A DNA stretch of 64,000 bases from Levilactobacillus yonginensis (GTDB taxonomy: Bacteria > Bacillota > Bacilli > Lactobacillales > Lactobacillaceae): positions 2,294,001 through 2,358,000 of the forward strand of contig NZ_OZ061549.1 of assembly GCF_964065165.1 (NCBI RefSeq). The letters run 5' to 3'. Made by a program: the position numbers and the translations under genes. The notes beneath the pieces are model-generated. The model ran no database searches. It was given only the letters and a program-made list of their open reading frames with translations, and had not been told where the DNA came from. Each line of letters opens with the position of its first letter. The stretch's first letter is position 1. Shown piece after piece: positions 1 to 64,000 of the stretch.

Positions 1-161
1 TTGGACGCCTTCTTCCAGTTGATATTTCCTTGGTATTGCGAAATATCAGCAACTTTTTTGCCGGCGGCGTTCGCAGTGGTAGTGTTTAAACTAACTCCAA
101 CAGCGACAACAGCAGCAAAGGCAGCTAATCCGGCCCCTAATTTACGTAAACTAATTTGCAT
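1..161 (-). CDS. Secreted GH25-type muramidase (5' part only)
   Basis: The gene runs leftward and leaves the window after about 53 codons, so only the N-terminus is visible. ATG at 161 follows a strong GAGGAGG ribosome site. The protein opens with a signal peptide (basic MQISLRK, then an Ala/Val-rich core ending near ANA-A at about residue 31). The mature start contains VADISQYQGNINWKK, which resembles the first beta-strand of GH25 lysozymes (DxSxxQGxIxW), including the conserved Asp. GH25 enzymes hydrolyse the MurNAc-GlcNAc bond of peptidoglycan outside the cell, so an autolysin or phage-like lysozyme role is likely. The catalytic DxE motif lies beyond the edge. Confidence 0.75.
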   Translation of the reverse strand, partial: MQISLRKLGAGLAAFAAVVAVGVSLNTTTANAAGKKVADISQYQGNINWKKAS

Positions 162-256
162 GAATGATGTCCTCCTCAGTATTTGAATCCATTGTACACG
201 GTAACCAAAGCGAACAGGTTACTAGAAATTTACAATTAGTTACAGTTCGATTGCAA

Positions 257-296
257 ATAAAAAAGATTGTGACCAAAAATTCGGCCGCAATCTTTT
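257..296 (-). terminator. Terminator of the matrixin-like gene
   Basis: Read leftward, AAAAGATTG(C)GGCC pairs with GG(T)CACAATCTTTT and is followed by a run of six T. It lies just after the stop of the zinc protease gene and separates it from the muramidase gene downstream. Confidence 0.75.
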
Positions 297-307
297 GACG
301 TAGTTAA

Positions 308-1237
308 TCAGTGTACTGCTGTGTAAATCTTTAAAGCCAGTTTTGCCCGGGCCTTGTCAGTTTTGGTGACGGGCGTGTACTTGGATAAACCGGCCTTAAC
401 TTTTTTGTAGCTATAAACATTGCTATTGCCGCTCTCATAGTACATGAGATCCTTGGCATTTGGTGAGTGGTTCAGGCCCATGACGTGGCCCATTTCGTGA
501 GCGATGATGCTAGCGTAGGCATACATCCGGCCAGTATTGGCATAGCTTTTTTCGACTGCCTTCACGTCCTTAACTAACGTAGAATAGGCTGGCAGGGACG
601 TTTCAACATTACCGGCTTCTTGATCGAATAACGTTGTATAGTTTTTATCACTAGTGGAGACGCCCTTGGCAACGAGGTTAGCCTTAGCTTTAGCTTCAAT
701 AGTGCTCTTGTATTGTCTGTAGAAGGAATCGTTCAGTTGTTCCGTCATTGCTGAACCAATTTCTTGTTTTTCAGCAGTGTAGTAGGATTGTCGAATCTGC
801 AACTTTTTCTTAGCAGGAGTCCACCAGGCGTCACTTGAATCACTCTTGCTAGGCTTAGCCTTGGATACTGAGAACGTTAGCGTGTGGGACTTTTTAGTTC
901 CCTGCGTAAATTCCTTTTTTCCTAATTGTTTGTTCCAGTAGTTCATGGCTACTTTGACGCTTTGCTTAAGGTTCTTGTCTTTAGTATTGACATAAACCAC
1001 GGCTTTGCCGTTCTTCTTCAAAGCAGTTTGTGCATCGAACGCTAATTTGTATTTTTTACCCAGAGTTTTAGCGTGTTTGCGGTAGTAACTCGAACTTTTC
1101 TTGAGCGTGGTTGTCGATGGTGTGACACTTGCGGCTTCCGCTGTGATTGCACTGCTACTGACAACGGGGGTCACTAACAAGGTAGCGCCTGCTACCATGA
1201 GAAGTGAACGGACCCTTAGATGGTGTAATCTGCGCAT
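308..1237 (-). CDS. Secreted matrixin-like zinc metalloprotease
   Basis: A 309-residue exported protein. I chose ATG at 1237 because GGGAGG precedes it by 7 bases; the longer open frame to 1303 lacks such a site and would bury the signal peptide. The N-terminus is a basic signal peptide with a hydrophobic core and a likely cleavage site near AEA-A (about residue 36). The zinc site HEMGHVMGLNH (about residues 247-257) fits HExxHxxGxxH, and DLMYY just downstream can serve as the Met-turn, as in metzincins of family M10. The middle is Lys/Ser/Thr-rich. Substrate is unknown; it probably acts at the cell surface or in the medium. Confidence 0.8.
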   Translation of the reverse strand: MRRLHHLRVRSLLMVAGATLLVTPVVSSSAITAEAASVTPSTTTLKKSSSYYRKHAKTLGKKYKLAFDAQTALKKNGKAVVYVNTKDKNLKQSVKVAMNYWNKQLGKKEFTQGTKKSHTLTFSVSKAKPSKSDSSDAWWTPAKKKLQIRQSYYTAEKQEIGSAMTEQLNDSFYRQYKSTIEAKAKANLVAKGVSTSDKNYTTLFDQEAGNVETSLPAYSTLVKDVKAVEKSYANTGRMYAYASIIAHEMGHVMGLNHSPNAKDLMYYESGNSNVYSYKKVKAGLSKYTPVTKTDKARAKLALKIYTAVH

Positions 1238-1459
1238 GATGTTAACCTCCCTTAATTCCCCAAAACATTCAACATTTACAATAGCATAGGCTTTTACAAT
1301 CACCTGGTCAAGTGAAAGAATCCGAAAAATTATTCACGCTATTATTCTTGTCTAATGGGCATGATGACGCTTCCAAATAATAATAAATAGAACGTTTGTT
1401 TGGTTGAACTGAGGCAATCTGGTATAGTAGTTTTAGAAGAGAATCTGGAGGACTGAGAA

Positions 1460-2020
1460 ATGGCTAAACGATGTGACTGGGCGAACTCTTCGCCTGCAAT
1501 GCAACGGTATCATGATGAGGAATGGTGTCGACCAGAACACAATCAACAGAAGCTATTTGAATTGTTATGCTTGGAAACGTATCAGGCGGGGCTGAGTTGG
1601 CAAACGGTGATTAATAAGCGTGCTGCCTTTCAACAAGACTTCCATGACTTCAAAATTGAACGGGTGGCGGCAATGACGTCGGTGGATGTTGATCAGCTAA
1701 TGACTGATTCACGAATCATTCGTAATCGGCGCAAACTAGAAGCTACGGTCAACAATGCTCACGTAATCCAGGAGTGGTCGGCACCGGTCGACTTTTCAAG
1801 TTGGTTGTGGCAATTTGTGGGTGGTCAGCCGATTCGGCATGCCGTAAACACTACTGCGGAAGTGCCTGCAACGACAGATTTGGCCCAGCATATTTCAAGA
1901 GAGATGAAGAAACTAGGATTTAAATTTGTGGGGCCTATGACGGTGTATTCATTTTTACAGGCAGCAGGCTTAGTTAATGATCATTTGCTCAGTTGTGACT
2001 GGGCGCCGGAGAATCAATAA
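1460..2020 (+). CDS. tag: DNA-3-methyladenine glycosylase I
   Basis: Excises 3-methyladenine from alkylated DNA to start base-excision repair. At 186 residues it is nearly the same length as E. coli Tag. It keeps the zinc ligands (Cys5, His18, His175, Cys179), the catalytic Glu39 in LLCLETYQAGLSW, and the C-terminal GFKFVGPMTVYSFLQA block. The RBS is TCTGGAGG before ATG 1460, and an extended -10 (TGGTATAGT) lies about 40 bases upstream. It is the first gene of an apparent operon with sbcD, which starts 14 bases after the stop. Confidence 0.95.
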   Translation: MAKRCDWANSSPAMQRYHDEEWCRPEHNQQKLFELLCLETYQAGLSWQTVINKRAAFQQDFHDFKIERVAAMTSVDVDQLMTDSRIIRNRRKLEATVNNAHVIQEWSAPVDFSSWLWQFVGGQPIRHAVNTTAEVPATTDLAQHISREMKKLGFKFVGPMTVYSFLQAAGLVNDHLLSCDWAPENQ

Positions 2021-2034
2021 GGAGAGGACCAGAC

Positions 2035-3168
2035 ATGCGGTTTTTACATACAGCAGATTGGCATATTGGCAAAAAGTTAAACGGTTATGATTTGTTACCA
2101 GAGCAACGAGATGCGTATCAACAGATTAAGGCGATTGCTAAGGCTGAAAAAGTAGATGCTGTCGTTGTTGCTGGGGACCTCTATGACCGAGCCTTGCCGA
2201 GCGAAGCTGCAGTTGCAACATTGAACGATATGTTAGTTGACCTTAACCGGCGGGAAAAATTCCCGTTGTTAGCCATCAGTGGGAACCATGACTCTGGTGT
2301 GCGTTTAGGATATGGTCAGCAATGGTTTACGAGTACTGAATTTTATTTACGAACGACTTTAGCAAGTGCGCTTGAACCGATAACGGTTGGTGATACACAG
2401 TTCTTTTTGCTACCGTACTTTGAACCCTTTCAGGCCCGTCAATTTTTTCAAGATGATCAGATTAAAACGGTCAATCAAGCGATGGAACGGTTAGTAGCGG
2501 CTATGCAGCTGAAGTTTCAGTCGGGACAACGTCACGTTTTGGTAGCACATTTCTTTGCAGCTGGTAGTCAACATAGTGACTCTGAAACGGCCGTTCAGGT
2601 AGGGGGACTTAATGCTGTGCCGGTTGATTTACTTGCGCCGTTTGATTACGTTGCCTTGGGCCATTTGCATCGAAAGGAAGCCCTGCAAAATGAACCAAAG
2701 GTGAAATATAGTGGCTCGCCCCTAAAGTTTTCTACCAGTGAGGCGGAAGACACTAAGGGTGTTTGGATTGTCGACACGGATACGACGCCAGTCACAGTAA
2801 CCTTTAAACCACTAAAACCCTGGCATGATTTAGTGGTATTAACGGATAGTTTCGAAAACTTAATGGATGCGGAACGGGATTACGGCGTACAATCGGAGGA
2901 TTTTATAGCGATTGAGTTGACGGATACAACGCCAATTCCGAATGTGATGCAACGGTTAAAGACACGTTTTCCCAGAGTGATTGAGCTACAGCGGATTAAT
3001 CAGCTGGAAGTTACACCAGCTGAATTGGACATTCACCAGGTACAGCGAGATCCACTACAACTCATGACTGAATTTTTTGAACAAGTAACACGACATCCAA
3101 TGCAAGCGATGCAACAGAAGTGGGCGAAGGAGACCCTGCAAGCAGCTGAGAAGGAGGATAAAGAATGA
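2035..3168 (+). CDS. sbcD: Exonuclease SbcCD, subunit D (Mre11-like nuclease)
   Basis: Nuclease subunit of the SbcCD complex, which processes hairpins and double-strand ends. The calcineurin-like phosphoesterase motifs are in order: TADWHIGK (Asp8, His10), GDLYDR (about 48), GNHD (about 84), VAHFF (about 180) and LGHLHR (about 214). Length is 377 residues, normal for the family. The RBS AAGGAGAGG lies 8 bases before ATG 2035. The 3' end overlaps sbcC by four bases (ATGA), indicating translational coupling and a 1:1 complex. Confidence 0.95.
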   Translation: MRFLHTADWHIGKKLNGYDLLPEQRDAYQQIKAIAKAEKVDAVVVAGDLYDRALPSEAAVATLNDMLVDLNRREKFPLLAISGNHDSGVRLGYGQQWFTSTEFYLRTTLASALEPITVGDTQFFLLPYFEPFQARQFFQDDQIKTVNQAMERLVAAMQLKFQSGQRHVLVAHFFAAGSQHSDSETAVQVGGLNAVPVDLLAPFDYVALGHLHRKEALQNEPKVKYSGSPLKFSTSEAEDTKGVWIVDTDTTPVTVTFKPLKPWHDLVVLTDSFENLMDAERDYGVQSEDFIAIELTDTTPIPNVMQRLKTRFPRVIELQRINQLEVTPAELDIHQVQRDPLQLMTEFFEQVTRHPMQAMQQKWAKETLQAAEKEDKE

Positions 3169-6100
3169 GCCCAGTGAGTTTACACCTACAATACTTTGGT
3201 CCTTACCGCGATGAGACGGTCGATTTTACTAAGTTTGCGGCTACACCGTTGTTCCTAATTAGTGGTAAAACGGGGAGCGGTAAGACGACCATCTTTGATG
3301 GGATGTGTTATGCCTTGTTTGATCAAACGTCTGGGGTTGACCGGGAAGCCAAGTCCATGCGCTCAGACTTTGCAACGCCAGAAGACCGTACGCAAGTGAC
3401 GTTTACGTTTACTCACCGGGATAAAACGTATGAACTAGTGCGTGAACCACAACAGCTCCTAAAAAAGCAGCGAGGAGAGGGCCTCACCGAAGCTAAGGCC
3501 AGTGTCACCCTGACGGTATATCAGGGAACGAAAGAGGTCAATCAGATAACGAAAGCGACACCGGTTCGTGATTTTCTACAGGACTTGTTACAAATGAATG
3601 GTGACCAGTTTGCGCAGATTGTGTTACTACCGCAAGGGCAATTTCGCCGGTTCTTAATCGCCCCCAGTGAAGACAAAGCGACTGTCCTCGAACAGCTCTT
3701 TCATACTGAAATCTTTTCCCGGTGGACGGATCAACTCAAGCTAAAAATGAGACGGAATCAAGTAGCTAATCGAGAATCGGCCCAGGAACTTGAACGTTTA
3801 CAATCAGAACTTAAATGGCAGCCTGAAAATCAAGACCGCGCCATTGAGCTTATTGAGAAGCATCAGACAGCTGAAGTTATCGAACTAATGGCAACGCAGC
3901 AACGGGCGATGCAAGCGGCCAATCGGAGGGTTGACGCAGAGTTGGCTGAAACGAAAACGCGGGTCAACCAATTGCTGCGACAGGATGAACAAGAAAAGCA
4001 ACTGCTAAAGGATCGTGTAGAGTTGCGAGAGCAAAAACTGACACTTGCAGCGTTACAAAAACAAGTTCCGGCCATGAATCAATTAACGGCTCTAATTGCG
4101 GAACTCGAGTGGGTTCAAACGGTTCAGCCGCAATTAGCAGAGCAGACCAGTGCACAACAAGCCCTGAGTATCCGGAAGGCCTCGCGAGAATCGTCGGAAA
4201 AACAAGTGAGAACTGCGACTAAGGACTTTGAAAAAGCTCAAGTTGCGTTAGCGGCCACTCAAGAGTTGCAAGAGACAATTACTAACGAAACGACGGAAAT
4301 TGCTCAGCAGAAAAAGGTTTTGCCGGTTTATCAACGGGTTAGTAATTTAACGGAACAGTTGACGCAGCTTCAGAAATTGGTTGCTAATGCCCAGCAGGCT
4401 GAAATTGATGCACAAGAGTCCGTTCAACGGAATCAACAATTGCAGGCTACCCAAGAAAAAATTGTGAATCAGCAGACACAAGTCTATGAAGCAGATAAGC
4501 GTTTGACTCAGGAAGAAGCGCAGTTAGATGCCTGGCAGCAGCAACTGCACCAAGTTCAGCAAATTGGTCAGCAGCTTGAGCAATTAAGTACCAAGCGAGA
4601 CCACTTGCAGAATCAATCAGACAAGGCAACGGTTGCGGCCACGCAACAGCGCAATTTGGCTCAAGATAAGTACCAAGAATTTTTACGGAGTCAAATTGCA
4701 GTTTTGAGTGCCAAGCTCACACCTGGAACGCCTTGTCCCGTCTGTGGGTCAGTGGAGCATCCTCATCCAGCTGTAACGAAGGTGACTGAGGTGGCTGAAA
4801 CAGAAGTTCAAACAATGCAAGCTGCGGCTGACAAACGGGAGAGTCAGGCGGCTCATTTACGGGCAGAACTGACCTCGCAGCAATCACAGATTGTTAGTCT
4901 AACCGAGAAACAGCGGCAGGCAATCACTGAGCTATGTCAGGCCATGGAAGTTTCCGTAATGCCTGTTTCTCAGTTGACTGGCCAGTTAGCCGAACGCCAA
5001 GCCGTGCAGGAAAAGGCCCTTACGCAGGTTCAAGCCCGATTAGCTCAGATCAAGCAAGCACAGGCCCAGTTAGAGGTGCTGGGACGAAAGGCAACGGCTG
5101 GCCAGCAGACGTTGCAGCAAGCCCAACTGGAGCTGAAAAAGCAACAGAGCCAGTTGGAGAAAATCACAACCGAGCTGGCTACGGAGCAGAAACAATTGCC
5201 GGCAGATGCACCAACGTTAGCAACCTTTCAGAACCAGAACCAGCAATTACAGGCTCAGTTGCAGCAGCATCAAGCAGCACTGGCCGAAATCAAAGAGCAA
5301 GTTCAGACTACCAAGCAAGCACTCGCTGTCGGTCAGACGAGGCTAGCCACGGCCCAACAAGAAGTTACTCAGGAAAGTCTGCGAATGGAAAAGGCTAAGG
5401 CCGCAGTAACGGCAGTCATTGTTCAAAGACAGAAACAGGATGGTCAGGTGACGGAACAAAAGATTGTTGAACAAATCCCCTTGGTGGCTGAATTACCAGC
5501 TAAGCGACTGAAATTAAGAAACTTTGAAACGGCAAAGGAAAAGTTGACAACGACGGTTCACGATTTACAGGAGCGGATCAAAGACCGGCCAGAGCCAGAT
5601 CAAGTAGCAACTCAGCAAGCGTTGAATGGCGCTAATAGTCATGCTGATGAATTGCAGGATCAACACCGACAACTGCTTAATCAGCAGGAACACAACGCTG
5701 GGTTAATTCAGCAGATTCAAGAACAAGTAACCCGTCAGGCTGATGAGTTAAAAACAACTCAGGCCCTAGCGGAGCTTGCCGGGGTGGTGAATGGGGATGG
5801 CCCCAATAGTAAGCTGGGTCTTGAACGCTACGTTTTGCAAACGTATTTGCGGCAGATTTTGTCCGTCGGGAATCATCGCTTGCGTCAACTGACGAATGGG
5901 CGGTATCAGTTTATTATCGATTCCACCCAAGCTAGCTCTAAGAAACGGTCTGGGCTTGAAATTAACGTTTATGATGATCATGTGGGTGAGCAGCGTAGTG
6001 TTCATACACTTTCTGGTGGCGAAAGTTTCATCGCATCTTTGGCACTCGCGTTGGCATTAGGTGAGGTCATTCAACAAACAACAGGGAGTGTGGATGTTGA

Positions 6101-6308
6101 TGCGCTCTTCATTGATGAAGGTTTTGGGTCGCTCGACGAGGATGCTTTGATGGTGGCGTTAGACTCGTTGGAGACCATCGAAGGTAAACATCGGATGATC
6201 GGTATTATTAGTCACGTTAGCGAGCTGCGGGACCAGGTTCCCAATCAGTTACAAGTTATTGCTAATGGGAATGGGGAGAGCGCGATTCATTATCACTTAG
6301 CAGATTAA
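3165..6308 (+). CDS. sbcC: Exonuclease SbcCD, subunit C (Rad50-like ATPase)
   Basis: The SMC-like ATPase partner of SbcD. It has the Walker A motif SGKTGSGKTT (about residues 35-44), long Gln/Glu/Lys-rich coiled coils on both sides of a zinc hook CPVC (Cys524/Cys527), the ABC signature LSGGES (about 948) and Walker B LFIDEGFGSLDE (about 980-991). The 1047 residues match the usual length. The coiled coils are very Gln-rich (CAG/CAA runs), which creates long spurious open frames on other strands. Start ATG overlaps the sbcD stop. Confidence 0.96.
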   Translation: MSPVSLHLQYFGPYRDETVDFTKFAATPLFLISGKTGSGKTTIFDGMCYALFDQTSGVDREAKSMRSDFATPEDRTQVTFTFTHRDKTYELVREPQQLLKKQRGEGLTEAKASVTLTVYQGTKEVNQITKATPVRDFLQDLLQMNGDQFAQIVLLPQGQFRRFLIAPSEDKATVLEQLFHTEIFSRWTDQLKLKMRRNQVANRESAQELERLQSELKWQPENQDRAIELIEKHQTAEVIELMATQQRAMQAANRRVDAELAETKTRVNQLLRQDEQEKQLLKDRVELREQKLTLAALQKQVPAMNQLTALIAELEWVQTVQPQLAEQTSAQQALSIRKASRESSEKQVRTATKDFEKAQVALAATQELQETITNETTEIAQQKKVLPVYQRVSNLTEQLTQLQKLVANAQQAEIDAQESVQRNQQLQATQEKIVNQQTQVYEADKRLTQEEAQLDAWQQQLHQVQQIGQQLEQLSTKRDHLQNQSDKATVAATQQRNLAQDKYQEFLRSQIAVLSAKLTPGTPCPVCGSVEHPHPAVTKVTEVAETEVQTMQAAADKRESQAAHLRAELTSQQSQIVSLTEKQRQAITELCQAMEVSVMPVSQLTGQLAERQAVQEKALTQVQARLAQIKQAQAQLEVLGRKATAGQQTLQQAQLELKKQQSQLEKITTELATEQKQLPADAPTLATFQNQNQQLQAQLQQHQAALAEIKEQVQTTKQALAVGQTRLATAQQEVTQESLRMEKAKAAVTAVIVQRQKQDGQVTEQKIVEQIPLVAELPAKRLKLRNFETAKEKLTTTVHDLQERIKDRPEPDQVATQQALNGANSHADELQDQHRQLLNQQEHNAGLIQQIQEQVTRQADELKTTQALAELAGVVNGDGPNSKLGLERYVLQTYLRQILSVGNHRLRQLTNGRYQFIIDSTQASSKKRSGLEINVYDDHVGEQRSVHTLSGGESFIASLALALALGEVIQQTTGSVDVDALFIDEGFGSLDEDALMVALDSLETIEGKHRMIGIISHVSELRDQVPNQLQVIANGNGESAIHYHLAD

Positions 6309-6310
6309 AA

Positions 6311-6338
6311 AAGTCGTCAATGTTTAGTTGACGACTTA
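6311..6338 (+). terminator. Terminator-like hairpin after sbcC
   Basis: AAGTCGTCAA and TTGACGACTT form a perfect 10-bp stem with a 7-base loop, three bases after the sbcC stop. The T-tail is weak (only TTAATT), so termination efficiency is uncertain. Confidence 0.55.
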
Positions 6339-6828
6339 ATTCAGAAAAGCTCAACGTCGATTCAAAGCCACCTCCGGAAAAAAATGGATAAGCAAGAGAA
6401 GTTGATGGGGTAGTTGATTTTACCTACAAGGATGTGTCGGTAATTGGTAATCATCAAATTTTGAAACGCTTCTAATGTTATTAGGCAACCATCCGTGAGA
6501 AAATGAGGAAAACAACGGGTGCTGCCAAATTGTTTGGATTGGCGAAGAACTTTTCAGCCTTAGGATAGTCGCTTCACCCCGAATAAACATCTGTAAACCA
6601 CGAGATTCCATTAAAATGTTATATTTTTCAGTTGTGCTTTAGAAGCTGAGCTACCTTTGCTTGGGAATCATTACTAACTGGTAAGGTTGGTAAACTGAAT
6701 GTTTCACGGGGAGCTACGAGATATTCTATCAGACGAAGAAATGGTTATATAATTAACGATTATGCGTGCACATTCCTTGCCGATGGTTTAGAATAATTGA
6801 TAACTAAATTAGAAACGGGATGGTTTTG
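6339..6828. other. 490-bp intergenic stretch, possibly decayed coding DNA
   Basis: No convincing gene. Several short rightward frames with protein-like composition occur (for example from 6413 and around 6505-6570), but each is broken by stops or frameshifts and I could not assign a family. The region is AT-richer than its flanks. The last 60 bases should hold the promoter of the amidohydrolase gene. Confidence 0.3.
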
Positions 6829-7812
6829 ATGTGTACTAGCTTGACCTTTGAAAATAGTCGGGGGGATCATTTTCTGGCTCGCACCATGGACTTTGCCTTT
6901 GAATTAGGTGGTCAGCCAATCTTTATGCCGCGACACCAAACATTTCAAGGTGACGCCGGTGAGTTCACCACTAAGTATGGTTTTGTGGGGGCTGGGCGTA
7001 ATTTAAGCCATTATATAGTGGTGGATGGCGTTAATGAGTTTGGCCTTGGCGCGGCAGCACTCTATTTTCCACAATATGCACAATATGAAGAAACGGCCAA
7101 GGTAGGAAAGCTGGGCTTGGCACCTCATGATGTGACGGCTTGGGTTTTAGGAAATGCTAAAAGCGTGGCTGAGTTGCGTGACTTAGTCAAGACAATTCAA
7201 ATTTTAGATGTGCCAGTTGCTCTGTTAGGTTTAACGACTCCGTTGCACTATATTTTTAGTGATCCTACGGGTGATACAGCTGTGTTAGAAGCGACGAGTG
7301 AGGAATTACACCTAATTGATGATCCAGTTGGTGTTATGGCCAACGCACCGCAATTAAGTTGGCACTTACAGAACTTGAGTACGTATGGGACGATGCAAGC
7401 TGAAGAACGTCCTTTACATGATTATTTAGGCTTGCCTTTGAAGACGCAAGGACCAGGAACTGGAGCCTTAGGGTTACCTGGGGACTATACGTCACCATCG
7501 CGATTTGTTCGGACGGTTTATAATAAACACTACAGTATTCCGACGGCTGATATTCCTTCGACGTTGAACTTACTTCAACATTTGCTGGACACAGTCACAA
7601 TTCCCAAAGGCGTTAAACTAAAGGCAGATGGGAAGAGTGATTACACGCAGTATCGTGGGTACATGAGCTTAGACGAACGGGCCTTTTATATGGAACCGTA
7701 TGATAACCAGGAATTGCAACGGGTAGTAATGACGGATGAAATGTTGAATGACTGGGATACACCGGTTGAATACCCGTTAGCTCATACACCACACGTTAGC
7801 CACTTAAACTAG
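6829..7812 (+). CDS. Choloylglycine hydrolase family protein (penicillin V acylase / bile salt hydrolase-like)
   Basis: An Ntn-type linear amide hydrolase of 327 residues. The start is placed at ATG 6829, not 6820, because the family needs Cys directly after Met: Met-Cys-Thr-Ser leaves Cys2 as the N-terminal nucleophile. Other conserved residues are Arg18 and Asp21 in LARTMDF, Asn in DGVNEFGLG (about 82), Asn in MANAP (about 172) and Arg in SPSRFVR (about 226). There is no signal peptide, so it is cytoplasmic. Whether it prefers bile salts, penicillin V or N-acyl homoserine lactones cannot be told from sequence. The next gene starts 5 bases after the stop. Confidence 0.85.
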   Translation: MCTSLTFENSRGDHFLARTMDFAFELGGQPIFMPRHQTFQGDAGEFTTKYGFVGAGRNLSHYIVVDGVNEFGLGAAALYFPQYAQYEETAKVGKLGLAPHDVTAWVLGNAKSVAELRDLVKTIQILDVPVALLGLTTPLHYIFSDPTGDTAVLEATSEELHLIDDPVGVMANAPQLSWHLQNLSTYGTMQAEERPLHDYLGLPLKTQGPGTGALGLPGDYTSPSRFVRTVYNKHYSIPTADIPSTLNLLQHLLDTVTIPKGVKLKADGKSDYTQYRGYMSLDERAFYMEPYDNQELQRVVMTDEMLNDWDTPVEYPLAHTPHVSHLN

Positions 7813-7817
7813 GTGGG

Positions 7818-8267
7818 ATGATGACAGAACTTTTAGTAAAGAACTTTGACCAGCTCACGACGAAAGAGCTTTTTCAGATTTATCAATTGCGGGTCACCGT
7901 ATTTGTGGTGGAGCAAGCCTGCGCATACCAGGAAGTAGACAATCTAGATTTAACCGCTCAGCATTTAGTGCGGTTCGATGAGGCGCAACGGCTGAGTGCC
8001 TATGCTCGTATTATGGATGAGGGGAACCAGGTCCGAATTGGCCGCGTGGTGGTTGCACCATTTGCCCGTAAGCAGGGAATTGGTCGAAAATTGGTTGCAG
8101 CGGCAATTGCAACTGCTCAACAGGATTATCCTCGAGCGCAACGAATTGTGATTCAGGCACAGGCTTATCTGCAGGAATTTTACGCGTCCTTTGGCTTTGA
8201 GCCTGTTAGTGATGTGTATTTGGATACAGGCATCCCACATCTGGATATGGTCTTACCGATGCAATAA
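7818..8267 (+). CDS. GNAT N-acetyltransferase, ElaA-like
   Basis: A 149-residue GNAT domain. The N-terminal YQLRVTVFVVEQACAYQEVD and the C-terminal AQAYLQEFYASFGFEPVSD are typical of the ElaA branch. The acetyl-CoA loop is RKQGIGRKL (about residues 93-101). It sits 5 bases after the amidohydrolase gene and is probably co-transcribed; ATG 7818 and 7821 are both possible starts. Substrate unknown. Confidence 0.85.
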   Translation: MMTELLVKNFDQLTTKELFQIYQLRVTVFVVEQACAYQEVDNLDLTAQHLVRFDEAQRLSAYARIMDEGNQVRIGRVVVAPFARKQGIGRKLVAAAIATAQQDYPRAQRIVIQAQAYLQEFYASFGFEPVSDVYLDTGIPHLDMVLPMQ

Positions 8268-8331
8268 AAAAGTGTTTGGGACAAAGGTCTCAAACACTTT
8301 TTGCGTTCTAAAAGTAGATAGTCGAAACGGG
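8264..8331 (-). repeat. Terminator-bearing intergenic repeat, copy 1
   Basis: Read leftward it carries CCGTTTCGACTAT, a short AT-rich spacer and a hairpin GTGTTTGAGACC/GGACAAACAC-type stem with flanking A and T runs. The same order (GTTTCGAC, spacer, GGGAC-loop-GTCCC hairpin, T-run) recurs at 26512 and 43743; the hairpin part also recurs at 63957. The hairpin at 8266-8303 can terminate both the acetyltransferase operon and leftward transcription. Confidence 0.65.
8266..8303 (+). terminator. Terminator after the acetyltransferase gene
   Basis: AAAAAGTGTTTGGGAC pairs with GTCTCAAACACTTTTT, giving a long stem followed by five T. It begins at the stop codon of the GNAT gene. Confidence 0.8.
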
Positions 8332-8368
8332 CAATCAAGGACGATTAGTGCCACATTTGGTATCTGCT

Positions 8369-10615
8369 CTAATGGTCGTTTGCGGCAGCAATGAAACTAG
8401 AAATTAGGTTCTCTGGAACACCTAGGGCAACGGCTGCCCGGAGTGGCATGTTGAGAAACATCTGGTTTTGCATCAAGACTAGATTACCGTTGCCATCCTT
8501 AAGCGTTAGGAAGTTGTTTGTGCGATCCTGTTCTGAGTCCAGAACGATGCGTTGGAAGAGGTCGTTTAATCGCGGCTCTTGGACGACTTGGGCGAAGTAA
8601 GTTTCAGACGTAACCGGTGCGGGTGAATTCTTAAAGTCCATGGTTAACTTCGTTTGCAGCCGGATGTCGCGGGAAGATTCACCAATCATAATTTCATAAT
8701 CACCAGTATCGGCTTCCCAGCGTTGTTTGGGTTCACACCACCAACTAAAGTCACGACGATTCAGTTTGAAGGTGACTAACTTCGTTTCGTGAGGATCGAT
8801 GCTCAGTTTTGTGAAGGCCCGCAATTCTTTGGTGGGCATTGGTTTATGTGTAGAATGGTTAGCAACGTAGAGTTGTGGAACAGCTTGGCCAACGCGGTCA
8901 CCCGTGTTGGTAATACCAAAGGTAACGGTGGCACCATGTTCATTTTGATCAATGACCAACTTAGAGTACTCAAAGTTGGTATAACTTAGTCCGTGACCAA
9001 ATGGGAAGAGAACGTGCATTTCGTGCGTATCGTAGTAACGGTAGCCCATGAAGATGCCTTCCGTATAGTATTCGTGATGAGGATCCTGACCAAAGGTTGG
9101 TGCCATTGGTGTGTCAGTTAAGCGCCGGGGGAAAGTTTCTGTCAAGTGACCGGAGGGATTTACCGCACCAGTAATGATATCCCAGGTCGATTCACCGACT
9201 GATTCTCCAGCCAGGTACGTTTCAACGACAGCAGCGGTGCTGTGGACCCAAGGCATTTCTACTGCAGATCCATTTTGAAGGACTACCGTTGTGTGGGGGT
9301 TGATCTTAGCAAGTTGACCCACCAGGTCGCCTTGGTTTTCAGGAAGCATTAGTGAGTTTTTATCAAAGCCCTCTGATTCAGCGCTTTCTGGATAACCAGC
9401 GAAGACAACGACGTGATCCGCAGTCTTGGCGGCGTTGAGCGCTGCCTGTGCCAGACTATCATCGGTTTCACTTTGATCCAAACGATAACCAGGGTAGTAG
9501 TCAGCTTTGAGGTCACTGGTTTGTAGCGCTGCTAATGGTGTTACCAAGTTGGTTGGGTTAACGTGTGAGCTGCCAGATCCTTGGTAGCGCGGCTTTTCAG
9601 CCAATTCACCAATCACCACAAGTTTGCCTTCGTTTCCCGGAGTCAATGGTAATTCGTTAGCGTGATTTTTGAGTAAAACGATACTATCATCGGCAACGGT
9701 CCGGGCGAAGTTGTGATGTGCTTCGTGGTCGTAAGTACTTGGTTTTTCAGCGGGTGCCCAATTGTCAATGATGTGGAGTAAGTGACGGACAGATTTGTTT
9801 AGCGTTCCTTCGTCTAATTCACCGGTATCAATTCCACGAATAATTTCATCCACGGAAGCCTGGCCTTTGCCGGGCATTTCCAGGTCCAATCCGGCACGTA
9901 AAGCTTGCGGATGGTCGGCGACTGCTCCCCAATCGGACATTACCGCGCCGTGGAAGCCCCATTCGTCCCGCAGAATGCTCCGTAAGAGTCGTTGGTTCTG
10001 AGAATTGAGGACACCGTTTATTTTGTTATAAGAGGTCATGACGGTAGCAGGTAGTGCAGCCTTGACGACGATTTCAAACGTTCGTAAATAAAGTTCACGT
10101 AGCGTTCGTTCCGACATATCACTAGAGGCTGTAAACCGCTGATTTTCACGGTTGTTTGCGGCAAAGTGCTTGACCGCCACGCCGACATGTCGGGATTGAA
10201 CACCTTTTACGTAGGCGCTCCCCAACTTACCGGCGACTAGTGGATCTTCTGAGAAGTATTCAAAGTTACGACCACCCAGAGGAGAGCGTTTGAGGTTGAT
10301 GCCGGGGCCTAGTAGTAGGCTCACTTGCTCAGCGCGCGCTTCCTCTCCTAAATGTTCCCCCATTTTCTGTAAGAGGGATTCATTCCACGAACTAGCGCTG
10401 AGCGCCGCCGTGGGAAAGGCAATTGCTTGAATTGAATCCGTGAAGTCAGCTTCAGAACCAGGCTTTTGTTTCCGAAGACCCGACGGTCCATCCGTCATCA
10501 TCAAGGCGGGAATGCCCAGTCGCTTTACAGCGGCCGTGTACCAGTTATTCTTTCCAGAGACCAAAGCGGCCTTCTCTGGTAACGTCAGTGCAGCAAGCGT
10601 TCGTTCGATGTCCAT
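8369..10615 (-). CDS. Glycoside hydrolase family 3 beta-glucosidase
   Basis: A 748-residue cytoplasmic enzyme without signal peptide, probably releasing glucose or another sugar from beta-glycosides. It has an N-terminal TIM barrel with KHFAANNRE (about 149-158) and the nucleophile Asp228 in VMSDWGA. The alpha/beta sandwich carries SEGFDKNSLMLPENQ, with Glu as likely acid/base. The C-terminal fibronectin-III-like domain follows GHGLSYTNFEYS. The start ATG 10615 has AGAAAGGA upstream. It is a lone leftward gene convergent with the acetyltransferase operon. Confidence 0.9.
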   Translation of the reverse strand: MDIERTLAALTLPEKAALVSGKNNWYTAAVKRLGIPALMMTDGPSGLRKQKPGSEADFTDSIQAIAFPTAALSASSWNESLLQKMGEHLGEEARAEQVSLLLGPGINLKRSPLGGRNFEYFSEDPLVAGKLGSAYVKGVQSRHVGVAVKHFAANNRENQRFTASSDMSERTLRELYLRTFEIVVKAALPATVMTSYNKINGVLNSQNQRLLRSILRDEWGFHGAVMSDWGAVADHPQALRAGLDLEMPGKGQASVDEIIRGIDTGELDEGTLNKSVRHLLHIIDNWAPAEKPSTYDHEAHHNFARTVADDSIVLLKNHANELPLTPGNEGKLVVIGELAEKPRYQGSGSSHVNPTNLVTPLAALQTSDLKADYYPGYRLDQSETDDSLAQAALNAAKTADHVVVFAGYPESAESEGFDKNSLMLPENQGDLVGQLAKINPHTTVVLQNGSAVEMPWVHSTAAVVETYLAGESVGESTWDIITGAVNPSGHLTETFPRRLTDTPMAPTFGQDPHHEYYTEGIFMGYRYYDTHEMHVLFPFGHGLSYTNFEYSKLVIDQNEHGATVTFGITNTGDRVGQAVPQLYVANHSTHKPMPTKELRAFTKLSIDPHETKLVTFKLNRRDFSWWCEPKQRWEADTGDYEIMIGESSRDIRLQTKLTMDFKNSPAPVTSETYFAQVVQEPRLNDLFQRIVLDSEQDRTNNFLTLKDGNGNLVLMQNQMFLNMPLRAAVALGVPENLISSFIAAANDH

Positions 10616-10698
10616 ACGTTCAAATCCTTTCTACTAGTCAAACTTAATTCCAGTATACCGTTTTCCTAGAGGAGATGTTAGTGAGTCGGTTTTTTTCT

Positions 10699-10729
10699 TT
10701 GACAAACGAGGGGGATTGGGGTAACTTTA
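10699..10729 (+). promoter_or_regulatory. Candidate promoter of the leader peptide-oppA unit
   Basis: TTGACA at 10699-10704 is a perfect -35. The -10 is weak: TAACTT lies 17 bases downstream and TTAATT a few bases later. A weak -10 would suit a regulated transcript that starts about 40 bases before the leader peptide. Confidence 0.4.
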
Positions 10730-10777
10730 ATTCTGTGCAATCCGTTTAATTACTAAAAATAAGGAGGGGAGACCACG

Positions 10778-10882
10778 ATGATGATTAATGCCAACCAAGT
10801 TCAAATGGTTTTAGCCGCATGTTGCGAATGTAACGTGTGCTTTTTGCGTTGCTCATATCGTGGACTTCCGGCTAAACCGTAG
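10778..10882 (+). CDS. Cysteine-rich 34-residue leader peptide upstream of oppA
   Basis: Too short for routine gene calling, but well supported. AAGGAGGGGAG precedes ATG 10778, and the frame stays open for 35 codons. The middle encodes five Cys in 11 codons (AACCECNVCFLRC, residues 13-25). An RNA hairpin can form across these codons: 10807-10817 pairs with 10869-10878 (GGTTTTAGCCG with CGGCTAAACC). A strong terminator at 10915-10960 follows before oppA. This is the layout of a ribosome-mediated attenuator in which stalling at Cys codons reports charged tRNA-Cys. A small bioactive peptide cannot be excluded, but no maturation genes are near. Confidence 0.65.
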   Translation: MMINANQVQMVLAACCECNVCFLRCSYRGLPAKP

Positions 10883-10914
10883 CAATACATAACGACGACT
10901 CAGGTTGTCAGTGT

Positions 10915-10960
10915 AGCGGGTTACCTTTCACGATACGAGTGAAGGGTAACCCGCTTTTTA
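10915..10960 (+). terminator. Strong terminator/attenuator between the Cys leader and oppA
   Basis: AGCGGGTTACCTTTCAC pairs with GTGAAGGGTAACCCGCT (17 bp, one G-U) around a 7-base loop, followed by TTTTT. It sits inside the upstream region of oppA, 33 bases after the leader peptide stop and 65 before the oppA ATG. It must be bypassed for oppA expression unless oppA has its own promoter within the 65 bases. Confidence 0.85.
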
Positions 10961-11024
10961 TGCATAAAAATTGGATTTAGGGATTGCACACCACTAAATT
11001 TGAAGACAAGGGAGCAATGATTTT

Positions 11025-12665
11025 ATGAGAAAATGGACCGGATTGGGACTCGTCGCAGCTGTAATGGCTTTGAGCCTGGGGTTAGCAGCTTGTGGCCAGT
11101 CAGCTTCCTCAGCGAAGCCCACCCAAGAGCTACGGTTACCCGCTACCGCACAACTTGATACGATTGATTTAGCCAAAGCCACTGGTTATGGTCAAACGGG
11201 AAATGTGTTTGAAGGATTTTATCGGTTGGGGAAGAACGGTCAAGTAGCACCAGGGTTAGCCGATAAAGTTCAGGAGTCTAAGGATCAGAAGACCTGGACC
11301 TTTCACATCCGGGACAATGCTAAGTGGAGTAATGGCGATAAGATCACTGCCCAGGATTTCGTCTATTCTTGGCGGCGGACGTTAACACCAGCTACCAAGT
11401 CTTCCTACACCAACATGTTCTCCGGCATTAAGAATGGCGATAAGATTATTGCGGGGAAGGCTGATCCGAACACGATTGGAATCCATGCCAAGAACCAGCA
11501 GACAGTGATTGTTAAGCTAGATAGACCAATTGCCTACTTTAAAATTTTGATGGCATACCCACTGTTTGCCCCGCAAAATAAGAAGGTTATCGACAAGTAT
11601 GGTAAGAAGTACGCTACTAAGTCGGAATTCATGGTCTACAGTGGTCCTTTCAAGATTACGGACTGGAGTGGGACTGGGAACACCTGGTCCTTTGTGAAGA
11701 ACAATCAGTACTGGGATAAGAACGTGGTTAAGTTGCAAAAAATCAAGTATCAAGTTGTGACCAACCCACAGACGGGGTTGAGCCTGTATCAGAACAACAA
11801 GCTTGATTTTGCTAACCTGACCAACGAACAAGTTAAAAACTATAAGAACGACCAGGCGTTTAAAGAATATCCCTACTCTATCGTGATTCACTTGAAGTAT
11901 AATTTCCAAGACGCCAATAAAGAAAAGCGCCGAATTATGAACAATCAAAACATTCGGCAGGCCATTGCACTGTCCATTAACCGCAGTCAGCTGACGAAGA
12001 AGGTCTTAGGCGACGGGTCCGTGACACCAACTGGTTTTGTAGCCAGTGGTTTGGCTAAGGATCCTAAGACGGGTGAAGACTTTGCTAAGCAACAAACCGT
12101 TAAGAATTCCACTACCTATAACCCAACATTGGCTAGACAAAAGTGGACTCAGGGTCTGAAACAGTTGGGAATCAAGAAGGTCGACCTGAGTATCATGGCT
12201 GGAAACGATGATGCGGCTGCCAGCACAGTGACGCAGTATCTCAAAGGCGCTTTGGAAAAGAACCTGAAAGGCTTTGATTTGAAGATTCAAAACGTACCAG
12301 CTTCTGTTGCTCAGTCACGTTCAACTAGTGGGGACTTTGACCTCTACCTGTCACACTGGGGTGCCGATTTCAATGACCCAATTTCCTTCCTCCAGATTCC
12401 AGTCAGTTCCAATTCACTGAACTATGGCAAGTGGTCTAACAAGCAGTATGACCAATTGATCAATAAAGCTCAGAATCAGGATGCCGGTCAGCCGGAGGTT
12501 CGGTGGCAAGATATGATTAAAGCGGCTAAGATGCTCAATCAGACACAGAGCTTCACGCCACTTTACCAGGCTAATTACGCCTACCTCCAACGCCGTACTG
12601 CCAAAGGAATCATTCATAACACGGCGGGGACACAGTGGAGTTATAAGTATGCGTACATTAAGTGA
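11025..12665 (+). CDS. oppA: Peptide ABC transporter substrate-binding lipoprotein (OppA family)
   Basis: A solute-binding protein of family 5 (546 residues). The signal peptide ends in lipobox LGLAAC with Cys23 as the lipid anchor, so it is tethered outside the membrane. Family hallmarks include KWSNGDKITAQDFVYSWRR (about 97-115) and the C-terminal ADFNDPISFL. No permease or ATPase genes are adjacent, so it must work with a transporter encoded elsewhere. The RBS is GGGAGCA before ATG 11025. The Cys-codon leader and terminator upstream imply that its peptides serve as a cysteine or sulfur source. A paralogue lies at 21683-23335. Confidence 0.93.
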   Translation: MRKWTGLGLVAAVMALSLGLAACGQSASSAKPTQELRLPATAQLDTIDLAKATGYGQTGNVFEGFYRLGKNGQVAPGLADKVQESKDQKTWTFHIRDNAKWSNGDKITAQDFVYSWRRTLTPATKSSYTNMFSGIKNGDKIIAGKADPNTIGIHAKNQQTVIVKLDRPIAYFKILMAYPLFAPQNKKVIDKYGKKYATKSEFMVYSGPFKITDWSGTGNTWSFVKNNQYWDKNVVKLQKIKYQVVTNPQTGLSLYQNNKLDFANLTNEQVKNYKNDQAFKEYPYSIVIHLKYNFQDANKEKRRIMNNQNIRQAIALSINRSQLTKKVLGDGSVTPTGFVASGLAKDPKTGEDFAKQQTVKNSTTYNPTLARQKWTQGLKQLGIKKVDLSIMAGNDDAAASTVTQYLKGALEKNLKGFDLKIQNVPASVAQSRSTSGDFDLYLSHWGADFNDPISFLQIPVSSNSLNYGKWSNKQYDQLINKAQNQDAGQPEVRWQDMIKAAKMLNQTQSFTPLYQANYAYLQRRTAKGIIHNTAGTQWSYKYAYIK

Positions 12666-12841
12666 TAACTAAGGATTGAAAGCAAAATTGATAGCCATTG
12701 GAAGCCAGGAATGTGACCGGCTGAAAAAGACACCGGTCCGTTCGCCAAGCCCCTGTGTCCGCATCGTTTCAGCTCATGTCTGACGGCTGGTAAGTGAGTG
12801 GCCTTGTGATGTGGTCGCTTGTCGTTCATTGTTGTATCATG

Positions 12842-13414
12842 ATGGCAGAGGATGGTGACGAGGTAATGGCGATTGGACCAAATGACGGCCAAGAGTGGCT
12901 GACCAATGGCACGCAAGAATACCATGCGTACTTTGGTACGCCGACCCACGATGATCACGTGCTGTATGAACTTCTAACGGTAGGGGTCTTTCAAGTGGGC
13001 CTAAGCTGGCAGGCAGCGGCTAGTAAATTACCCGTGTATCGCCGGTTGTTTGCGGAAATGAATCCGCAAGTCGTTGCTGGATTTGAAGACGAGTTGGATG
13101 GCGAACGGATTGCGCGAGACGCTGACATGATTAGTAACGGGCGCAAGATCCGGGCAACCATTCGGAATGCGCGGGCGATTATCCGGGTGCAACAGGAGTT
13201 TGGCAGTTTTGCTGATTATCTCTGGGCCTTTGTCGATGGAACACCATATCTGTTACCGGCTGTGACCCGGGATGAACTGACTAATCAGTCGGCAATTGGG
13301 ACGGCGGTAGCCAAGGATTTAAAACAGCGGGGGTTTAGCTTCGTGGGGCCGGTCGTCACGCACATGTTTCTATTGGCAGCTGGAATTTTACGCGAGCAGG
13401 TTCTTGATGACTAA
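12842..13414 (+). CDS. Tag-family protein lacking zinc ligands and catalytic Glu
   Basis: Aligns with Tag along its length: YELLTVGVFQVGLSWQ matches the Tag block FELLCLETYQAGLSWQ, and KQRGFSFVGPVVTHMFLLAAG matches the C-terminal block. The Glu that Tag uses in catalysis is Gly here, the N-terminal RCxW is missing, and the C-terminal HxxxC zinc ligands are replaced (GILREQVLDD). It may therefore bind damaged bases differently or lack glycosylase activity. Start is uncertain: no good ribosome site exists, and ATG 12839, 12842 or 12866 are all possible. About 190 residues. Confidence 0.75.
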   Translation: MAEDGDEVMAIGPNDGQEWLTNGTQEYHAYFGTPTHDDHVLYELLTVGVFQVGLSWQAAASKLPVYRRLFAEMNPQVVAGFEDELDGERIARDADMISNGRKIRATIRNARAIIRVQQEFGSFADYLWAFVDGTPYLLPAVTRDELTNQSAIGTAVAKDLKQRGFSFVGPVVTHMFLLAAGILREQVLDD

Positions 13415-13525
13415 GTGAAATTTAGATGAGAAAAAGTAATGGCGATAAGATTATTTTTCCGGGCTAATATAGGTAAAGAGCTGTGTTGTGGGCGTTAACA
13501 TAAAAGCATTTATCTAAAATTGTTC

Positions 13526-13554
13526 TTGACACCGAATTAAAGTTTCATTAGACT
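13526..13554 (+). promoter_or_regulatory. Promoter of the met T-box transcript
   Basis: TTGACA (13526-13531), 17-base spacer, TAGACT (13549-13554). It lies directly before the T-box leader, as expected for a riboswitch-controlled promoter. Confidence 0.65.
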
Positions 13555-13560
13555 TGCTAT

Positions 13561-13860
13561 TAAATTAAGCGATTGAAAACAATGTGATCAGGAGAGTAGC
13601 CTTCGTCAATGGTTCCAAGAGAGCTCGCGATTTGCTGTAAGCGGGTAACCCACGGCAAGGTGAAGATGGCCTGAAATTAATTGGTATCACTGAGTCCTTG
13701 GGATGAGGTGGTAATGTCTGGCACTCATTAGCGTGCACGCACTTTAAGGCATTAGCTGGCGAGTGTTAATGAGGAGCCAGCATTATTTTATGTGCCGACT
13801 TAAATTAGAATGGTACCACGACAAGTTCGTTTCTATTAATTTAGGAGCGGACTTTTTCTT
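13561..13860 (+). ncRNA. T-box riboswitch, probably methionine-specific
   Basis: The conserved T-box AGAATGGTACCACG lies at 13807-13820. The terminator follows: 13823-13834 (AAGTTCGTTTCT) pairs over 12 bp with 13843-13854 (AGGAGCGGACTT), then a T-run. Upstream, AGGAGAGTAG (about 13590) fits the stem I region, and GGTGAAGATGGCCT contains ATG at 13666-13668 in the position of a specifier codon, implying tRNA-Met. Uncharged tRNA pairs with the TGG of the T-box and stabilises an antiterminator. The downstream genes encode a methionine ABC transporter, in agreement. Confidence 0.88.
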
Positions 13861-13936
13861 TTGGTCATTGTTTGCAACCGTGGCGTTTAACTTTTGAGGA
13901 TTTAGAAATTATTGAAAAATAAAGGGGATTTTGAGT

Positions 13937-14749
13937 ATGAAGAAATCATTTAAACATTTTAGCTGGCTCCTATTATTATTGATTCCATTGTTAATCGTTG
14001 CCGGTTGTGGGAAGTCTAGTAGTTCCAGCAACAAGACTGTGAAGGTTGGAATCATGGGTTCCGACGAAAAAATCTGGAAACCAATTCAATCTAAGTTAAA
14101 GAAGCAAGGTATTAACATCAAATTGGTGACTTTCACCGATTACAACCAGCCTAACGCTGCGTTGACCAACCATGAAATTGATTTAAACTCGTTCCAACAC
14201 ACATACTTCATGGATCAATGGAACAAGGCTCACAAGAGTAACATCGTTTCCATCGGGAAGACTGTTCGGGCACCACTACGGTTATACTCCAAAAAGGTTA
14301 AGAGCGTTTCAGCCATCAAGAAGGGTGACCAAATTACGATCCCTAACGACTCCACCAATGAAGGACGGGCCTTACACTTACTGCAATCAGCTGGCTTGAT
14401 CAAGGTTGATAGCAAGGTTGAGTTACCAACGCCTAAGAACATCACGGAAAACAAGTTGAAGTTAAAGATTACGGCTGTTGATGCTGCTCAAACACCACGT
14501 TCGTTGACTGATGCGACCGGTGCTGTTATCAACAACGAATTTGCCGCTGAAGCTAAGTTGCCTAACAAGGAAACTATCTTCAAGGAAAAGATCAATAAGG
14601 CATCAATTCCTTACATCAACATCATCGCAACCAACAAGTCTGACAAGAACAACAAGACCTACAAGAAGATCGTGAAGGCTTACCAGACTGAGGCAACCAA
14701 GAAGTTGTTGCAGAAGTACTACCACGGCTTGACCATCCCAGCTTGGTAA
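13937..14749 (+). CDS. metQ: Methionine ABC transporter substrate-binding lipoprotein
   Basis: NlpA/MetQ family, 270 residues. The signal peptide ends in IVAGC with Cys24 as the lipid anchor. VKVGIMGSDEKIWKPI and TIPNDSTNEGRALHLLQSAG are typical family blocks. ATG 13937 is preferred; TTG 13931 is too close to the GGGG ribosome site. It captures methionine (possibly D-Met or Met peptides) for MetN-MetP and is controlled by the T-box upstream. A 170-base gap separates it from metN. Confidence 0.93.
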   Translation: MKKSFKHFSWLLLLLIPLLIVAGCGKSSSSSNKTVKVGIMGSDEKIWKPIQSKLKKQGINIKLVTFTDYNQPNAALTNHEIDLNSFQHTYFMDQWNKAHKSNIVSIGKTVRAPLRLYSKKVKSVSAIKKGDQITIPNDSTNEGRALHLLQSAGLIKVDSKVELPTPKNITENKLKLKITAVDAAQTPRSLTDATGAVINNEFAAEAKLPNKETIFKEKINKASIPYINIIATNKSDKNNKTYKKIVKAYQTEATKKLLQKYYHGLTIPAW

Positions 14750-14931
14750 TCTAGTGATCAGATTGATCGATAGGTTGCCGACGGGGTACCCGTCAATATG
14801 TGATAAGCGGCGGTGCTGTAATTTTTCAGCCAGGGTGGACGACCGCCAGTCAGTCTAAATAAGTTAAAGTGTCATATATTATAGAAGTAAAATGAAATTG
14901 CCGGCATTGGCGAGTAAGGAGAATGAAGTCT

Positions 14932-15993
14932 GTGACTAACGAAGCGATTATTCAGTTAAAAGATATCGACGTGACCTTTCATAACAAGGGTCAGACCGTA
15001 GCGGCCGTGAAAGATGTGTCCTTGACGGTCAACCGCGGTGACATCTACGGTGTCGTCGGCTATTCTGGAGCGGGGAAAAGTACCCTCGTGCGGGTAATCA
15101 ACCGCCTCCAACGGCCAACTGCCGGCACTGTCGAAGTCAGTGGTCAAAATATTTTAGATTTGAGTTCCAAGGAATTACGGACTGCCCGGACTAAAATCGG
15201 CATGATTTTTCAGCATTTTAACCTCATGACGTCCCGGACTATTGCAGATAACGTCGATTACCCGTTGAAGGGGAGCAAGTTATCTCACGCGGAGCGGAAG
15301 GAAAAAGTGGCGCATCTACTGGACCTGGTTGGGTTGAGTGAAAAGGCGGAAGACTATCCGGCACAACTCTCTGGTGGTCAAAAGCAACGGGTTGCCATTG
15401 CCCGGGCGTTAGCCAATGATCCTGAAATTCTGATCAGTGATGAAGCCACAAGTGCATTGGACCCTAAGACCACGTCTTCCATTTTGGAATTATTGAAGCG
15501 GTTGAATAAGGAATTGGGTCTCACCGTGGTGCTGATTACCCATGAAATGGAAGCCGTGAAGGAAATTTGTAACAAAGTGGCGGTCATGGACGCTGGTGAA
15601 ATTATTGAACGGGGTGACCTGGTTACCATCTTCAGTAAGCCAGATAAGCCATTGACCCAAGACTTCATCAATACGGCTACGCAAATCAATCAGGCGATGG
15701 AAAAAATTTACAAGCAAGCGGGAACACTGGGCTTGGACGATCATCACATCCTGGTGCAACTTCAATACGTTGGGGCAACCGCGGACGCACCGTTGATTAC
15801 GGAATTGTACAAGCGGTATTCAGTCGTTTCAAACATCTTGTATGGGAACGTTGAAATCCTTCAGGATACGCCATTGGGTAACTTGATCGTTGTTATGGCT
15901 GGTGAACCCGACCAGTTGAATGAAGCCTGGACTTACTGTGAAGACGCTGGTATTAACGTTACGCAGCTTGACCCTAATTCGGAGGTGGCCTAA
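14932..15993 (+). CDS. metN: Methionine ABC transporter ATP-binding protein
   Basis: ATPase of the MetNPQ importer. Walker [10 protein letters not shown] (43-51), Q-loop FQHFN (about 93), signature LSGGQKQR (146-153), Walker B ILISDE (166-171) and switch His in ITHEME. The C-terminal 80 residues form the NIL/ACT-like domain that in MetN binds methionine and inhibits transport. I prefer GTG 14932 (AAGGAG 10 bases upstream) over ATG 14923, which lies only one base from that site; the ATG adds three residues. Confidence 0.93.
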
Positions 15994-16668
15994 ATGTTAG
16001 CAAAATACTTTCCAAACGCGGTCACAATGAAGGGTGACTTCATTCAAGCAACGTGGGAAACGTTGTACATGACGTTCTTCACCGCAGTGGTTGCTGGTAT
16101 CATTGGGATGGCCATTGGGATTGGTCTAATTGTGACCCAACCCGGTGGTATCTTGGAAAACCGGGTTGTTTACAATATCTTGGATAAATTGGTTAACCTG
16201 TGTCGGTCAATTCCGTTTGTTATTTTACTGGCCGTCATCGCGCCGTTGACGCGGTTGATTGTTGGGACCGCCATCGGGACCACCGCAGCAATCGTGCCAT
16301 TGGTCATTGGTTCCGCACCATTTTACGCCCGGCAGATTCAAAATGCCTTAGCGGAAGTGGACCGGGGCGTGATTGAAGCCGCTGAATCCGTTGGTTCTGG
16401 CCCCATTGCCATTATCTTCCGAGTATACTTGCGTGAGGGCCTGCCGGATATTATCCGCTCATCCGTCCTAACGTTGATCAGTCTGATCGACTTGACAGCC
16501 ATGGCCGGTGCCATCGGTGGTGGTGGTTTAGGGAATCTGGCCATCAACGTTGGGTACAGTCGGTTCGAAAGTGACGTTACGGTTGGTGCAATGTTGATTA
16601 TCTTAGTCATTGTCTTTGCCATTCAACTGATTGGGGATTTCTGGGCCCGCAAAGTTGATCACGCTTAG
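15994..16668 (+). CDS. metP: Methionine ABC transporter permease
   Basis: A 224-residue permease with five or six hydrophobic helices. The EAA loop is GVIEAAESVGSGPIAIIFRVYLREGLP-like (about residues 127-153; conserved EAA and G). It starts directly after the metN stop, with GGAGG inside the metN 3' end, so the two are translationally coupled. Completes metQ-metN-metP. Confidence 0.93.
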   Translation: MLAKYFPNAVTMKGDFIQATWETLYMTFFTAVVAGIIGMAIGIGLIVTQPGGILENRVVYNILDKLVNLCRSIPFVILLAVIAPLTRLIVGTAIGTTAAIVPLVIGSAPFYARQIQNALAEVDRGVIEAAESVGSGPIAIIFRVYLREGLPDIIRSSVLTLISLIDLTAMAGAIGGGGLGNLAINVGYSRFESDVTVGAMLIILVIVFAIQLIGDFWARKVDHA

Positions 16669-16731
16669 GCTAAGGGTCATCGCTGGAGCTTGAGCCGGTT
16701 ACGTCTTAGTCAGATGAATTTAGAAGTAATG

Positions 16732-16765
16732 AATGAGTTTGGGATTAGTTCCCAAACTCATTTTG
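16732..16765 (+). terminator. Terminator of the met transporter operon
   Basis: AATGAGTTTGGGA and TCCCAAACTCATT form a 13-bp stem followed by TTTTG. The stem core (GTTTGGGA/TCCCAAAC) resembles the hairpin of the terminator-bearing repeat family found elsewhere in the window. Confidence 0.8.
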
Positions 16766-16947
16766 TGATTTGGGGATACATTTATTGGGTTAGAAGTTTC
16801 GATGATTGGGTTAATTACTAATTTTAGTGGCGTGAAGATGCTGATAATAAGGGGTTCTTGCCCGGTTATAGAGGATCTTTCCACCCGGTGAAGGTTGGTT
16901 AAAATATTTTTCGGACTGAATAAAGTTTTTGAGCTAAAATTAAAGAG

Positions 16948-16979
16948 GACAAAGATGGTTAGTCGTTACCATCTTTGTC
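16948..16979. repeat. Perfect inverted repeat upstream of the DMT transporter
   Basis: GACAAAGATGGT and ACCATCTTTGTC are perfect 12-bp arms around an 8-base loop, with no T-tail. It could be an operator, an RNA hairpin in the transporter leader or a weak terminator. The rest of 16766-17064 shows no gene. Confidence 0.6.
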
Positions 16980-17064
16980 AGTGAATTCTAATAGATATTC
17001 GGTAAAATAAATAGATTATGATGCATACCATTTTGGGGTGTGGGAGAGAAAGGATTATTCGGCT

Positions 17065-18000
17065 TTGAAAACTTCGACGGCGTCAACCGAAAACGTGATG
17101 AAGGGGATCTTTTGGGCAATCGTGGCTTCTGCAATGTGGGGGGTCTCGGGAACCGTTCTTCAGTTTATCTCGCAGGGACAATCGATTCCCGCTAGCTGGT
17201 TCTTATCAGCGAGAACTTTAGGCGCGGGGCTGGTGCTGCTTCTCATCAGTTTGATTTTTTACGGTAAGGAAACATTCACCATCTTCCGGAGTTGGCGTGA
17301 GGTGGGTTGGTTGCTGGCTTATGGACTCTTGGGTCTGGGTGCGAACCTGATGACTTTTTACATGTCCGTACAAACTGGTAACTCAGCTGCGTCAACGATT
17401 CTACAGTACTTAAGCCCACTCTTTATTGTGGTGGGAAGCTTGTTGTTCAAGCATGACCGGCCGCTGCGGAGTGACCTGGTGGCGTTTGCCGTTGCCATGA
17501 TTGGGGTCTTTTTGGCTATTACGCGGGGAGACATTACCCGGTTATCCATTCCGTTTGACTCTCTGATGTGGGGAATTGGGTCTGGTCTGACGGCAGCCTT
17601 CTATGTGACGTTACCGCGACCATTGATCAAACAGTATGGTCATTCGCCCATTACAGTACTAGGATGGGGGACGTTAGTTGCTGGGGTAGCATTCAACTTG
17701 TTCCATCCCGTCTGGATCAGCGTGCCACCGATCACAACCGAATTAGTGGGGTCGATGAGCACCGTGATTATCGTGGGAACCATCGTGCCATTTGCGCTGG
17801 TGCTCTATAGTACGCGGTTTGCCCCATCGGACGTCATCAGCATCGTTGATGCGACGCAACCAGTGGTTACGTTTATTCTTTCGATCATATTCTTAAGTTT
17901 AAAAGTCAGCATTGCTGAAATTATCGGGTCAGCTTTGGTTATTTTGGCTATTTACTTGTTACAGCAGGGACGCCGGAAGGTTGAGCCTTTTCGACAATAA
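17065..18000 (+). CDS. EamA/DMT family transporter
   Basis: About 311 residues with ten hydrophobic segments in two EamA repeats (WAIVASAMWGVSGTV near the start; MWGIGSGLTAAFYVTL at mid-protein). The last repeat ends with a basic tail. Such proteins export amino acids or other metabolites; substrate is unknown. The start is uncertain: TTG 17065 has AGAAAGGA about 11 bases upstream, while ATG 17098 at the first helix has no visible ribosome site. The phosphatase gene follows after 12 bases, suggesting one transcript. Confidence 0.85.
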   Translation: MKTSTASTENVMKGIFWAIVASAMWGVSGTVLQFISQGQSIPASWFLSARTLGAGLVLLLISLIFYGKETFTIFRSWREVGWLLAYGLLGLGANLMTFYMSVQTGNSAASTILQYLSPLFIVVGSLLFKHDRPLRSDLVAFAVAMIGVFLAITRGDITRLSIPFDSLMWGIGSGLTAAFYVTLPRPLIKQYGHSPITVLGWGTLVAGVAFNLFHPVWISVPPITTELVGSMSTVIIVGTIVPFALVLYSTRFAPSDVISIVDATQPVVTFILSIIFLSLKVSIAEIIGSALVILAIYLLQQGRRKVEPFRQ

Positions 18001-18012
18001 GGAAGTGATTGT

Positions 18013-18639
18013 GTGACAGTCTTTGATTGGGTGCGTCACGGTCAAACGCAAGCCAACGTTGACCATTTGATGCAAGGGCAGTTAGATACAGGGGTGACCC
18101 ACTTGACCGTCGGTGGGTTACAACAAGCGGAACGGTTAGCCCAGTGGCTACGCAGTGAACGCTACGATCAACTGGTTAGCAGTCCGCTCCACCGGACACG
18201 GCAGACAACGGCAGCTTTGACGCGGACGTTGAGTGTATTCCCTCAGTTTGATGATCGTCTGATGGAAGCGGACTACGGTGAATGGACCGGAGCCAACTTC
18301 CGTGAGCTTCAGGACAAATTACCGGGTGAGTTTGATCCGGTCACCGGTGAAGCCTTACCCGATGTTTTGGTGCAAGCCGGGGGCGAATCTTACCTAACTA
18401 TCCAACGGCGAGTGGGCCAGTGGCTGGCGGAAGAAGTCGTGGACCATCCGAATGATCACATCTTAGTGGTCAGCCACGGCCTGACCATTAAAGCAACGAC
18501 ATTGCTGATGATGAACGCCCCGGCGACCACGTCACTTCCAGAGCCTGCTAACACGAGTGTGACGCGGATGGTGATTGATCCAGCTAGCGGTCGGCGTTAT
18601 CTGCGGTCATACAATGTCACACCACGCGTCAATCACTAG
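18013..18639 (+). CDS. Histidine phosphatase family protein (phosphoglycerate mutase-like)
   Basis: A 208-residue branch-1 histidine phosphatase. The phospho-acceptor motif is VRHGQTQAN (RHG at about residues 8-10). SSPLHRTRQT supplies the second Arg, and VVSHGLTIK carries the second catalytic His. GTG start with AAGGAAG upstream. The family covers mutases and broad phosphatases, so the substrate is open. It is likely co-transcribed with the DMT transporter. Confidence 0.88.
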   Translation: MTVFDWVRHGQTQANVDHLMQGQLDTGVTHLTVGGLQQAERLAQWLRSERYDQLVSSPLHRTRQTTAALTRTLSVFPQFDDRLMEADYGEWTGANFRELQDKLPGEFDPVTGEALPDVLVQAGGESYLTIQRRVGQWLAEEVVDHPNDHILVVSHGLTIKATTLLMMNAPATTSLPEPANTSVTRMVIDPASGRRYLRSYNVTPRVNH

Positions 18640-18768
18640 ATGATCCGTTTCACCTGGCACCTGGCGACTATGATTACGATTGGATTAATTGCGGCTTAAT
18701 TGATTTTTATGATGTTTACTAAAGCAATCAGCATATACAAAATTGATAGGCCAAACTTAAAAACTGGT
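18640..18768 (+). pseudogene. Small membrane peptide interrupted by an in-frame stop
   Basis: ATG 18640 directly abuts the phosphatase stop. The frame encodes MIRFTWHLATMITIGLIAA, then TAA, then continues in frame with LIFMMFTKAISIYKIDRPN. Read across the stop, this is one amphipathic start, one transmembrane helix and a basic tail, as in small single-pass proteins of lactobacilli. The stop falls inside the helix, so the gene is probably broken, or a 19-residue hydrophobic peptide is made. No ribosome site of its own; translation would depend on coupling. Confidence 0.35.
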
Positions 18769-18797
18769 TGTCACGTTATGTGGCAACCAGTTTTTAA
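18759..18797 (+). terminator. Terminator after the phosphatase unit
   Basis: AAAAACTGGTTG...CAACCAGTTTTT forms a long stem with a T-tail. It ends the DMT transporter-phosphatase transcript. Confidence 0.8.
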
Positions 18798-18923
18798 ATT
18801 TAGAGCAGGTAGTGGAGCGTTTTTGAGAGCCTGAATAGGGTGGCTTTTAATGATTCTCGATTTGATGGGCCATCTCACCGGAGCGCAATTGACTTTCCCA
18901 GTTCACTATCTAAGAATTAACCG

Positions 18924-18962
18924 TAAAAAAACACCCCACCACATAAATGGCAAGGTGTTTTT
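18924..18962 (-). terminator. Terminator of the small leftward gene
   Basis: Read leftward, AAAAACACCTTGCC...GGTGGGGTGTTTTTTT forms a stem with seven T. It lies 18 bases after the stop of the 71-residue gene. Confidence 0.75.
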
Positions 18963-18979
18963 AAGGTTGAAACAGCCGG

Positions 18980-19195
18980 TTACTTCTTGAGGTTTTCTTC
19001 AACGTAAGAACGGACTTCAGCGTCTGACTTAGCGTCGATTTTCTTCATAGAAGCTTCAGTTTCATCGGTGTTGTGACCATTGGATTCCATGAAGTGGTCC
19101 CACAAAGCGTCCCGTACAGGTAACGAAGCATCGGACCAGTCAAATACTTCACTCATTTTTTCATCCAATAAAGCAGTCTTTTCTACAACAGCCAT
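18980..19195 (-). CDS. Conserved-looking small acidic protein of unknown function
   Basis: A 71-residue acidic, soluble protein (MAVVEKTALLDEKMSEVFDW...). ATG 19195 has GGAGG 8 bases upstream; a TTG three bases after that site is less likely. It has its own terminator, so it is a separately transcribed small gene. I do not recognise the family. It has no Cys, no signal and no membrane segment, and a Lys-rich C-terminus (VRSYVEENLKK). Confidence 0.7.
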   Translation of the reverse strand: MAVVEKTALLDEKMSEVFDWSDASLPVRDALWDHFMESNGHNTDETEASMKKIDAKSDAEVRSYVEENLKK

Positions 19196-19600
19196 AACCA
19201 ATTACCTCCAAATAAAAATTGGGGTCAGCGGTTTGTGTTACTGGCATATGCCACCGGCTTCAACTTTCATGTTAGTCCTTTTAGGGGGAAATGGTAAATA
19301 TTTTGTTCAACCGGTTTCACGTGAATGTTGATGGCCAAAATAAAAGTTGGCGTGATAGGTGGTATAAGTACTGGTTGAACCGATGTGAGGAAGTAGGGAT
19401 AGTGAATGAAGTATCGTAAACTGGGGAAAAAGTAATTTGGGGATGAGGTCCTGACAAATCGGAACGTTACTGCGACTAAATTGCTGACAGTTACGGCAGA
19501 CTAGATGATCGGCGTTCGCAACGGTTACGATCAATATATTAAGAATCCCATGCAGGATCGTTGATAATGCTAACGACCGTTTCAGGAGTCGTTGGCAAAT
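19196..19600. other. Intergenic stretch without a supported gene
   Basis: Holds the promoter side of the 71-residue gene. A leftward open frame of about 110 codons (19307-19639) has no ribosome site, runs through the terminator of the GcvH-like gene and has a composition unlike its neighbours, so I do not call it. Confidence 0.5.
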
Positions 19601-19634
19601 CAAAACAGGCCTGAGAAAACTTCTCCAGGCCTGC
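19601..19634 (-). terminator. Terminator of the GcvH-like gene
   Basis: Leftward CAGGCCTGGAGAA/TTCTCAGGCCTG stem followed by TTTTG, 25 bases after the stop. Confidence 0.7.
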
Positions 19635-19658
19635 TGCATATTTGAATTGAGCTTTATA

Positions 19659-20042
19659 TTAGGCTACTTGTAGGTCTAGAACCCAGTTATCAGCCTGTTT
19701 GTTACCGTTGATAACGGTGGGGTCCGCGACAAGGTCTTCGTTGACCTTAACCACGGTTCCTGCGTAGGGTGTTTTGAAGTTTTCAACAGCTTTGTCGCTC
19801 TCAACCTCTAAGATGTCATCTCCGGCTGCTAAAACGTCGTCTGCGAGGATTGGCAGGTCAGCAAAGCTAATGTCACCGATCTGCTCTAAAGCGTCGCTAG
19901 CGAGTCCTAAGCGGTAGTGTCCCTGGTCTCGCATTTCTAGCCAAACACCATCTTTGACCGTTACAGTCGGGGTGCTGGTTGCGTGCTTGCCACGGAATAG
20001 ATTCATGAGTCGTTGCCAAAATGATTGTGGGTGTTCAGTCAT
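19659..20042 (-). CDS. GcvH-like lipoyl-carrier protein
   Basis: A 127-residue protein with a single lipoyl domain. The lipoylation site is ESDKAVENFKTPYAG, with Lys84 as the acceptor. Compared with GcvH it has an extra basic amphipathic N-terminus (FWQRLMNLFRGKH). No gcvT or gcvP lies nearby, so it is probably a stand-alone lipoyl carrier (GcvH-L type) or lipoate relay. It is transcribed away from a lipoate-protein ligase gene across a shared 156-base region. ATG 20042 follows a GGGAGGAATACACG-type ribosome site. Confidence 0.85.
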   Translation of the reverse strand: MTEHPQSFWQRLMNLFRGKHATSTPTVTVKDGVWLEMRDQGHYRLGLASDALEQIGDISFADLPILADDVLAAGDDILEVESDKAVENFKTPYAGTVVKVNEDLVADPTVINGNKQADNWVLDLQVA

Positions 20043-20198
20043 CGTGTATTCCTCCCTAATGTCATTGCTAGAATCTAGTATACGCTTTAGATGTAACCGC
20101 TGACAACAACTTGCTCACGGCACCGTTTATCAGTTGTTGGGCCTGGGGGCTTATGCTAAACTGAACTTAATTTAGTCACAGCGAAGGGAGAATCACCC

Positions 20199-21236
20199 AT
20201 GTTTCTAATTGATACGAATCGTCAAGGACAGGTCGTTACGGATGCCATCGTGAACCAGTCAATTGACAATTATCTGGTCAATGATTTGAAATTACCAGGA
20301 CACGGTTTGATGATGTACGTAAACCAGCCAGCCGTTATTGTCGGGATCAATCAAACTGTCACGATGGAGGTTGATTTTAAGTACTTGGCTAAGCACGACG
20401 TTCAACTGGTGCGGCGGACTTCAGGCGGTGGGGCAGTCTATCACGATGAACGCAACCTGATTTTTGAGCACATTATTAATGGTGATCCACAAGATGGGTC
20501 TAAATTCGGGGACTATACGGTCTTTGCCCAACCAATCTTACGAGCATTGACGGCCATGGGGGTGCAGAACCCAGGAATCAGTAATAAGAGTGCCTTAGTC
20601 GTCGATGGCAAAAAGTTTTCCGGAATGACGATGTTTAAAAACGGGGATGGTTATGCCGCTGGTGGGACGATTATGTATGACTTAAACGTTGATGCCGCTC
20701 ACCAGGCCTTGCTACCCGCGAGTGACAAGCCGCACCGGGGCGTGGATTCTAACCGAGTAACGATTACGAATCTGCGGCAGTACCTAGCACCAGAGTACCA
20801 AGATTTAAATATTCAAGAATTCAAAGAGGCACTCCTATGTCACATCTTTGAAGTTGATAGCTTGGCTGATATTGAGACTTACCACCTGCGTACGCATGAT
20901 TGGGAAATTATTGATCAACGGCTAGCTGAGAAGTATGATACCGATGCTTGGAATTATGGGGCCAACCCCGGTTTTCGTGAGTATCGTAAGCTTGAATTGA
21001 CCACTGGTGAATTGCATTTGAACTTTACCCGGCACGCTGACAAATTCCGCACGATGGCCTTTTTTGGGACAGTCGGGACGCCTGTAGAACTAGCTGGAAT
21101 TGCTGAACAGTTGGTGGGAGTAGCGACAACGCCAGCCGCCGTTCAGGCCGTATTAACTCAGCCAGAAGTCAGTGCCATTTTAGGGGCGGATGCTATTTTA
21201 CCAATTGTCACGGCGCTCACGGAGGTGGCTGAATGA
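20199..21236 (+). CDS. lplA: Lipoate-protein ligase A
   Basis: Attaches lipoate through lipoyl-AMP to lipoyl domains. 345 residues, with the catalytic domain RRTSGGGAVYHDE (about residues 71-83), GKKFSGMTMF (catalytic Lys about 131-133), and the C-terminal accessory domain from about residue 240. AGGGAG lies before ATG 20199. It faces the GcvH-like gene, its probable substrate or partner, and overlaps the next gene by four bases. Confidence 0.93.
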   Translation: MFLIDTNRQGQVVTDAIVNQSIDNYLVNDLKLPGHGLMMYVNQPAVIVGINQTVTMEVDFKYLAKHDVQLVRRTSGGGAVYHDERNLIFEHIINGDPQDGSKFGDYTVFAQPILRALTAMGVQNPGISNKSALVVDGKKFSGMTMFKNGDGYAAGGTIMYDLNVDAAHQALLPASDKPHRGVDSNRVTITNLRQYLAPEYQDLNIQEFKEALLCHIFEVDSLADIETYHLRTHDWEIIDQRLAEKYDTDAWNYGANPGFREYRKLELTTGELHLNFTRHADKFRTMAFFGTVGTPVELAGIAEQLVGVATTPAAVQAVLTQPEVSAILGADAILPIVTALTEVAE

Positions 21237-21556
21237 AGGCTAAGTATGACGTGAATCAGTACGTCGGGGTGCCAGTGGCTGCGAACGCCTCTGGCCAGTA
21301 TGAAATTAAGCGGGAGCCAGATGGCGATTTTAAGTTACACTCTTGGCGCACGGGGCGGCACAGTAAAGGGAAGTATCGCGGTGTTGGCCAAATTTTCCTG
21401 ACTGAAAATGGTCTGAAGGTGGCGGTTGTTGCGGCTTATCCTGTTGCGTATAAGGACCGACATGGATTCACCCCGATGCAGCGACTCACTAGCGAATTCG
21501 TGAGCGATGCTGTGGTGCAACTCGCTACCGAACATTTAGACAACAATCATTCCTAA
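21233..21556 (+). CDS. Unknown 107-residue protein coupled to lplA
   Basis: Starts within the lplA stop (ATGA), so translation is coupled. It is basic and soluble, beginning MKAKYDVNQYVGVPVAAN and containing DGDFKLHSWRTGRHSKGKYR. I recognise no family. The coupling suggests a role linked to lipoate metabolism, but that is inference only. Confidence 0.75.
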   Translation: MKAKYDVNQYVGVPVAANASGQYEIKREPDGDFKLHSWRTGRHSKGKYRGVGQIFLTENGLKVAVVAAYPVAYKDRHGFTPMQRLTSEFVSDAVVQLATEHLDNNHS

Positions 21557-21558
21557 GT

Positions 21559-21584
21559 AGCAGGCCCCTGGTTGCCGGAGTGCG
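21559..21584 (+). repeat. Partial copy of the CCCACAGCAGG intergenic repeat
   Basis: AGCAGGC followed by CCCTGGTTGCCGGAGTGCG matches the right end of the repeats at 33432 and 45837 (AGCAGG, then CCCTGG, then CGGAGYGC), with a short deletion between the blocks. Confidence 0.5.
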
Positions 21585-21615
21585 TAAATTTAAGCCAATT
21601 AAGCCAACTAAACAA

Positions 21616-21650
21616 AGAGCGGACTCGCCACATTGCGGGTCCGCTCTTTT
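21616..21650. terminator. Bidirectional terminator between lplA unit and second oppA
   Basis: GAGCGGACTCGC and GCGGGTCCGCTC form an 11-12 bp GC-rich stem followed by TTTT on the + strand. The two flanking genes converge here. Confidence 0.85.
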
Positions 21651-21682
21651 AATCTAGGTCATTTTAACTGGAGCTGATCAAG

Positions 21683-23335
21683 TTATTTCACAAAGTAGGC
21701 TTCCTTGAAATTGGACTGCGTACCTACTGTGTTGTATTGCACGCCGTTTAGCTTAGGATTGATCAAGTACGTGCTGGCCGGTTGGAACAGTGGCGTGACA
21801 CCTTGATCCTGCATTAAGCGACTCTCAGCAGCTAGTAGGGTTCGCCACCGGCGATTATTAAATGATGGCGCATTGCTGGCTCGAGCAATGAGCTTATCGT
21901 ACGTTGCGCTAGACCAATGACCCGTGTTGGCCATGTTGGAGCTGGTGAAGAGGGCTAGCATCGCTAAAGGATCGGCGTACTGGGCATGCTGCGTTGCTAA
22001 CGTTAAATCAGTGTTGGTTGGACCATCTGATTGATTGACCGCCCATTCCCGGGGTTGGAGTTTGATGGTCAAGCCCGGCAACTTACCAAGTTGCCGTTGC
22101 AATTCCTTGGCCACCTTGAGACTATAGGGGGCGTTTAGATAACTCAGGGATAAGGTGATGTTGCCGATGCCTGCTTGATGGCGAGCAGCTTGCCATTCTT
22201 GTTTGGCTACCTTAGGCTGGTAAGTTAATGTTTCTTGCTTGGGTTGGGCAGCAGCAAAGTCTGCCGTTCCCTTTTGTCCTCGGCTTAATCCAGCTGGGAC
22301 GACACCTTGAGCAGGAAGCGAGGTCACACCATATGAAACTTGCCCCAACTTCTTACGGTTTAGAGTATGGGAGATAGCCAGCCGGGCAAGTCGTTGTTGC
22401 AGCAAACGGTTAATGATGGGTCTGGGTCCCTGCTGCCGATAATTTAAAATGACCATTTTGGAGTAGGGACGCGCCGTGTAGGCCGTTTGTTTCTGATATG
22501 ATTTAATGTTTTGTGTGGAGACTAGTCGAACTTCATCCAGCTTTCCCTTGCGGTAGTCTTGCCACATGCTGGACGTGTTGTTATAGACGTCAACATTGAT
22601 TCGTTGGAGGTATACGTGCTGCTTGTCCCAATAGCGTGGATTGGGAATCATGTGCCAGTGGGTCTTGGTGTTTCCCTGTGTGGCAACCATAAATGGCCCA
22701 GCGTAGACTTGGTATTGGGGCTTGGTAGCGTATTTCTTGCCGTACTTTTCAGCAATTTTTTGATTTTGGGGACCAAACAGGGGGTACGCTAAGCGTTGCG
22801 GCAGTTCGGCCATGGGATGATCAAGATCAACCACCAATTTGAATTTGCTGGGAGCCGAAACACCTAATTCACTGGCGGGGAGTTTGCCATCCAGAATCTT
22901 GCGGGCGTTGTGAATTCCTGTAAAGAGGTCGGCATTGGGGGCTTTGGTCTGTGGTGCTAAAGCCCGTTGCCAGGAGTAAACGAAGTTTTTAGCAGTGATC
23001 CGGTCACCATTACTCCAATAGGAATCTTTCCATAACGTGAACGTGTAGGTCGTCTTACTTTTGTTGACCTTAACTTTTTGTGCAAGTGCTAGTGCCGCTT
23101 GACCATTATTCGCAGTGGTGTAGAGTCCTTCAATCGTGTTATTGAGACGGCCAAATTCAGTCATTTTATCCGTATCTAGGGTGGTCAACGGCTGGCTGGT
23201 AGCTAGCGTTAACACCTGCTTTTTGGTCATAACCCCTTGGCTGTCGCTAGTTGAATCTGCTCGCTGACTAATGCTGCAGCTAGTTAGGCCGAGACAGAGT
23301 AATCCCAGACACATAACGAGTCCCCATCGTTTCAC
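21683..23335 (-). CDS. Second peptide ABC transporter substrate-binding lipoprotein
   Basis: Family 5 solute-binding protein of 550 residues and a paralogue of the gene at 11025 (shared SYWSNGDRITAKNFVYSWQR, PLFGPQNQKIAEKYGKKYATK, VQYNTVGTQ). The lipobox LGLTSC places the anchor at Cys20. GTG 23335 has CGGAG 8 bases upstream; GTG 23344 overlaps that site. No permease or ATPase genes adjoin it. The pocket blocks differ enough from the first copy to suggest another peptide spectrum. Unlike the first copy, it has no leader peptide. Confidence 0.9.
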   Translation of the reverse strand: MKRWGLVMCLGLLCLGLTSCSISQRADSTSDSQGVMTKKQVLTLATSQPLTTLDTDKMTEFGRLNNTIEGLYTTANNGQAALALAQKVKVNKSKTTYTFTLWKDSYWSNGDRITAKNFVYSWQRALAPQTKAPNADLFTGIHNARKILDGKLPASELGVSAPSKFKLVVDLDHPMAELPQRLAYPLFGPQNQKIAEKYGKKYATKPQYQVYAGPFMVATQGNTKTHWHMIPNPRYWDKQHVYLQRINVDVYNNTSSMWQDYRKGKLDEVRLVSTQNIKSYQKQTAYTARPYSKMVILNYRQQGPRPIINRLLQQRLARLAISHTLNRKKLGQVSYGVTSLPAQGVVPAGLSRGQKGTADFAAAQPKQETLTYQPKVAKQEWQAARHQAGIGNITLSLSYLNAPYSLKVAKELQRQLGKLPGLTIKLQPREWAVNQSDGPTNTDLTLATQHAQYADPLAMLALFTSSNMANTGHWSSATYDKLIARASNAPSFNNRRWRTLLAAESRLMQDQGVTPLFQPASTYLINPKLNGVQYNTVGTQSNFKEAYFVK

Positions 23336-23524
23336 ATTTACCACTCCGTTATCTATGTAATATCTTCTCTGATAATAGGGGAGTCCTGGGGTGGCGTCAA
23401 GCGTTGTCGGGACGTTAGCTTGTCGTGGCCAATGAAATTCGCTAAAATATAAAAATTAAGTCTTAGTTTCTGGACGTGAGGCCACCAAACTTGGTGACCA
23501 CTGGGAATCGTTAAAGGAGGTAGC

Positions 23525-24667
23525 ATGATGAAAGAATGGTCTATGGCAACGATGCGAGCATTTCGGCAGACATTGTTGGCTTGGTACGATCGTGAGGGTC
23601 GTGATTTACCCTGGCGACGGGATCACGACCCTTATCACGTGTGGGTGAGTGAAGTGATGCTCCAACAAACGCAGGTCAAGACGGTGATTCCGTACTATGA
23701 ACGATTTATGGCGACTTTTCCGACGGTGGTTGAATTAGCTCAAGCAGATGAGGCAACCTTATTGAAGGCTTGGCAGGGACTGGGTTACTATTCGCGGGCG
23801 CGAAACTTGCAGCGCGCGGCGCAACAGATTGTCACGGACTATCAGGGGGCCTGGCCCCAAACGGCGGCCGCGTTGACCGATTTAGTCGGAATTGGTCCCT
23901 ACACAGCCTGTGCGATTGCCAGTATTGCTTTTGGTCAGGTGGTTCCGGCGGTCGACGGCAATGCCTTCCGCGTGTTTAGCCGATTGTTATTGATCGAAGC
24001 AGATATTGCTAAGCCCAAGACGCGGCAACTATTTGAAAAGATTATTCAACCTATCGTTGATCCGGAACGACCGGGTGCTTTTAATCAAGCTATCATGGAC
24101 CTAGGTTCTAGTTACATGACTGCCAAAAATTCGGATCCCGCCCATTCGCCTGTCAAAGCCTTCGACGCCTCCTATCAGTTGAATAAAGTTGAAGATTACC
24201 CAGTGAAGACTAAGGCTCCTCGACCAAAATTGATCGATTACTACGCCTTAATTATCCATTCGCCAGCGGGATACCTCCTGGTGCAACGCACGGAACAGGA
24301 AATGTTGGCGGGGTATTGGACGTTTCCGCTGGTTACGAAGGCGTCACTGCAATCGGCAGAAGCCACTGATGAAGCGACGCTAGCTCAAGATCTTAAGAGC
24401 TTGGAAGATTTATTTGCTGCTGACTATCAATTACCACTCTCACTGACCACGGTCGGTGGCCGGCCGGTAAGTCATACTTATACGCATCAGCGCTGGCAGG
24501 TAAAGCTCTTGGAGGCCAACTTACCAACGGCGTCATCGTTACCTTTCTATCCAGGAAAGTGGGTTCCGGCGGCGAAAATCACGGATTTGCCACTCCCCAA
24601 AGTTCAGGAAAAAGTCATGGCCCGGTATCAGAAACAGGAAGATTCGCAAGCGTTTTCAGGTAATTAG
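23525..24667 (+). CDS. mutY: A/G-specific adenine glycosylase without the iron-sulfur cluster
   Basis: Removes adenine mispaired with 8-oxoG. 380 residues: N-terminal HhH-GPD glycosylase with Glu43 in SEVMLQQTQV, the hairpin LVGIGPYTA and catalytic Asp144 in PAVDGNAF; C-terminal NUDIX-like 8-oxoG recognition domain from about residue 230. The loop that normally holds Cys-X6-Cys-X2-Cys-X5-Cys reads LGSSYMTAKNSDPAHSPV and contains no Cys, so the [4Fe-4S] cluster is absent. Such cluster-free MutY forms are known in some lactic acid bacteria. RBS AAAGGAGG. Confidence 0.93.
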   Translation: MMKEWSMATMRAFRQTLLAWYDREGRDLPWRRDHDPYHVWVSEVMLQQTQVKTVIPYYERFMATFPTVVELAQADEATLLKAWQGLGYYSRARNLQRAAQQIVTDYQGAWPQTAAALTDLVGIGPYTACAIASIAFGQVVPAVDGNAFRVFSRLLLIEADIAKPKTRQLFEKIIQPIVDPERPGAFNQAIMDLGSSYMTAKNSDPAHSPVKAFDASYQLNKVEDYPVKTKAPRPKLIDYYALIIHSPAGYLLVQRTEQEMLAGYWTFPLVTKASLQSAEATDEATLAQDLKSLEDLFAADYQLPLSLTTVGGRPVSHTYTHQRWQVKLLEANLPTASSLPFYPGKWVPAAKITDLPLPKVQEKVMARYQKQEDSQAFSGN

Positions 24668-24734
24668 TTTCAGTTCAACACGAATTGCTGTATTATCTAG
24701 TTAACACAACGCTTAGATGAGGGAGTGACGAGTC

Positions 24735-25055
24735 GTGCAAACGATTTTCGATGAATTAAAACATATTTCTGTGAATCACCAAGAGGTTGAAAGCCAGCAG
24801 GTCGTCATCACCGATGCTGCGGGTAAGCCAAATGGTTTGCTGACGGATTTACTACGGGACTTGATTAACAATGCCTTATTGTTTGTGACGTTGGCCGACA
24901 TGGATTCGGCGCAAGATTTAATTGAGCATTTGCGAACCCATACACCATTACCGGTGGACGTTTTATCGGAGTACGGAAAAATTTTGACGGAAGTTTGCGA
25001 TGGACTGAATTTTGCACCCAGAAAGGGACTAATTGAACTGATTGTTCGGCGATAG
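24735..25055 (+). CDS. Unknown 106-residue cytoplasmic protein
   Basis: GTG start after GAGGGAG. Acidic, helical composition (MQTIFDELKHISVNHQEV...), no Cys-rich, membrane or signal features. It lies 9 bases before the alpha/beta hydrolase gene and is probably co-transcribed with it. I do not recognise the family. Confidence 0.7.
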   Translation: MQTIFDELKHISVNHQEVESQQVVITDAAGKPNGLLTDLLRDLINNALLFVTLADMDSAQDLIEHLRTHTPLPVDVLSEYGKILTEVCDGLNFAPRKGLIELIVRR

Positions 25056-25064
25056 GAGTTGCTA

Positions 25065-25676
25065 ATGGTAGAAGAAGATTTAATTGAATGGATGCCGGGC
25101 GCCAATACTGCGGCGCCTTTATTATTGTTACAGGGTACTGGTGGAACAAATCAAGAGATACTAAATTTTGGTCGGCGGCTGGCGCCTCAGAGTCCCCTGA
25201 TTACGATTGCTGGGCGGCAAGGGAGCGGGGCTGAACGCCAATATTTTCGGCAGACGGCTGCGGGACCGACAGATCCGTTGCAGGTCCATAACGAGGCAAT
25301 TTGGCTGGGAAAGACGGTGACAAGTCTCTGCCAAGAACACCGGTGGGACGCGACTAAGTTAATTCTGGTCGGCTATTCTAATGGAGCGGCAATGGCCGCC
25401 TATGGAGCTCGCGCGGGCGTCATTCCGGGACAGGCGGCCGTTTTATTTCACCCGTTATGGTTGCCAGTTGCGCAGCCCGTCTCACGACCTGGTTATCAGG
25501 TCTGGCTATCCGCTGGCCAGCGAGATCTTTTAGTATCTGTGGATACCGTTCGACGCGTACAAAACGCTTGCGACCAGGTTGACGCCACGACGGAAATGCT
25601 GGTAACGGGTGGCAGTCATATGCTGACACCACAAGAAGTATTGGCCGCACAAACGTGGATAACACAAAATACCTAA
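25065..25676 (+). CDS. Alpha/beta hydrolase (carboxylesterase/phospholipase-like)
   Basis: 203 residues. Oxyanion region LLLLQGTGGTNQE (about 20-31), nucleophile elbow GYSNGA with Ser105, acid Asp in AGQRDLLV (about 159) and His in GGSHML (about 186). This resembles the YpfH/phospholipase-carboxylesterase family. ATG 25065 has GGAG 7 bases upstream; an upstream TTG at 25059 sits too close. No signal peptide. Substrate unknown. Confidence 0.82.
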   Translation: MVEEDLIEWMPGANTAAPLLLLQGTGGTNQEILNFGRRLAPQSPLITIAGRQGSGAERQYFRQTAAGPTDPLQVHNEAIWLGKTVTSLCQEHRWDATKLILVGYSNGAAMAAYGARAGVIPGQAAVLFHPLWLPVAQPVSRPGYQVWLSAGQRDLLVSVDTVRRVQNACDQVDATTEMLVTGGSHMLTPQEVLAAQTWITQNT

Positions 25677-25869
25677 AGGGTTGGACTAAATTTAATTCGG
25701 TTTTTTCGAACTTCCTATTTGCTATTCTGCGGAATACCTGTTATCCTATTGTTAATGTATTTATGGTTCGGAAGTTTTAAAGGCTCGACGTTCTTTAAGA
25801 ATGGCTCCTTTTTACCCCAGCTTTCAAATGCAAATATTATTGCGCTATGCGCATGGAGGTTTCATTCTT

Positions 25870-26073
25870 ATGGAACAAGGTACTGTTAAATGGTTCAACG
25901 CTGATAAAGGTTACGGTTTCATCACTTTGGAAAACGGCTCAGACGTTTTCGTTCACTTCTCTGCTATCAACAGTGAAGGCTTCAAGACGCTTGAAGAAGG
26001 CCAACACGTATCCCTTGATGTAGAACAAGGCGACCGTGGCCCACAAGCTGCTAACGTTTCGGTTGTTGACTAA
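25870..26073 (+). CDS. csp: Cold shock protein
   Basis: A 67-residue OB-fold nucleic-acid-binding protein with RNP1 KGYGFI (13-18) and RNP2 VFVHF (about 29-33). ATG 25870 follows GGAGG by about 9 bases. The long AT-rich 5' leader (from about 25740) contains GCGCTATGCGC just ahead of the ribosome site, a short stem that could affect translation with temperature, as in other csp mRNAs (inference). Codon use is strongly biased, as in highly expressed genes. Confidence 0.95.
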
Positions 26074-26097
26074 TTTATTTTAGCCTAATCGAGTTTA

Positions 26098-26132
26098 GAA
26101 AAACCACCAACTGTGTGTTGGTGGTTTTTTTG
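26098..26132 (+). terminator. Terminator of csp
   Basis: AAAACCACCAAC and GTTGGTGGTTTT pair perfectly around TGTGT, followed by a run of seven T. Confidence 0.88.
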
Positions 26133-26194
26133 TGTCCAATTAGCAGCTAACAGCTCACTTATCAAGTGACAGGTAAAATACTTGTCTTCTTCTT

Positions 26195-26208
26195 TGAAAA
26201 CGGTTACG
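26195..26208 (+). promoter_or_regulatory. cre-like CcpA site upstream of the cytochrome b5-like gene
   Basis: TGAAAACGGTTACG matches the cre consensus TGWAANCGNTNWCA at all but the last position. It lies 33 bases before the ATG, where CcpA binding would repress. Confidence 0.5.
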
Positions 26209-26240
26209 ATTAATTCATCTAATAAAGGGAGTTGTGCTGG

Positions 26241-26480
26241 ATGAGCGAAAAAGTTTTTAATGCTGAAGAGTTAGCTAAATATAATGGTCAAAACGGCCAA
26301 CCAGCTTACGTTGCTATTGATCAGACAGTTTACGATGTGTCGGACAAAGCGGCCTGGGCTGGTGGTAAGCACCACGGCAATTTGGCGGGTCAAGAATTGA
26401 CCCAGATAATTGATGGCCAATCACCTCATGGTCGGCGAGTTCTGAAAGATTTGCCAGTTGTTGGGACCTACCAAGCGTAG
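26241..26480 (+). CDS. Cytochrome b5-like heme/steroid-binding domain protein
   Basis: 79 residues forming one cyt-b5 domain: FNAEELAKYNGQNGQPAYVAI, VYDVSDKAAWAGGKHHGNLAG and a C-terminal SPHGRRVLKDLPVVGTY. The His in GKHHG and in SPHG are the possible axial ligands. ATG 26241 has AAAGGGAG 9 bases upstream. There is no membrane anchor. Lactobacilli generally do not make heme, so it may bind exogenous heme or another hydrophobic ligand. Confidence 0.85.
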   Translation: MSEKVFNAEELAKYNGQNGQPAYVAIDQTVYDVSDKAAWAGGKHHGNLAGQELTQIIDGQSPHGRRVLKDLPVVGTYQA

Positions 26481-26511
26481 GAGAGGGTGCGACAAGCAGA
26501 GTTGACTGCCC

Positions 26512-26584
26512 TTTGTCACACGTTTCGACGATATATGTTCGGAACAAAAAAAGGTCTGAGACTTTTGTCTCAAACCTTTTTTAA
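26512..26584 (+). repeat. Terminator-bearing intergenic repeat, copy 2
   Basis: TTTGTCACACGTTTCGAC, spacer with GTTCGGA, then the hairpin GGTCTGAGAC-TTTT-GTCTCAAACC and a T-run. The whole arrangement matches 43743-43820. The hairpin (26551-26584) ends the cyt-b5 transcript and can also end the leftward tRNA transcript. Confidence 0.75.
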
Positions 26585-26588
26585 ATGA

Positions 26589-26662
26589 TGTCGCAAGAGA
26601 GATTCGAACCCTCGACCTACGGTTTAGAAGACCGTTGCTCTATCCAGCTGAGCTATTGCGAC
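26589..26662 (-). tRNA. tRNA-Arg (anticodon TCT)
   Basis: Acceptor arms GTCGCAA/TTGCGAC, D arm GCTC-AGCTGGATA-GAGC, anticodon stem ACGGT/ACCGT around CTTCTAA with anticodon TCT, T arm GAGGGTTCGAATCTCTC (close to consensus), discriminator A. CCA is not encoded. Reads AGA and AGG Arg codons. Single gene between a terminator repeat and a small membrane protein gene. Confidence 0.96.
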
Positions 26663-26794
26663 CTAATGGGTGGTTAGCCAACAACCTCTAATTATAGAGA
26701 AGGCGAGAGAGCCTGTCAATTGTGGATGTTAGGTACGATTGACAAGAGTATGTTTTTACGAGTAGAGTGAACTTAAATGGACGGAGGTGCTCTT

Positions 26795-27091
26795 GTGGCA
26801 GTTGTTCACGTGATTGCGGAAATTGTGGTGCTTTTTGCGGCCATCAGTTTGATCTATTACTTTTTTCAAATTACGCAGGCACATGGGAGTCGTCGGCAGA
26901 ACTTGATTTATCTGGGAATTTCGCTGGCCGTCTTATTGGTAGCGTACCCCTTATCTAATTTAGTCGCGCAAAAACAAGTTGATCCAACCGATCAGGTTTC
27001 AAAGCATGTGCGGAAAATACGGGACAAGGAGCGGCCTGCATCATCAGATCGAAAGCCTGCGGATAGCTCCGCCAAGTCTGAAAGTAAGTAA
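26795..27091 (+). CDS. Small membrane protein with two transmembrane helices
   Basis: 98 residues. Start GTG 26795 follows GGAGG by 7 bases; the upstream ATG 26777 lies before that site. Two hydrophobic helices (about 3-25 and 40-60) and a Lys/Glu/Ser-rich cytoplasmic tail (VRKIRDKERPASSDRK). No family recognised. Confidence 0.72.
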   Translation: MAVVHVIAEIVVLFAAISLIYYFFQITQAHGSRRQNLIYLGISLAVLLVAYPLSNLVAQKQVDPTDQVSKHVRKIRDKERPASSDRKPADSSAKSESK

Positions 27092-27135
27092 ACCACTAAA
27101 ATTATCAAGAAATTCTAATAATTGCGTTCAAACCC

Positions 27136-27164
27136 TTGCAATCTTTCTGTAACATTACGATAAT
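27136..27164 (+). promoter_or_regulatory. Promoter of the 50-residue membrane protein
   Basis: TTGCAA, 17-base spacer, GATAAT, placed 35 bases before the ATG at 27200. Confidence 0.65.
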
Positions 27165-27199
27165 ATAAATGTAACCTAAAGTTGACGGGGGGAATTGCT

Positions 27200-27352
27200 A
27201 TGCATGCTGTAGTTATTATTTTGTTGATTATTGTGTTTGCCGGTGTGGGTCAGTTGTACTTAAACAACCGAGAAGCTTTCCGTAAGAAGAGCAAGCATCT
27301 GGCGACCCGCGAAGGTAAATTTCACGATAATTCAAATCGTCGATTAAGTTAA
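27200..27352 (+). CDS. 50-residue single-pass membrane protein
   Basis: A small gene easily missed by length cut-offs. GGGGGG lies 7 bases before ATG 27200, a good promoter lies upstream and a terminator follows. One N-terminal helix (AVVIILLIIVFAGVGQLYL), then a basic tail (NNREAFRKKSKHLATREGKF). The topology suggests N-out, C-in. Function unknown. Confidence 0.75.
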   Translation: MHAVVIILLIIVFAGVGQLYLNNREAFRKKSKHLATREGKFHDNSNRRLS

Positions 27353-27360
27353 TGAATCAT

Positions 27361-27388
27361 AGCTCAGTTAAGGACTGGGCTTTTTATT
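27361..27388 (+). terminator. Terminator of the 50-residue gene
   Basis: AGCTCAGT/ACTGGGCT stem with TTTTT, 8 bases after the stop. Confidence 0.75.
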
Positions 27389-27492
27389 TTGGATTCTTTT
27401 GGCGTGAAAGTTAGCAAGCATTTACAGCTACTGACCGAAAAAGTTGTGATAAAGTTGGCATAAATAAAACCCACGTTAGGAGTTGAGCGTCG

Positions 27493-28185
27493 TTGAACAC
27501 GTTAGTATTGGTTTCTCATCCACAGATTGCGGACTCTGGGACGCAGGAATTTTTAAAGGCCAGTTTGCCCACGGGAAAGATTGCGTGGGAACACATTGAA
27601 AGCCAGATGGTTTTAGACACCGCGTATGAGCAAGCCCAGCTGCGGCAAGCAGACCGCATAGTCCTTCAGTTTCCTCTGTATTGGTACGCAGCACCGGCTG
27701 GATTAAAGCAATGGGAGGATACCGTTTTGACGCGGTCCTTTGTCTATGGTGATCACCGGTACCCCTTAGCCGGCAAAGAACTCGGGGTGGTCGTGACCAC
27801 TGGCATGCCCGCCGAAGCATTTCAACGGGGGGGAGCGGAAGGCTTAACACTGGATGCTGCACTCGCTCCGTTGGCGGCAGTGGCACAACGAGCGAAGATG
27901 ACTTGGTTGCCAACGTTTGCTATCCATCAGTTTAGTTATTTGGATGAGCCGGCTAAATTACGCTTGGTCATTGCCTATCAACGGTATTTAACCCAGCGAC
28001 AACCGGATAGTTTGAAGAATCGGCAGGCGTGGTTCAGTGACCATTTGGCCGCGATGATTGCTCAGTTGGATGAGCAAGACCAACCAACTGGTCGCTTGAT
28101 TGAAGAGACATTTAGCCAAAAGCAAGCAGACCTGGAGACTCTTCAGGATACCTTGGCAATGATAAAGGAGCAGGAAGATGACTGA
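27493..28185 (+). CDS. NAD(P)H-dependent FMN quinone reductase, flavodoxin-2 fold
   Basis: 230 residues of the KefF/MdaB/NQO type. The N-terminal TLVLVSHPQ starts a flavodoxin-like fold; QFPLYWYAAPAGLKQWEDTVL (about 57-77) and TTGMPAEAFQRGG match the family. The C-terminal 60 residues are helical and extra. TTG start with AGGAG about 10 bases upstream. It probably reduces quinones or similar electrophiles in the cytoplasm. The next small gene overlaps its 3' end by 8 bases. Confidence 0.87.
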   Translation: MNTLVLVSHPQIADSGTQEFLKASLPTGKIAWEHIESQMVLDTAYEQAQLRQADRIVLQFPLYWYAAPAGLKQWEDTVLTRSFVYGDHRYPLAGKELGVVVTTGMPAEAFQRGGAEGLTLDAALAPLAAVAQRAKMTWLPTFAIHQFSYLDEPAKLRLVIAYQRYLTQRQPDSLKNRQAWFSDHLAAMIAQLDEQDQPTGRLIEETFSQKQADLETLQDTLAMIKEQEDD

Positions 28186-28360
28186 GGAAGATACGGAGTG
28201 GTTGCATCAGGCCATTCAAAAGTTAGCTAGTCGTCAGGCTAAGTTTACGGACAGAGCGTTCTGGCTGGCGTTGGATGAAGTTGTCAAGGAACAAGATCAG
28301 CGCCATGACCAATTAGGTGGCGAAGTGGATGGTCGGACCTGGAGTCCCGACCGTTGGTAA
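28178..28360 (+). CDS. Unknown 60-residue protein coupled to the quinone reductase
   Basis: Overlaps the end of the quinone reductase gene and has AAGGAG upstream, so it is co-translated. Acidic and helical (MTEEDTEWLHQAIQKLASRQ...), ending in DGRTWSPDRW. No family recognised. Confidence 0.7.
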   Translation: MTEEDTEWLHQAIQKLASRQAKFTDRAFWLALDEVVKEQDQRHDQLGGEVDGRTWSPDRW

Positions 28361-28372
28361 TCTGACAGCATT

Positions 28373-28411
28373 AAAAAAGTCGCGGCACCGGGCCACGACT
28401 GATTGTTTTTT
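28373..28411 (+). terminator. Terminator of the quinone reductase unit
   Basis: AGTCGCGGC/GCCACGACT stem preceded by an A-run and followed, after GATTG, by six T. The A-run makes it partly usable on the opposite strand for the kinase gene. Confidence 0.7.
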
Positions 28412-28437
28412 CGAGCGTCATTTGGTTTTGATTGACC

Positions 28438-29256
28438 TTAGCTTAATTGACGGTCTAGAGCGGCCCAGTGGTTAATTGGACCAAATTTGTGACCAACTTC
28501 GATTGGTTCCCCGATGGCAGCATTCACGAACCGTTTGGCAATTTGAATGGCTTTCTTCATGGGGGTTCCTTTGGCCAGTTCGGCGGTAATGCAGGCTGAG
28601 AGGGTGTCTCCCGTCCCGTTCACCCGGTCGGTCTCGTGGTAAGGTTCACTGAGCCAGAAACCCTCACCGGACTCGAGGAGCACGTAATCGCGAACCTCTT
28701 GTTGATTAGTGTCGGTATGACTCCCCTTAGTGATGATATTTTTGGCGCCCATCGCTTGCATTTTCTTGGTGGCAAGTACCATGTCATCATCTGTCTTGAT
28801 TGACATTTCGGCGATCTTTTCGGCTTCATAGAAGTTGGGCGTCAGTACTGCGGCGAGTGGGAGTAGCTTCGTTCGCAGAGTGTTAAAGGCACTTTCTTCT
28901 AATAACTGGTTGCCATGCTTGGTCATAATGACTGGGTCAACAACCAGTGGCCCAAAGTCAGCTTTTTGGTAATTTTTAACGACGGTTTCAATCAGTGCTG
29001 AGTCAGCCAGCATTCCGGTCTTAGATGCCCGAATCTGGTAATCGTCAGCGAGGTCGGCAAATTCTTGATCGATAAAATCCGTTGGCATTGGGACACTGGC
29101 GTGAATCCCATAGGAGTTACCGGCAACACAGGCAGTCATTACGGAAGCGCCGTAAATACCGCGGGCAAAAAACGTATGTAAGTCAGCTTGCATACCAGCG
29201 CTGCCGTCACTATCAGAGCCAGCAATGGTTAAGGCTTGTGGGTAAGAATTAGTCAT
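28438..29256 (-). CDS. Hydroxymethylpyrimidine/pyridoxine kinase (ThiD/PdxK family)
   Basis: 272 residues of the ribokinase fold. LTIAGSDSDGSAGMQADLHT at the N-terminus, VVDPVIMTKHGNQLL in the middle and the anion-hole motif DRVNGTGDTLSACI (Asp as base) are diagnostic for the ThiD/PdxK group. ATG 29256 has TTTGGAGG about 12 bases upstream; the longer open frame to 29340 crosses that site. It phosphorylates HMP(-P) for thiamine or pyridoxal for PLP; no thi genes are adjacent, so the choice is open. Confidence 0.9.
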   Translation of the reverse strand: MTNSYPQALTIAGSDSDGSAGMQADLHTFFARGIYGASVMTACVAGNSYGIHASVPMPTDFIDQEFADLADDYQIRASKTGMLADSALIETVVKNYQKADFGPLVVDPVIMTKHGNQLLEESAFNTLRTKLLPLAAVLTPNFYEAEKIAEMSIKTDDDMVLATKKMQAMGAKNIITKGSHTDTNQQEVRDYVLLESGEGFWLSEPYHETDRVNGTGDTLSACITAELAKGTPMKKAIQIAKRFVNAAIGEPIEVGHKFGPINHWAALDRQLS

Positions 29257-29376
29257 GAGTCTCGAAACCTCCAAATGAAAGATATAAAACAAGTTCAGCA
29301 TAGCATAACCATCTGTGGAAGCGCCACCACTTGGGCGCAAATTTATTTATTTATATTGGGGTAAGGGGGAGTCAGC

Positions 29377-29673
29377 ATGACCACGAATATCAAGTATTTA
29401 GGTATTTGGCTGGGATTTGGTACGTTGGCGAGTTGGGTGGCATTGTCGGGAGCGTTCAATAGTCTTTACCAACTATTTCACAACGAACCGGTGACTTTGA
29501 CGCTCGGACTGGGGTTAACTGTGATAAGCTTAATAGGAATCGTCCACTTCGCTAGACGGAGCCCTTGGTGGTGTTTAGTGCCGGCAACCTGCTTGGCTAT
29601 CATAGTCACGGTGGGGATCGTGGCAGACAGCACCGTCCTCTTACTCGGACTGACGATTCCCGGTTTCTATTGA
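29377..29673 (+). CDS. Small membrane protein with three transmembrane helices
   Basis: 98 residues with hydrophobic segments at about 8-28, 40-58 and 65-95. AAGGGGGAG lies before ATG 29377. It precedes the cytosine deaminase gene by 32 bases and may be in the same transcript. No family recognised. Confidence 0.7.
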
Positions 29674-29705
29674 AAAAATCGTGTACAGGAGGTAGGTTAA
29701 CGCAC

Positions 29706-30941
29706 ATGTTAATTCAACAAGGACTCATTGAGAACGCAACACAACCACAAGATATTCGGATTGAGGATGGTAAATTTGCAGCTATTGCTGATCATTTGAC
29801 ACCTCAAAATGGTGAACAGGTAATTGATGCAACGGGAAAGCTAATTTTGCCACCATTCGTCGACCCACACGTTCACTTGGATAGCACCATGACCGCTGGG
29901 GATCCTGAATGGAACCAGTCTGGGACTTTATTTGATGGAATTCGTATTTGGTCCGAACGGAAGAAAACACTGAGCATTGAAGACGTCAAGACCCGTGCAC
30001 GACAAGCGCTGGAACGTCAAGCAGCCAATGGTATTCAGTTTGTGCGTTCTCACGTTGACGTAACAGATCCTAGTTTAACGGCTCTGAAAGCACTGATTGA
30101 AGTGCGTGATGAGGTTAAAGACTTTATCGAACTTCAATTGGTAGCCTTCCCACAAGAAGGAATTTTATCGTTCCCTCATGGTAAGGAATTGATGGAACAG
30201 GCGGCAAAGCTGGGAGTAGACGTCATCGGGGCCATCCCTCACTTTGAATTCACACGAGAATACAGTGTTGAGTCACTGCACTTTGCCGTTGACCTCGCTC
30301 AGAAGTACGGCAAATTGGTCGATGCGCACTGTGATGAAATTGACGATCCCGCCTCTCGTGGCCTAGAAACGTTGGCCACGTTAGCATTGGAGACCGGTTT
30401 AGGCGACCAAGTAACAGCCAGTCACACAACGGCAATGGGGTCTTACAACAACGCCTACGCTTATAAATTGATGCGGTTACTGCAGATGTCTCACATCAAC
30501 ATGATTTCTAACCCACTGATTAATACCCACTTAGGTGGCCGGTTCGACACATATCCTAAGCGTCGGGGGTTAACGCGGGTCAAAGAATTAAATGAAGCAG
30601 GCGTTAACGTGGCCTTTGGTGAAGATGATATTAAAGATCCGTGGTATCCAATGGGAGATGGCAATATGTTGGACTCCCTTCACATGGGGATTCACGTGAC
30701 CCAAATGATGGGGTACGATGACATTATGAATTCCTATCAATTTGTGACGACACACGGTGCCAAAGCGATGCACGTCACCGACCACTATGGTCTGGCCGCT
30801 GGCAAACCAGCTAACCTGATTATTATGAATAACGATAACTTTTACAACGCATTGAACCAACGCTCCGAAGTGCTTTACTCGATTCACCATGGTAAGGTGG
30901 TTGTGAAGACCGATCCTAAGCGGGTGCATTTGGACCTGTAA
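29706..30941 (+). CDS. codA: Cytosine deaminase
   Basis: Converts cytosine to uracil plus ammonia for pyrimidine salvage. 411 residues. Metal-site motifs in order: DPHVHLD (His55, His57), [21 protein letters not shown], and [19 protein letters not shown], as in E. coli CodA. ATG 29706 is the first codon of the conserved N-terminus; AGGAGG lies 12 bases upstream, longer than usual. No codB permease is adjacent unless the small membrane protein upstream helps. Confidence 0.92.
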
Positions 30942-31011
30942 TTCTGCACACAGAACGTCGGGGGTAAAACCCTTCGCATTTACCAAATTGAAATTTAAAA
31001 ATTAGTTTAAT

Positions 31012-31051
31012 AGCTGACCTATTTTACATCAGTAAAATGGGCCAGTTTTTA
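31012..31051 (+). terminator. Terminator of codA
   Basis: CTGACCTATTTTAC/GTAAAATGGGCCAG stem (one mismatch, one G-U) followed by TTTTT. Confidence 0.78.
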
Positions 31052-31081
31052 GTTTGATTCACTAATTTAGATGAATAAAAT

Positions 31082-31131
31082 AAAAACGTCGCCATTACAA
31101 CCAGTTGGCTGGTTGCAGTGACGACGTTATT
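31082..31131 (-). terminator. Terminator of the 159-residue gene
   Basis: Leftward AACGTCGTCACTGCAACCAG...CTGGTTGTAATGGCGACGTT stem followed by TTTTA. Confidence 0.75.
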
Positions 31132-31139
31132 GTTTGCAT

Positions 31140-31619
31140 TTATTTTTTGGCCTTGGAGCGTTTGGCCTTTTGGACAGTGGTGACGCTGATTGGCTTTTCA
31201 GCTGGCACAGCTTTCTTCTTTTCATGGTGTTGTGTGCGTAATTGTTCTTTCAAAGTTTCAATTTCCACGACGTGTTCTGTCTTCCATTCCTTGTACGATT
31301 TCGAGGAATCCGTGTCGTTAGGCTTGAGTCCAGTGTTTAGCCAGAAACAAGCTTCGGAAAGACTAGGGAAGTTGTGAATCCATAACGTTTGACCGTTATC
31401 GGAATCAAAGGCCACGTAGGAGCGGAAATGCTTTTTTAGAAAAGTATGCCGGCGAATCTTAAACGCTTCACGTTTACGGGTTAGTCGGTAGTCAGGTAAA
31501 ATGTATTGACCGGAGATAGCTAGCTGCGGAAAACGTTCATCACGTTGTTCGCGCTGGTCCTTTAACATTTCACGGGCTTGGTCAACGGTAATAATGGACG
31601 CACGGATCGGATTCTTCAT
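31140..31619 (-). CDS. Unknown 159-residue basic protein
   Basis: ATG 31619 with GAGGGGG upstream and an own terminator. The N-terminal two thirds are mixed alpha/beta, with FPSLSEACFWLNTGLKPND; the last 50 residues are charged and end in a Lys-rich tail (KAKRSKAKK). It may bind nucleic acid, but there is no recognisable domain. Confidence 0.72.
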   Translation of the reverse strand: MKNPIRASIITVDQAREMLKDQREQRDERFPQLAISGQYILPDYRLTRKREAFKIRRHTFLKKHFRSYVAFDSDNGQTLWIHNFPSLSEACFWLNTGLKPNDTDSSKSYKEWKTEHVVEIETLKEQLRTQHHEKKKAVPAEKPISVTTVQKAKRSKAKK

Positions 31620-31894
31620 GAAAAACCCCCTCTTAGATTTGGAAAATTAAGTGACGCTGTGGTGCTCCGGTCAATACTCACACATACTAGGTTAGCATAA
31701 TCTAAAAGTTATGAAAACAATTTACACTTTAAATTTAGGCAATTTAAAAGAATCACTAGAAAAGACCGTTAAAAAGTTTATCTAGGTGTTACAAAGATGG
31801 TAACGGCTACACAAAAGTGGTAATTGCCGATTTCACTGATAGGCCGGTAAAGTGTGGTAAACTAGCTAAGATTAGTTTGAAAGCGGGGATTTAA

Positions 31895-32755
31895 TTGGCA
31901 CAAAAGTACTACGCAGTCAGAAAGGGCCGGCAGCCTGGGATTTACCGGACCTGGCCAGAAACACAGGCGCAAGTCAGTGGCTTTTCTGGTGCGCAATATA
32001 AAAGTTTTGCCTCGGAAGCTGAGGCTAAGGCCTTCATGCAAGGAACGGCTGGCAGTGCAAAGCCAGCGCCAACTAAAGGACGGCGGCAACCAGCCGCCCG
32101 GTCCCAACAAGACCAGTCTAGCAGCCAACGTCCAGTGGCGATTACGGTGTACACGGATGGCGGGTCCCGTAATACGGGAAATGTTGCCGGTGGGCACGTC
32201 AGAACGGCTGATAAAGCTGCTTGGGCTTACCGGATTGAAATGCCAAATCGCGTGGTTACCGGATCAGGCGGTGAATTTGGTGCTACAAATAACCGGATGG
32301 AAATCATGGCTTTTCTGAACGCCCTCAAGCGGTTAGAGTCCCTGGGTGAGACTGCCACGGGTATTCGGTTCGTCCTGGATTCCCAGTATGTATTGAATGC
32401 GGTGACCAAGGGCTGGCTAGCTGGCTGGAAACGTCGTGGTTGGAAACGGGCTGCCGGACCGTTAGTTAACGTGGAATTGTGGCAAGCGGTCGACCGCTTG
32501 TTACCACAATTTACAGCTCTGTCGTTTGCCTGGACAAAGGGGCATGCAACGAATCAAGGAAATGTTTTCGTTGATCATTTGTTGAATCAAACAATGGATC
32601 AAATGGTTACTGGCCAGCCGATACCAAAGACTTCAGCAGATGCGCCAGTTGAGAAATCTAAAATAACTAAGCCTGACGCAAGGCATCAGAGTCGCGAACA
32701 GTCGGTCGCCGATATTGCGAAAAATTTACAAAACCTACCGTTTAATGACGATTAA
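31895..32755 (+). CDS. rnhA: Ribonuclease HI with N-terminal hybrid-binding domain
   Basis: 286 residues. The N-terminal hybrid-binding domain (KYYAVRKGRQPGIYRTW, FSGAQYKSFASEAEA; residues 3-48) is joined by a Gln/Arg/Pro-rich linker to RNase HI. Catalytic carboxylates are visible: Asp88 (VYTDGGS), Glu136 (NRMEIMA), Asp162 (LDSQYV) and Asp227 (FVDHLL). TTG start after GGGGAT. It degrades RNA in RNA-DNA hybrids. A further tail of about 50 residues follows the catalytic domain. Confidence 0.92.
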   Translation: MAQKYYAVRKGRQPGIYRTWPETQAQVSGFSGAQYKSFASEAEAKAFMQGTAGSAKPAPTKGRRQPAARSQQDQSSSQRPVAITVYTDGGSRNTGNVAGGHVRTADKAAWAYRIEMPNRVVTGSGGEFGATNNRMEIMAFLNALKRLESLGETATGIRFVLDSQYVLNAVTKGWLAGWKRRGWKRAAGPLVNVELWQAVDRLLPQFTALSFAWTKGHATNQGNVFVDHLLNQTMDQMVTGQPIPKTSADAPVEKSKITKPDARHQSREQSVADIAKNLQNLPFNDD

Positions 32756-32862
32756 GGCTATAATAGTTTCATAAATCTTATGCGGGTCATCTATTTGGGG
32801 GAATCGTTCGAGGTAGATGATAAATTGAACACTGAACAAAAACTGTAGCGAATGGGGTACCG

Positions 32863-33336
32863 ATGATGCAAGTTAAAATGATTCCATATTTGGAATTTGA
32901 AAATGCGAAAGAGGCAATCACGTATTACCAAGATGTCTTTGACGCCAAAAATGCCTACCGAGTCAGTCCAACACCAGAAGAAGCCGAACGTTTAGGCTTA
33001 GAACCCACGGTCGACTTGGAGGGAATCACCATGCGCGGTGGCTTTCAAGTCATGGGGCTAGATATTCAGTGTGCCGACGCTTTAATGGGACAACCGACGT
33101 CGTCCACCCAGATTTCACTCATGATTGCTGTGGATGAGGATGATGGTGCGAGTGTTAAGGCACTGGCTGCGCTTTATCAACAGTTGGTGAAATCTGATGT
33201 AAAAGTTATCAGTCCGTTTACGGCGCAACGGGCCGGCGGTAAGATGGGGCAAGTGGTCGATGCGTACGGTATTACTTGGATCTTACGGGAGCAAGCCATG
33301 ACGTTCACCGATGGCCCAGCAAGTGATTCAGAATAG
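32863..33336 (+). CDS. VOC family protein, PhnB-like
   Basis: 157 residues of the glyoxalase/bleomycin-resistance fold. MIPYLEFENAKEAITYYQDVF at the start and ISPFTAQRAGGKMGQVVDAYGITWIL at the end are typical of PhnB-type proteins. ATG 32863 has only a weak GGGG ribosome site. Substrate unknown. Confidence 0.85.
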   Translation: MMQVKMIPYLEFENAKEAITYYQDVFDAKNAYRVSPTPEEAERLGLEPTVDLEGITMRGGFQVMGLDIQCADALMGQPTSSTQISLMIAVDEDDGASVKALAALYQQLVKSDVKVISPFTAQRAGGKMGQVVDAYGITWILREQAMTFTDGPASDSE

Positions 33337-33352
33337 AAATAATAGTATTCAG

Positions 33353-33386
33353 AGTGGCGAAGATGCGGGTCTTCACCACTTTTTAT
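33353..33386 (+). terminator. Terminator of the VOC gene
   Basis: GTGGCGAAGA/TCTTCACCAC stem with TTTTT. Confidence 0.8.
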
Positions 33387-33431
33387 TTACTCTGCTAAAG
33401 TGTGTAAATTAGACAGCCCAGTAGTATGGCT

Positions 33432-33504
33432 TTCCGCCTTATCGGCCGCCAGATGTGGGCTGAAGCGTCCCCACAGCAGGCGGAATCCCTGGTCTTCGGA
33501 GTGC
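33432..33504 (+). repeat. CCCACAGCAGG intergenic repeat, copy B
   Basis: TTCCGCCTT-TCGGCCGC, spacer, GAAGCGTCCCCACAGCAGG, CGGAATCCCTGG, CTTCGGAGTGC. About 70% of positions agree by eye with the copy at 45837-45911, and the core agrees with the reverse-strand copy at 43859-43898. Non-coding in all three places. The remaining bases to 33649 contain only the acetyltransferase promoter region. Confidence 0.65.
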
Positions 33505-33649
33505 AATCACTCTGGACTAACTTAGGTCGCCAATACTTGATGGATGTAAACCACTTAGTTGTCAACATTTAGTTGCTCTGAAAAACTGGCGCTCGCAAGG
33601 CCTTTTTAAAAAGTGTTATGATTAAAAGCAAGAGGAGTGATTGATAAAG

Positions 33650-34255
33650 ATGGCAACTGCACGAGAAAATATGACGGCTGGTAAGCCCTATGATCAGTTT
33701 GATAAGGAGCTGATCGACCGTCGAGTTCTGGCTCGTAAGACTCTGAGAGGCGCCAATCAAATTGATGATAACGGTGAACGGATGGCAGCATACAAACGCT
33801 TAATGCCAGACGTGGGCGAAGGCTTCTTTGTTGAGGCGGAGTTTATGTTTGATTACGGCTGGAATATTCATATCGGTGACCACTTTTATGGAAATTATGA
33901 TATGACGTTTTTGGATACCTGTCCGATTACGATTGGCTCGCATTGTTACTTTGGCCCCAACATTGGTCTGTACACGCCGGTTCACCCATTGAATGCGATG
34001 GCCCGCAAGGCTGACGTTGAAATGGGGGCCCCAATTACAATTGGGGACAATGCTTGGTTGGGCGGCCGGGTCACGATTCTACCAGGTGTGACATTGGGTA
34101 ATAACGTTGTGGTTGGTGCTGGCTCAGTTGTTACCAAGTCATTTGGTGATGATGTGGTGATTGCTGGTAACCCGGCGCGGGTCATCAAACAAATTGATAA
34201 CGGTGTAACTGGTGATGCTGCGGCTCGCGAACAGTGGCCAGATTTACTGAAGTAG
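33650..34255 (+). CDS. Sugar O-acetyltransferase (maltose/galactoside type)
   Basis: 201 residues. N-terminal Mac domain (MTAGKPYDQFDKELIDRR), then left-handed beta-helix hexapeptides. HPLNAMAR holds the catalytic His, and the end reads GAGSVVTKSFGDDVVIAGNPARVI. It moves acetyl from acetyl-CoA to a sugar 6-OH, probably for detoxification of sugars. ATG 33650 or TTG 33641 could be the start; GAGGAG lies 12 or 3 bases upstream respectively. Confidence 0.9.
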   Translation: MATARENMTAGKPYDQFDKELIDRRVLARKTLRGANQIDDNGERMAAYKRLMPDVGEGFFVEAEFMFDYGWNIHIGDHFYGNYDMTFLDTCPITIGSHCYFGPNIGLYTPVHPLNAMARKADVEMGAPITIGDNAWLGGRVTILPGVTLGNNVVVGAGSVVTKSFGDDVVIAGNPARVIKQIDNGVTGDAAAREQWPDLLK

Positions 34256-34378
34256 GCGTCCAGTCTTGAAATTCTAATCAAATTCTTAGATTCCAATGAC
34301 TATAGGATGTGTAACCGCTTTATTTTCAGTAGAAATTTCTTATTTATCCGCAAGATTTTACTAATTAGTCCTTCTGCG

Positions 34379-34384
34379 TATAAT
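34379..34384 (+). promoter_or_regulatory. -10 element of the BCCT transporter leader
   Basis: A perfect TATAAT at 34379-34384 with a poor -35. Transcription from here gives a leader of about 165 bases that contains the terminator at 34440-34488. Confidence 0.45.
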
Positions 34385-34439
34385 AGACTTTGGATATCGC
34401 TTCAAAGAGATTTACGTAAGCAATTTGTATTTAACGTTT

Positions 34440-34488
34440 AAGCGCTGTGCAGGTGGCTCGTATGACGACCCTGAACTAGCGCTTTTTT
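34440..34488 (+). terminator. Terminator/attenuator in the BCCT transporter leader
   Basis: AAGCGCT pairs with AGCGCTT around an inner stem (CAGG/CCTG, TCG/CGA), followed by six T. It lies between the -10 box and the transporter gene, so it can block the gene unless remodelled. A second GC-rich hairpin region (about 34502-34533) follows. It could be an osmotically controlled RNA switch; no known riboswitch class was recognised. Confidence 0.6.
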
Positions 34489-34556
34489 CGTACAATCTCG
34501 TGAGGCAGCGTCCGCTGGAGGCTTGGCCTGCAGGAAACAAATGAGGAGGATTATTT

Positions 34557-36170
34557 ATTTTAGCGCGTAAAAATATTGATAAGTTAGTATTCGTACCAAC
34601 CATCGTTTTATTTATTCTCGCGTCATTGCTATTTATTTTAGGTGGCGGCCAGTTACAAGCCGGCCTGAGTTCAATATTGAACTGGATTGATACTCGCATG
34701 TCATGGGCCTATATGATGGTGTACGTGGTCAACTTTTTATTTTTTATGTATTTGGCATTTGGTAAGTTTGGTAAGGTTAAATTGGGTGACCCCGAAGACA
34801 AACCCCACTACAGTAATTTTCAGTGGGGGAGCATGGTCTTCGCTACGGCCATCGATGCCAGCATTTTGATGCTGTCTATCGTTGATCCCTTACGGTACCT
34901 ACAACACCCAGCGTTTGGTTTGAAGCCATTCTCTAGTGATGCGTACGGTGCCGCCCACATGTTGGGGCAATTCAACTGGGGTCCCATGGCCTGGATGATG
35001 TTCGCGCCAGCCACGATTGCGATTGCTTACGTCCTGTACGTCAAGCATGGTAAGGTTCAGCGGGTTTCCGCCGCTATTACCAGTTTGCAAGGGGATAGTC
35101 GCGGTAAAGTGGTTGCGCGGCACGTCATTGACTTCTTAGTGGTCTTTGGAATTATGGGGGGCATTGGCTCTTCAGTCGGAATGGAAATTCCCATCATTTC
35201 CAAAGTCTTGAGTCGGCTTACCGGTGTGCAAGACAATTTGATGCTAAAAATTGAACTCTTTATTATTCTGTTTATTTTATTTGCTGTCACGGTGTTCCAT
35301 GGTTTGAATGGTGGAATCAACCGGTTAAGTTCTGCGCATATTTGGACGGCACTGGGGTTATTAGCTATTATCTTGGTCATTGGACCAACGGTTTATATTT
35401 TAAATTCTGAAACGAACAGTTTGGGCTTGATGGCCCAAAAGTTTGTTTCCATGTCGACTAACACATTGCCCAATGGGGGTAGCAGTACCGCTCAGCAAGA
35501 AACGATTTTCTACTGGGGCTGGTGGTTGTCCTACATGCCCGTCATGGGACTGTTCATTGCCCGGATTTCTAAAGGCCGGACAATTCGTCAGGTCCTTGTG
35601 GGGATGTTGACTTATGGTGCTTTGGGTTGCATGAGTTTTTACGCCATCTTTGGCGGGTATTCTCTGTGGCTGCAACGTACCGGAGCCGTTAACTTGGTCC
35701 ACATCTTGAATACCCAGGGTCAGGCTGCCGTGGTTGCCACGGTCATTGCTACTTTGCCATTTAAGATGATCATCTTGGCGCTCTACTGTATCTCTTGTTT
35801 CATCTTCTTAGCAACGACCATCTCGTCATCAGCGTTTATTGTTTCTTCGTTCACCAGCCTTCATTTGGACGATGGGGAAGAACCTAGTCGCTGGAACCGG
35901 ATGATCTGGGTCGTTGTCTTCATCATCTTCTCCTTCGGGATTGTGATGGTGGGGGGCTTCAAGACTGTCCAAACGGTCTCAACGATTGCCGGATTCCCAT
36001 TGATGATTGTTTGCTTGTTGTTGCTGCATTCCATTTGGCACATGTTAACGGCCAAAAATGCTGTAGCACCAGTCGTGGTTCCACAACCAGTTGTGATTCG
36101 CCGGATTACGGTGGAATTGCCACGAGCGGTTCGTGGGCCGATGATTTTATCGCCAGACCACGCTAATTAA
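34557..36170 (+). CDS. BCCT family transporter (glycine betaine/carnitine/choline type), apparent ATT start
   Basis: 537 residues with 12 helices. The signature GWWLSYMPVMGLFIARISKG (about 310-329) is the BCCT sodium/substrate helix region. The frame is open and protein-like from about 34557: ILARKNIDKLVFVPTIVLF forms the usual basic N-terminus and first helix. No ATG, GTG or TTG occurs before TTG 34626, which would cut the first helix. GAGGAGGA sits 6-7 bases before ATT 34557, so ATT is the likely start, or an ATG mutated to ATT. Probable osmoprotectant importer. Confidence 0.88.
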   Translation: MLARKNIDKLVFVPTIVLFILASLLFILGGGQLQAGLSSILNWIDTRMSWAYMMVYVVNFLFFMYLAFGKFGKVKLGDPEDKPHYSNFQWGSMVFATAIDASILMLSIVDPLRYLQHPAFGLKPFSSDAYGAAHMLGQFNWGPMAWMMFAPATIAIAYVLYVKHGKVQRVSAAITSLQGDSRGKVVARHVIDFLVVFGIMGGIGSSVGMEIPIISKVLSRLTGVQDNLMLKIELFIILFILFAVTVFHGLNGGINRLSSAHIWTALGLLAIILVIGPTVYILNSETNSLGLMAQKFVSMSTNTLPNGGSSTAQQETIFYWGWWLSYMPVMGLFIARISKGRTIRQVLVGMLTYGALGCMSFYAIFGGYSLWLQRTGAVNLVHILNTQGQAAVVATVIATLPFKMIILALYCISCFIFLATTISSSAFIVSSFTSLHLDDGEEPSRWNRMIWVVVFIIFSFGIVMVGGFKTVQTVSTIAGFPLMIVCLLLLHSIWHMLTAKNAVAPVVVPQPVVIRRITVELPRAVRGPMILSPDHAN

Positions 36171-36186
36171 ACGAATGTAAACGAAC

Positions 36187-36219
36187 GGGTAGCCCTGATT
36201 TTGCCGGGCTACCCATTTT
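36187..36219 (+). terminator. Terminator of the BCCT gene
   Basis: GGGTAGCCC/GGGCTACCC stem followed by ATTTTGG. Confidence 0.75.
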
Positions 36220-36604
36220 GGTTATTTGGGTCAAATAAGAGTGCTAAGGTTTCACTACGGCCAGCCAACCCTGTGTGGCAGAACTTAATGATTAACTTAA
36301 TCACTCATTATTGGAATCGTTGGTTTTTATCCACGGATGGCGTTTTAAGGGCGACTGGTTAGATTTCAGATAAAGTATCATGCTAACGGTTAAACCACCG
36401 ATAACGTTCGATAAGACGTGTTAAGTGACAATCCTGGAGGAACTTACCACTTGTGACCTGAAAAATGATTTCGGGCCGGGCACTATAAATCTAGTGGTCA
36501 AAATTGAGTAGTCGTGCCACCTTTTTGTCAATTAGCTTGCTACTCTAGCGTGTGGAGGTATGATACAATGAAGCCGAATCATCCATTGGAGGGAAAATAA
36601 CTTT
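36220..36604. other. 385-bp intergenic stretch without a gene
   Basis: No open frame with a ribosome site and no repeat recognised. The last 60 bases should contain the uspA promoter (TGATACAATG near 36560 offers a -10-like TACAAT). Confidence 0.5.
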
Positions 36605-37063
36605 ATGGCAGATGAAAGTAACAATCCGCTGTTTTTCCGGCGTATTTTAATTACGATCGATGAGGACGACCGTCCATCGACCAGCCGGGCTTTTCGGTTT
36701 GCAATGACTATGGCGCGCGACTATCAAGCACATCTGGGTATTGCATCAGTCTTAGAAAACAATGATATCAGTATTTATGAGTCTTTGATGCCAGCTAAGC
36801 TGAACGAGAAACGGGATCATCTCCGGCGCATCGTTAAAGAATATGCTGACAAGGCGACGGCGTTTGGTGTTGAACAGGTTCGGCCGATTGTAGCCGAGGG
36901 TGGCGACGTTGACGACGTGATTCTGCAAAAAATTGTGCCAGACTTTCAACCAGACTTGATTGTTTGTGGAGCTGATGTGGACTTTGCAAGCCATGGTCAT
37001 CCCGGTGCAATTGGTCTGCGGCTGACGAAGAAGTCTGACGTATCAGTCATCGTGATTCGTTAA
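36605..37063 (+). CDS. Universal stress protein, UspA family
   Basis: 152 residues. RRILITIDEDDRPSTSRAFRFAMTMA begins the alpha/beta fold and DLIVCGADVDFASHGHPGAIGLRLTKKSDVSVIVIR ends it (residues 117-152, here described by position). The ATP-binding GxxGx9GS/T motif is only partly kept (GHPGAIGLRL), so ATP binding is uncertain. GGAGGG lies 11 bases before ATG 36605. Confidence 0.85.
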   Translation: MADESNNPLFFRRILITIDEDDRPSTSRAFRFAMTMARDYQAHLGIASVLENNDISIYESLMPAKLNEKRDHLRRIVKEYADKATAFGVEQVRPIVAEGGDVDDVILQKIVPDFQPDLIVCGADVDFASHGHPGAIGLRLTKKSDVSVIVIR

Positions 37064-37122
37064 GTGTCATGGTTCCGAACGCTGGTTGTGTTACCAATAA
37101 GGCGAATATTAGGTACTTTAGC

Positions 37123-37170
37123 AAAAAAGCACATTAGACTTTTCGATGGGAAAGTCCGATGTGCTTTTGT
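37123..37170 (+). terminator. Terminator of the UspA gene
   Basis: AAAAAAGCACAT.AGACTTT / AAAGTC.GATGTGCTTTT stem with flanking A and T runs. Confidence 0.78.
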
Positions 37171-37318
37171 TAGTTGGTACGTAATTATGATAATTGGGGT
37201 CAGTAAGTTAGGCCGTTCAGTTAGTCTATTCAATCGAAATATGCCTATCAGTTATTAATCTACACATAGTTTGGTGTATAATAAGCATACTTGAGACGTT
37301 GTCAAAGGGGGAGTTCTG

Positions 37319-37996
37319 ATGCAGAGACCAGCAATTCAGGGATTCTTGTTTGATCTACACGGGGTAATTGCTGATTCATGGCAGTACCACTTAGCTTCAT
37401 GGCGAAAAATTGCCCAAGAACTTAAGGTACCGTGGACGCCACAGCTGGCTGAGACGTTACCAGGTATGAGTCGGCGTGCTTCGTTAGCAGCTATTTTAAG
37501 CTCTGACGGGCAAACGTCTAAGTTGACGGAACAACAATTTCAGGCCATTGCCACCCATGAAAATGAGTTGTATCAACGGATGATTGCCAAGATGACACCA
37601 GCTAATCGGTTGCCAGGCGTAACCAACTTTTTAAAGGAGTTGGTGGCGGCAGGATATCCAATGGCTTTGGCCTCGGCATCAACTAACGCACCAGCTGAAA
37701 TTGTCCGGTTGGGATTGACAGGGTTCTTTCCGAAGATTGTTGCGGCCGATCAACTTCAACGCAGCAAACCCGCCCCCGACGTGTATTTGGCTGCGGCAAA
37801 GCTGGTGGGATTTCCCCCAGAAAATTGCGTGGCATTTGAAGACACGGTCACCGGGATACAAGCGGCTAAGGCTGCTGGGTGTTCCACGATTGGTATTAAT
37901 CAGCAAGCTTTACCGGGCGCGGATGCTATGCTGGCCGATACGACGGCACTTAGTCTTGCAACCGTGCTGCGGGCACTTGGCCAGCCAATTGTGTGA
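37319..37996 (+). CDS. pgmB: Beta-phosphoglucomutase-like HAD protein with Asp-to-His in motif I
   Basis: 225 residues of HAD subfamily I. The order is FLFDLHGVIADS, cap domain, SASTNAP (motif II), RSKPAPDVYL (Lys, motif III) and FEDTVTGIQAAKAAG (motif IV). In beta-PGM, motif I is DxD: the first Asp (Asp12 here) is phosphorylated and the second is acid/base. The second is His14 here (codon CAC, one base from GAC). The family normally interconverts beta-glucose-1-P and glucose-6-P; this change could alter or abolish that. No maltose phosphorylase is adjacent. RBS GGGGGAG. Confidence 0.83.
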   Translation: MQRPAIQGFLFDLHGVIADSWQYHLASWRKIAQELKVPWTPQLAETLPGMSRRASLAAILSSDGQTSKLTEQQFQAIATHENELYQRMIAKMTPANRLPGVTNFLKELVAAGYPMALASASTNAPAEIVRLGLTGFFPKIVAADQLQRSKPAPDVYLAAAKLVGFPPENCVAFEDTVTGIQAAKAAGCSTIGINQQALPGADAMLADTTALSLATVLRALGQPIV

Positions 37997-38348
37997 GCAC
38001 GAAGTCTTTCAAAATGATGGCTTGGTTGTGTTCCTCATCCTTGGCACCGTATAAAAAGATGACGTCCTGGGTGGCTAACTGATCAGCAACCAACTTTAGG
38101 AAGTCGGCTAGGGCGTCGTTAGCGGCGAGCTCAGCGAGGTACTTTTGCTTGAACTCTGGGAATTTAGCGGGTTCATGGTTGAACCACTTACGCAGTTCGG
38201 TCGTGGGGCCCATTTCTTTTTCCCAGGAAGCTAGTTGGGCGTTGACCTTTGAAATACCGCGGGGCCAGAGTCTGTCGACCAATACGCGGTAGCCGTCTAA
38301 GTCGGCGGGTTTTGTATAGATACGTTCGCATTTAATTGCCATTTTCAT
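37950..38348 (-). CDS. DUF488 family protein
   Basis: 132 residues. RIYTKPADLDGYRVLVDRLWPRG and the FLYGAKDEEHNQA block are typical of DUF488 (YeaO-like). ATG 38348 follows GGAGATGGT. The gene converges with the HAD gene and their 3' ends overlap by 47 bases, which could allow antisense interference. Function unknown. Confidence 0.88.
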   Translation of the reverse strand: MKMAIKCERIYTKPADLDGYRVLVDRLWPRGISKVNAQLASWEKEMGPTTELRKWFNHEPAKFPEFKQKYLAELAANDALADFLKLVADQLATQDVIFLYGAKDEEHNQAIILKDFVLTQLAGQVPAARLQD

Positions 38349-38648
38349 ACCATCTCCATGACTCCTAGTTTACCATCTCTGTTCTGAGAATTAAATCTTA
38401 CCAGGTGACGAATATTGCTGCCTGCGACTCATATGAGGAGTATCACTCAGAATTAGCTGGGGGGCGGAATATTGAGCAGCAATGAGGCGTAGAGGCTGGG
38501 TAATTTTTGTGAAGCTGGGCAGGGTAGATCTTAGTTCGCAGCTTGCTCTGCTCGCATTTGAATCAAGGAAAGTATTTGGCCAACTTTTTGTGGGCGCCCC
38601 CACAGCGGTCAAAGTTATAAATAAAAATTAAAGGAAGCGGATAAGACC
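38349..38648. other. 300-bp intergenic stretch without a gene
   Basis: No supported gene. Contains the divergent promoter regions of the DUF488 gene and mpg. CCCCACAGCGG at about 38598 echoes the core of the CCCACAGC repeat but is too short to call. Confidence 0.4.
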
Positions 38649-39278
38649 ATGACAAATGAGTTAGCTGAGTTTTATGCAGGTCGCTCTACACCAGAGATTA
38701 CGCAAGACCTACTGGGGCATGAGTTGATCTACGACACACCGGCTGGCAGAATGAGTGGGTGGGTCGTTGAGGCGGAAGCCTATTTGGGTGAACAGGATAC
38801 TGCTGCGCACGCCTTTAATGGCCGTCATACGGCCGCTAACGCCGCTTTGTATGATGCACCAGGAACTATCTATATTTACATTTTGCGCGGGTACTACATG
38901 TTAGACATTGCCACCCAAACGGTGGGAACACCACAAGGAATTCTGATTCGAGGAATTGAACCCCATGAAGGGTTAGATCTTATGCAGCAACACCGTGACA
39001 AACCAGTTCCAGATATTAGCAATGGGCCTGGCAAGCTGACAGCGGCTATCGGGTTACAATCCAAGGACCTGAACAGAACGCTACTTGGCACACATAATTT
39101 AACAATTACAGCAGAAAAGACGCGTCAACCAAAGGAAGTCGCGGCCACATCACGGGTTGGGGTCAGTGCAGGTAGCTGGCAGGACCGACCACTACGGTTT
39201 ACAGTTGCAGGTAACCCCTACGTTTCCGGCAGTCGTAAACGTGATTGGGACCGGGACAATCACGGTTGGCAGAACTAA
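38649..39278 (+). CDS. DNA-3-methyladenine glycosylase, MPG/AAG family
   Basis: 209 residues of the alkyladenine-glycosylase fold, unrelated to Tag. TQDLLGHELIYD, VVEAEAYLGEQDTAAHAFNG (catalytic Glu in VVEAEAY), GTIYIYILRGYYML and NGPGKLTAAIGL are diagnostic. It excises alkylated purines and hypoxanthine. GGAAGCGG lies upstream of ATG 38649. With the two Tag-family genes, this is the third alkyl-base glycosylase homologue in the window. Confidence 0.92.
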   Translation: MTNELAEFYAGRSTPEITQDLLGHELIYDTPAGRMSGWVVEAEAYLGEQDTAAHAFNGRHTAANAALYDAPGTIYIYILRGYYMLDIATQTVGTPQGILIRGIEPHEGLDLMQQHRDKPVPDISNGPGKLTAAIGLQSKDLNRTLLGTHNLTITAEKTRQPKEVAATSRVGVSAGSWQDRPLRFTVAGNPYVSGSRKRDWDRDNHGWQN

Positions 39279-39340
39279 GCGTTGCTGGGGGGACTTTTGG
39301 TATAATAGCCCCAGAACGTTTTAAGGGATGGCATAAGTTT

Positions 39341-40195
39341 ATGAATATTGATATTTTTATTGAAACACGGAAGCGACTGCATTTGTCGCAAGACCAGTTG
39401 GCTAATGGTATTTGTACACAAGCAACTCTCAGTAAATTTGAACGTAACGGCAAGGTTCCTTCTTTGAAAATTCTGTTGCAACTGTGCGATCGTCTAGAAT
39501 TAACGTTAAATGATCTTTTTCCGTTGAACCATGATGAGGACTCCGTTCGTTCACAGGCATTGGAACAGGCTGAATTCCAGCTGTTGATTGGTGAATATAA
39601 GGAAGCCGCGGCTAGCCTGAAAAAATTAGGCAATCCAGAGACTGGCACGTTAACCTTTCAAATGCGGTTTTACTTCATTCGGGGGTATATCACGGCGCTG
39701 ACTGGTGGCCCAATTGCCGACTCACTCTACGACTTTTCACAAATTTTAAACCGGTTTGATGAAGGCCATCATTCTATGTATTCCATGCTGGCCTACACTG
39801 GGATGGGAATTGCTTATAGTAATGAGGATGACGACGAACGGGCTGGTTTTTACTTCAATAAGGTTGCCGGTGAAATTCGAAACTTAAGTTTTAAGAATCG
39901 GCACAGCATTTGGCGCGCCTTAAACATTATTTTTTATACTGGTCAATTTTATGGTCGTAACGGCGAGTTGAAAAATAGTAACGACCTGTTGACTTACGGG
40001 GTTGAGGTCTGTGCGCGTTTCCACGTGACCTACTACTTGGCACGTATCCTGTATCAACGCGCCTTGAATCAGCAACGATTGCAAGGAGATCCCCACCAAA
40101 TCAAGCAGGATCTTCAAGATGCTTCGGCGTTTGCCCGCTTGAACAGCAATACGAAGTTATTACAGATGATTGAAGAATTCCCGTTCAATGATTAA
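39341..40195 (+). CDS. Rgg/PlcR-like transcriptional regulator (XRE HTH plus TPR)
   Basis: 284 residues. The N-terminal HTH spans about residues 5-60 (ETRKRLHLSQDQLANGI, QATLSKFERNG), followed by a helical TPR-type domain, the layout of Rgg/RRNPP regulators that bind short peptides. ATG 39341 follows AAGGGATGG. An extended -10 (TGGTATAAT, ending 39306) lies 35 bases upstream. Earlier in-frame codons overlap mpg and are unlikely. No obvious pheromone gene was found nearby. Confidence 0.85.
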   Translation: MNIDIFIETRKRLHLSQDQLANGICTQATLSKFERNGKVPSLKILLQLCDRLELTLNDLFPLNHDEDSVRSQALEQAEFQLLIGEYKEAAASLKKLGNPETGTLTFQMRFYFIRGYITALTGGPIADSLYDFSQILNRFDEGHHSMYSMLAYTGMGIAYSNEDDDERAGFYFNKVAGEIRNLSFKNRHSIWRALNIIFYTGQFYGRNGELKNSNDLLTYGVEVCARFHVTYYLARILYQRALNQQRLQGDPHQIKQDLQDASAFARLNSNTKLLQMIEEFPFND

Positions 40196-40216
40196 GAACG
40201 ATGTTTTTAGACAGTA

Positions 40217-40253
40217 AAAGAGGTACCGAGACAGTTGTCCCGATACCTCTTTG
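40217..40253. terminator. Bidirectional terminator between the Rgg-like gene and menG
   Basis: AAAGAGGTA(C)CG..CGATACCTCTTT stem between two convergent genes. Confidence 0.75.
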
Positions 40254-40265
40254 TTTATCTTAGAT

Positions 40266-40982
40266 TTAGTAAGGCTTACGGCCAAAGTGTACCGCGGCTG
40301 CCCCTAAGTTGAATTGCTGATAATGAACCTGACGGAGGCCAGCATCTCGAAACATCGTGGCCAACTCAGTCACACTCACGAATTGGTGAGTCGATTGTTG
40401 CAGGTAATTGTAAGCTTGGTAGTGATGTACCAGTTTGCCCATCAAGGGAACGATGTGACCGAAGTAAGCTTGCCAACCCGTGTGAATTACTGAGTTGGTT
40501 GGCTGAGAAGTCTCCAGACAAACGACTTGTCCGCCGGGTTTAACCACCCGCGCCATTTCGCGCAGGACTTGGTTTGCATCTGGGACATTACGCAGGCCGA
40601 AACCAATCGTTACCAGGTTAAAACTGTTATCTGGGTAGGGGAGGTGCATGGCATCTCCCTGACGCAACGTGATGCGGTCGGTCAGACCAGCCGCTTTAAC
40701 CTTAGAACGCGCTTCACGTAACATGGTGCCACTAAAGTCGAGGCCAACTACGCGTCCCGCCGGACCAACAACATTCGCTAGCGCCAACGTCCAGTCACCA
40801 GTGCCACAGCAGAGGTCGAGGGCAAAGTCACCCGGATGAATGGTCGTTGCGTCCATTACGTGTTGCCGCCAAAGCCGGTGGGTCCCCAGACTGATTAGGT
40901 TGTTCATCTGATCATACTGAGGTGCGATACTGTCAAAGGTGGCTTGCACTTGGTCTTCAGGTGTTTGATTGGTCAGGGACAT
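40266..40982 (-). CDS. menG: Demethylmenaquinone methyltransferase
   Basis: 238 residues, SAM-dependent, last step of menaquinone synthesis. FDSIAPQYDQMNNLISLG, the SAM motif LDLCCGTGDWTLALA and VTIGFGLRNVPD are typical of UbiE/MenG. AAAGGAGG before ATG 40982. It lies 24 bases downstream of map and is likely co-transcribed. No other men genes are seen; in many lactobacilli the pathway is partial and exogenous quinones are used. Confidence 0.93.
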   Translation of the reverse strand: MSLTNQTPEDQVQATFDSIAPQYDQMNNLISLGTHRLWRQHVMDATTIHPGDFALDLCCGTGDWTLALANVVGPAGRVVGLDFSGTMLREARSKVKAAGLTDRITLRQGDAMHLPYPDNSFNLVTIGFGLRNVPDANQVLREMARVVKPGGQVVCLETSQPTNSVIHTGWQAYFGHIVPLMGKLVHHYQAYNYLQQSTHQFVSVTELATMFRDAGLRQVHYQQFNLGAAAVHFGRKPY

Positions 40983-41006
40983 GTAAATGACCTCCTTTAG
41001 TCTGAA

Positions 41007-41801
41007 TTACAGCAGGTATTTAGCGTCAGTGTCAGGATCTTGTGACGTCAAGATCTTAGGACCATCGTCAGTGATTACCAGCGTGTGCTCGTACTGAGCA
41101 GACAGTGAACCATCAGCCGTCGCGTAGTATTCCCAAGACTTGTCAGGCACTTCTTTAGAGATGATTTCCCAAGTTCCCAAGTTGATCATGGGTTCGATGG
41201 TAATCGTCATACCAGCGCGTAAACGTAACCCGCGACCGGCTTCACCGTAGTTAGGGACGTTTGGTTGTTCGTGCATGGTTGGTTGAATCCCATGGCCGAT
41301 CAATTCACGGACATCGCCCATGTGTTCTTGGCCTTCCGTGTAAGCCTGAATGGCGTGACCAATGTCACCGATACGGTTGCCGACAACGGCTTGGTCAATC
41401 CCTAGGTAGAGGGCCTTCTTGGTGACATCCATCAAGTGTTGGGCTTCATCGCTGATTTTACCAACGGCGTAGGTCCAGCAGGAGTCACTTTCAAACCCGT
41501 CCAAGTTGACGGTCATGTCAACGGCAACAATGTCACCTTCCTTGAGCAAGAGTTCCTTGCGGGGAATGGCGTGGGCCACTTCGTCGTTAACGCTGACACA
41601 GGTAGCGTACTTGTAGCCTTCAAACCCTTTCTCTGAAGGGGTGGCACCATGTTCAGCGATGTATTTGTTAGCAAAACGTTCGATTTCCCAGGTAGAGATA
41701 CCTGGCTTAATGATGTCCCGTAAGCCCTTGTGGACACCAGCTAAAACGGCACCGGATTCGGCCATTTTCTTAATTTCACGATCAGATTTAATGGTTATCA
41801 A
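41007..41801 (-). CDS. map: Methionine aminopeptidase, type I
   Basis: 264 residues. Removes N-terminal Met from nascent proteins. The metal ligands are visible: Asp95 (AVDMTV), Asp106 (ESDSCW), His in GHGIQ, Glu in TIEPMIN and Glu in QYEHTLV. TTG start with AGGAGG 7 bases upstream. Slightly longer than E. coli Map because of a short C-terminal extension after the last ligand. Confidence 0.94.
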   Translation of the reverse strand: MITIKSDREIKKMAESGAVLAGVHKGLRDIIKPGISTWEIERFANKYIAEHGATPSEKGFEGYKYATCVSVNDEVAHAIPRKELLLKEGDIVAVDMTVNLDGFESDSCWTYAVGKISDEAQHLMDVTKKALYLGIDQAVVGNRIGDIGHAIQAYTEGQEHMGDVRELIGHGIQPTMHEQPNVPNYGEAGRGLRLRAGMTITIEPMINLGTWEIISKEVPDKSWEYYATADGSLSAQYEHTLVITDDGPKILTSQDPDTDAKYLL

Positions 41802-41890
41802 CGTGTTACCTCCTAAAAAATATGTTCACTTCTAATGTACACCTAATCAGTCATTTAGGCGACTCAGTTGAATAAGTTCTATACGGCAGG

Positions 41891-41923
41891 AACGACCGAA
41901 CGAGGAAGTCTCGTTCGGTCGTT
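41891..41923. terminator. Perfect inverted repeat/terminator after the 58-residue gene
   Basis: AACGACCGAACGAG and CTCGTTCGGTCGTT pair perfectly over 14 bp with a 5-base loop, three bases past the stop. The T-tail on the leftward strand is poor (TTCC). Confidence 0.65.
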
Positions 41924-41925
41924 GA

Positions 41926-42102
41926 TTAGTCTGCTTTGAGCTGATTGATTTTGCCGTCGTTGACCTGAGTCAAGATACGTTTGGCCTCGGTGATCCGTGC
42001 ATCGCATAAGAAGTGCATGGAATTATCCTTTTCATCTTCAGCGCGTTTCATTTGTTCCGTGAGAAAATCGATTTCATCTTTTAAATAAGTCACTAAGTCC
42101 AT
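41926..42102 (-). CDS. Small coiled-coil protein of 58 residues
   Basis: A short gene with GAGGGCGG just before ATG 42102 and a perfect hairpin after the stop. The sequence is a continuous charged helix (LVTYLKDEIDFLTEQMKRAE), a DNSMHFLCDARI centre and a second helix, so probably a helical hairpin. I recognise no family. It lies 124 bases upstream of map. Confidence 0.68.
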   Translation of the reverse strand: MDLVTYLKDEIDFLTEQMKRAEDEKDNSMHFLCDARITEAKRILTQVNDGKINQLKAD

Positions 42103-42299
42103 AGTCCGCCCTCAATTCTTTGCGTAGTCCGCAATAACTGGTCATAAATACCCAGTCACATAATAATTTCATTGTACCAAAGTTTGCGCCATAAGTAACT
42201 TGATTGAACAGGGTCCAATTGGTTTACAGTCCCCGTCAAAAGGACTACGATAGAAGTCAGTTGATAATGTTTCTAAAGTAGCATGAGGGAGTGAGGGTT

Positions 42300-43709
42300 T
42301 TGGATTCAGAGGCAATTGATTTACAGGGACGGCCATATAGTCATCTGGCCTTTATTTGGACACTGTTGGCGGGGACTTTTACTATGTCGATTAGCCAGTC
42401 ATCGCTGTCGACAGCGTACCCAACGCTGATGCGGTACTTCAACGTGCCAGCGTCAACGGTCCAGTGGCTGACGACGGGGTTCATGTTGGTGATGGTCGTG
42501 ATGATGCCAGTTAGTCCGTGGCTGTTGAATAATATTCGGTTTCCAGTGCTCTTTGTGACCGTGCTGGCGTTATTTGACGTTGGGACGTTTATTATTTACT
42601 TAGCCACCAGCTTTCCGTTGATGATGCTGGGAAGAGTCATGGAAGCTATGGCGGTCGGCATTATGTTTCCGTCCTACCAGACGGTGATGCTCCGAATTAC
42701 CCCAGAAGCCCAGCGGGGGAGTGTCATGGGGTTTGCTGGCTTGGTCATGGGTTCGGCGTTGGCAGTTGGCCCAATTATTTCCGGCATTGTTTTGAAATAT
42801 ACCAGTTGGCAGGGACTCTTCGTTGTCTTCATGCTAATCATCACGATTGTTTTTTTGATTGCCATCAAAACCATCAAAGATGTCATGCCGCAGCATAAGG
42901 CTCACCTGGATTACTGGTCCGTTATCAGTAGCGTGGGCTTCATTGGGATTCTGTACGTCGTCAACCAAATTGGTAAGGCAACAGTCAACTGGGGTGTTAT
43001 GAGTGGCTTGCTGGTAGTCAGTCTTCTAGCGGTAGCCTACTTTGTCTTTCGCCAATTTCACGTGGCCACACCCTTACTGGATCTGCGCGTGCTGAAGACA
43101 GCTAATTTTGATTTGGCCGTCTTACTGACGGGAACTTCCTATATTGCTTTAATCGTGGTCACGATTGTCTTTCCGCTATACTATCAAGAGGTACTGGGAA
43201 TTTCGCCATTTGCTTCGGGGATGGCCTTAGTTCCCGGGGCCGTGGTCCTAAGCCTGTTGAACCCGTTGACGGGGAAACTAGCCGACCATATTGGGTTTAA
43301 AGCCACCATGTTGACCGGGATGTCGATGATTGTCCTGGGCTGGCTATGGTTGGCCGTAGTTGGTGGCAAGCAGTCACTACTCGCCATGGTTTTAATTGCT
43401 GCCTTGATTGAAGGGGGCAATGCTTTTGTTATGATGCCAGCCGTGACTTTGGGGGCTAATTCTTTACCAGATCAGTTGATTTCTCATGGGACTGCGGTGA
43501 TTACAACGGTTCGCCAAATTCTGGGATCAACCGGAGTTGCCGTAGCAACGCTGATTTTAGCCGCTGTTACGGCAGGACAGCTGAAGGTGACGTCAGCTGC
43601 TACTGCTAGCTTAGCTGGGTACCATGCGGTCTTCTGGACATTTCTAGGGATTGCGGTTGTCGGTTGGATTTTCGCTGCCATGCTTCGTGACGGTCGGAAA
43701 CAGGCGTGA
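42300..43709 (+). CDS. MFS multidrug exporter, DHA2 (EmrB/QacA) type
   Basis: About 469 residues with 13-14 hydrophobic helices. SQSSLSTAYPTLMRYFNV, QWLTTGFMLVMVVMMPVSPWL and the motif C-like GLVMGSALAVGPIISGI (about 147-163) mark a DHA2 antiporter. TTG 42300 follows GAGGGAG by about 8 bases; GTG 42291 overlaps that site. It probably exports drugs or fatty-acid-like compounds by proton exchange. No dedicated regulator adjoins it. Confidence 0.9.
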   Translation: MDSEAIDLQGRPYSHLAFIWTLLAGTFTMSISQSSLSTAYPTLMRYFNVPASTVQWLTTGFMLVMVVMMPVSPWLLNNIRFPVLFVTVLALFDVGTFIIYLATSFPLMMLGRVMEAMAVGIMFPSYQTVMLRITPEAQRGSVMGFAGLVMGSALAVGPIISGIVLKYTSWQGLFVVFMLIITIVFLIAIKTIKDVMPQHKAHLDYWSVISSVGFIGILYVVNQIGKATVNWGVMSGLLVVSLLAVAYFVFRQFHVATPLLDLRVLKTANFDLAVLLTGTSYIALIVVTIVFPLYYQEVLGISPFASGMALVPGAVVLSLLNPLTGKLADHIGFKATMLTGMSMIVLGWLWLAVVGGKQSLLAMVLIAALIEGGNAFVMMPAVTLGANSLPDQLISHGTAVITTVRQILGSTGVAVATLILAAVTAGQLKVTSAATASLAGYHAVFWTFLGIAVVGWIFAAMLRDGRKQA

Positions 43710-43742
43710 CTTATTGCTATCTGTCGTCGCTAGTGGTTAGGT

Positions 43743-43820
43743 AGTTGTCGCACGTTTCGACCATTTGCGTTCGGAGTACAACCGGGGTTTGGGACTTTTG
43801 TCCCGAACTCATTTTTTATT
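43743..43820 (+). repeat. Terminator-bearing intergenic repeat, copy 3
   Basis: GTTGTCGCACGTTTCGAC, spacer with GTTCGGA, hairpin GTTTGGGAC-TTTT-GTCCCGAAC, then ATTTTTTATT. Same layout as 26512-26584. The hairpin (43786-43818) terminates the MFS gene. Confidence 0.75.
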
Positions 43821-43858
43821 CTTAAGTTTGTAAGCCTAAAGGTTGAAAGGTAAAATCG

Positions 43859-43898
43859 TCGTACTCTGGCGGCCAGAGATTTCGCCCGCTGTGGGGAT
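43859..43898 (-). repeat. CCCACAGCAGG intergenic repeat, copy D (reverse strand)
   Basis: On the reverse strand: ATCCCCACAGCGGGCG, AAATCTCTGGCCGCC, AGAGTACGA. This matches the core of the copies at 33467-33504 and 45873-45911. The rest of 43821-44112 shows no gene; the last 60 bases should hold the promoter of the next gene. Confidence 0.6.
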
Positions 43899-44112
43899 GG
43901 TGGTCGATACTTGATTTGGTGAAGATTCTTGTGGCAGTTCCGGCCGGCTTTCAGTTAGTCTACGGTCATATATCAGACAGACACTCTTCAGTACACTTGT
44001 TTAGTTGAACGCTTTGACTGACTTAGGCAGCAAGGAAAATAAAATGTTGCTTCCATCGGACGAGTAAATACGCTAAAATAGCGGATAAGCTTAATCAGAA
44101 AGGGGTCTCCCT

Positions 44113-45831
44113 ATGCCAAACACAACCATGATCGATTCGCCTTCGTTCTACGCGAACCCAGACCGCAACGTTGCCGTTTTAAACTACAATGCCCACTTTA
44201 TTACGAGTGTTTTTGACCTCGTCAATAGTGAGGAGTTGATTGCGTTTGTTCGTTTATTCTTGAACCAACAGCGCGATAAGGTCCCAGTCGATGCCGACCC
44301 CGTCACGACCTTTAACCTAGCGACGCCAGAAACTTATATGGACGTAGTCAAGGCCATTTTGACGGACCAAGTGACCGCGTACCAGCCCTTCAAGACGGCC
44401 GAAATTTTGGCCAGCGTTGAGGACCTGTACACGTATTACCGAACGTACCTACGGATCTCATTGATGACGGCCCACGAGAATAACGTTGTCGCCAGTGAGT
44501 TCATGTCCATTGATCAAAATTTTAACGACTTAGTGATCCGGTTATACCGAGCCATTGAGGAAAAATTAAAGGGCCATGCGAACCACGTTTACCGTGAAGT
44601 CAACGCTGGGACTAACGGCACGTTGTTACTACGGGAAGTTGCGTGGCCATTGCCAACTGGCTACGAGGCCCTTAAGGACATCCATTTTATTAGTCGGATG
44701 ATGTTACAACCACCAATGATGCTCCACACGAAGAGTAATAAGCGCAAGGGCCTCTTCACAGCGACGCAGACGAATCCCTTGGAAAACTTTAAGGGAACTG
44801 AACGTGACTGGTTGTGTTATCCAGCTAAGATTGGCGAGAGCCTGGCCTACATTTACTTCCACAGAGACTATTTGGCGTCGGGAATTGCCCTAGCTAATCT
44901 CTTTCAGATGGCAGACACTGAAGAAATCGCGGGGAAGCAGCCAGACCTTATTCTGTTGTTTGGGACACCAGGGGTGGCGAGCGATGAGTACCCGGAAAAT
45001 GGTCACTATTTTTACGACCAAGCGAATGGGATTTACGTGGGGCAGATTCCTTACAACGACCAGACAACTTACTTCGGTTACATGAAGAAAATGTGTCTGA
45101 CACTGCACAACCTCCACATGATTGCTGAGCAGAAGTTACCAATTCACGGCTCGATGGTTCGCATCACTTTTGCCAACGGTCAAACGAAGACGGTGGTTTT
45201 CTTTGGGGATTCCGGTGCTGGGAAGTCTGAATCCATTGAAGCTTTGCAGGCGGTGGCCGATGACCAGATTGCTAATATTGAAACGATTTTTGATGACATG
45301 GGTAGCTTCACATTAGAGGACGACCACTTGTACGCGCAGGGCACCGAAACCGGGGCCTTTGTCCGATTGGATGACTTGAGCAGCGAGGTAGCTTTCAACA
45401 ACATGGACCGCGGAATCTATATGAATCCGGAACAAAAGAATGCACGAGTCATCATTCCAGCGAACACTTGGCCCCGGGTCGTGGCGCACCATGAAATCGA
45501 TATGTGGGTCTACGCCAACAACTATGACGATGCAATTGGGGTTCATCGTTTTGAAGATCAGGCTACGGCCAAGGCCACCTTTGTTGCCGGCAAACGTTGT
45601 GCTTTAGGAACGACTGATGAAGTGGGGATGAGTACCACCTTCTTCGCTAATCCGTTCGGACCCGTACAGGAGCAGGCGGCGACACAACCAATTATTGATG
45701 CCGTCTTCGACCGGTTATTTGCGGATGACGTTTACGTTGGTGAGATCTTCACGCATCTGGGTAGCGACAAGTCACAGGCTAATCTCAATGCCTCCGCACA
45801 TAAATTACTCCAAGAATTGCTTAAGTTGTAG
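44113..45831 (+). CDS. Divergent PEP carboxykinase (ATP)/HPr kinase-like P-loop protein
   Basis: 572 residues; C-terminal half PEPCK-like. KLPIHGSMVRI (His345) lines up with the PEPCK active-site His region, VVFFGDSGAGKSES (about 361-374) is the P-loop, and FDDMGSFTLEDDHLYAQGTETG follows PEPCK kinase-2 and its metal Asp. The P-loop GDSGAGKSE is closer to HPr kinase (GDSGxGKSE) than to PEPCK (GxSGTGKTT). The N-terminal 200 residues match nothing I know. It may be a true PEPCK, a related kinase or a new activity. GAAAGGGG lies before ATG 44113; own terminator. Confidence 0.7.
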   Translation: MPNTTMIDSPSFYANPDRNVAVLNYNAHFITSVFDLVNSEELIAFVRLFLNQQRDKVPVDADPVTTFNLATPETYMDVVKAILTDQVTAYQPFKTAEILASVEDLYTYYRTYLRISLMTAHENNVVASEFMSIDQNFNDLVIRLYRAIEEKLKGHANHVYREVNAGTNGTLLLREVAWPLPTGYEALKDIHFISRMMLQPPMMLHTKSNKRKGLFTATQTNPLENFKGTERDWLCYPAKIGESLAYIYFHRDYLASGIALANLFQMADTEEIAGKQPDLILLFGTPGVASDEYPENGHYFYDQANGIYVGQIPYNDQTTYFGYMKKMCLTLHNLHMIAEQKLPIHGSMVRITFANGQTKTVVFFGDSGAGKSESIEALQAVADDQIANIETIFDDMGSFTLEDDHLYAQGTETGAFVRLDDLSSEVAFNNMDRGIYMNPEQKNARVIIPANTWPRVVAHHEIDMWVYANNYDDAIGVHRFEDQATAKATFVAGKRCALGTTDEVGMSTTFFANPFGPVQEQAATQPIIDAVFDRLFADDVYVGEIFTHLGSDKSQANLNASAHKLLQELLKL

Positions 45832-45836
45832 AGCGA

Positions 45837-45911
45837 TTCCGTCTTGCCGGCCGCACTGCGGTAGCCTGGAGCGTTCCCACAGCAGGGCCCACCCCTGGCC
45901 GCCGGAGCGCG
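45837..45911 (+). repeat. CCCACAGCAGG intergenic repeat, copy C
   Basis: TTCCGTCTTGCCGGCCGC, spacer, GGAGCGTTCCCACAGCAGG, then CCCCTGGCCGCCGGAGCGCG. Best preserved copy, between the PEPCK-like stop and its terminator, so it is transcribed in the 3' UTR. Confidence 0.65.
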
Positions 45912-45927
45912 AACATTGTAAGAAATT

Positions 45928-45977
45928 AAAAAAGGGATTACGTAAGCCAGCAACTGACACACGTAATCCCTTTTTAA
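45928..45977. terminator. Bidirectional terminator between the PEPCK-like gene and etfA
   Basis: AAAAAGGGATTACGT and ACGTAATCCCTTTTT flank a 19-base loop, with A/T runs on both sides. The genes converge here. Confidence 0.85.
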
Positions 45978-45986
45978 TTGGCAAGT

Positions 45987-46952
45987 TTAGTTGAATTGGG
46001 CGAGTAATGCGGTCATGAATGCTTGGGCATCTCCCACATAGCCGTAATCAGCAACATCAAAGATTGGTGCGTCGGGGTCAGAATTGACGGCGACAATCGT
46101 CTTAGAGTCCTGCATGCCGACCAGGAATTGGACGGCACCGCTGATTCCGAAGTTGATGATCAATTCAGGGTGAATAGTGTTACCACTCTGACCGATTTGA
46201 TCATCATGGGTGAACCGGTCTTGATCGGTTAATGGCCGTGAGACCCCAATCCGACCACCCAGCTTTTCGGCTAACTGGGTAGCGTGGTTGACCATGGCAG
46301 CGCTGGCTGCTCCCCGACCTAGTGCAACCACCCGGCTGGCATCGCCGACCGTTGTAGCCGTGTTAACAACGGGTGTAGCAGCCGTCACTTGTAAGCGATC
46401 GACGGGGTGGAAAGTAACCGTGGTGGTCGTGACCTCAGCAGCACCGGCAGCTTCTTCAGCAACGAAGGTGTTTGGCCGCACCGTGACCATTTGTGGTCGA
46501 CGTTCAGGGATGGTGATTTCGCACATGATATTATCACCGTAGGAAGGTTTTACGGCAATCAACGTTTCGCCATCGTAGCGTAGGCCCAATGCATCGGCGG
46601 TCAGTCCAGTCTGGAGCTTTGCTTGTAAGCGAGGGGCGATAGAACGGCCCGTGATGGTAGCACCAAAGAGGACACCGTTAGGCTGATAGGCTTCAACCAG
46701 TTGTTGGAGGGCATCAGCGTGTTCAGCGTCAGTAGCCGTTGGGAATCGGTCATCCCGAACGACCCGTATTTCGTCGGGACCGTAGGCTTTTAATTCGTCT
46801 TCCAAATGGTCCGTTGTCGCCTCTAACAAGATTACAACCGTTTTGAAGCTGTCACCAGCTAGGTCACGAGCTTTGGTGATTAGTTGTTGGGTGGTGGGTT
46901 CAATGTGGTCTAAGCGGCGTTCCGCAATGACCCATAATTCTGGTTTTGACAT
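45987..46952 (-). CDS. etfA: Electron transfer flavoprotein subunit alpha
   Basis: 321 residues. N-terminal ETF domain (LWVIAERRLDHIEPTTQQLI). The C-terminal FAD domain has GGRIGVSRPLTD, DDQIGQSGNTIHPELIINFG, ISGAVQFLVGM, IVAVNSDPDAPIF and ADYGYVGD, all canonical for EtfA. RBS AAGGAGG. It pairs with EtfB to pass electrons from the acyl-CoA dehydrogenase encoded upstream. Last gene of a three-gene leftward operon. Confidence 0.95.
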   Translation of the reverse strand: MSKPELWVIAERRLDHIEPTTQQLITKARDLAGDSFKTVVILLEATTDHLEDELKAYGPDEIRVVRDDRFPTATDAEHADALQQLVEAYQPNGVLFGATITGRSIAPRLQAKLQTGLTADALGLRYDGETLIAVKPSYGDNIMCEITIPERRPQMVTVRPNTFVAEEAAGAAEVTTTTVTFHPVDRLQVTAATPVVNTATTVGDASRVVALGRGAASAAMVNHATQLAEKLGGRIGVSRPLTDQDRFTHDDQIGQSGNTIHPELIINFGISGAVQFLVGMQDSKTIVAVNSDPDAPIFDVADYGYVGDAQAFMTALLAQFN

Positions 46953-46965
46953 AGCAGATTCCTCC

Positions 46966-47754
46966 TTAGATTAATTGACGTTCTTTCAGGGCCTTGATCA
47001 GCTGACTAGCGGCTTCACTTGGGGTGCCAGCTAGCGGTGTCAGTTCACGCTTAACGGGTTCTGGGGCATAGACCTTGGTCACAACGGTTGGTGACCCTGA
47101 TTGGCCCAAACGAGTATCGTCCAAGTCGAGGTCATCATGGTGCCAAACAGTCAGTGGCTTTTCAAAGCTCAATTGAATGTTGCGGGGGGTAGGGTAACGG
47201 GGGGTGTTCAACTCACTGCGGACGCTGACTACAGCTGGCAGTTGGGCCACCAGTGTTTGCTTGGTGTCTTCGAGTAGGCGTTCAGCGGTTACTTCGTTGG
47301 GACCACTCATCCGCAGGCTAGCTGCATAGGTGATTTGGGGCTGGTTGAGAAATTCAGCTACGATGGGACCTACTTGGCCGGTATCGGCATCGACTGCTTG
47401 CCGACCAAAGAGAATCAGGTCGGCGTCGCCAATTTTTTTTAAGGCTTGGGCAATGACGTAACCGGTGGCCAGGGTGTCAGCCCCAGCAAAGGCACGGTCG
47501 GATAGGAGGTAGCCAGAGTCGGCTCCCATAGCCATGCCTTCGCGCACAGATTCAGCGTAGTCATCGGGACCCATGGTTAGTAGGGCCACTTCAGCGCCGG
47601 TGGTGTCCTTTAGATTCAAGGCCAGTTCAACGGCATTCTTATCAAATGGATTCATTACACCAGCTAAGCCACGACGATCCAAGTTATGGGTCACTGGGTC
47701 GATCTTGACGTTGTTGGTTTCAGGAACTTGTTTAATGCAAACCACAATTTTCAT
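46966..47754 (-). CDS. etfB: Electron transfer flavoprotein subunit beta
   Basis: 262 residues. IVVCIKQVPETNNVKIDP, GVMNPFDKNAVELAL, TMGPDDYAESVREGMAMGADSG and FGRQAVDADTGQVGP are diagnostic. AGGAGG before ATG 47754. Between etfA (13 bases) and the dehydrogenase (11 bases), so one transcript. Whether the complex bifurcates electrons cannot be decided by eye. Confidence 0.95.
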   Translation of the reverse strand: MKIVVCIKQVPETNNVKIDPVTHNLDRRGLAGVMNPFDKNAVELALNLKDTTGAEVALLTMGPDDYAESVREGMAMGADSGYLLSDRAFAGADTLATGYVIAQALKKIGDADLILFGRQAVDADTGQVGPIVAEFLNQPQITYAASLRMSGPNEVTAERLLEDTKQTLVAQLPAVVSVRSELNTPRYPTPRNIQLSFEKPLTVWHHDDLDLDDTRLGQSGSPTVVTKVYAPEPVKRELTPLAGTPSEAASQLIKALKERQLI

Positions 47755-47765
47755 GGGGAAACCTC

Positions 47766-48887
47766 CTATTTGTTAAATTCAGCTTTGGCAATGGCGGACC
47801 GCATCTTTTCAACGGTTCCTTCAGCAATTTCCATTGCCCGGGCGTCCCGAATCAGATGTTCGACGGGATATTCCCGACTGTAGCCATAACCAGCTAAGAT
47901 CTGTAGGGTGTCGTCACCGGCGCTGACAGCAGCCCGTGAACCATGAGCCTTGGCCATGGCTGCTTCTTCGCTATATGGTTGGCCAGCTGCCTTTAATTGC
48001 GCGGCCTTTTGGTAGAGCAGCTTCGTTGTTTCTTTACGCATGGCAATGTCGGCAACCTTGCGATGGGTGACCTGCAGGTCAGTCAGCGGCGTATCGCCGG
48101 CTTTCCGTTCCTTAGCGTAGTCGGTTGCAATCTTTAAATCGTGTTCCATGATGCCCGTTAACACGGCACCCATCAAGATACGGGCGTCATCGTGAGCAGA
48201 ATCACCAATAATACCACCGTCGCCAACCTTACCCAGCAAATGATCGTCGTCCACAATGAGATGGTCCATCACAATTTCACCGACCGGGGTGCCCTTGAGA
48301 CCCAAGAAATCTTCCCGTTTACCAAAGGAAAAACCAGGCATGTCCTGATCAACCACAAATACGGAGAGTTCTTTAGGGGCCGTCTTAACCAGCACACAGT
48401 AGACTTGGGCTAGGCCACCGTTCGTAATCATGATCTTGTCACCGGTGATGACCCAGTGGTCGCCCTCACGGGTAGCGGTTGACCCAATTCCCATTGGATT
48501 GGAACCACCGCTGGCTTCAGTCATGGAAAAGGCAAAAATTCGGTCAGTGGCTGAAGGGAGTAGGGCTTTTTGCAACGCGGGCGTCCCATATTTGAGAATC
48601 TGGTCAATCGTTTTGAAGTGGCCTTCCAAGGTCACCGCCGTACTGGCGTTGCCCCGGGCAATGTGATTTAACACTTTAGCGGTGACTTCTGGTCCGAAGC
48701 CTGCACCGCCAAATTCTTGCGGTAGCATAATGCCTAAGAAACCAGTGTCCGTTAGCTTTTGAATGAAGCCGTCAGGAAAATCACCGGCCTTGTCCATAGG
48801 CATGTCCTGGGGACTGACTTCCCGTTCCGTGTAGTCGTCGACCATTTGTAACAGGAGCTTCTCTGCGGCAACAGTTGTAGATGGCAT
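47766..48887 (-). CDS. Acyl-CoA dehydrogenase
   Basis: 373 residues, FAD-dependent. LGIMLPQEFGGAGFG, FAFSMTEASGGSNP, ITNGGLAQVYCVL, the AGYGYSREYPVEHLIRDAR block and IAEGTVEKM near residue 356, where Glu occupies the usual catalytic-base position. ATG 48887 follows AAGGAGG; the longer frame starts before that site. It reduces ETF while oxidising an acyl-CoA, or runs in reverse. No thiolase, hydratase or hydroxyacyl dehydrogenase is nearby, so it is not part of a local beta-oxidation set. Acyl substrate unknown. Confidence 0.92.
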   Translation of the reverse strand: MPSTTVAAEKLLLQMVDDYTEREVSPQDMPMDKAGDFPDGFIQKLTDTGFLGIMLPQEFGGAGFGPEVTAKVLNHIARGNASTAVTLEGHFKTIDQILKYGTPALQKALLPSATDRIFAFSMTEASGGSNPMGIGSTATREGDHWVITGDKIMITNGGLAQVYCVLVKTAPKELSVFVVDQDMPGFSFGKREDFLGLKGTPVGEIVMDHLIVDDDHLLGKVGDGGIIGDSAHDDARILMGAVLTGIMEHDLKIATDYAKERKAGDTPLTDLQVTHRKVADIAMRKETTKLLYQKAAQLKAAGQPYSEEAAMAKAHGSRAAVSAGDDTLQILAGYGYSREYPVEHLIRDARAMEIAEGTVEKMRSAIAKAEFNK

Positions 48888-48976
48888 AAAAAATTCCTCC
48901 TTATTCAATCGTTATTAATTGTGTAAAGTTGAACTATTCGGAATCAGTATAACTAATAATCGATTGATAAGTCCAG

Positions 48977-48990
48977 TGAAAACGGTTTAT
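48977..48990. promoter_or_regulatory. cre-like site between the acyl-CoA dehydrogenase and galM
   Basis: TGAAAACGGTTTAT agrees with cre TGWAANCGNTNWCA at 12 of 14 positions. It lies in the shared upstream region and could subject either operon to CcpA. Confidence 0.45.
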
Positions 48991-49048
48991 TTTTACATAT
49001 TTTCTAATTCTATAATTATATATCTGTAATTCCATTTATAGGTCAAAA

Positions 49049-49076
49049 TAGTAAAACTGCTAGAAAAATTTTACTA
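49049..49076. promoter_or_regulatory. Candidate GalR operator upstream of galM
   Basis: TAGTAAAA (49049-49056) and TTTTACTA (49069-49076) are perfect inverted half-sites, 20 bases centre to centre. The same half-sites occur, directly joined, at the galK promoter. A LacI-family GalR is encoded in the cluster. Confidence 0.6.
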
Positions 49077-49145
49077 AAATGTTGGCCTTTGGAGCCCGAG
49101 TATTATACAATGAAACCGGATTCTTTTTTTGGAGGTGTGATTCAC

Positions 49146-50168
49146 ATGGAAATTACGAAGAGCTCAGCTGGGACATTAAACCAGCAAGCAGTATCGAAGT
49201 ATTTATTGACGAATCAGCAGGGTACTCGGGTAGCTGTCCTGACCTGGGGCGCTACGCTACAGGAATTTAGTGTAGTTGAAGATGGTGAGAAACATAACTT
49301 AATTATGAACCGTCCGAATCTGAAGGATTATGACCATAACTCATTTTACTTATGCCAGACACTTGGTCGGGTTGCTGGTCGAATTGCTGGTGCCCAGTTT
49401 GAACTGGACGGCAAGACGGTTCACTTGGATGCCAATGAAAAACCCAATGCCAGTCACGGGGGCCCTCACGGATTTACCTTTGTGAACTGGGATGCCACCA
49501 CTAAGCAGACTGAGGATACAGCCAGCGTTGTGCTGACCCATACGGCAACTGAAGCGGAGGATAAGTATCCTGGAACCATCAAGACGACGGTAACTTTCAC
49601 GTTGACTGAAGAAAACCGGTTGGATATCACATTTGACGCCGAGAGTGACGCCGCTACCTTGTTCAACCCAACGGTTCACACCTACTTTAATGTGACTGAT
49701 GATCAACACAGTTTGGACGACCAATGGGTCAAGCTGAGTGGTGATAAGCGTCTGGTTTTGAACCAAGAGAAGATTCCAACTGGTGAAATGATTAAGACGG
49801 CCGGAACTGGTTATGATTTCAGTCAACCTCGGACCGTTAAGGACGGGTTGGCTCAGCTGAATCAGGATGGCCACGTTGAATACGATGACGCCTTTGTCGT
49901 TGTTCCTAGCAAGGATCAACCAATCGCTGAAATTGGTGACACCACGGGCCATCGGGAAGTGCAGGTTTACTCCGACCGTAACGCGCTGGTGGTCTTCACG
50001 GCGAACGTCACCGATGCTGACCGCATGGCCAAGCACGACTACAATGCCTTAGCCATGGAAGCACAGACGTTGCCAGATGCAATTCATCACACAGACTTCG
50101 GTGACGTGGTCCTTCCAGCTAACCAACCGGTACAACACACAATCAGTTATCAATACTTACGGAAATAG
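49146..50168 (+). CDS. galM: Aldose 1-epimerase (mutarotase)
   Basis: Interconverts alpha and beta galactose ahead of GalK. 340 residues. NASHGGPHGF and TVHTYFNVTD carry the two active-site His, and MEAQTLPDAIH carries the catalytic Glu. ATG 49146 has GGAGG about 10 bases upstream; upstream in-frame codons overlap that site. Followed after 12 bases by pgm, one operon. GalR-like operator and cre-like box upstream. Confidence 0.93.
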   Translation: MEITKSSAGTLNQQAVSKYLLTNQQGTRVAVLTWGATLQEFSVVEDGEKHNLIMNRPNLKDYDHNSFYLCQTLGRVAGRIAGAQFELDGKTVHLDANEKPNASHGGPHGFTFVNWDATTKQTEDTASVVLTHTATEAEDKYPGTIKTTVTFTLTEENRLDITFDAESDAATLFNPTVHTYFNVTDDQHSLDDQWVKLSGDKRLVLNQEKIPTGEMIKTAGTGYDFSQPRTVKDGLAQLNQDGHVEYDDAFVVVPSKDQPIAEIGDTTGHREVQVYSDRNALVVFTANVTDADRMAKHDYNALAMEAQTLPDAIHHTDFGDVVLPANQPVQHTISYQYLRK

Positions 50169-50180
50169 GGAGAGATTAGA

Positions 50181-51914
50181 ATGAGTTGGCAAGAAAATTA
50201 TCAGGTTTGGCAACAACAACCAACCATGATTCCTTACATTAAAAAAGAATTGACCGCCATTGCGGACGATGATGATGCCTTAAAGGCCGCTTTCACAGCA
50301 CCCATGAGTTTTGGGACCGCTGGGATGCGTGGTGTGATGGGGCCTGGAATTGGCCAGATGAACGTTTACACTGTTCGGCAAGCAACTGAAGGGGTAGCCC
50401 GGTACTTAGATACGTTGGATGACGCTACGAAGCAACAGGGAGTCGCCATCAGTTTTGACTCCCGGTACCATTCCACTGAGTTTGCACACGAGGCCGCTCA
50501 CGTTTTAGGGGCGCACCACATTCCTAGTTTTGTTTTCGATGACATGCGGCCAACGCCCGAACTGTCGTTTGCTGTGCGTCATCTGCATACGGCAATGGGA
50601 ATCATGATTACCGCTAGCCATAACCCTAAGCAATACAACGGGTTTAAAATCTATGGGCCAGATGGTGGTCAGATGCCACCTAAGGCTTCCGACATGATTA
50701 CTGATTTTGTTCGATCTGCTAAGGACGTCTTTGCCATTGAAGTGGCCGACGAACAAGAATTACGGGCCAATAAGACCTTACAGATTATTGGTGAAAACGT
50801 TGATCAACCTTACCTGAAGAACGTTGAGAGTGTGACGATCAACGCCGATCTCGTTCACAGTGTTGGGAAGACCATGAAATTGATCTACACACCATTGCAT
50901 GGGACTGGGAAAGTTATCGGTGAGCGAGCATTACGTGGCGCCGGGTTTGAAAACTTTACCATGGTGCCTGAACAAGCAATTGCCGATCCCGAATTTCCAA
51001 CGGTCCCATTTCCAAACCCTGAGTTTTCTCAGGCCTTTGATATGGCGATTGCCTTAGGAAAAAAGGAAGGTGCTGACCTGTTAGTCGCTACTGATCCTGA
51101 CGCCGACCGGTTAGGTGCCGCTGTTCGTCAACCTAATGGGGATTACCAACTGTTGACGGGGAACCAAATTGCTTCCATTTTGTTGGCTTACATTTTGAAG
51201 GCTCGCAAAGCAGCTGGGCAATTACCTGCTGACAGTCGTGTGGTGAAGTCCATCGTTTCTACTGAGTTGGCCACCAAGATTGCGGCTGCTTATGGTGTTG
51301 AAATGAAGAACGTGCTGACCGGGTTCAAGTTTATTGCGGAGCAAATCCACCAATACGAAACCAATCACGACCACACCTTCCTATTTGGCTTTGAGGAAAG
51401 TTATGGTTACTTGATCAAACCATTCGTTCGTGACAAGGATGCCATTCAGTCAACGGTTCTGTTGGCTGAAGTGGCGGCCGACTACAAGCAACGGGGGATG
51501 ACCCTGTACGATGGTATTGAGGAACTCTACGCGACTTACGGCTACTTTGCTGAAAAGACGACGTTCGAAGAATTCCCTGGTGTCGATGGTGCCGACCAGA
51601 TGGCTCATTTGATGAGTGAATTCAGAGAAAACGCGCCAAAGTCCTTTGGCGATAGCAGTATTGACGAAGTGGAAGACTTCTCGACCAGTTTGAAGACGGC
51701 AGCTGATGGTACGACCAGCAAGATTGATCTGCCACAGTCTAACGTTTTAAAGTACTGGCTCAGTGATGGTACTTGGATCTGCATCCGGCCTTCTGGGACG
51801 GAACCTAAGGTCAAGTTCTACATTGGGACCAGTGACAAGACCGATGCCGCTGCCCAAGCTCGTTTGGCAACTTACGAACAGGCTTTGAAGGCGTACGTCG
51901 ACTCCGTTAAATAA
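50181..51914 (+). CDS. pgm: Phosphoglucomutase (alpha-D-phosphohexomutase family)
   Basis: 577 residues. The phosphoserine loop is ITASHNPK (Ser146), the metal loop DPDADRLG (about 309-316), the sugar loop GFEESYGY and the phosphate loop RPSGTEPKVKFYI. It converts glucose-1-P from the Leloir pathway to glucose-6-P, which fits its operon with galM. AGGGAG before ATG 50181. Confidence 0.94.
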   Translation: MSWQENYQVWQQQPTMIPYIKKELTAIADDDDALKAAFTAPMSFGTAGMRGVMGPGIGQMNVYTVRQATEGVARYLDTLDDATKQQGVAISFDSRYHSTEFAHEAAHVLGAHHIPSFVFDDMRPTPELSFAVRHLHTAMGIMITASHNPKQYNGFKIYGPDGGQMPPKASDMITDFVRSAKDVFAIEVADEQELRANKTLQIIGENVDQPYLKNVESVTINADLVHSVGKTMKLIYTPLHGTGKVIGERALRGAGFENFTMVPEQAIADPEFPTVPFPNPEFSQAFDMAIALGKKEGADLLVATDPDADRLGAAVRQPNGDYQLLTGNQIASILLAYILKARKAAGQLPADSRVVKSIVSTELATKIAAAYGVEMKNVLTGFKFIAEQIHQYETNHDHTFLFGFEESYGYLIKPFVRDKDAIQSTVLLAEVAADYKQRGMTLYDGIEELYATYGYFAEKTTFEEFPGVDGADQMAHLMSEFRENAPKSFGDSSIDEVEDFSTSLKTAADGTTSKIDLPQSNVLKYWLSDGTWICIRPSGTEPKVKFYIGTSDKTDAAAQARLATYEQALKAYVDSVK

Positions 51915-51922
51915 GATTTGCG

Positions 51923-51973
51923 AAAAAGGTGTGTCAGCGCGATAAATTTTTATCGTGCTGATTCACCTTTTTA
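51923..51973 (+). terminator. Terminator of galM-pgm
   Basis: AAAAAGGTG.GTCAGC.CGATAAA / TTTATCG.GCTGATTCACCTTTTT long stem with a T-run. Confidence 0.82.
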
Positions 51974-52293
51974 TTTAGTTTAGAAGCTGTCCATTTTTGA
52001 AATTAAATGGGATAGTGGCTGAAATGATTAAAGCGATACCATTTGGATGAGATCAGGCTTCATCTCGTGAAATAATTCATTTTGAACTAGCCTGCCAATA
52101 GCCATTGAATTAAAGTGAAGATTATAGAACCTATAATCCAAGCAAATTGAACTGAAAATGGGGCCCAATAGGGACTTGTAATTTCTGCAGAAACTCTTTA
52201 AAATGTTTATGTGAGTTGCTTACAAGGGCAACTAGCTTGATGAAAGTTATTTAGATTGTTAAAAAACATTCAAGGGATAAGAGGTAGAGATCA
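51974..52293. other. 320-bp stretch with a possible membrane-gene remnant
   Basis: No intact gene on either strand. On the reverse strand, 52087-52200 reads as about 36 residues ending in a hydrophobic helix (VQFAWIIGSIIFTLIQWLLAG) but has no start codon, consistent with a decayed membrane gene. The final 100 bases hold the promoter of the next small gene. Confidence 0.3.
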
Positions 52294-52539
52294 ATGGCTA
52301 AGAACAGTAAGAAGTTAACGTTGGACCCCGCTAAGTTTGCTGCTGCCGTGTTAGGTGGGAACGAACAACGCTCAGATGAAGAAAACAAGGTATACATCAA
52401 ACGTCAATTGACGCTTTACTTGGAATCCGAACTGTTAGCACAAGATTTCAACAACTTAGAAGAATCAGCTTTTGATATGGCCAAGTCCCAAAAGCGTGAA
52501 GAAGTCCTGTCTAAGATTATTGAACACCGTTATCACTAA
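52294..52539 (+). CDS. Small unknown protein, tandem paralogue 1
   Basis: 81 residues. After a variable start (MAKNSKKLTLDP), the blocks AAVLGGNEQ, YIKRQLTLYLES, LLAQDFNNLEES and LSKIIEHRYH recur in the gene at 52939 with roughly 70% identity by eye. No Cys, signal or membrane segment; mostly helical. AAGAGG before ATG 52294 and a strong terminator after it. Family not recognised. Its place between pgm and the sugar symporter suggests a role in galactose use. Confidence 0.78.
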   Translation: MAKNSKKLTLDPAKFAAAVLGGNEQRSDEENKVYIKRQLTLYLESELLAQDFNNLEESAFDMAKSQKREEVLSKIIEHRYH

Positions 52540-52593
52540 GCAATGATTGCTGTTGCTTCTTCGTTAGGAAATAGCAGGTAGATAATTGTGAAA

Positions 52594-52642
52594 GCAGAAA
52601 AGGTACCGCACAATTTGGTGTGGTACCTTTTCTGCTTTTTTT
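52594..52642 (+). terminator. Strong terminator after tandem paralogue 1
   Basis: GCAGAAAAGGTACC.CAC / GTG.GGTACCTTTTCTGC, followed by seven T. Confidence 0.9.
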
Positions 52643-52748
52643 GGAAATGGATTTTCAAAACTGTGATGGCGAAAGTTAACTTGAAAAGCAGAGCTGGATG
52701 TGAAAAGGGTTTACTCACGCATTTACTAAAATTTTTATCATAGAAAAA

Positions 52749-52760
52749 GCAACCGGTTGC
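52749..52760. promoter_or_regulatory. GCAACCGGTTGC palindrome, candidate LacI-family operator
   Basis: A perfect 12-bp palindrome with a CG centre, flanked by A/T (AAAGCAACCGGTTGCAATG), in the upstream region of the second small gene and the symporter. Just upstream, 52722-52731 carries TTTACTAAAA, which resembles the gal half-site. Confidence 0.45.
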
Positions 52761-52853
52761 AATGTGACTGTAACGGCTAAAGACACCTTTTTAAGTGTAT
52801 CAGTGAGCATTGAAAGAGGTTGCAATTTTTAATGGATGTCCTTAGAATAACAA

Positions 52854-52868
52854 TGTAAAGCGCTTACA
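52854..52868. promoter_or_regulatory. cre-like site upstream of tandem paralogue 2
   Basis: TGTAAAGCGCTTACA, a near palindrome matching the CcpA cre core (AAGCGCTT). It lies about 70 bases before the ATG at 52939. Confidence 0.55.
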
Positions 52869-52938
52869 TTTAACTAAAACGTTAGCGCAGTTTTACCGGT
52901 CTAGTTAAACTATATTGGAAGATATGAGGTGTTTATAG

Positions 52939-53187
52939 ATGGCTGCAAAGCAGGATGACAAGATTACTTTAGATCCCGTTGAGTTTGCTTCCGCTGTATT
53001 GGGGGGCAACGCACAGAAGCCTGGTGAAGAGAACAAGTTGTACATCAAACGGCAACTGACCCTTTACTTGGAAGCAACACTATTGGCTAAGGATTTCAAT
53101 GGTCTTGAGGAATCACAATTCGATATGGCTAAGGCGCAACAGCGTGAAGCGGTTCTTTCCAAGATTATTGAACATCGTTATCACTAA
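52939..53187 (+). CDS. Small unknown protein, tandem paralogue 2
   Basis: 82 residues, paralogous to the gene at 52294 (shared ASAVLGGNAQ, LYIKRQLTLYLEA, LLAKDFNGLEES, LSKIIEHRYH). TGAGGTG upstream of ATG 52939. It ends 56 bases before the symporter start with no terminator between, so it is probably co-transcribed with it. Function unknown. Confidence 0.78.
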   Translation: MAAKQDDKITLDPVEFASAVLGGNAQKPGEENKLYIKRQLTLYLEATLLAKDFNGLEESQFDMAKAQQREAVLSKIIEHRYH

Positions 53188-53243
53188 TGTTGTTGTGAAT
53201 TAACTATCAGGGGTAGAACCCGTTGAAAGGTGTGAAGGAAACA

Positions 53244-54671
53244 ATGGTTAAGCAATATCTATCATATGCTTTAGGGGCGTTCGGACATGATGCCTTCTAT
53301 GCAACACTTAATACTTATTTTGCTATTTTTGTTACTAGTGCCCTGTTCGTTGGGAACGGCGCGGCTGCTGAAGCTGGGATCGTTACCACGATGGTTGTTG
53401 TTATTCGGTTAATTGAAATTGCTTTTGACCCGATGATTGGTGGGATGGTTGATAACACCAATACGAAGTTTGGGAAATTCAAACCCTGGATTTTAATTGG
53501 GGCCATCGTCAGTTCCGTTGGGATTATGTTGATGTTCTCCAGCCTGTTCGGGTTGGCTGACAGCAACACGTCGATTTACTTCTTGCTCTTCGGTATCGTG
53601 TTTGTCATTATGGATATCTTCTATTCATTTAAAGATATTGCCTTTTGGTCCATGTTACCTGCATTAAGTGTTGATTCTAAGGTTCGTAACAAGTTCGGGA
53701 CGATTGGTCGTTTCGGTTCAACCTTAGGTTCTCAAGGGGTTATCATTGTGGTTACCCCATTAGTTATCTACTTCTCACAAACCTTCTCAGGTACTCACGG
53801 AAGTACACAAACTCGTGCTGGTTGGTTAGGATTTGCTATCGTGATTGGTTTAGTTTCGTTCCTGGGTGCTTTAGCAACCTTCTTCGGAACTAAGGAACAA
53901 ACAAGCTTAATTCGTGAAAACACTGAAAAGACCCGCTTCCGTGACGTCTTCAAAGTTATTGGTGAAAATGACCAACTGATGTGGTTAGGGTTCTCATACT
54001 TACTGTTTGCCTTAAGCTACGTTGTTACGAACTCACTGTTGATTTACTACTTCCGTTACGTTATTGGCAACGCTGCCGCTTATAGTTTGATTGGGGTAAT
54101 TACCGCTATCTTAGGGATTATCTCAGTTCCACTGTTCCCAATCATTGTTTCCAAGATTACTCGGAAGGGTGTCTACATTGGTGGGATTTGCATGATGTTA
54201 GTCGGTTACATTCTGTTTATGCTGGCCGGTACCAACACAATCATGATGTACATTGCCGATGCTATCTTCTTCTTCCCATACCCAATGATCTTCTTGGCCG
54301 CCTTGATGACGATCACTGATAGTGTTGAATATGGGCAATGGAAGAACGGTACGCGGAACGAATCCGTTACCTTGTCTGTTCGTCCATTGATTGATAAATT
54401 AGCTGGGGCCTTCTCAACTGGGATCGTTGTTATTGCCGCTGTCCACTCAGGGATGACTGGTAATGCCAAGCCTAGCGATATCACTTCTCACGGGATGTTT
54501 ATCTTCCATTCATTCATCTTCTACATGCCAATGATCTTATTGATCGTTGCTGCCTTGATCTACCAATTCAAGATTGTGCTATCTGAAAAGAAGCATGCTG
54601 AAATTGTGCGTGAACTTGAAACGAAGTTGGAAACCGAAAAGGAAGAGGAAGAAGAAGCCGAATCCAAGTAA
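53244..54671 (+). CDS. GPH-family sugar:cation symporter, probably galactose
   Basis: 475 residues, 12 helices. FGHDAFYATLNTYFAIFVTS, VIRLIEIAFDPMIGGMVDNTNTKFGKFKPW (residues about 57-86) and the GPH pattern of paired basic loops are typical. It lacks the C-terminal IIA domain of LacS; the tail is a short Glu-rich helix (KLETEKEEEEEAESK). ATG 53244 follows GAAGGAA. Cluster position between pgm and galK supports galactose or a galactoside as substrate. Confidence 0.88.
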   Translation: MVKQYLSYALGAFGHDAFYATLNTYFAIFVTSALFVGNGAAAEAGIVTTMVVVIRLIEIAFDPMIGGMVDNTNTKFGKFKPWILIGAIVSSVGIMLMFSSLFGLADSNTSIYFLLFGIVFVIMDIFYSFKDIAFWSMLPALSVDSKVRNKFGTIGRFGSTLGSQGVIIVVTPLVIYFSQTFSGTHGSTQTRAGWLGFAIVIGLVSFLGALATFFGTKEQTSLIRENTEKTRFRDVFKVIGENDQLMWLGFSYLLFALSYVVTNSLLIYYFRYVIGNAAAYSLIGVITAILGIISVPLFPIIVSKITRKGVYIGGICMMLVGYILFMLAGTNTIMMYIADAIFFFPYPMIFLAALMTITDSVEYGQWKNGTRNESVTLSVRPLIDKLAGAFSTGIVVIAAVHSGMTGNAKPSDITSHGMFIFHSFIFYMPMILLIVAALIYQFKIVLSEKKHAEIVRELETKLETEKEEEEEAESK

Positions 54672-54687
54672 TACGTTAATGTATCAG

Positions 54688-54720
54688 GGCCTCAGGTGAA
54701 AGTGCCTGAGGCTTTTATTT
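54688..54720 (+). terminator. Terminator of the symporter gene
   Basis: GCCTCAGG/CCTGAGGC stem followed by TTTTATTT. Confidence 0.82.
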
Positions 54721-54728
54721 AAGAGCAA

Positions 54729-54742
54729 AGAAAGCGCTTTAA
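54729..54742. promoter_or_regulatory. cre-like site upstream of galK
   Basis: AGAAAGCGCTTTAA contains the palindromic cre core AAAGCGCTTT and agrees with the consensus at 12 of 14 positions. It lies directly upstream of the -35 box. Confidence 0.6.
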
Positions 54743-54748
54743 AATTAA

Positions 54749-54777
54749 TTGACAAGGCCGCTAAAAGCGACTATGAT
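54749..54777 (+). promoter_or_regulatory. galK promoter
   Basis: TTGACA (54749-54754), 17-base spacer, TATGAT (54772-54777). Transcription would begin near 54784, inside the putative GalR operator. Confidence 0.75.
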
Positions 54778-54782
54778 AATTG

Positions 54783-54798
54783 TAGTAAAGTTTTACTA
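54783..54798. promoter_or_regulatory. Candidate GalR operator at the galK start site
   Basis: TAGTAAAGTTTTACTA, a 16-base near-palindrome made of the same half-sites seen upstream of galM. Its position on the start site suits repression by a LacI-type protein. Confidence 0.65.
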
Positions 54799-54824
54799 AA
54801 AAATTTATTAAGGAGTTAATCGCC

Positions 54825-55994
54825 ATGGATTTCGCCAGCTTAGCATCTGAATACCAAGAACAATTTAACGTTGCACCAGAACGGGTCTTCTTCTCACCAG
54901 GACGAATCAACCTGATTGGTGAATACACTGACTTCAACGGTGGTCACGTTTTCCCAGCCGCTATCAGTATGGGGACTTACGCCGCATACTCAGCACGAGA
55001 CGACAAGCAATTCCGCGTTTACTCCGCAAACGTTCCTGACGCTGGCGTATTGACGTTCTCACTGGATAACTTAGCCTTCAACAAGGCTGACAATTGGGCC
55101 AACTACCTGAAGGGGATGTTGTTCGAATTAGCCAAGCAGAATTTGACCATCGATCATGGGTTTGACCTCTTCGTTCACGGGAACTTGCCAGATGCTTCTG
55201 GTTTGTCCTCATCAGCTTCAATGGAAATGTTGATGGGCGAGATTCTTCACGCCGCATACGGCATGAAGCTAGACGAAGTTGAGATGGTTAAAGTCGGTCA
55301 ACAAGTTGAAAATGACTACTTTGGCTTGAATACTGGGATTATGGATCAATTCGCTATTGGTATGGGTAAAAAGGACCAAGCTATCCTGTTAGATACCAAT
55401 ACTATGGATTACGAATACGCACCCCTAGACTTGGGCGACAACGTTGTGGTTATCATGAACACCAAGAAGCGTCGTGAACTGACCGACTCCAAGTACAACG
55501 AACGGCGGGCTGAATGTGAAGAAGCCTTACGTCGTTTGCAAACGAAGTTGGACATCAAGACGTTGGGTGACTTAAACGAGGATCAATTCGACCAAAACGC
55601 TTACCTGATCAACGATGAAACGCTGATCAAGCGTGCGCGTCACGCTGTCTTCGAAAACCAACGGACGTTAAAGGCATTTGCCGCTCTGCAAAAGAGTGAC
55701 TTAAAGAGCTTTGGCGAATTGATCAACGCTTCTCACGTTTCCTTGCACTACGACTTTGAAGTTACGGGTAAAGAATTGGATACGTTGGTTGAAACGGCTT
55801 GGAAACAACCTGGTGTCTTAGGTGCCCGGATGACTGGTGCTGGCTTCGGTGGTTGTGCCATTGCTATCGTTAAGAAGGCTAACGTTGAAGACTTCGAAGC
55901 TAAGGTTGGTAAGGTCTACGAAGACACTATCGGCCATCCAGCAGAATTCTACGTCGCAGAAATTGCTGACGGTCCTGCCGAATTACAAAAATAA
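54825..55994 (+). CDS. galK: Galactokinase
   Basis: Phosphorylates galactose at C1. 389 residues of the GHMP family. The N-terminal signature is RINLIGEYTDFNGGHVFP (about 26-43), the ATP loop PDASGLSSSASMEM (about 125-138), and the third motif GARMTGAGFGGCAIA. AAGGAG before ATG 54825. First gene of galK-galE-galT-galR, although a 222-base gap separates it from galE. Confidence 0.97.
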   Translation: MDFASLASEYQEQFNVAPERVFFSPGRINLIGEYTDFNGGHVFPAAISMGTYAAYSARDDKQFRVYSANVPDAGVLTFSLDNLAFNKADNWANYLKGMLFELAKQNLTIDHGFDLFVHGNLPDASGLSSSASMEMLMGEILHAAYGMKLDEVEMVKVGQQVENDYFGLNTGIMDQFAIGMGKKDQAILLDTNTMDYEYAPLDLGDNVVVIMNTKKRRELTDSKYNERRAECEEALRRLQTKLDIKTLGDLNEDQFDQNAYLINDETLIKRARHAVFENQRTLKAFAALQKSDLKSFGELINASHVSLHYDFEVTGKELDTLVETAWKQPGVLGARMTGAGFGGCAIAIVKKANVEDFEAKVGKVYEDTIGHPAEFYVAEIADGPAELQK

Positions 55995-56216
55995 CTAATT
56001 CGTTTGCCGTCTACGACAAGCAGGACACTGTGAATTCGTTGTTCTGACTGTTGAATGAAGTGGTTCAAAATAACGGTTGCGTAATGTCGTCAGTGGCAAA
56101 ATACGCGAGCACCTAACGCTGGTGTTGACTGTCACAATTTATTTAACCAATTAACGAATAATCATAAGTAGCGTAAAGTTATTAATGAAACAAAACATAA
56201 GAGGAGGAATTGATCA

Positions 56217-57224
56217 ATGACAGTTTTAGTCTTAGGTGGTGCCGGTTATATCGGTTCCCATGCAGTCGATCGTTTAATTAGTAAGGGTTATGATGTAGCC
56301 GTTGTCGATAATTTGGTAACGGGACACCGGGCCGCAGTGAATAAAAAAGCACGGTTCTACGAAGGGGACTTGCACGACCAGAAGTTCCTGAACGATGTCT
56401 TTGACAAGGAAGATATTGAAGGGGTTATGCACTTTGCTGCCTTCTCCATCGTGCCTGAATCCATGGAAAAGCCTTTGAAGTACTTTGATAACAACACTGC
56501 TGGGATGGTTTCTTTATTGGAAGTCATGAACAAGCACAACGTTAAGCGAATCGTCTTCTCTTCAACCGCGGCAACTTACGGTGAACCTAAGCAGATTCCT
56601 ATCAAGGAAACTGACCCACAAATCCCAACCAACCCTTACGGTGAAAGTAAGTTGATGATGGAAAAGATTATGGGCTGGTCTGACAAGGCTTACGGTATTA
56701 AGTTTGTTGCCCTACGTTACTTCAACGTGGCTGGTGCTAAGGAAGATGGGAGCATTGGTGAAGATCACCATCCCGAAACCCACTTGGTTCCAATTATCTT
56801 GCAGGTTGCCGCTGGCGAACGGAAAGAACTTTCCATCTTTGGTAGTGACTACCCAACGAAAGACGGGACTAACGTTCGGGACTACGTTCACGTCGTTGAC
56901 TTGGCCGATGCCCACATTTTAGCTCTGGAATATCTGAAGGCTGGCAATGACAGCAATGCCTTCAACCTGGGCTCTTCAACTGGTTTCTCCAACAAAGAAA
57001 TGTTGGAAGCCGCTCGGAAGGTTACTGGTAAGGAAATTCCTGCTAAGATGGCACCACGCCGTGCCGGTGATCCTAGCACGTTGATTGCCGCCAGTGACAA
57101 GGCCCGTGAAGTCTTGAACTGGAAGCCACAGTTTGACAACGTCGAAGATATTATTCGGACCGCTTGGAACTGGAAGCAAACGCATCCACAAGGTTATAAC
57201 GATCGGACCGAGGAGACGAAGTAA
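56217..57224 (+). CDS. galE: UDP-glucose 4-epimerase
   Basis: 335 residues. NAD site GGAGYIGSH (about 7-15), STAATYGEP and the catalytic [12 protein letters not shown] (Tyr-x3-Lys). Regenerates UDP-glucose from UDP-galactose. GAGGAGGA before ATG 56217. galT follows after two bases. The 222 bases upstream hold no terminator I can see, so read-through from galK is likely. Confidence 0.96.
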
Positions 57225-57226
57225 TT

Positions 57227-58690
57227 ATGGCTAAAGACACAATTCAAACTTTCATTGATCACATTGTTTCCTCGCCAGCACCCTACACGGAGCTGGACCG
57301 TCAGTACGTGACGAACCGTATTTTTGCCTTGATTGGCGATGGTGTTGCTGCTCAAGCAACTTCTGATGAACCCATCGACTTGGTCAATGCAATGATTCAA
57401 ACGGCCGTTGACCACGGTAAGATTGAAGATTCTCCGAGTCCTAAGGAGATTCTTGAATCAGAACTGATGGACTTCATGACGCCGCTTCCTTCAGCCCTCA
57501 ACCGGGGGTTCTGGGACCGGTATCAACAGAGTCCTAGTGCCGCAACTGATTGGTTCTATCAATTAAGTCAAAATAACAATTACATCAAGACGCGTAACAT
57601 TGCTAAAAATGTGGTCTTTCCAGCGAAGACACCAGCTGGTGAATTAGAAATCACCATCAACCTGTCTAAGCCCGAAAAGGATCCTAAGGCGATTGCTGCT
57701 GCCTTGACACAGAAGAAGACCAGTTACCCGTTGGATCAACTTTGCATGACCAACGAAGGGTACTTGGGCCGTTTAGGTTATCCAGCCCGTAGCAACCATC
57801 GGATTATCCGGATGATGCTGGGTGGAGAAACTTGGGGCTTCCAGTACTCCCCATACGCTTATTTCTCTGAACACGCCATTTTCTTAGCCAAGGAACATCG
57901 GCCAATGGTGATCAACCAACACACATTTACCAACTTGTTGGAAATCGTGCGGACACTACCAACTTACTTTGTTGGCAGTAACGCCGACCTGCCCATCGTT
58001 GGGGGATCTATGCTGACTCACGACCATTATCAAGGTGGGAAGCACGACTTTCCAATGATGAAGGCCCCTATCGACCGGAAGATTGACTTGGGTGTGGCTG
58101 GCGTGACAGCTGGGGTCGTTAACTGGCCGATGACTGATATTCGGTTAAGCGGGGCTCAACCGGAACCACTGATCAATGCCGCAACCAAGGTCTTGAACAG
58201 CTGGATCGGTTACTCCGATGAATCTGTTGACGTTCGGGCCTACACGGGTGATACGCGTCATCATACCATTACGCCAATTGCGTACCGTGACGGTGACGAC
58301 TACGTTCTGGATTTAGTCCTGCGAGACAACCAGACGTCAGACAAGTATCCGGATGGTATCTTCCATCCGCACCAGGATGTTCAACACATCAAGAAGGAAA
58401 ATATTGGCTTGATCGAAGTCATGGGTCGCGCTATTTTACCGGCACGGCTGAAGAGTGAAATGGCAGAAGTCACGAAGTACTTGATTGACCAACCAAACAA
58501 CATTGCGGACATGCATAAAGCGTGGGCTGACAAGATCAAGCAGGACCACCAACTGACGGCAGAGAACGTCACTGAAGTCTTGCACCAAGAAATTGGGAAC
58601 GTCTTTGCTCGGGTCCTGGCGGATGCTGGGGTCTTCAAACGTGATGCGACTGGTCAAGCTGCATTGGATAAGTTTATTGCTCAAATTTAG
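57227..58690 (+). CDS. galT: UDP-glucose--hexose-1-phosphate uridylyltransferase, class II
   Basis: 487 residues, the Firmicutes-type GalT that differs from the E. coli form. MLTHDHYQGGKHDFPMMKAP (about 263-282) and RDGDDYVLDLVLRDNQTSD are typical. It exchanges galactose-1-P for glucose-1-P on UDP. GAGGAG lies within the end of galE, implying coupled translation. Confidence 0.95.
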   Translation: MAKDTIQTFIDHIVSSPAPYTELDRQYVTNRIFALIGDGVAAQATSDEPIDLVNAMIQTAVDHGKIEDSPSPKEILESELMDFMTPLPSALNRGFWDRYQQSPSAATDWFYQLSQNNNYIKTRNIAKNVVFPAKTPAGELEITINLSKPEKDPKAIAAALTQKKTSYPLDQLCMTNEGYLGRLGYPARSNHRIIRMMLGGETWGFQYSPYAYFSEHAIFLAKEHRPMVINQHTFTNLLEIVRTLPTYFVGSNADLPIVGGSMLTHDHYQGGKHDFPMMKAPIDRKIDLGVAGVTAGVVNWPMTDIRLSGAQPEPLINAATKVLNSWIGYSDESVDVRAYTGDTRHHTITPIAYRDGDDYVLDLVLRDNQTSDKYPDGIFHPHQDVQHIKKENIGLIEVMGRAILPARLKSEMAEVTKYLIDQPNNIADMHKAWADKIKQDHQLTAENVTEVLHQEIGNVFARVLADAGVFKRDATGQAALDKFIAQI

Positions 58691-58708
58691 TGTACAATGG
58701 GTGAATAA

Positions 58709-59734
<1,026 letters not shown>

Positions 59735-59743
59735 ACTGAAATA

Positions 59744-59779
59744 AGAGCGTTTAGGCCAAATTGGTCTGAACGCTCTTTT
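59744..59779 (+). terminator. Terminator of the gal operon
   Basis: AGAGCGTT.AGGCC / GGTCT.AACGCTCT stem followed by TTTT. Confidence 0.82.
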
Positions 59780-60031
59780 GGTGTACGCTGCTGGAATTGT
59801 GCCGCCTTCGGCTACACGGGTGGGACCAGCAAATACAGTATTTGCTAGTGGGTGCAGTCAGGGGTGGCTTGAATCTAGATAAATTCTATCGGTTGAAGCT
59901 GGTCTATTGTGATTGATGAGTTGTTTTGAGAAAATTTTGGCTGTTTTCCTAGAGGAACGTACAAATTAATTTATTCTGATAGTGTTAGGCTAACTTTTAG
60001 TTGTGAGTCAATGTAGCCGGAGGTGGTCCAT
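59780..60031. other. Intergenic stretch between galR and marR-like gene
   Basis: No gene. Contains a perfect hairpin AGCAAATAC-A-GTATTTGCT (59829-59847) without a T-tail. Purpose unknown. Confidence 0.45.
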
Positions 60032-60484
60032 CTAGGACTTCGACTTGCCTGGCAAAGGGGATTCGAGATCAGTGATCCGTTCACTCCAGGTGAGTAGATT
60101 CTCGTAGACAGTTTCCAAATCAGTAGACGCCGTTTCACCGAGTACTTCTTGCCACAAATGTTTCAGCAGGCGGCGAATGCTGCGACTGGCGTCCATACCA
60201 GACTGGGTGATGGTGATCCAGATGGTGCGACGGTCGGTCTGATCGGAGTGCCGTTCGATGTAACCCGCCGTTTCTAGGCGCAACATTTCCCGACTGACGA
60301 GTCCCTTATTGATAGCTAGTTCATTAGAAATTTGTTTGGCCGTAACGCGTTCGTGTTCGCTAATGAAGAGGAGAAAATTGGCGTTACTGGCATTGAGTTC
60401 CGGTAAGGTTAAGTCATGACTGATGGCAGTTTGAAGTCGGCGATGCAGGATGCCAATGAATTTTCCTAGCTGAATAATTTGCAT
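60032..60484 (-). CDS. MarR-family transcriptional regulator
   Basis: 150 residues with a winged helix: TAKQISNELAINKGLVSREMLRLE (recognition helix) and wing RHSDQTDRRTIWITIT. ATG 60484 follows AAAGGAGG; the longer frame crosses that site. Target genes are not evident. It stands divergent from nrdJ with over 440 bases between them. Confidence 0.88.
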   Translation of the reverse strand: MQIIQLGKFIGILHRRLQTAISHDLTLPELNASNANFLLFISEHERVTAKQISNELAINKGLVSREMLRLETAGYIERHSDQTDRRTIWITITQSGMDASRSIRRLLKHLWQEVLGETASTDLETVYENLLTWSERITDLESPLPGKSKS

Positions 60485-60860
60485 GGGCGCCCTCCTTTTG
60501 GCAACAGTATAGCATAGACAATGAAGGGACAAATAGTTTAAAGCCGCGGAGTTTCGTATTGCTTTGGGTGGTCATCGCGCGTACGTGAATTGTCGGGGCC
60601 GTGAATGATGGTTGGGTGACCTGAAAAACGACGAAAAATTTTTTTGAAAGGCTCAATCGCGTCACCTATTTAATTGTGTTTGAAGCGAGTTGTTTACTAC
60701 CCAGTTAGACTTGTGGTTCGATTAGGGGTGGGGAGGGAGGTCAAAAGTTTTACGTGGTTTATCCAATTACAATTAACTGCTGAGAAGGAAAAGTTGCGTG
60801 TTCGCCATGCAATATGTTACATAGTCGGTTCCGTCCAAAAGTCTAGGGACAGTTCAATTT
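60485..60860. other. Intergenic stretch upstream of nrdJ
   Basis: No supported gene; a rightward open frame at 60674-60886 lacks a ribosome site and runs into the NrdR-like boxes. No cobalamin riboswitch motif was recognised. Confidence 0.5.
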
Positions 60861-60908
60861 TTCTATATGTTGTATTTTTAAACTAAATATTCTACCATAT
60901 CTAGTATA
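60861..60908 (+). promoter_or_regulatory. Two NrdR-like boxes upstream of nrdJ
   Basis: TTCTATATGTTGTATT (60861-60876) and TACCATATCTAGTATA (60893-60908) both resemble the NrdR box acaCwATATwTwGtgt. They start exactly 32 bases apart, about three helical turns, which is the usual spacing for tandem NrdR sites before ribonucleotide reductase genes. Confidence 0.65.
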
Positions 60909-60926
60909 CGGTTGAGACGGGAGTGA

Positions 60927-63185
60927 ATGAGTTTGATGAATACAGCAACGGCGCCAATGGTCACGCTATCGGCGGATTTCATAAAAAAAACACAGGACGA
61001 GGTGACCCCACATTGGGGTGAATTAGGTTGGGTCACTTACAAAAGAACCTACGCACGGTGGTTACCTGATCAGCAACGGACTGAGGAGTGGCCCGAGACG
61101 GTTAAACGCGTGGTTGAGGGCAATATCAACCTCGACCCACGGTTACAGGCAGATTCAGTGACTGATCAGGTGGTTGCAGACTTAACGCAAGAGGCTCAGA
61201 ACCTCTACCGGTTAGTCTACGGATTGGCAGCGACACCATCCGGTCGGAATTTATGGATTTCGGGAACGGACTATCAACACCGTAACGGTGATGCCCTCAA
61301 TAACTGCTGGTTTATTGCCGTGCGACCACAACCATATGGTGACAGTCATCTGGTTCCGAACTACTTGGAACAGGACCAGCTAGCGGTTTCCATGCCTTTC
61401 TCTTTTATGTTTGATCAACTTATGAAGGGTGGAGGGGTTGGCTTTTCCGTAACCCCCAACAATGTGAGTCAAATGCCCCGGGTGGACCGACAGATTGACT
61501 TAACCATTGTGATCGATTCCCAGAGTGCTTCCTATGACGCCTCAGTGGCGCTAGGAGCCACTGACCGGACTGACTGGATGCAACGCCATTCATTAGCGAA
61601 GACGCGTTACTATCGGCTCCCAGATACTCGTGAGGGCTGGGTGTTGGCCAACGCCAACATGATTGACGCTCATTTTAATGCCAGCAATTCGGAGGGGCAA
61701 ACGCAGGTCGTCTTAGATATCAGTGATATTCGTCCTAAGGATGCGCCAATCCACGGTTTTGGTGGGACGGCGTCCGGGCCAATGCCACTAGTGGAGATGC
61801 TCTTTGATATCAACCAGATTTTAAATGATGCCGCTGGCCGGAAGCTGACTGCGGTCGATTGTACGGACATGGGAAACTTAATCGGGAAAACGGTCGTTGC
61901 CGGCAACGTTCGGCGGTCCGCTGAACTGGCCTTAGGTGGCGCTGAGGACGATGATTTCATTACCATGAAACAAGACAAGGATAAGTTATACCATCACCGG
62001 TGGGCGTCTAATAATAGTGTGGCAGTGGACAGTCAGTTTGCCGACTATCAGCCAATTGCAGATTCCATTCAGCATAACGGGGAACCCGGGATTGTGAACC
62101 TCGGACTGTCACGTGACTATGGTCGACTGATTGATGGCCGGCAACCTGGGATCGATGGCGAAGTTGAGGGCACCAATCCCTGTGGTGAAATCTCCCTGAG
62201 CAACGGTGAACCTTGCAACCTATTTGAAGTCTTTCCCAGTGTGGCCGAGGAACAGGGGTGGCAATTAGAAGATGCTTTTGAATTAGGAGCTCGTTACACG
62301 AAACGGGTAACCTTTAGTCATTATGACTGGGAGGTTTCCCGGAAAGCTATTCACAAGAATCGGCGAATTGGGGTCTCCATGTCCGGAATTCAGGATTGGA
62401 TTTTAAAGACGTTCAGGCAACGCGTCGTGACCGGGTTTGAAGCCAAACAAGATGCTGAAACCGGTCGGACGTTCATGCAGCCCATCTATAATCAAGCGGC
62501 AGTCAAACGATTCAATGACCTCTACGCGGCAGTTGTACAAGCAGATAAGACTTATTCCGAGACGCTGGGATGCCAGCCTTCAATTAAGCATACGACGGTC
62601 AAACCCTCTGGAACGGTAGCCAAGTTGGCGGGCGTGTCAGAAGGAATGCATTTCCATTATTCTCGTTACCTGATTCAACGGATTCGGTTCCAGGATAGTG
62701 ATCCGTTGTTGCCCGCTTTGAGAGCCTGTGGTTATAAAGTTGAACCAGATGTTTATAGTCAAAATACCATGTGTGTGGAATTTCCAGTCAAGGCGGCGCA
62801 TGCAGACAAATCAGCGTTTGCTTCTGCTGGTGAGGTCTCCATGGCGGAACAATTTGCAACGCAGGCATTTCTCCAGACCTACTGGTCCGACAACGCAGTT
62901 AGCTGTACCGTGACGTTCCAACCTAAAGAAGGCGCAGAAATCAGTCGGCTACTGCTACAGTACCGGCAAACAATTAAGTCGACGTCACTGTTACCTTACA
63001 GTGGGGCAGACTTTGATCAGGCACCTAAAGAACCCATTGATGAAGCAACTTATCACCAAAAGCGGGCCGAGATTTCAGCGGACGTGGCGGTTAAGTTTGC
63101 TGAAATGATGGGACATCATGATCAAAAAGATGTTGAATTGGTGGATCAATCTGATTGCGCCAGTGGCGCTTGCCCAATTCGGTAG
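60927..63185 (+). CDS. nrdJ: Adenosylcobalamin-dependent ribonucleoside-triphosphate reductase (class II)
   Basis: Monomeric class II reductase of the L. leichmannii type, 752 residues. Makes dNTPs from NTPs with AdoCbl. LNNCWFIAVRPQ and GTNPCGEISLSNGEPCN hold the active-site cysteines (thiyl radical Cys in NPCGE). The C-terminal shuttle pair lies in DCASGACPIR. GGGAG precedes ATG 60927, with ATG 60936 as alternative. The PduO-type adenosyltransferase gene follows after about 45 bases. Confidence 0.96.
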   Translation: MSLMNTATAPMVTLSADFIKKTQDEVTPHWGELGWVTYKRTYARWLPDQQRTEEWPETVKRVVEGNINLDPRLQADSVTDQVVADLTQEAQNLYRLVYGLAATPSGRNLWISGTDYQHRNGDALNNCWFIAVRPQPYGDSHLVPNYLEQDQLAVSMPFSFMFDQLMKGGGVGFSVTPNNVSQMPRVDRQIDLTIVIDSQSASYDASVALGATDRTDWMQRHSLAKTRYYRLPDTREGWVLANANMIDAHFNASNSEGQTQVVLDISDIRPKDAPIHGFGGTASGPMPLVEMLFDINQILNDAAGRKLTAVDCTDMGNLIGKTVVAGNVRRSAELALGGAEDDDFITMKQDKDKLYHHRWASNNSVAVDSQFADYQPIADSIQHNGEPGIVNLGLSRDYGRLIDGRQPGIDGEVEGTNPCGEISLSNGEPCNLFEVFPSVAEEQGWQLEDAFELGARYTKRVTFSHYDWEVSRKAIHKNRRIGVSMSGIQDWILKTFRQRVVTGFEAKQDAETGRTFMQPIYNQAAVKRFNDLYAAVVQADKTYSETLGCQPSIKHTTVKPSGTVAKLAGVSEGMHFHYSRYLIQRIRFQDSDPLLPALRACGYKVEPDVYSQNTMCVEFPVKAAHADKSAFASAGEVSMAEQFATQAFLQTYWSDNAVSCTVTFQPKEGAEISRLLLQYRQTIKSTSLLPYSGADFDQAPKEPIDEATYHQKRAEISADVAVKFAEMMGHHDQKDVELVDQSDCASGACPIR

Positions 63186-63230
63186 ACAAGTGAAACAGGT
63201 GACTTGAGGACGTAGATTGAGGTGCAGAAC

Positions 63231-63767
63231 GTGAAGATTTATACGCGTGTAGGTGATCAAGGATTGACGAAACAAGTCAGTGGCCGAATGGTACCAAAGA
63301 CGGACGCTCAAATTGTGATGCTTGGCGATATCGATGAACTACAGTCATATTTGGGCGTGGTTATTGCTAGTCTGGGCAATGCTCACATAACGCTTGTGGC
63401 CGAACTAATGACAATTCAACGTCGACTATACACGCTAGAAGCGGACGTGAGTATTCAACGGCATGCGAAAATGACGGCTGCAGATACGACTAATTTGGAG
63501 GAACGCATCGACTGGTACGTGGACCGCGTCCCGGAACTGAAGGGGTTCATTTTACCAGGCGGTTCGCAAGCCGGTGCTCAGCTACAGGTGGCACGCACCG
63601 TTGCGCGTCGAGCAGAGCGATCCGCAGTGGCGTTGCATCGCCAACAACCGCTGGCGGCGCCTATTCTGACATACTTGAACCGGCTGTCAGATTATCTATT
63701 TGTCCTGGCGCGCTATGTGAACGTCCGGGATGGCTATCAGGAACAACCAAGCAAGTTGGATGAGTGA
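63231..63767 (+). CDS. Cob(I)alamin adenosyltransferase, PduO type
   Basis: 178 residues. KIYTRVGDQGLTKQVSG (ATP loop), DIDELQSYLG and the C-terminal ARTVARRAERSAVAL and LNRLSDYLFVLARYVN are typical. Start placed at GTG 63231 (GAGG 8 bases upstream), where the family N-terminus begins; GTG 63222 is too close to that site. It converts cob(I)alamin to adenosylcobalamin, the cofactor of the reductase encoded just upstream, so the pair is functionally linked. Confidence 0.94.
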   Translation: MKIYTRVGDQGLTKQVSGRMVPKTDAQIVMLGDIDELQSYLGVVIASLGNAHITLVAELMTIQRRLYTLEADVSIQRHAKMTAADTTNLEERIDWYVDRVPELKGFILPGGSQAGAQLQVARTVARRAERSAVALHRQQPLAAPILTYLNRLSDYLFVLARYVNVRDGYQEQPSKLDE

Positions 63768-63956
63768 GTCGGCGGTAGGCCTCAGCTAGATTAGGTGAGT
63801 TGTGCAGGGTGGATTTAGCACCGTCCAGATTGTTTGGGGATTAATGAGTCTGGTATTTGTTGGTCATATGGCTATACAGTACAGCGGATGCTAACTAGTT
63901 AGACAGATTGCCTTTCTAGGCGCTATGACCCTTAAACTATTTGTGATTAATTACGT

Positions 63957-63996
63957 AAAAAAAGGGTCTGGGACAAAAGTCCCAGACCCTTTTTGC
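63957..63996. terminator. Terminator at the window edge (repeat family hairpin, copy 4)
   Basis: AAAAAAAGGGTCTGGGAC and GTCCCAGACCCTTTTT flank AAAA. Same hairpin core as the terminator-bearing repeat family (GGGAC/GTCCC). A/T runs on both sides allow bidirectional use. The 190 bases before it contain no gene. Confidence 0.85.
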
Positions 63997-64000
63997 ACTC

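Follow-up and report, generated by a model that had tools for sequence, protein, structure and literature searches.

The peptide-binding lipoprotein gene oppA of Levilactobacillus yonginensis is preceded by a short leader frame with a cluster of Cys codons and by an intrinsic terminator. Together these very probably form a ribosome-mediated transcription attenuator of the trp/his type that senses cysteine and switches oppA on when charged tRNA-Cys is scarce. This reading draws on the anatomy of the element, its conservation, compensatory base changes and predicted folds.

The gene (11025..12665, forward strand) lies in the window, that is, the whole 64-kb stretch of DNA that was analysed. Its product belongs to the SBP_bac_5 family (PF00496, E 1.8e-74) and is OppA-like in NCBIfam with a score under that model's cut-off; its closest solved-structure relatives by sequence are peptide-binding proteins (top 5kzt, E 2.4e-106). 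The leader region is situated between oppA and a family 3 glycosidase gene on the opposite strand (8369-10615). Downstream of oppA follow a 3-methyladenine glycosylase gene, metQ- and metN-like genes (below NCBIfam cut-offs), and an ORF that would be the permease, assigned by position only. No Rfam family, T-box or other known RNA, matched at 10600-11025; a T-box (RF00230) covariance search of 10600-14000 at E<=1 gave a sole match at 13575-13837, ahead of metQ (E 5.6e-17, under the Rfam gathering score), with the specifier read as AUG. Elsewhere in the window are a cspA thermoregulator (RF01766, 25770-26131) and a tRNA gene (26589-26662).

Transcription of the leader and oppA likely starts near the probable promoter at 10699 (Table 1), whose TTGACA columns are invariant in 35/35 same-genus rows; the -10 box is poor, and a consensus promoter scan did not list the pair. 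With this likely promoter and a long-range pairing partner that extends to 10990, the attenuator element is larger than the 10778..10960 assigned to it in the preliminary description.

Table 1. Features of the oppA leader region (positions in the window)
Feature	Position	Strand	Sequence and remarks
Probable promoter	10699..10727	+	TTGACA 10699-10704, 17 nt, TAACTT 10722-10727; read from sequence
Long-range helix, left arm	10734..10743	+	TGTGCAATCC; close to presumed RNA 5' end
Shine-Dalgarno of leader	10761..10769	+	AAGGAGGGG; read from sequence; kept in same-genus rows
Region 1	10773..10779	+	CCACGAT; overlaps leader start; can pair with region 2 (protector); folding
Leader peptide ORF	10778..10882	+	34 codons, ATG start, stop TAG 10880-10882
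Hairpin across first three Cys codons	10817-10825:10830-10838	+	9 bp; folding
Region 2	10857..10864	+	ATCGTGGA; end part of leader ORF; alternative partners region 3 (antiterminator) and region 1
Middle hairpin	10886..10915	+	leader stop to terminator; enclosed by antiterminator; two pairs changed on both sides
Intrinsic terminator	10915..10960	+	stem 10915-10955, 17 bp, T tail; region 3 (10927-10934) in 5' arm
Long-range helix, right arm	10981..10990	+	GGATTGCACA; upstream of oppA ribosome site

The leader frame, its strong ribosome site and its five Cys codons within 11 are present as had been claimed, and so are the hairpin over the Cys codons and the 17-bp terminator ahead of oppA. The frame translates as MMINANQVQMVLAACCECNVCFLRCSYRGLPAKP, with Cys at codons 15, 16, 18, 21 and 25 (beginning at 10820, 10823, 10829, 10838 and 10850). 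In a survey of 800 kb of the same chromosome on both strands, about 28% of the genome, 27 Cys-cluster ORFs were preceded by a Shine-Dalgarno sequence and three of these had a terminator nearby; among the three, the oppA leader ranked first both for Cys within 8 codons and for terminator stability. The second, at G000:C1:2131234 on the minus strand, encodes a Cys-rich small protein of 58 residues, metallothionein-like by eye, with a terminator behind it, and the third looks like chance. DNA similarity revealed no second copy of the element in the genome, and no Cys-cluster leader was found upstream of five oppA paralogues in it.

The proposed mechanism is as follows. With ample charged tRNA-Cys, the ribosome would translate past the Cys codons as far as the stop at 10880 and cover region 2; the terminator would then form and transcription would end before oppA. 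Under a shortage of charged tRNA-Cys, the ribosome would stall at the Cys codons (10820-10852) and leave region 2 free to pair with region 3 in the 5' arm of the terminator before the 3' arm is made, and the polymerase would read into oppA. If the leader is not translated at all, region 2 would pair with region 1 at the leader start, making termination the default. Stalling, the kinetic order of the pairings, the cysteine response, and the import by OppA of peptides containing Cys or sulfur amino acids are the model's predicted parts.

Within the genus, the arrangement is constant. Each of the 35 same-genus genomes searched (own included) encodes an OppA orthologue of 78-100% identity; in each, a leader with the core ACC[EQKV]CN stands ahead of oppA, and a DNA search with the element gave one match per genome. 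A short leader ORF with a ribosome site, as in the trp and his attenuators, is thus present in sequence at 35/35 same-genus loci and is putatively translated. Among named records, the eleven with the most similar OppA (79-88%) all belong to Levilactobacillus, and Lentilactobacillus follows at 65%. The leader peptide ends early, after the Cys cluster, in L008, L012, L015, L016 and L036, where much of the following RNA is kept, and its end is in another frame in L030, L032 and L035. At a single same-genus locus, L007 (genome G020), the Cys leader and the long-range helix are kept and the terminator hairpin is lost.

Across the Lactobacillaceae, an orthologue was found at E<=1e-155 in 152/397 genomes and 17/40 genera. 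Upstream regions were fetched for 80 loci chosen from the 152-genome set and for 9 others. A codon cluster was scored when an ORF preceded by a Shine-Dalgarno sequence had at least three equal residues in 8 codons within 400 bases, in regions of at least 350 bases. A Cys cluster of this kind was present in 103 of 123 regions upstream of oppA orthologues; dinucleotide shuffling gave 2.0 and the antisense strand 0. The 123 include 35 same-genus regions, which are not independent, and L058, cut by a contig end, was dropped. The next residues in the same count were Met (31; 1.0 shuffled), Val (21; 7.4), Leu (18; 16.6), Ser (16; 9.0) and Gln (14; 0.4). Among named records, which include L. plantarum, L. 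brevis, L. salivarius and P. pentosaceus and were taken as the best 80 of 584 found, the Cys leader was seen in 33/40 orthologues (51-88% identical) and 0/40 paralogues (39-46%), one record of each kind having a short upstream sequence. A mechanical search found the leader at 110/124 loci, with six of those picks judged wrong or doubtful, and missed the Cys-cluster ORF present at L119. A hairpin of -10 kcal/mol or lower with a T tail follows the leader in 105/110 loci, one of the 105 (L007) being spurious.

Judged by eye, the leader peptides are almost wholly different between genera (e.g. MKSLKQFCCCSTCLFTNLAVTTLNEAC, MQMSAAKMMCCSMCQAQVSADRGFFGKRFILERQTVG, MSKFINTQCCCLVTCCPVGNMEFDMQKIRLTLPRLD and MLFTNTKSVVEACACCLKDHMSFGRRK), and the Cys cluster is kept. 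A regulatory-codon cluster retained while the rest of the peptide diverges is the pattern of an attenuator. The preliminary description would have been abandoned had the Cys codons or the frame not been conserved in relatives; the cluster is kept at 35/35 same-genus loci and in about a dozen other genera. The spread of Cys leaders between genera may reflect either common descent with fast divergence or repeated origin.

We examined pairing in an alignment of 24 of the 35 same-genus rows (L011, L015, L016, L019, L024, L030 and L032-L036 were left out as near duplicates or because of insertions or a diverged leader). Compensatory changes were found in the paired arms upstream of the oppA orthologues, which the preliminary description had proposed to align: five pairs changed on both sides in the terminator, three in the antiterminator and one in the protector. 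The terminator is of the intrinsic type and is lost in L007. The motif CACGAT is common to regions 1 and 3, both complementary to region 2; this is the layout of the trp and his attenuators. In the protector (10773-10779:10857-10863), 90.5% of cells were paired, with the last pair broken in 10/24 rows; this protector, which by modelling would give termination without translation, is predicted from the rows of this genus. The hairpin over the Cys codons was paired in 98.6% of cells with no pair changed on both sides, and is weak evidence for structure because its arms hardly vary. The long-range helix (10734-10743:10981-10990) was paired in 100% of cells with two pairs changed on both sides, and most relatives have [AG]CCA directly after its right arm. 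Its mean z was -2.92 in this genus versus -1.42 to 1.07 in 12 other genera, so that it was supported in Levilactobacillus and in none of the 12 others.

The full structure of long-range helix, protector, Cys hairpin, middle hairpin and terminator had 95.4% of cells paired and ten pairs changed on both sides, against a shuffle mean of 4.9 and a count reached by 0/500 shuffles; slid structures were 26-49% paired. The alternative structure, antiterminator plus middle hairpin, was 91.8% paired, and five of its pairs had changes in both partners, a count that 35/500 shuffles attained (shuffle mean 3.3); the outer antiterminator pair was broken in 13/21 rows. These shuffles keep relatedness in, and the tested structure was derived from one of the same sequences.

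Folding with the ribosome placed at different positions offers a picture of how the switch may work. When the leading edge of the ribosome was set after Cys2, Cys3 or Cys4 and the RNA was cut off at the 5' arm of the terminator, the helix 10857-10864:10927-10934 formed together with inner pairs, enclosing 10886-10915; with the edge after Cys5, only the inner antiterminator pairs were left, and with the ribosome at the stop, region 2 was covered by construction. When no ribosome covered the leader and the RNA stopped at the same arm, region 2 paired with CCACGAT at the leader start. When the whole terminator was included, the minimum-energy fold held the terminator in every ribosome state; the switch must therefore be kinetic, decided during transcription.

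Complementarity between region 2 and the terminator 5' arm reached p<=0.05 against shuffled region 2 at 40/101 loci (15/34 in this genus). The genus mean z was -1.6 to -5.6 in g1, g12, g13, g14, g15, g22, g23 and g55, of which g12, g13 and g55 are represented by one locus each; a control stretch before the Cys codons gave -0.36 to 1.10. The complementarity was weak in g20 and g61 and absent in g24, g5 and g60. When region 2 was extended to the terminator, the value for g5 was -1.48, and g24 and g60 gave no signal. Partition functions for the 101 loci had at least 0.3 of the terminator arm paired upstream in 96 with the ribosome at the first Cys codon versus 24 with the ribosome at the stop, a drop that is in part trivial, as less RNA is free in the latter state. 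Loci L007, L061, L084, L117, L118, L125 and L127 (wrong or doubtful leader, or no real terminator) were left out of the pairing and partition tests; the extended region 2 and long-range helix test left out the same loci except L007. All of these tests also left out loci with a hairpin weaker than -12 kcal/mol. An antiterminator, whose complementarity is seen again in most though not all other genera, is thus predicted for this genus and several others, only before the 3' arm of the terminator is made, and is unsupported in g24 and g60. Together, the conserved Cys cluster and the alternative pairings with their compensatory changes favor the ribosome-mediated attenuation that the preliminary description had proposed.

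At some orthologues, the leader is replaced by another sensor of tRNA charging. Fourteen of the 124 loci lack the leader by the mechanical criterion, and seven of these (L069-L073, L108 and L128) have a T-box ahead of oppA (E 1e-20 to 3e-12; above the Rfam gathering score in two, below it in five). All seven show GAA-N-AUG at the expected specifier position. The same GAA-N-codon rule gives Val, Tyr, Trp and Leu for the own-genome T-boxes before valS, tyrS, trpS and leuS and fails for pheS, argS and asnS (genes named by eye); the Met specifier reading is therefore good, not certain. At 20 Cys-leader loci searched, T-box matches were located downstream of oppA; no T-box was found at L123, L126, L127 and L129. 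Neither a Cys leader nor a T-box was found at L045, L130 (g25), L122 (g9), L074 (g53) and L124 (g12). One genome, G408, holds two oppA orthologues, L128 behind a T-box read as Met and L129 behind the Cys leader MCCCCQCACMELNLTVPVAA, which has a weak ribosome site and for which no terminator was found.

A tree of 20 OppA rows has a poorly supported backbone. Within it, one supported group unites two g53 rows that carry T-boxes with Cys-leader rows from g60 and g22, and the T-box row from g56 clusters with Cys-leader rows from g15 and g12; L144, whose frame is cut, was left out of the OppA alignment. Since T-box rows group with Cys-leader rows in two places, the sequences suggest that the sensor on the oppA clade changed at least twice between Cys leader and T-box. 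The occurrence of Cys leaders and Met-read T-boxes on orthologues, with one genome holding both, suggests that oppA may serve sulfur amino-acid supply. Other OppA-like genes of the own genome (L154, L155, L160 and L166; L154 and L166 checked by family search, two by eye) also lie behind T-boxes, so that control by a single amino acid seems to apply to several of its peptide-binding proteins.

One alternative is that the leader responds to methionine as well as cysteine: in at least some genera, Met codons next to the Cys cluster (MMMCCPCC in Lactiplantibacillus is an example) would add a Met signal. We regard this as possible but doubtful. It would fit the Met clusters at 31/123 loci against 1.0 in shuffles, the share of Met near the Cys cluster (23% of residues in g61, 8.7% as a mean over 13 genera), and the Met-read T-boxes that orthologous oppA genes carry elsewhere. 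However, that share falls to 5% in this genus and to 0 in g24, the count includes doublets at the start such as MM, and Gln, an implausible signal here, is also enriched (14 versus 0.4), so that early-codon composition may explain part of the Met enrichment. Control might alternatively act on translation or mRNA stability, with stalling rearranging the RNA round the oppA ribosome site, helped by the long-range helix. The complete pairing of that helix, its two pairs changed on both sides, and L007, with leader and helix kept and the terminator lost, are in line with such control, which we nevertheless hold to be unlikely given that a T-tailed hairpin follows the leader in 105/110 loci (one spurious) and that the helix is supported in one genus only.

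Copper-related leader ORFs provide a model for metal-linked control by a Cys-rich nascent peptide, and metal binding by close Cys pairs (CCECN, CCPCC) is conceivable; a nascent oppA leader peptide might thus bind metal, or react with an oxidant or thiol, and so control the downstream gene. Yet the Cys spacing varies between genera (CCECN, CCCC, CTCC, CCPCC, CACC), the controlled gene encodes a peptide-binding protein, and T-boxes replace the leader at seven orthologue loci, which makes this explanation very improbable. Still harder to believe is direct ligand sensing by a structured RNA in which the leader frame is incidental: RNA conservation does run past the leader frame shifts in this genus, but outside it the upstream DNA differs while the Cys codons stay, and the element has no Rfam family match.

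The proposed attenuator is of a known kind; what looks new is the oppA member itself, the gene that it precedes, its distribution across the family and the swap between it and a Met-read T-box. Listeria monocytogenes belongs to the same class as the lactobacilli. Its Rli60 is a tested ribosome-mediated transcription attenuator with a leader peptide and overlapping hairpins (PMC5864092), sharing the attenuator layout and a Gram-positive host with the oppA leader and differing in that it responds to branched-chain amino acids and precedes a biosynthesis operon. Cys-codon leaders have been described in Actinobacteria, where polycysteine short ORFs stand before the sulfur genes of the cysteine-responsive mycobacterial cys operons (PMC1262725). 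These share the short ORF and the runs of Cys codons with the oppA leader; by that account, they precede biosynthesis genes and no conserved terminator hairpin was found, whereas the oppA leader has a terminator and a peptide-binding gene. The leaders of Canestrari et al. 2020, as cited in PMC13236596, are by title leaderless ORFs and are described as acting by translation attenuation. With its Shine-Dalgarno sequence and strong terminator, the oppA leader falls outside the mycobacterial type of leaderless ORF and no terminator hairpin. The uORFC-8-2 motif ahead of cysS in Rhodobacterales resembles it in having tandem Cys codons in a uORF, two stems, a U run and proposed ribosome-mediated attenuation by tRNA-Cys; it differs in phylum, gene and number of Cys codons (two), and is itself a prediction (PMC8632094).

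T-boxes are the dominant device in Firmicutes, where as of 2010 few attenuators of the classical leader-peptide type had been recognised (PMC2965389). According to the same source, His leader peptides replace T-boxes before hisS/hisZ in bacilli; like the oppA leader, these are Firmicutes leader peptides in the place of a T-box, with His codons and other genes. The T-box itself (RF00230) likewise lets tRNA charging control a terminator and precedes orthologous oppA in other genera, but the tRNA binds the RNA directly and there is no leader peptide. The main text of a T-box transporter survey mentions neither oppA nor oligopeptide (PMC2494555). Our literature search found no cysteine attenuator for lactobacilli, and the preliminary description knew of none of this type there, although coverage of subscription papers was limited and absence is thus unproven.

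A link of OppA to sulfur is suggested by the Cys sensor, by the Met-read T-boxes and by metQ and metN nearby. Listeria CtaP, the substrate-binding component of a peptide transporter, illustrates that such a protein can take part in cysteine uptake (PMC10269559). Extended to the whole family, these observations would describe a fast-evolving Cys attenuator on one Lactobacillaceae peptide-binding clade that was swapped at least twice for a Met T-box, even between two copies in one genome, as interchangeable tRNA-charging sensors of either sulfur amino acid, with the Levilactobacillus long-range helix from the 5' end to oppA as a further layer of control. We give this wider picture an even chance of being right. 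Within the oppA clade, nature has set two types of tRNA-charging sensor side by side for comparison, and L007, as a leader without a terminator, is a natural test of the mechanism. The leader might be used to report on cysteine, and its presence predicts what a peptide-binding protein of industrial and gut species does in nutrition.
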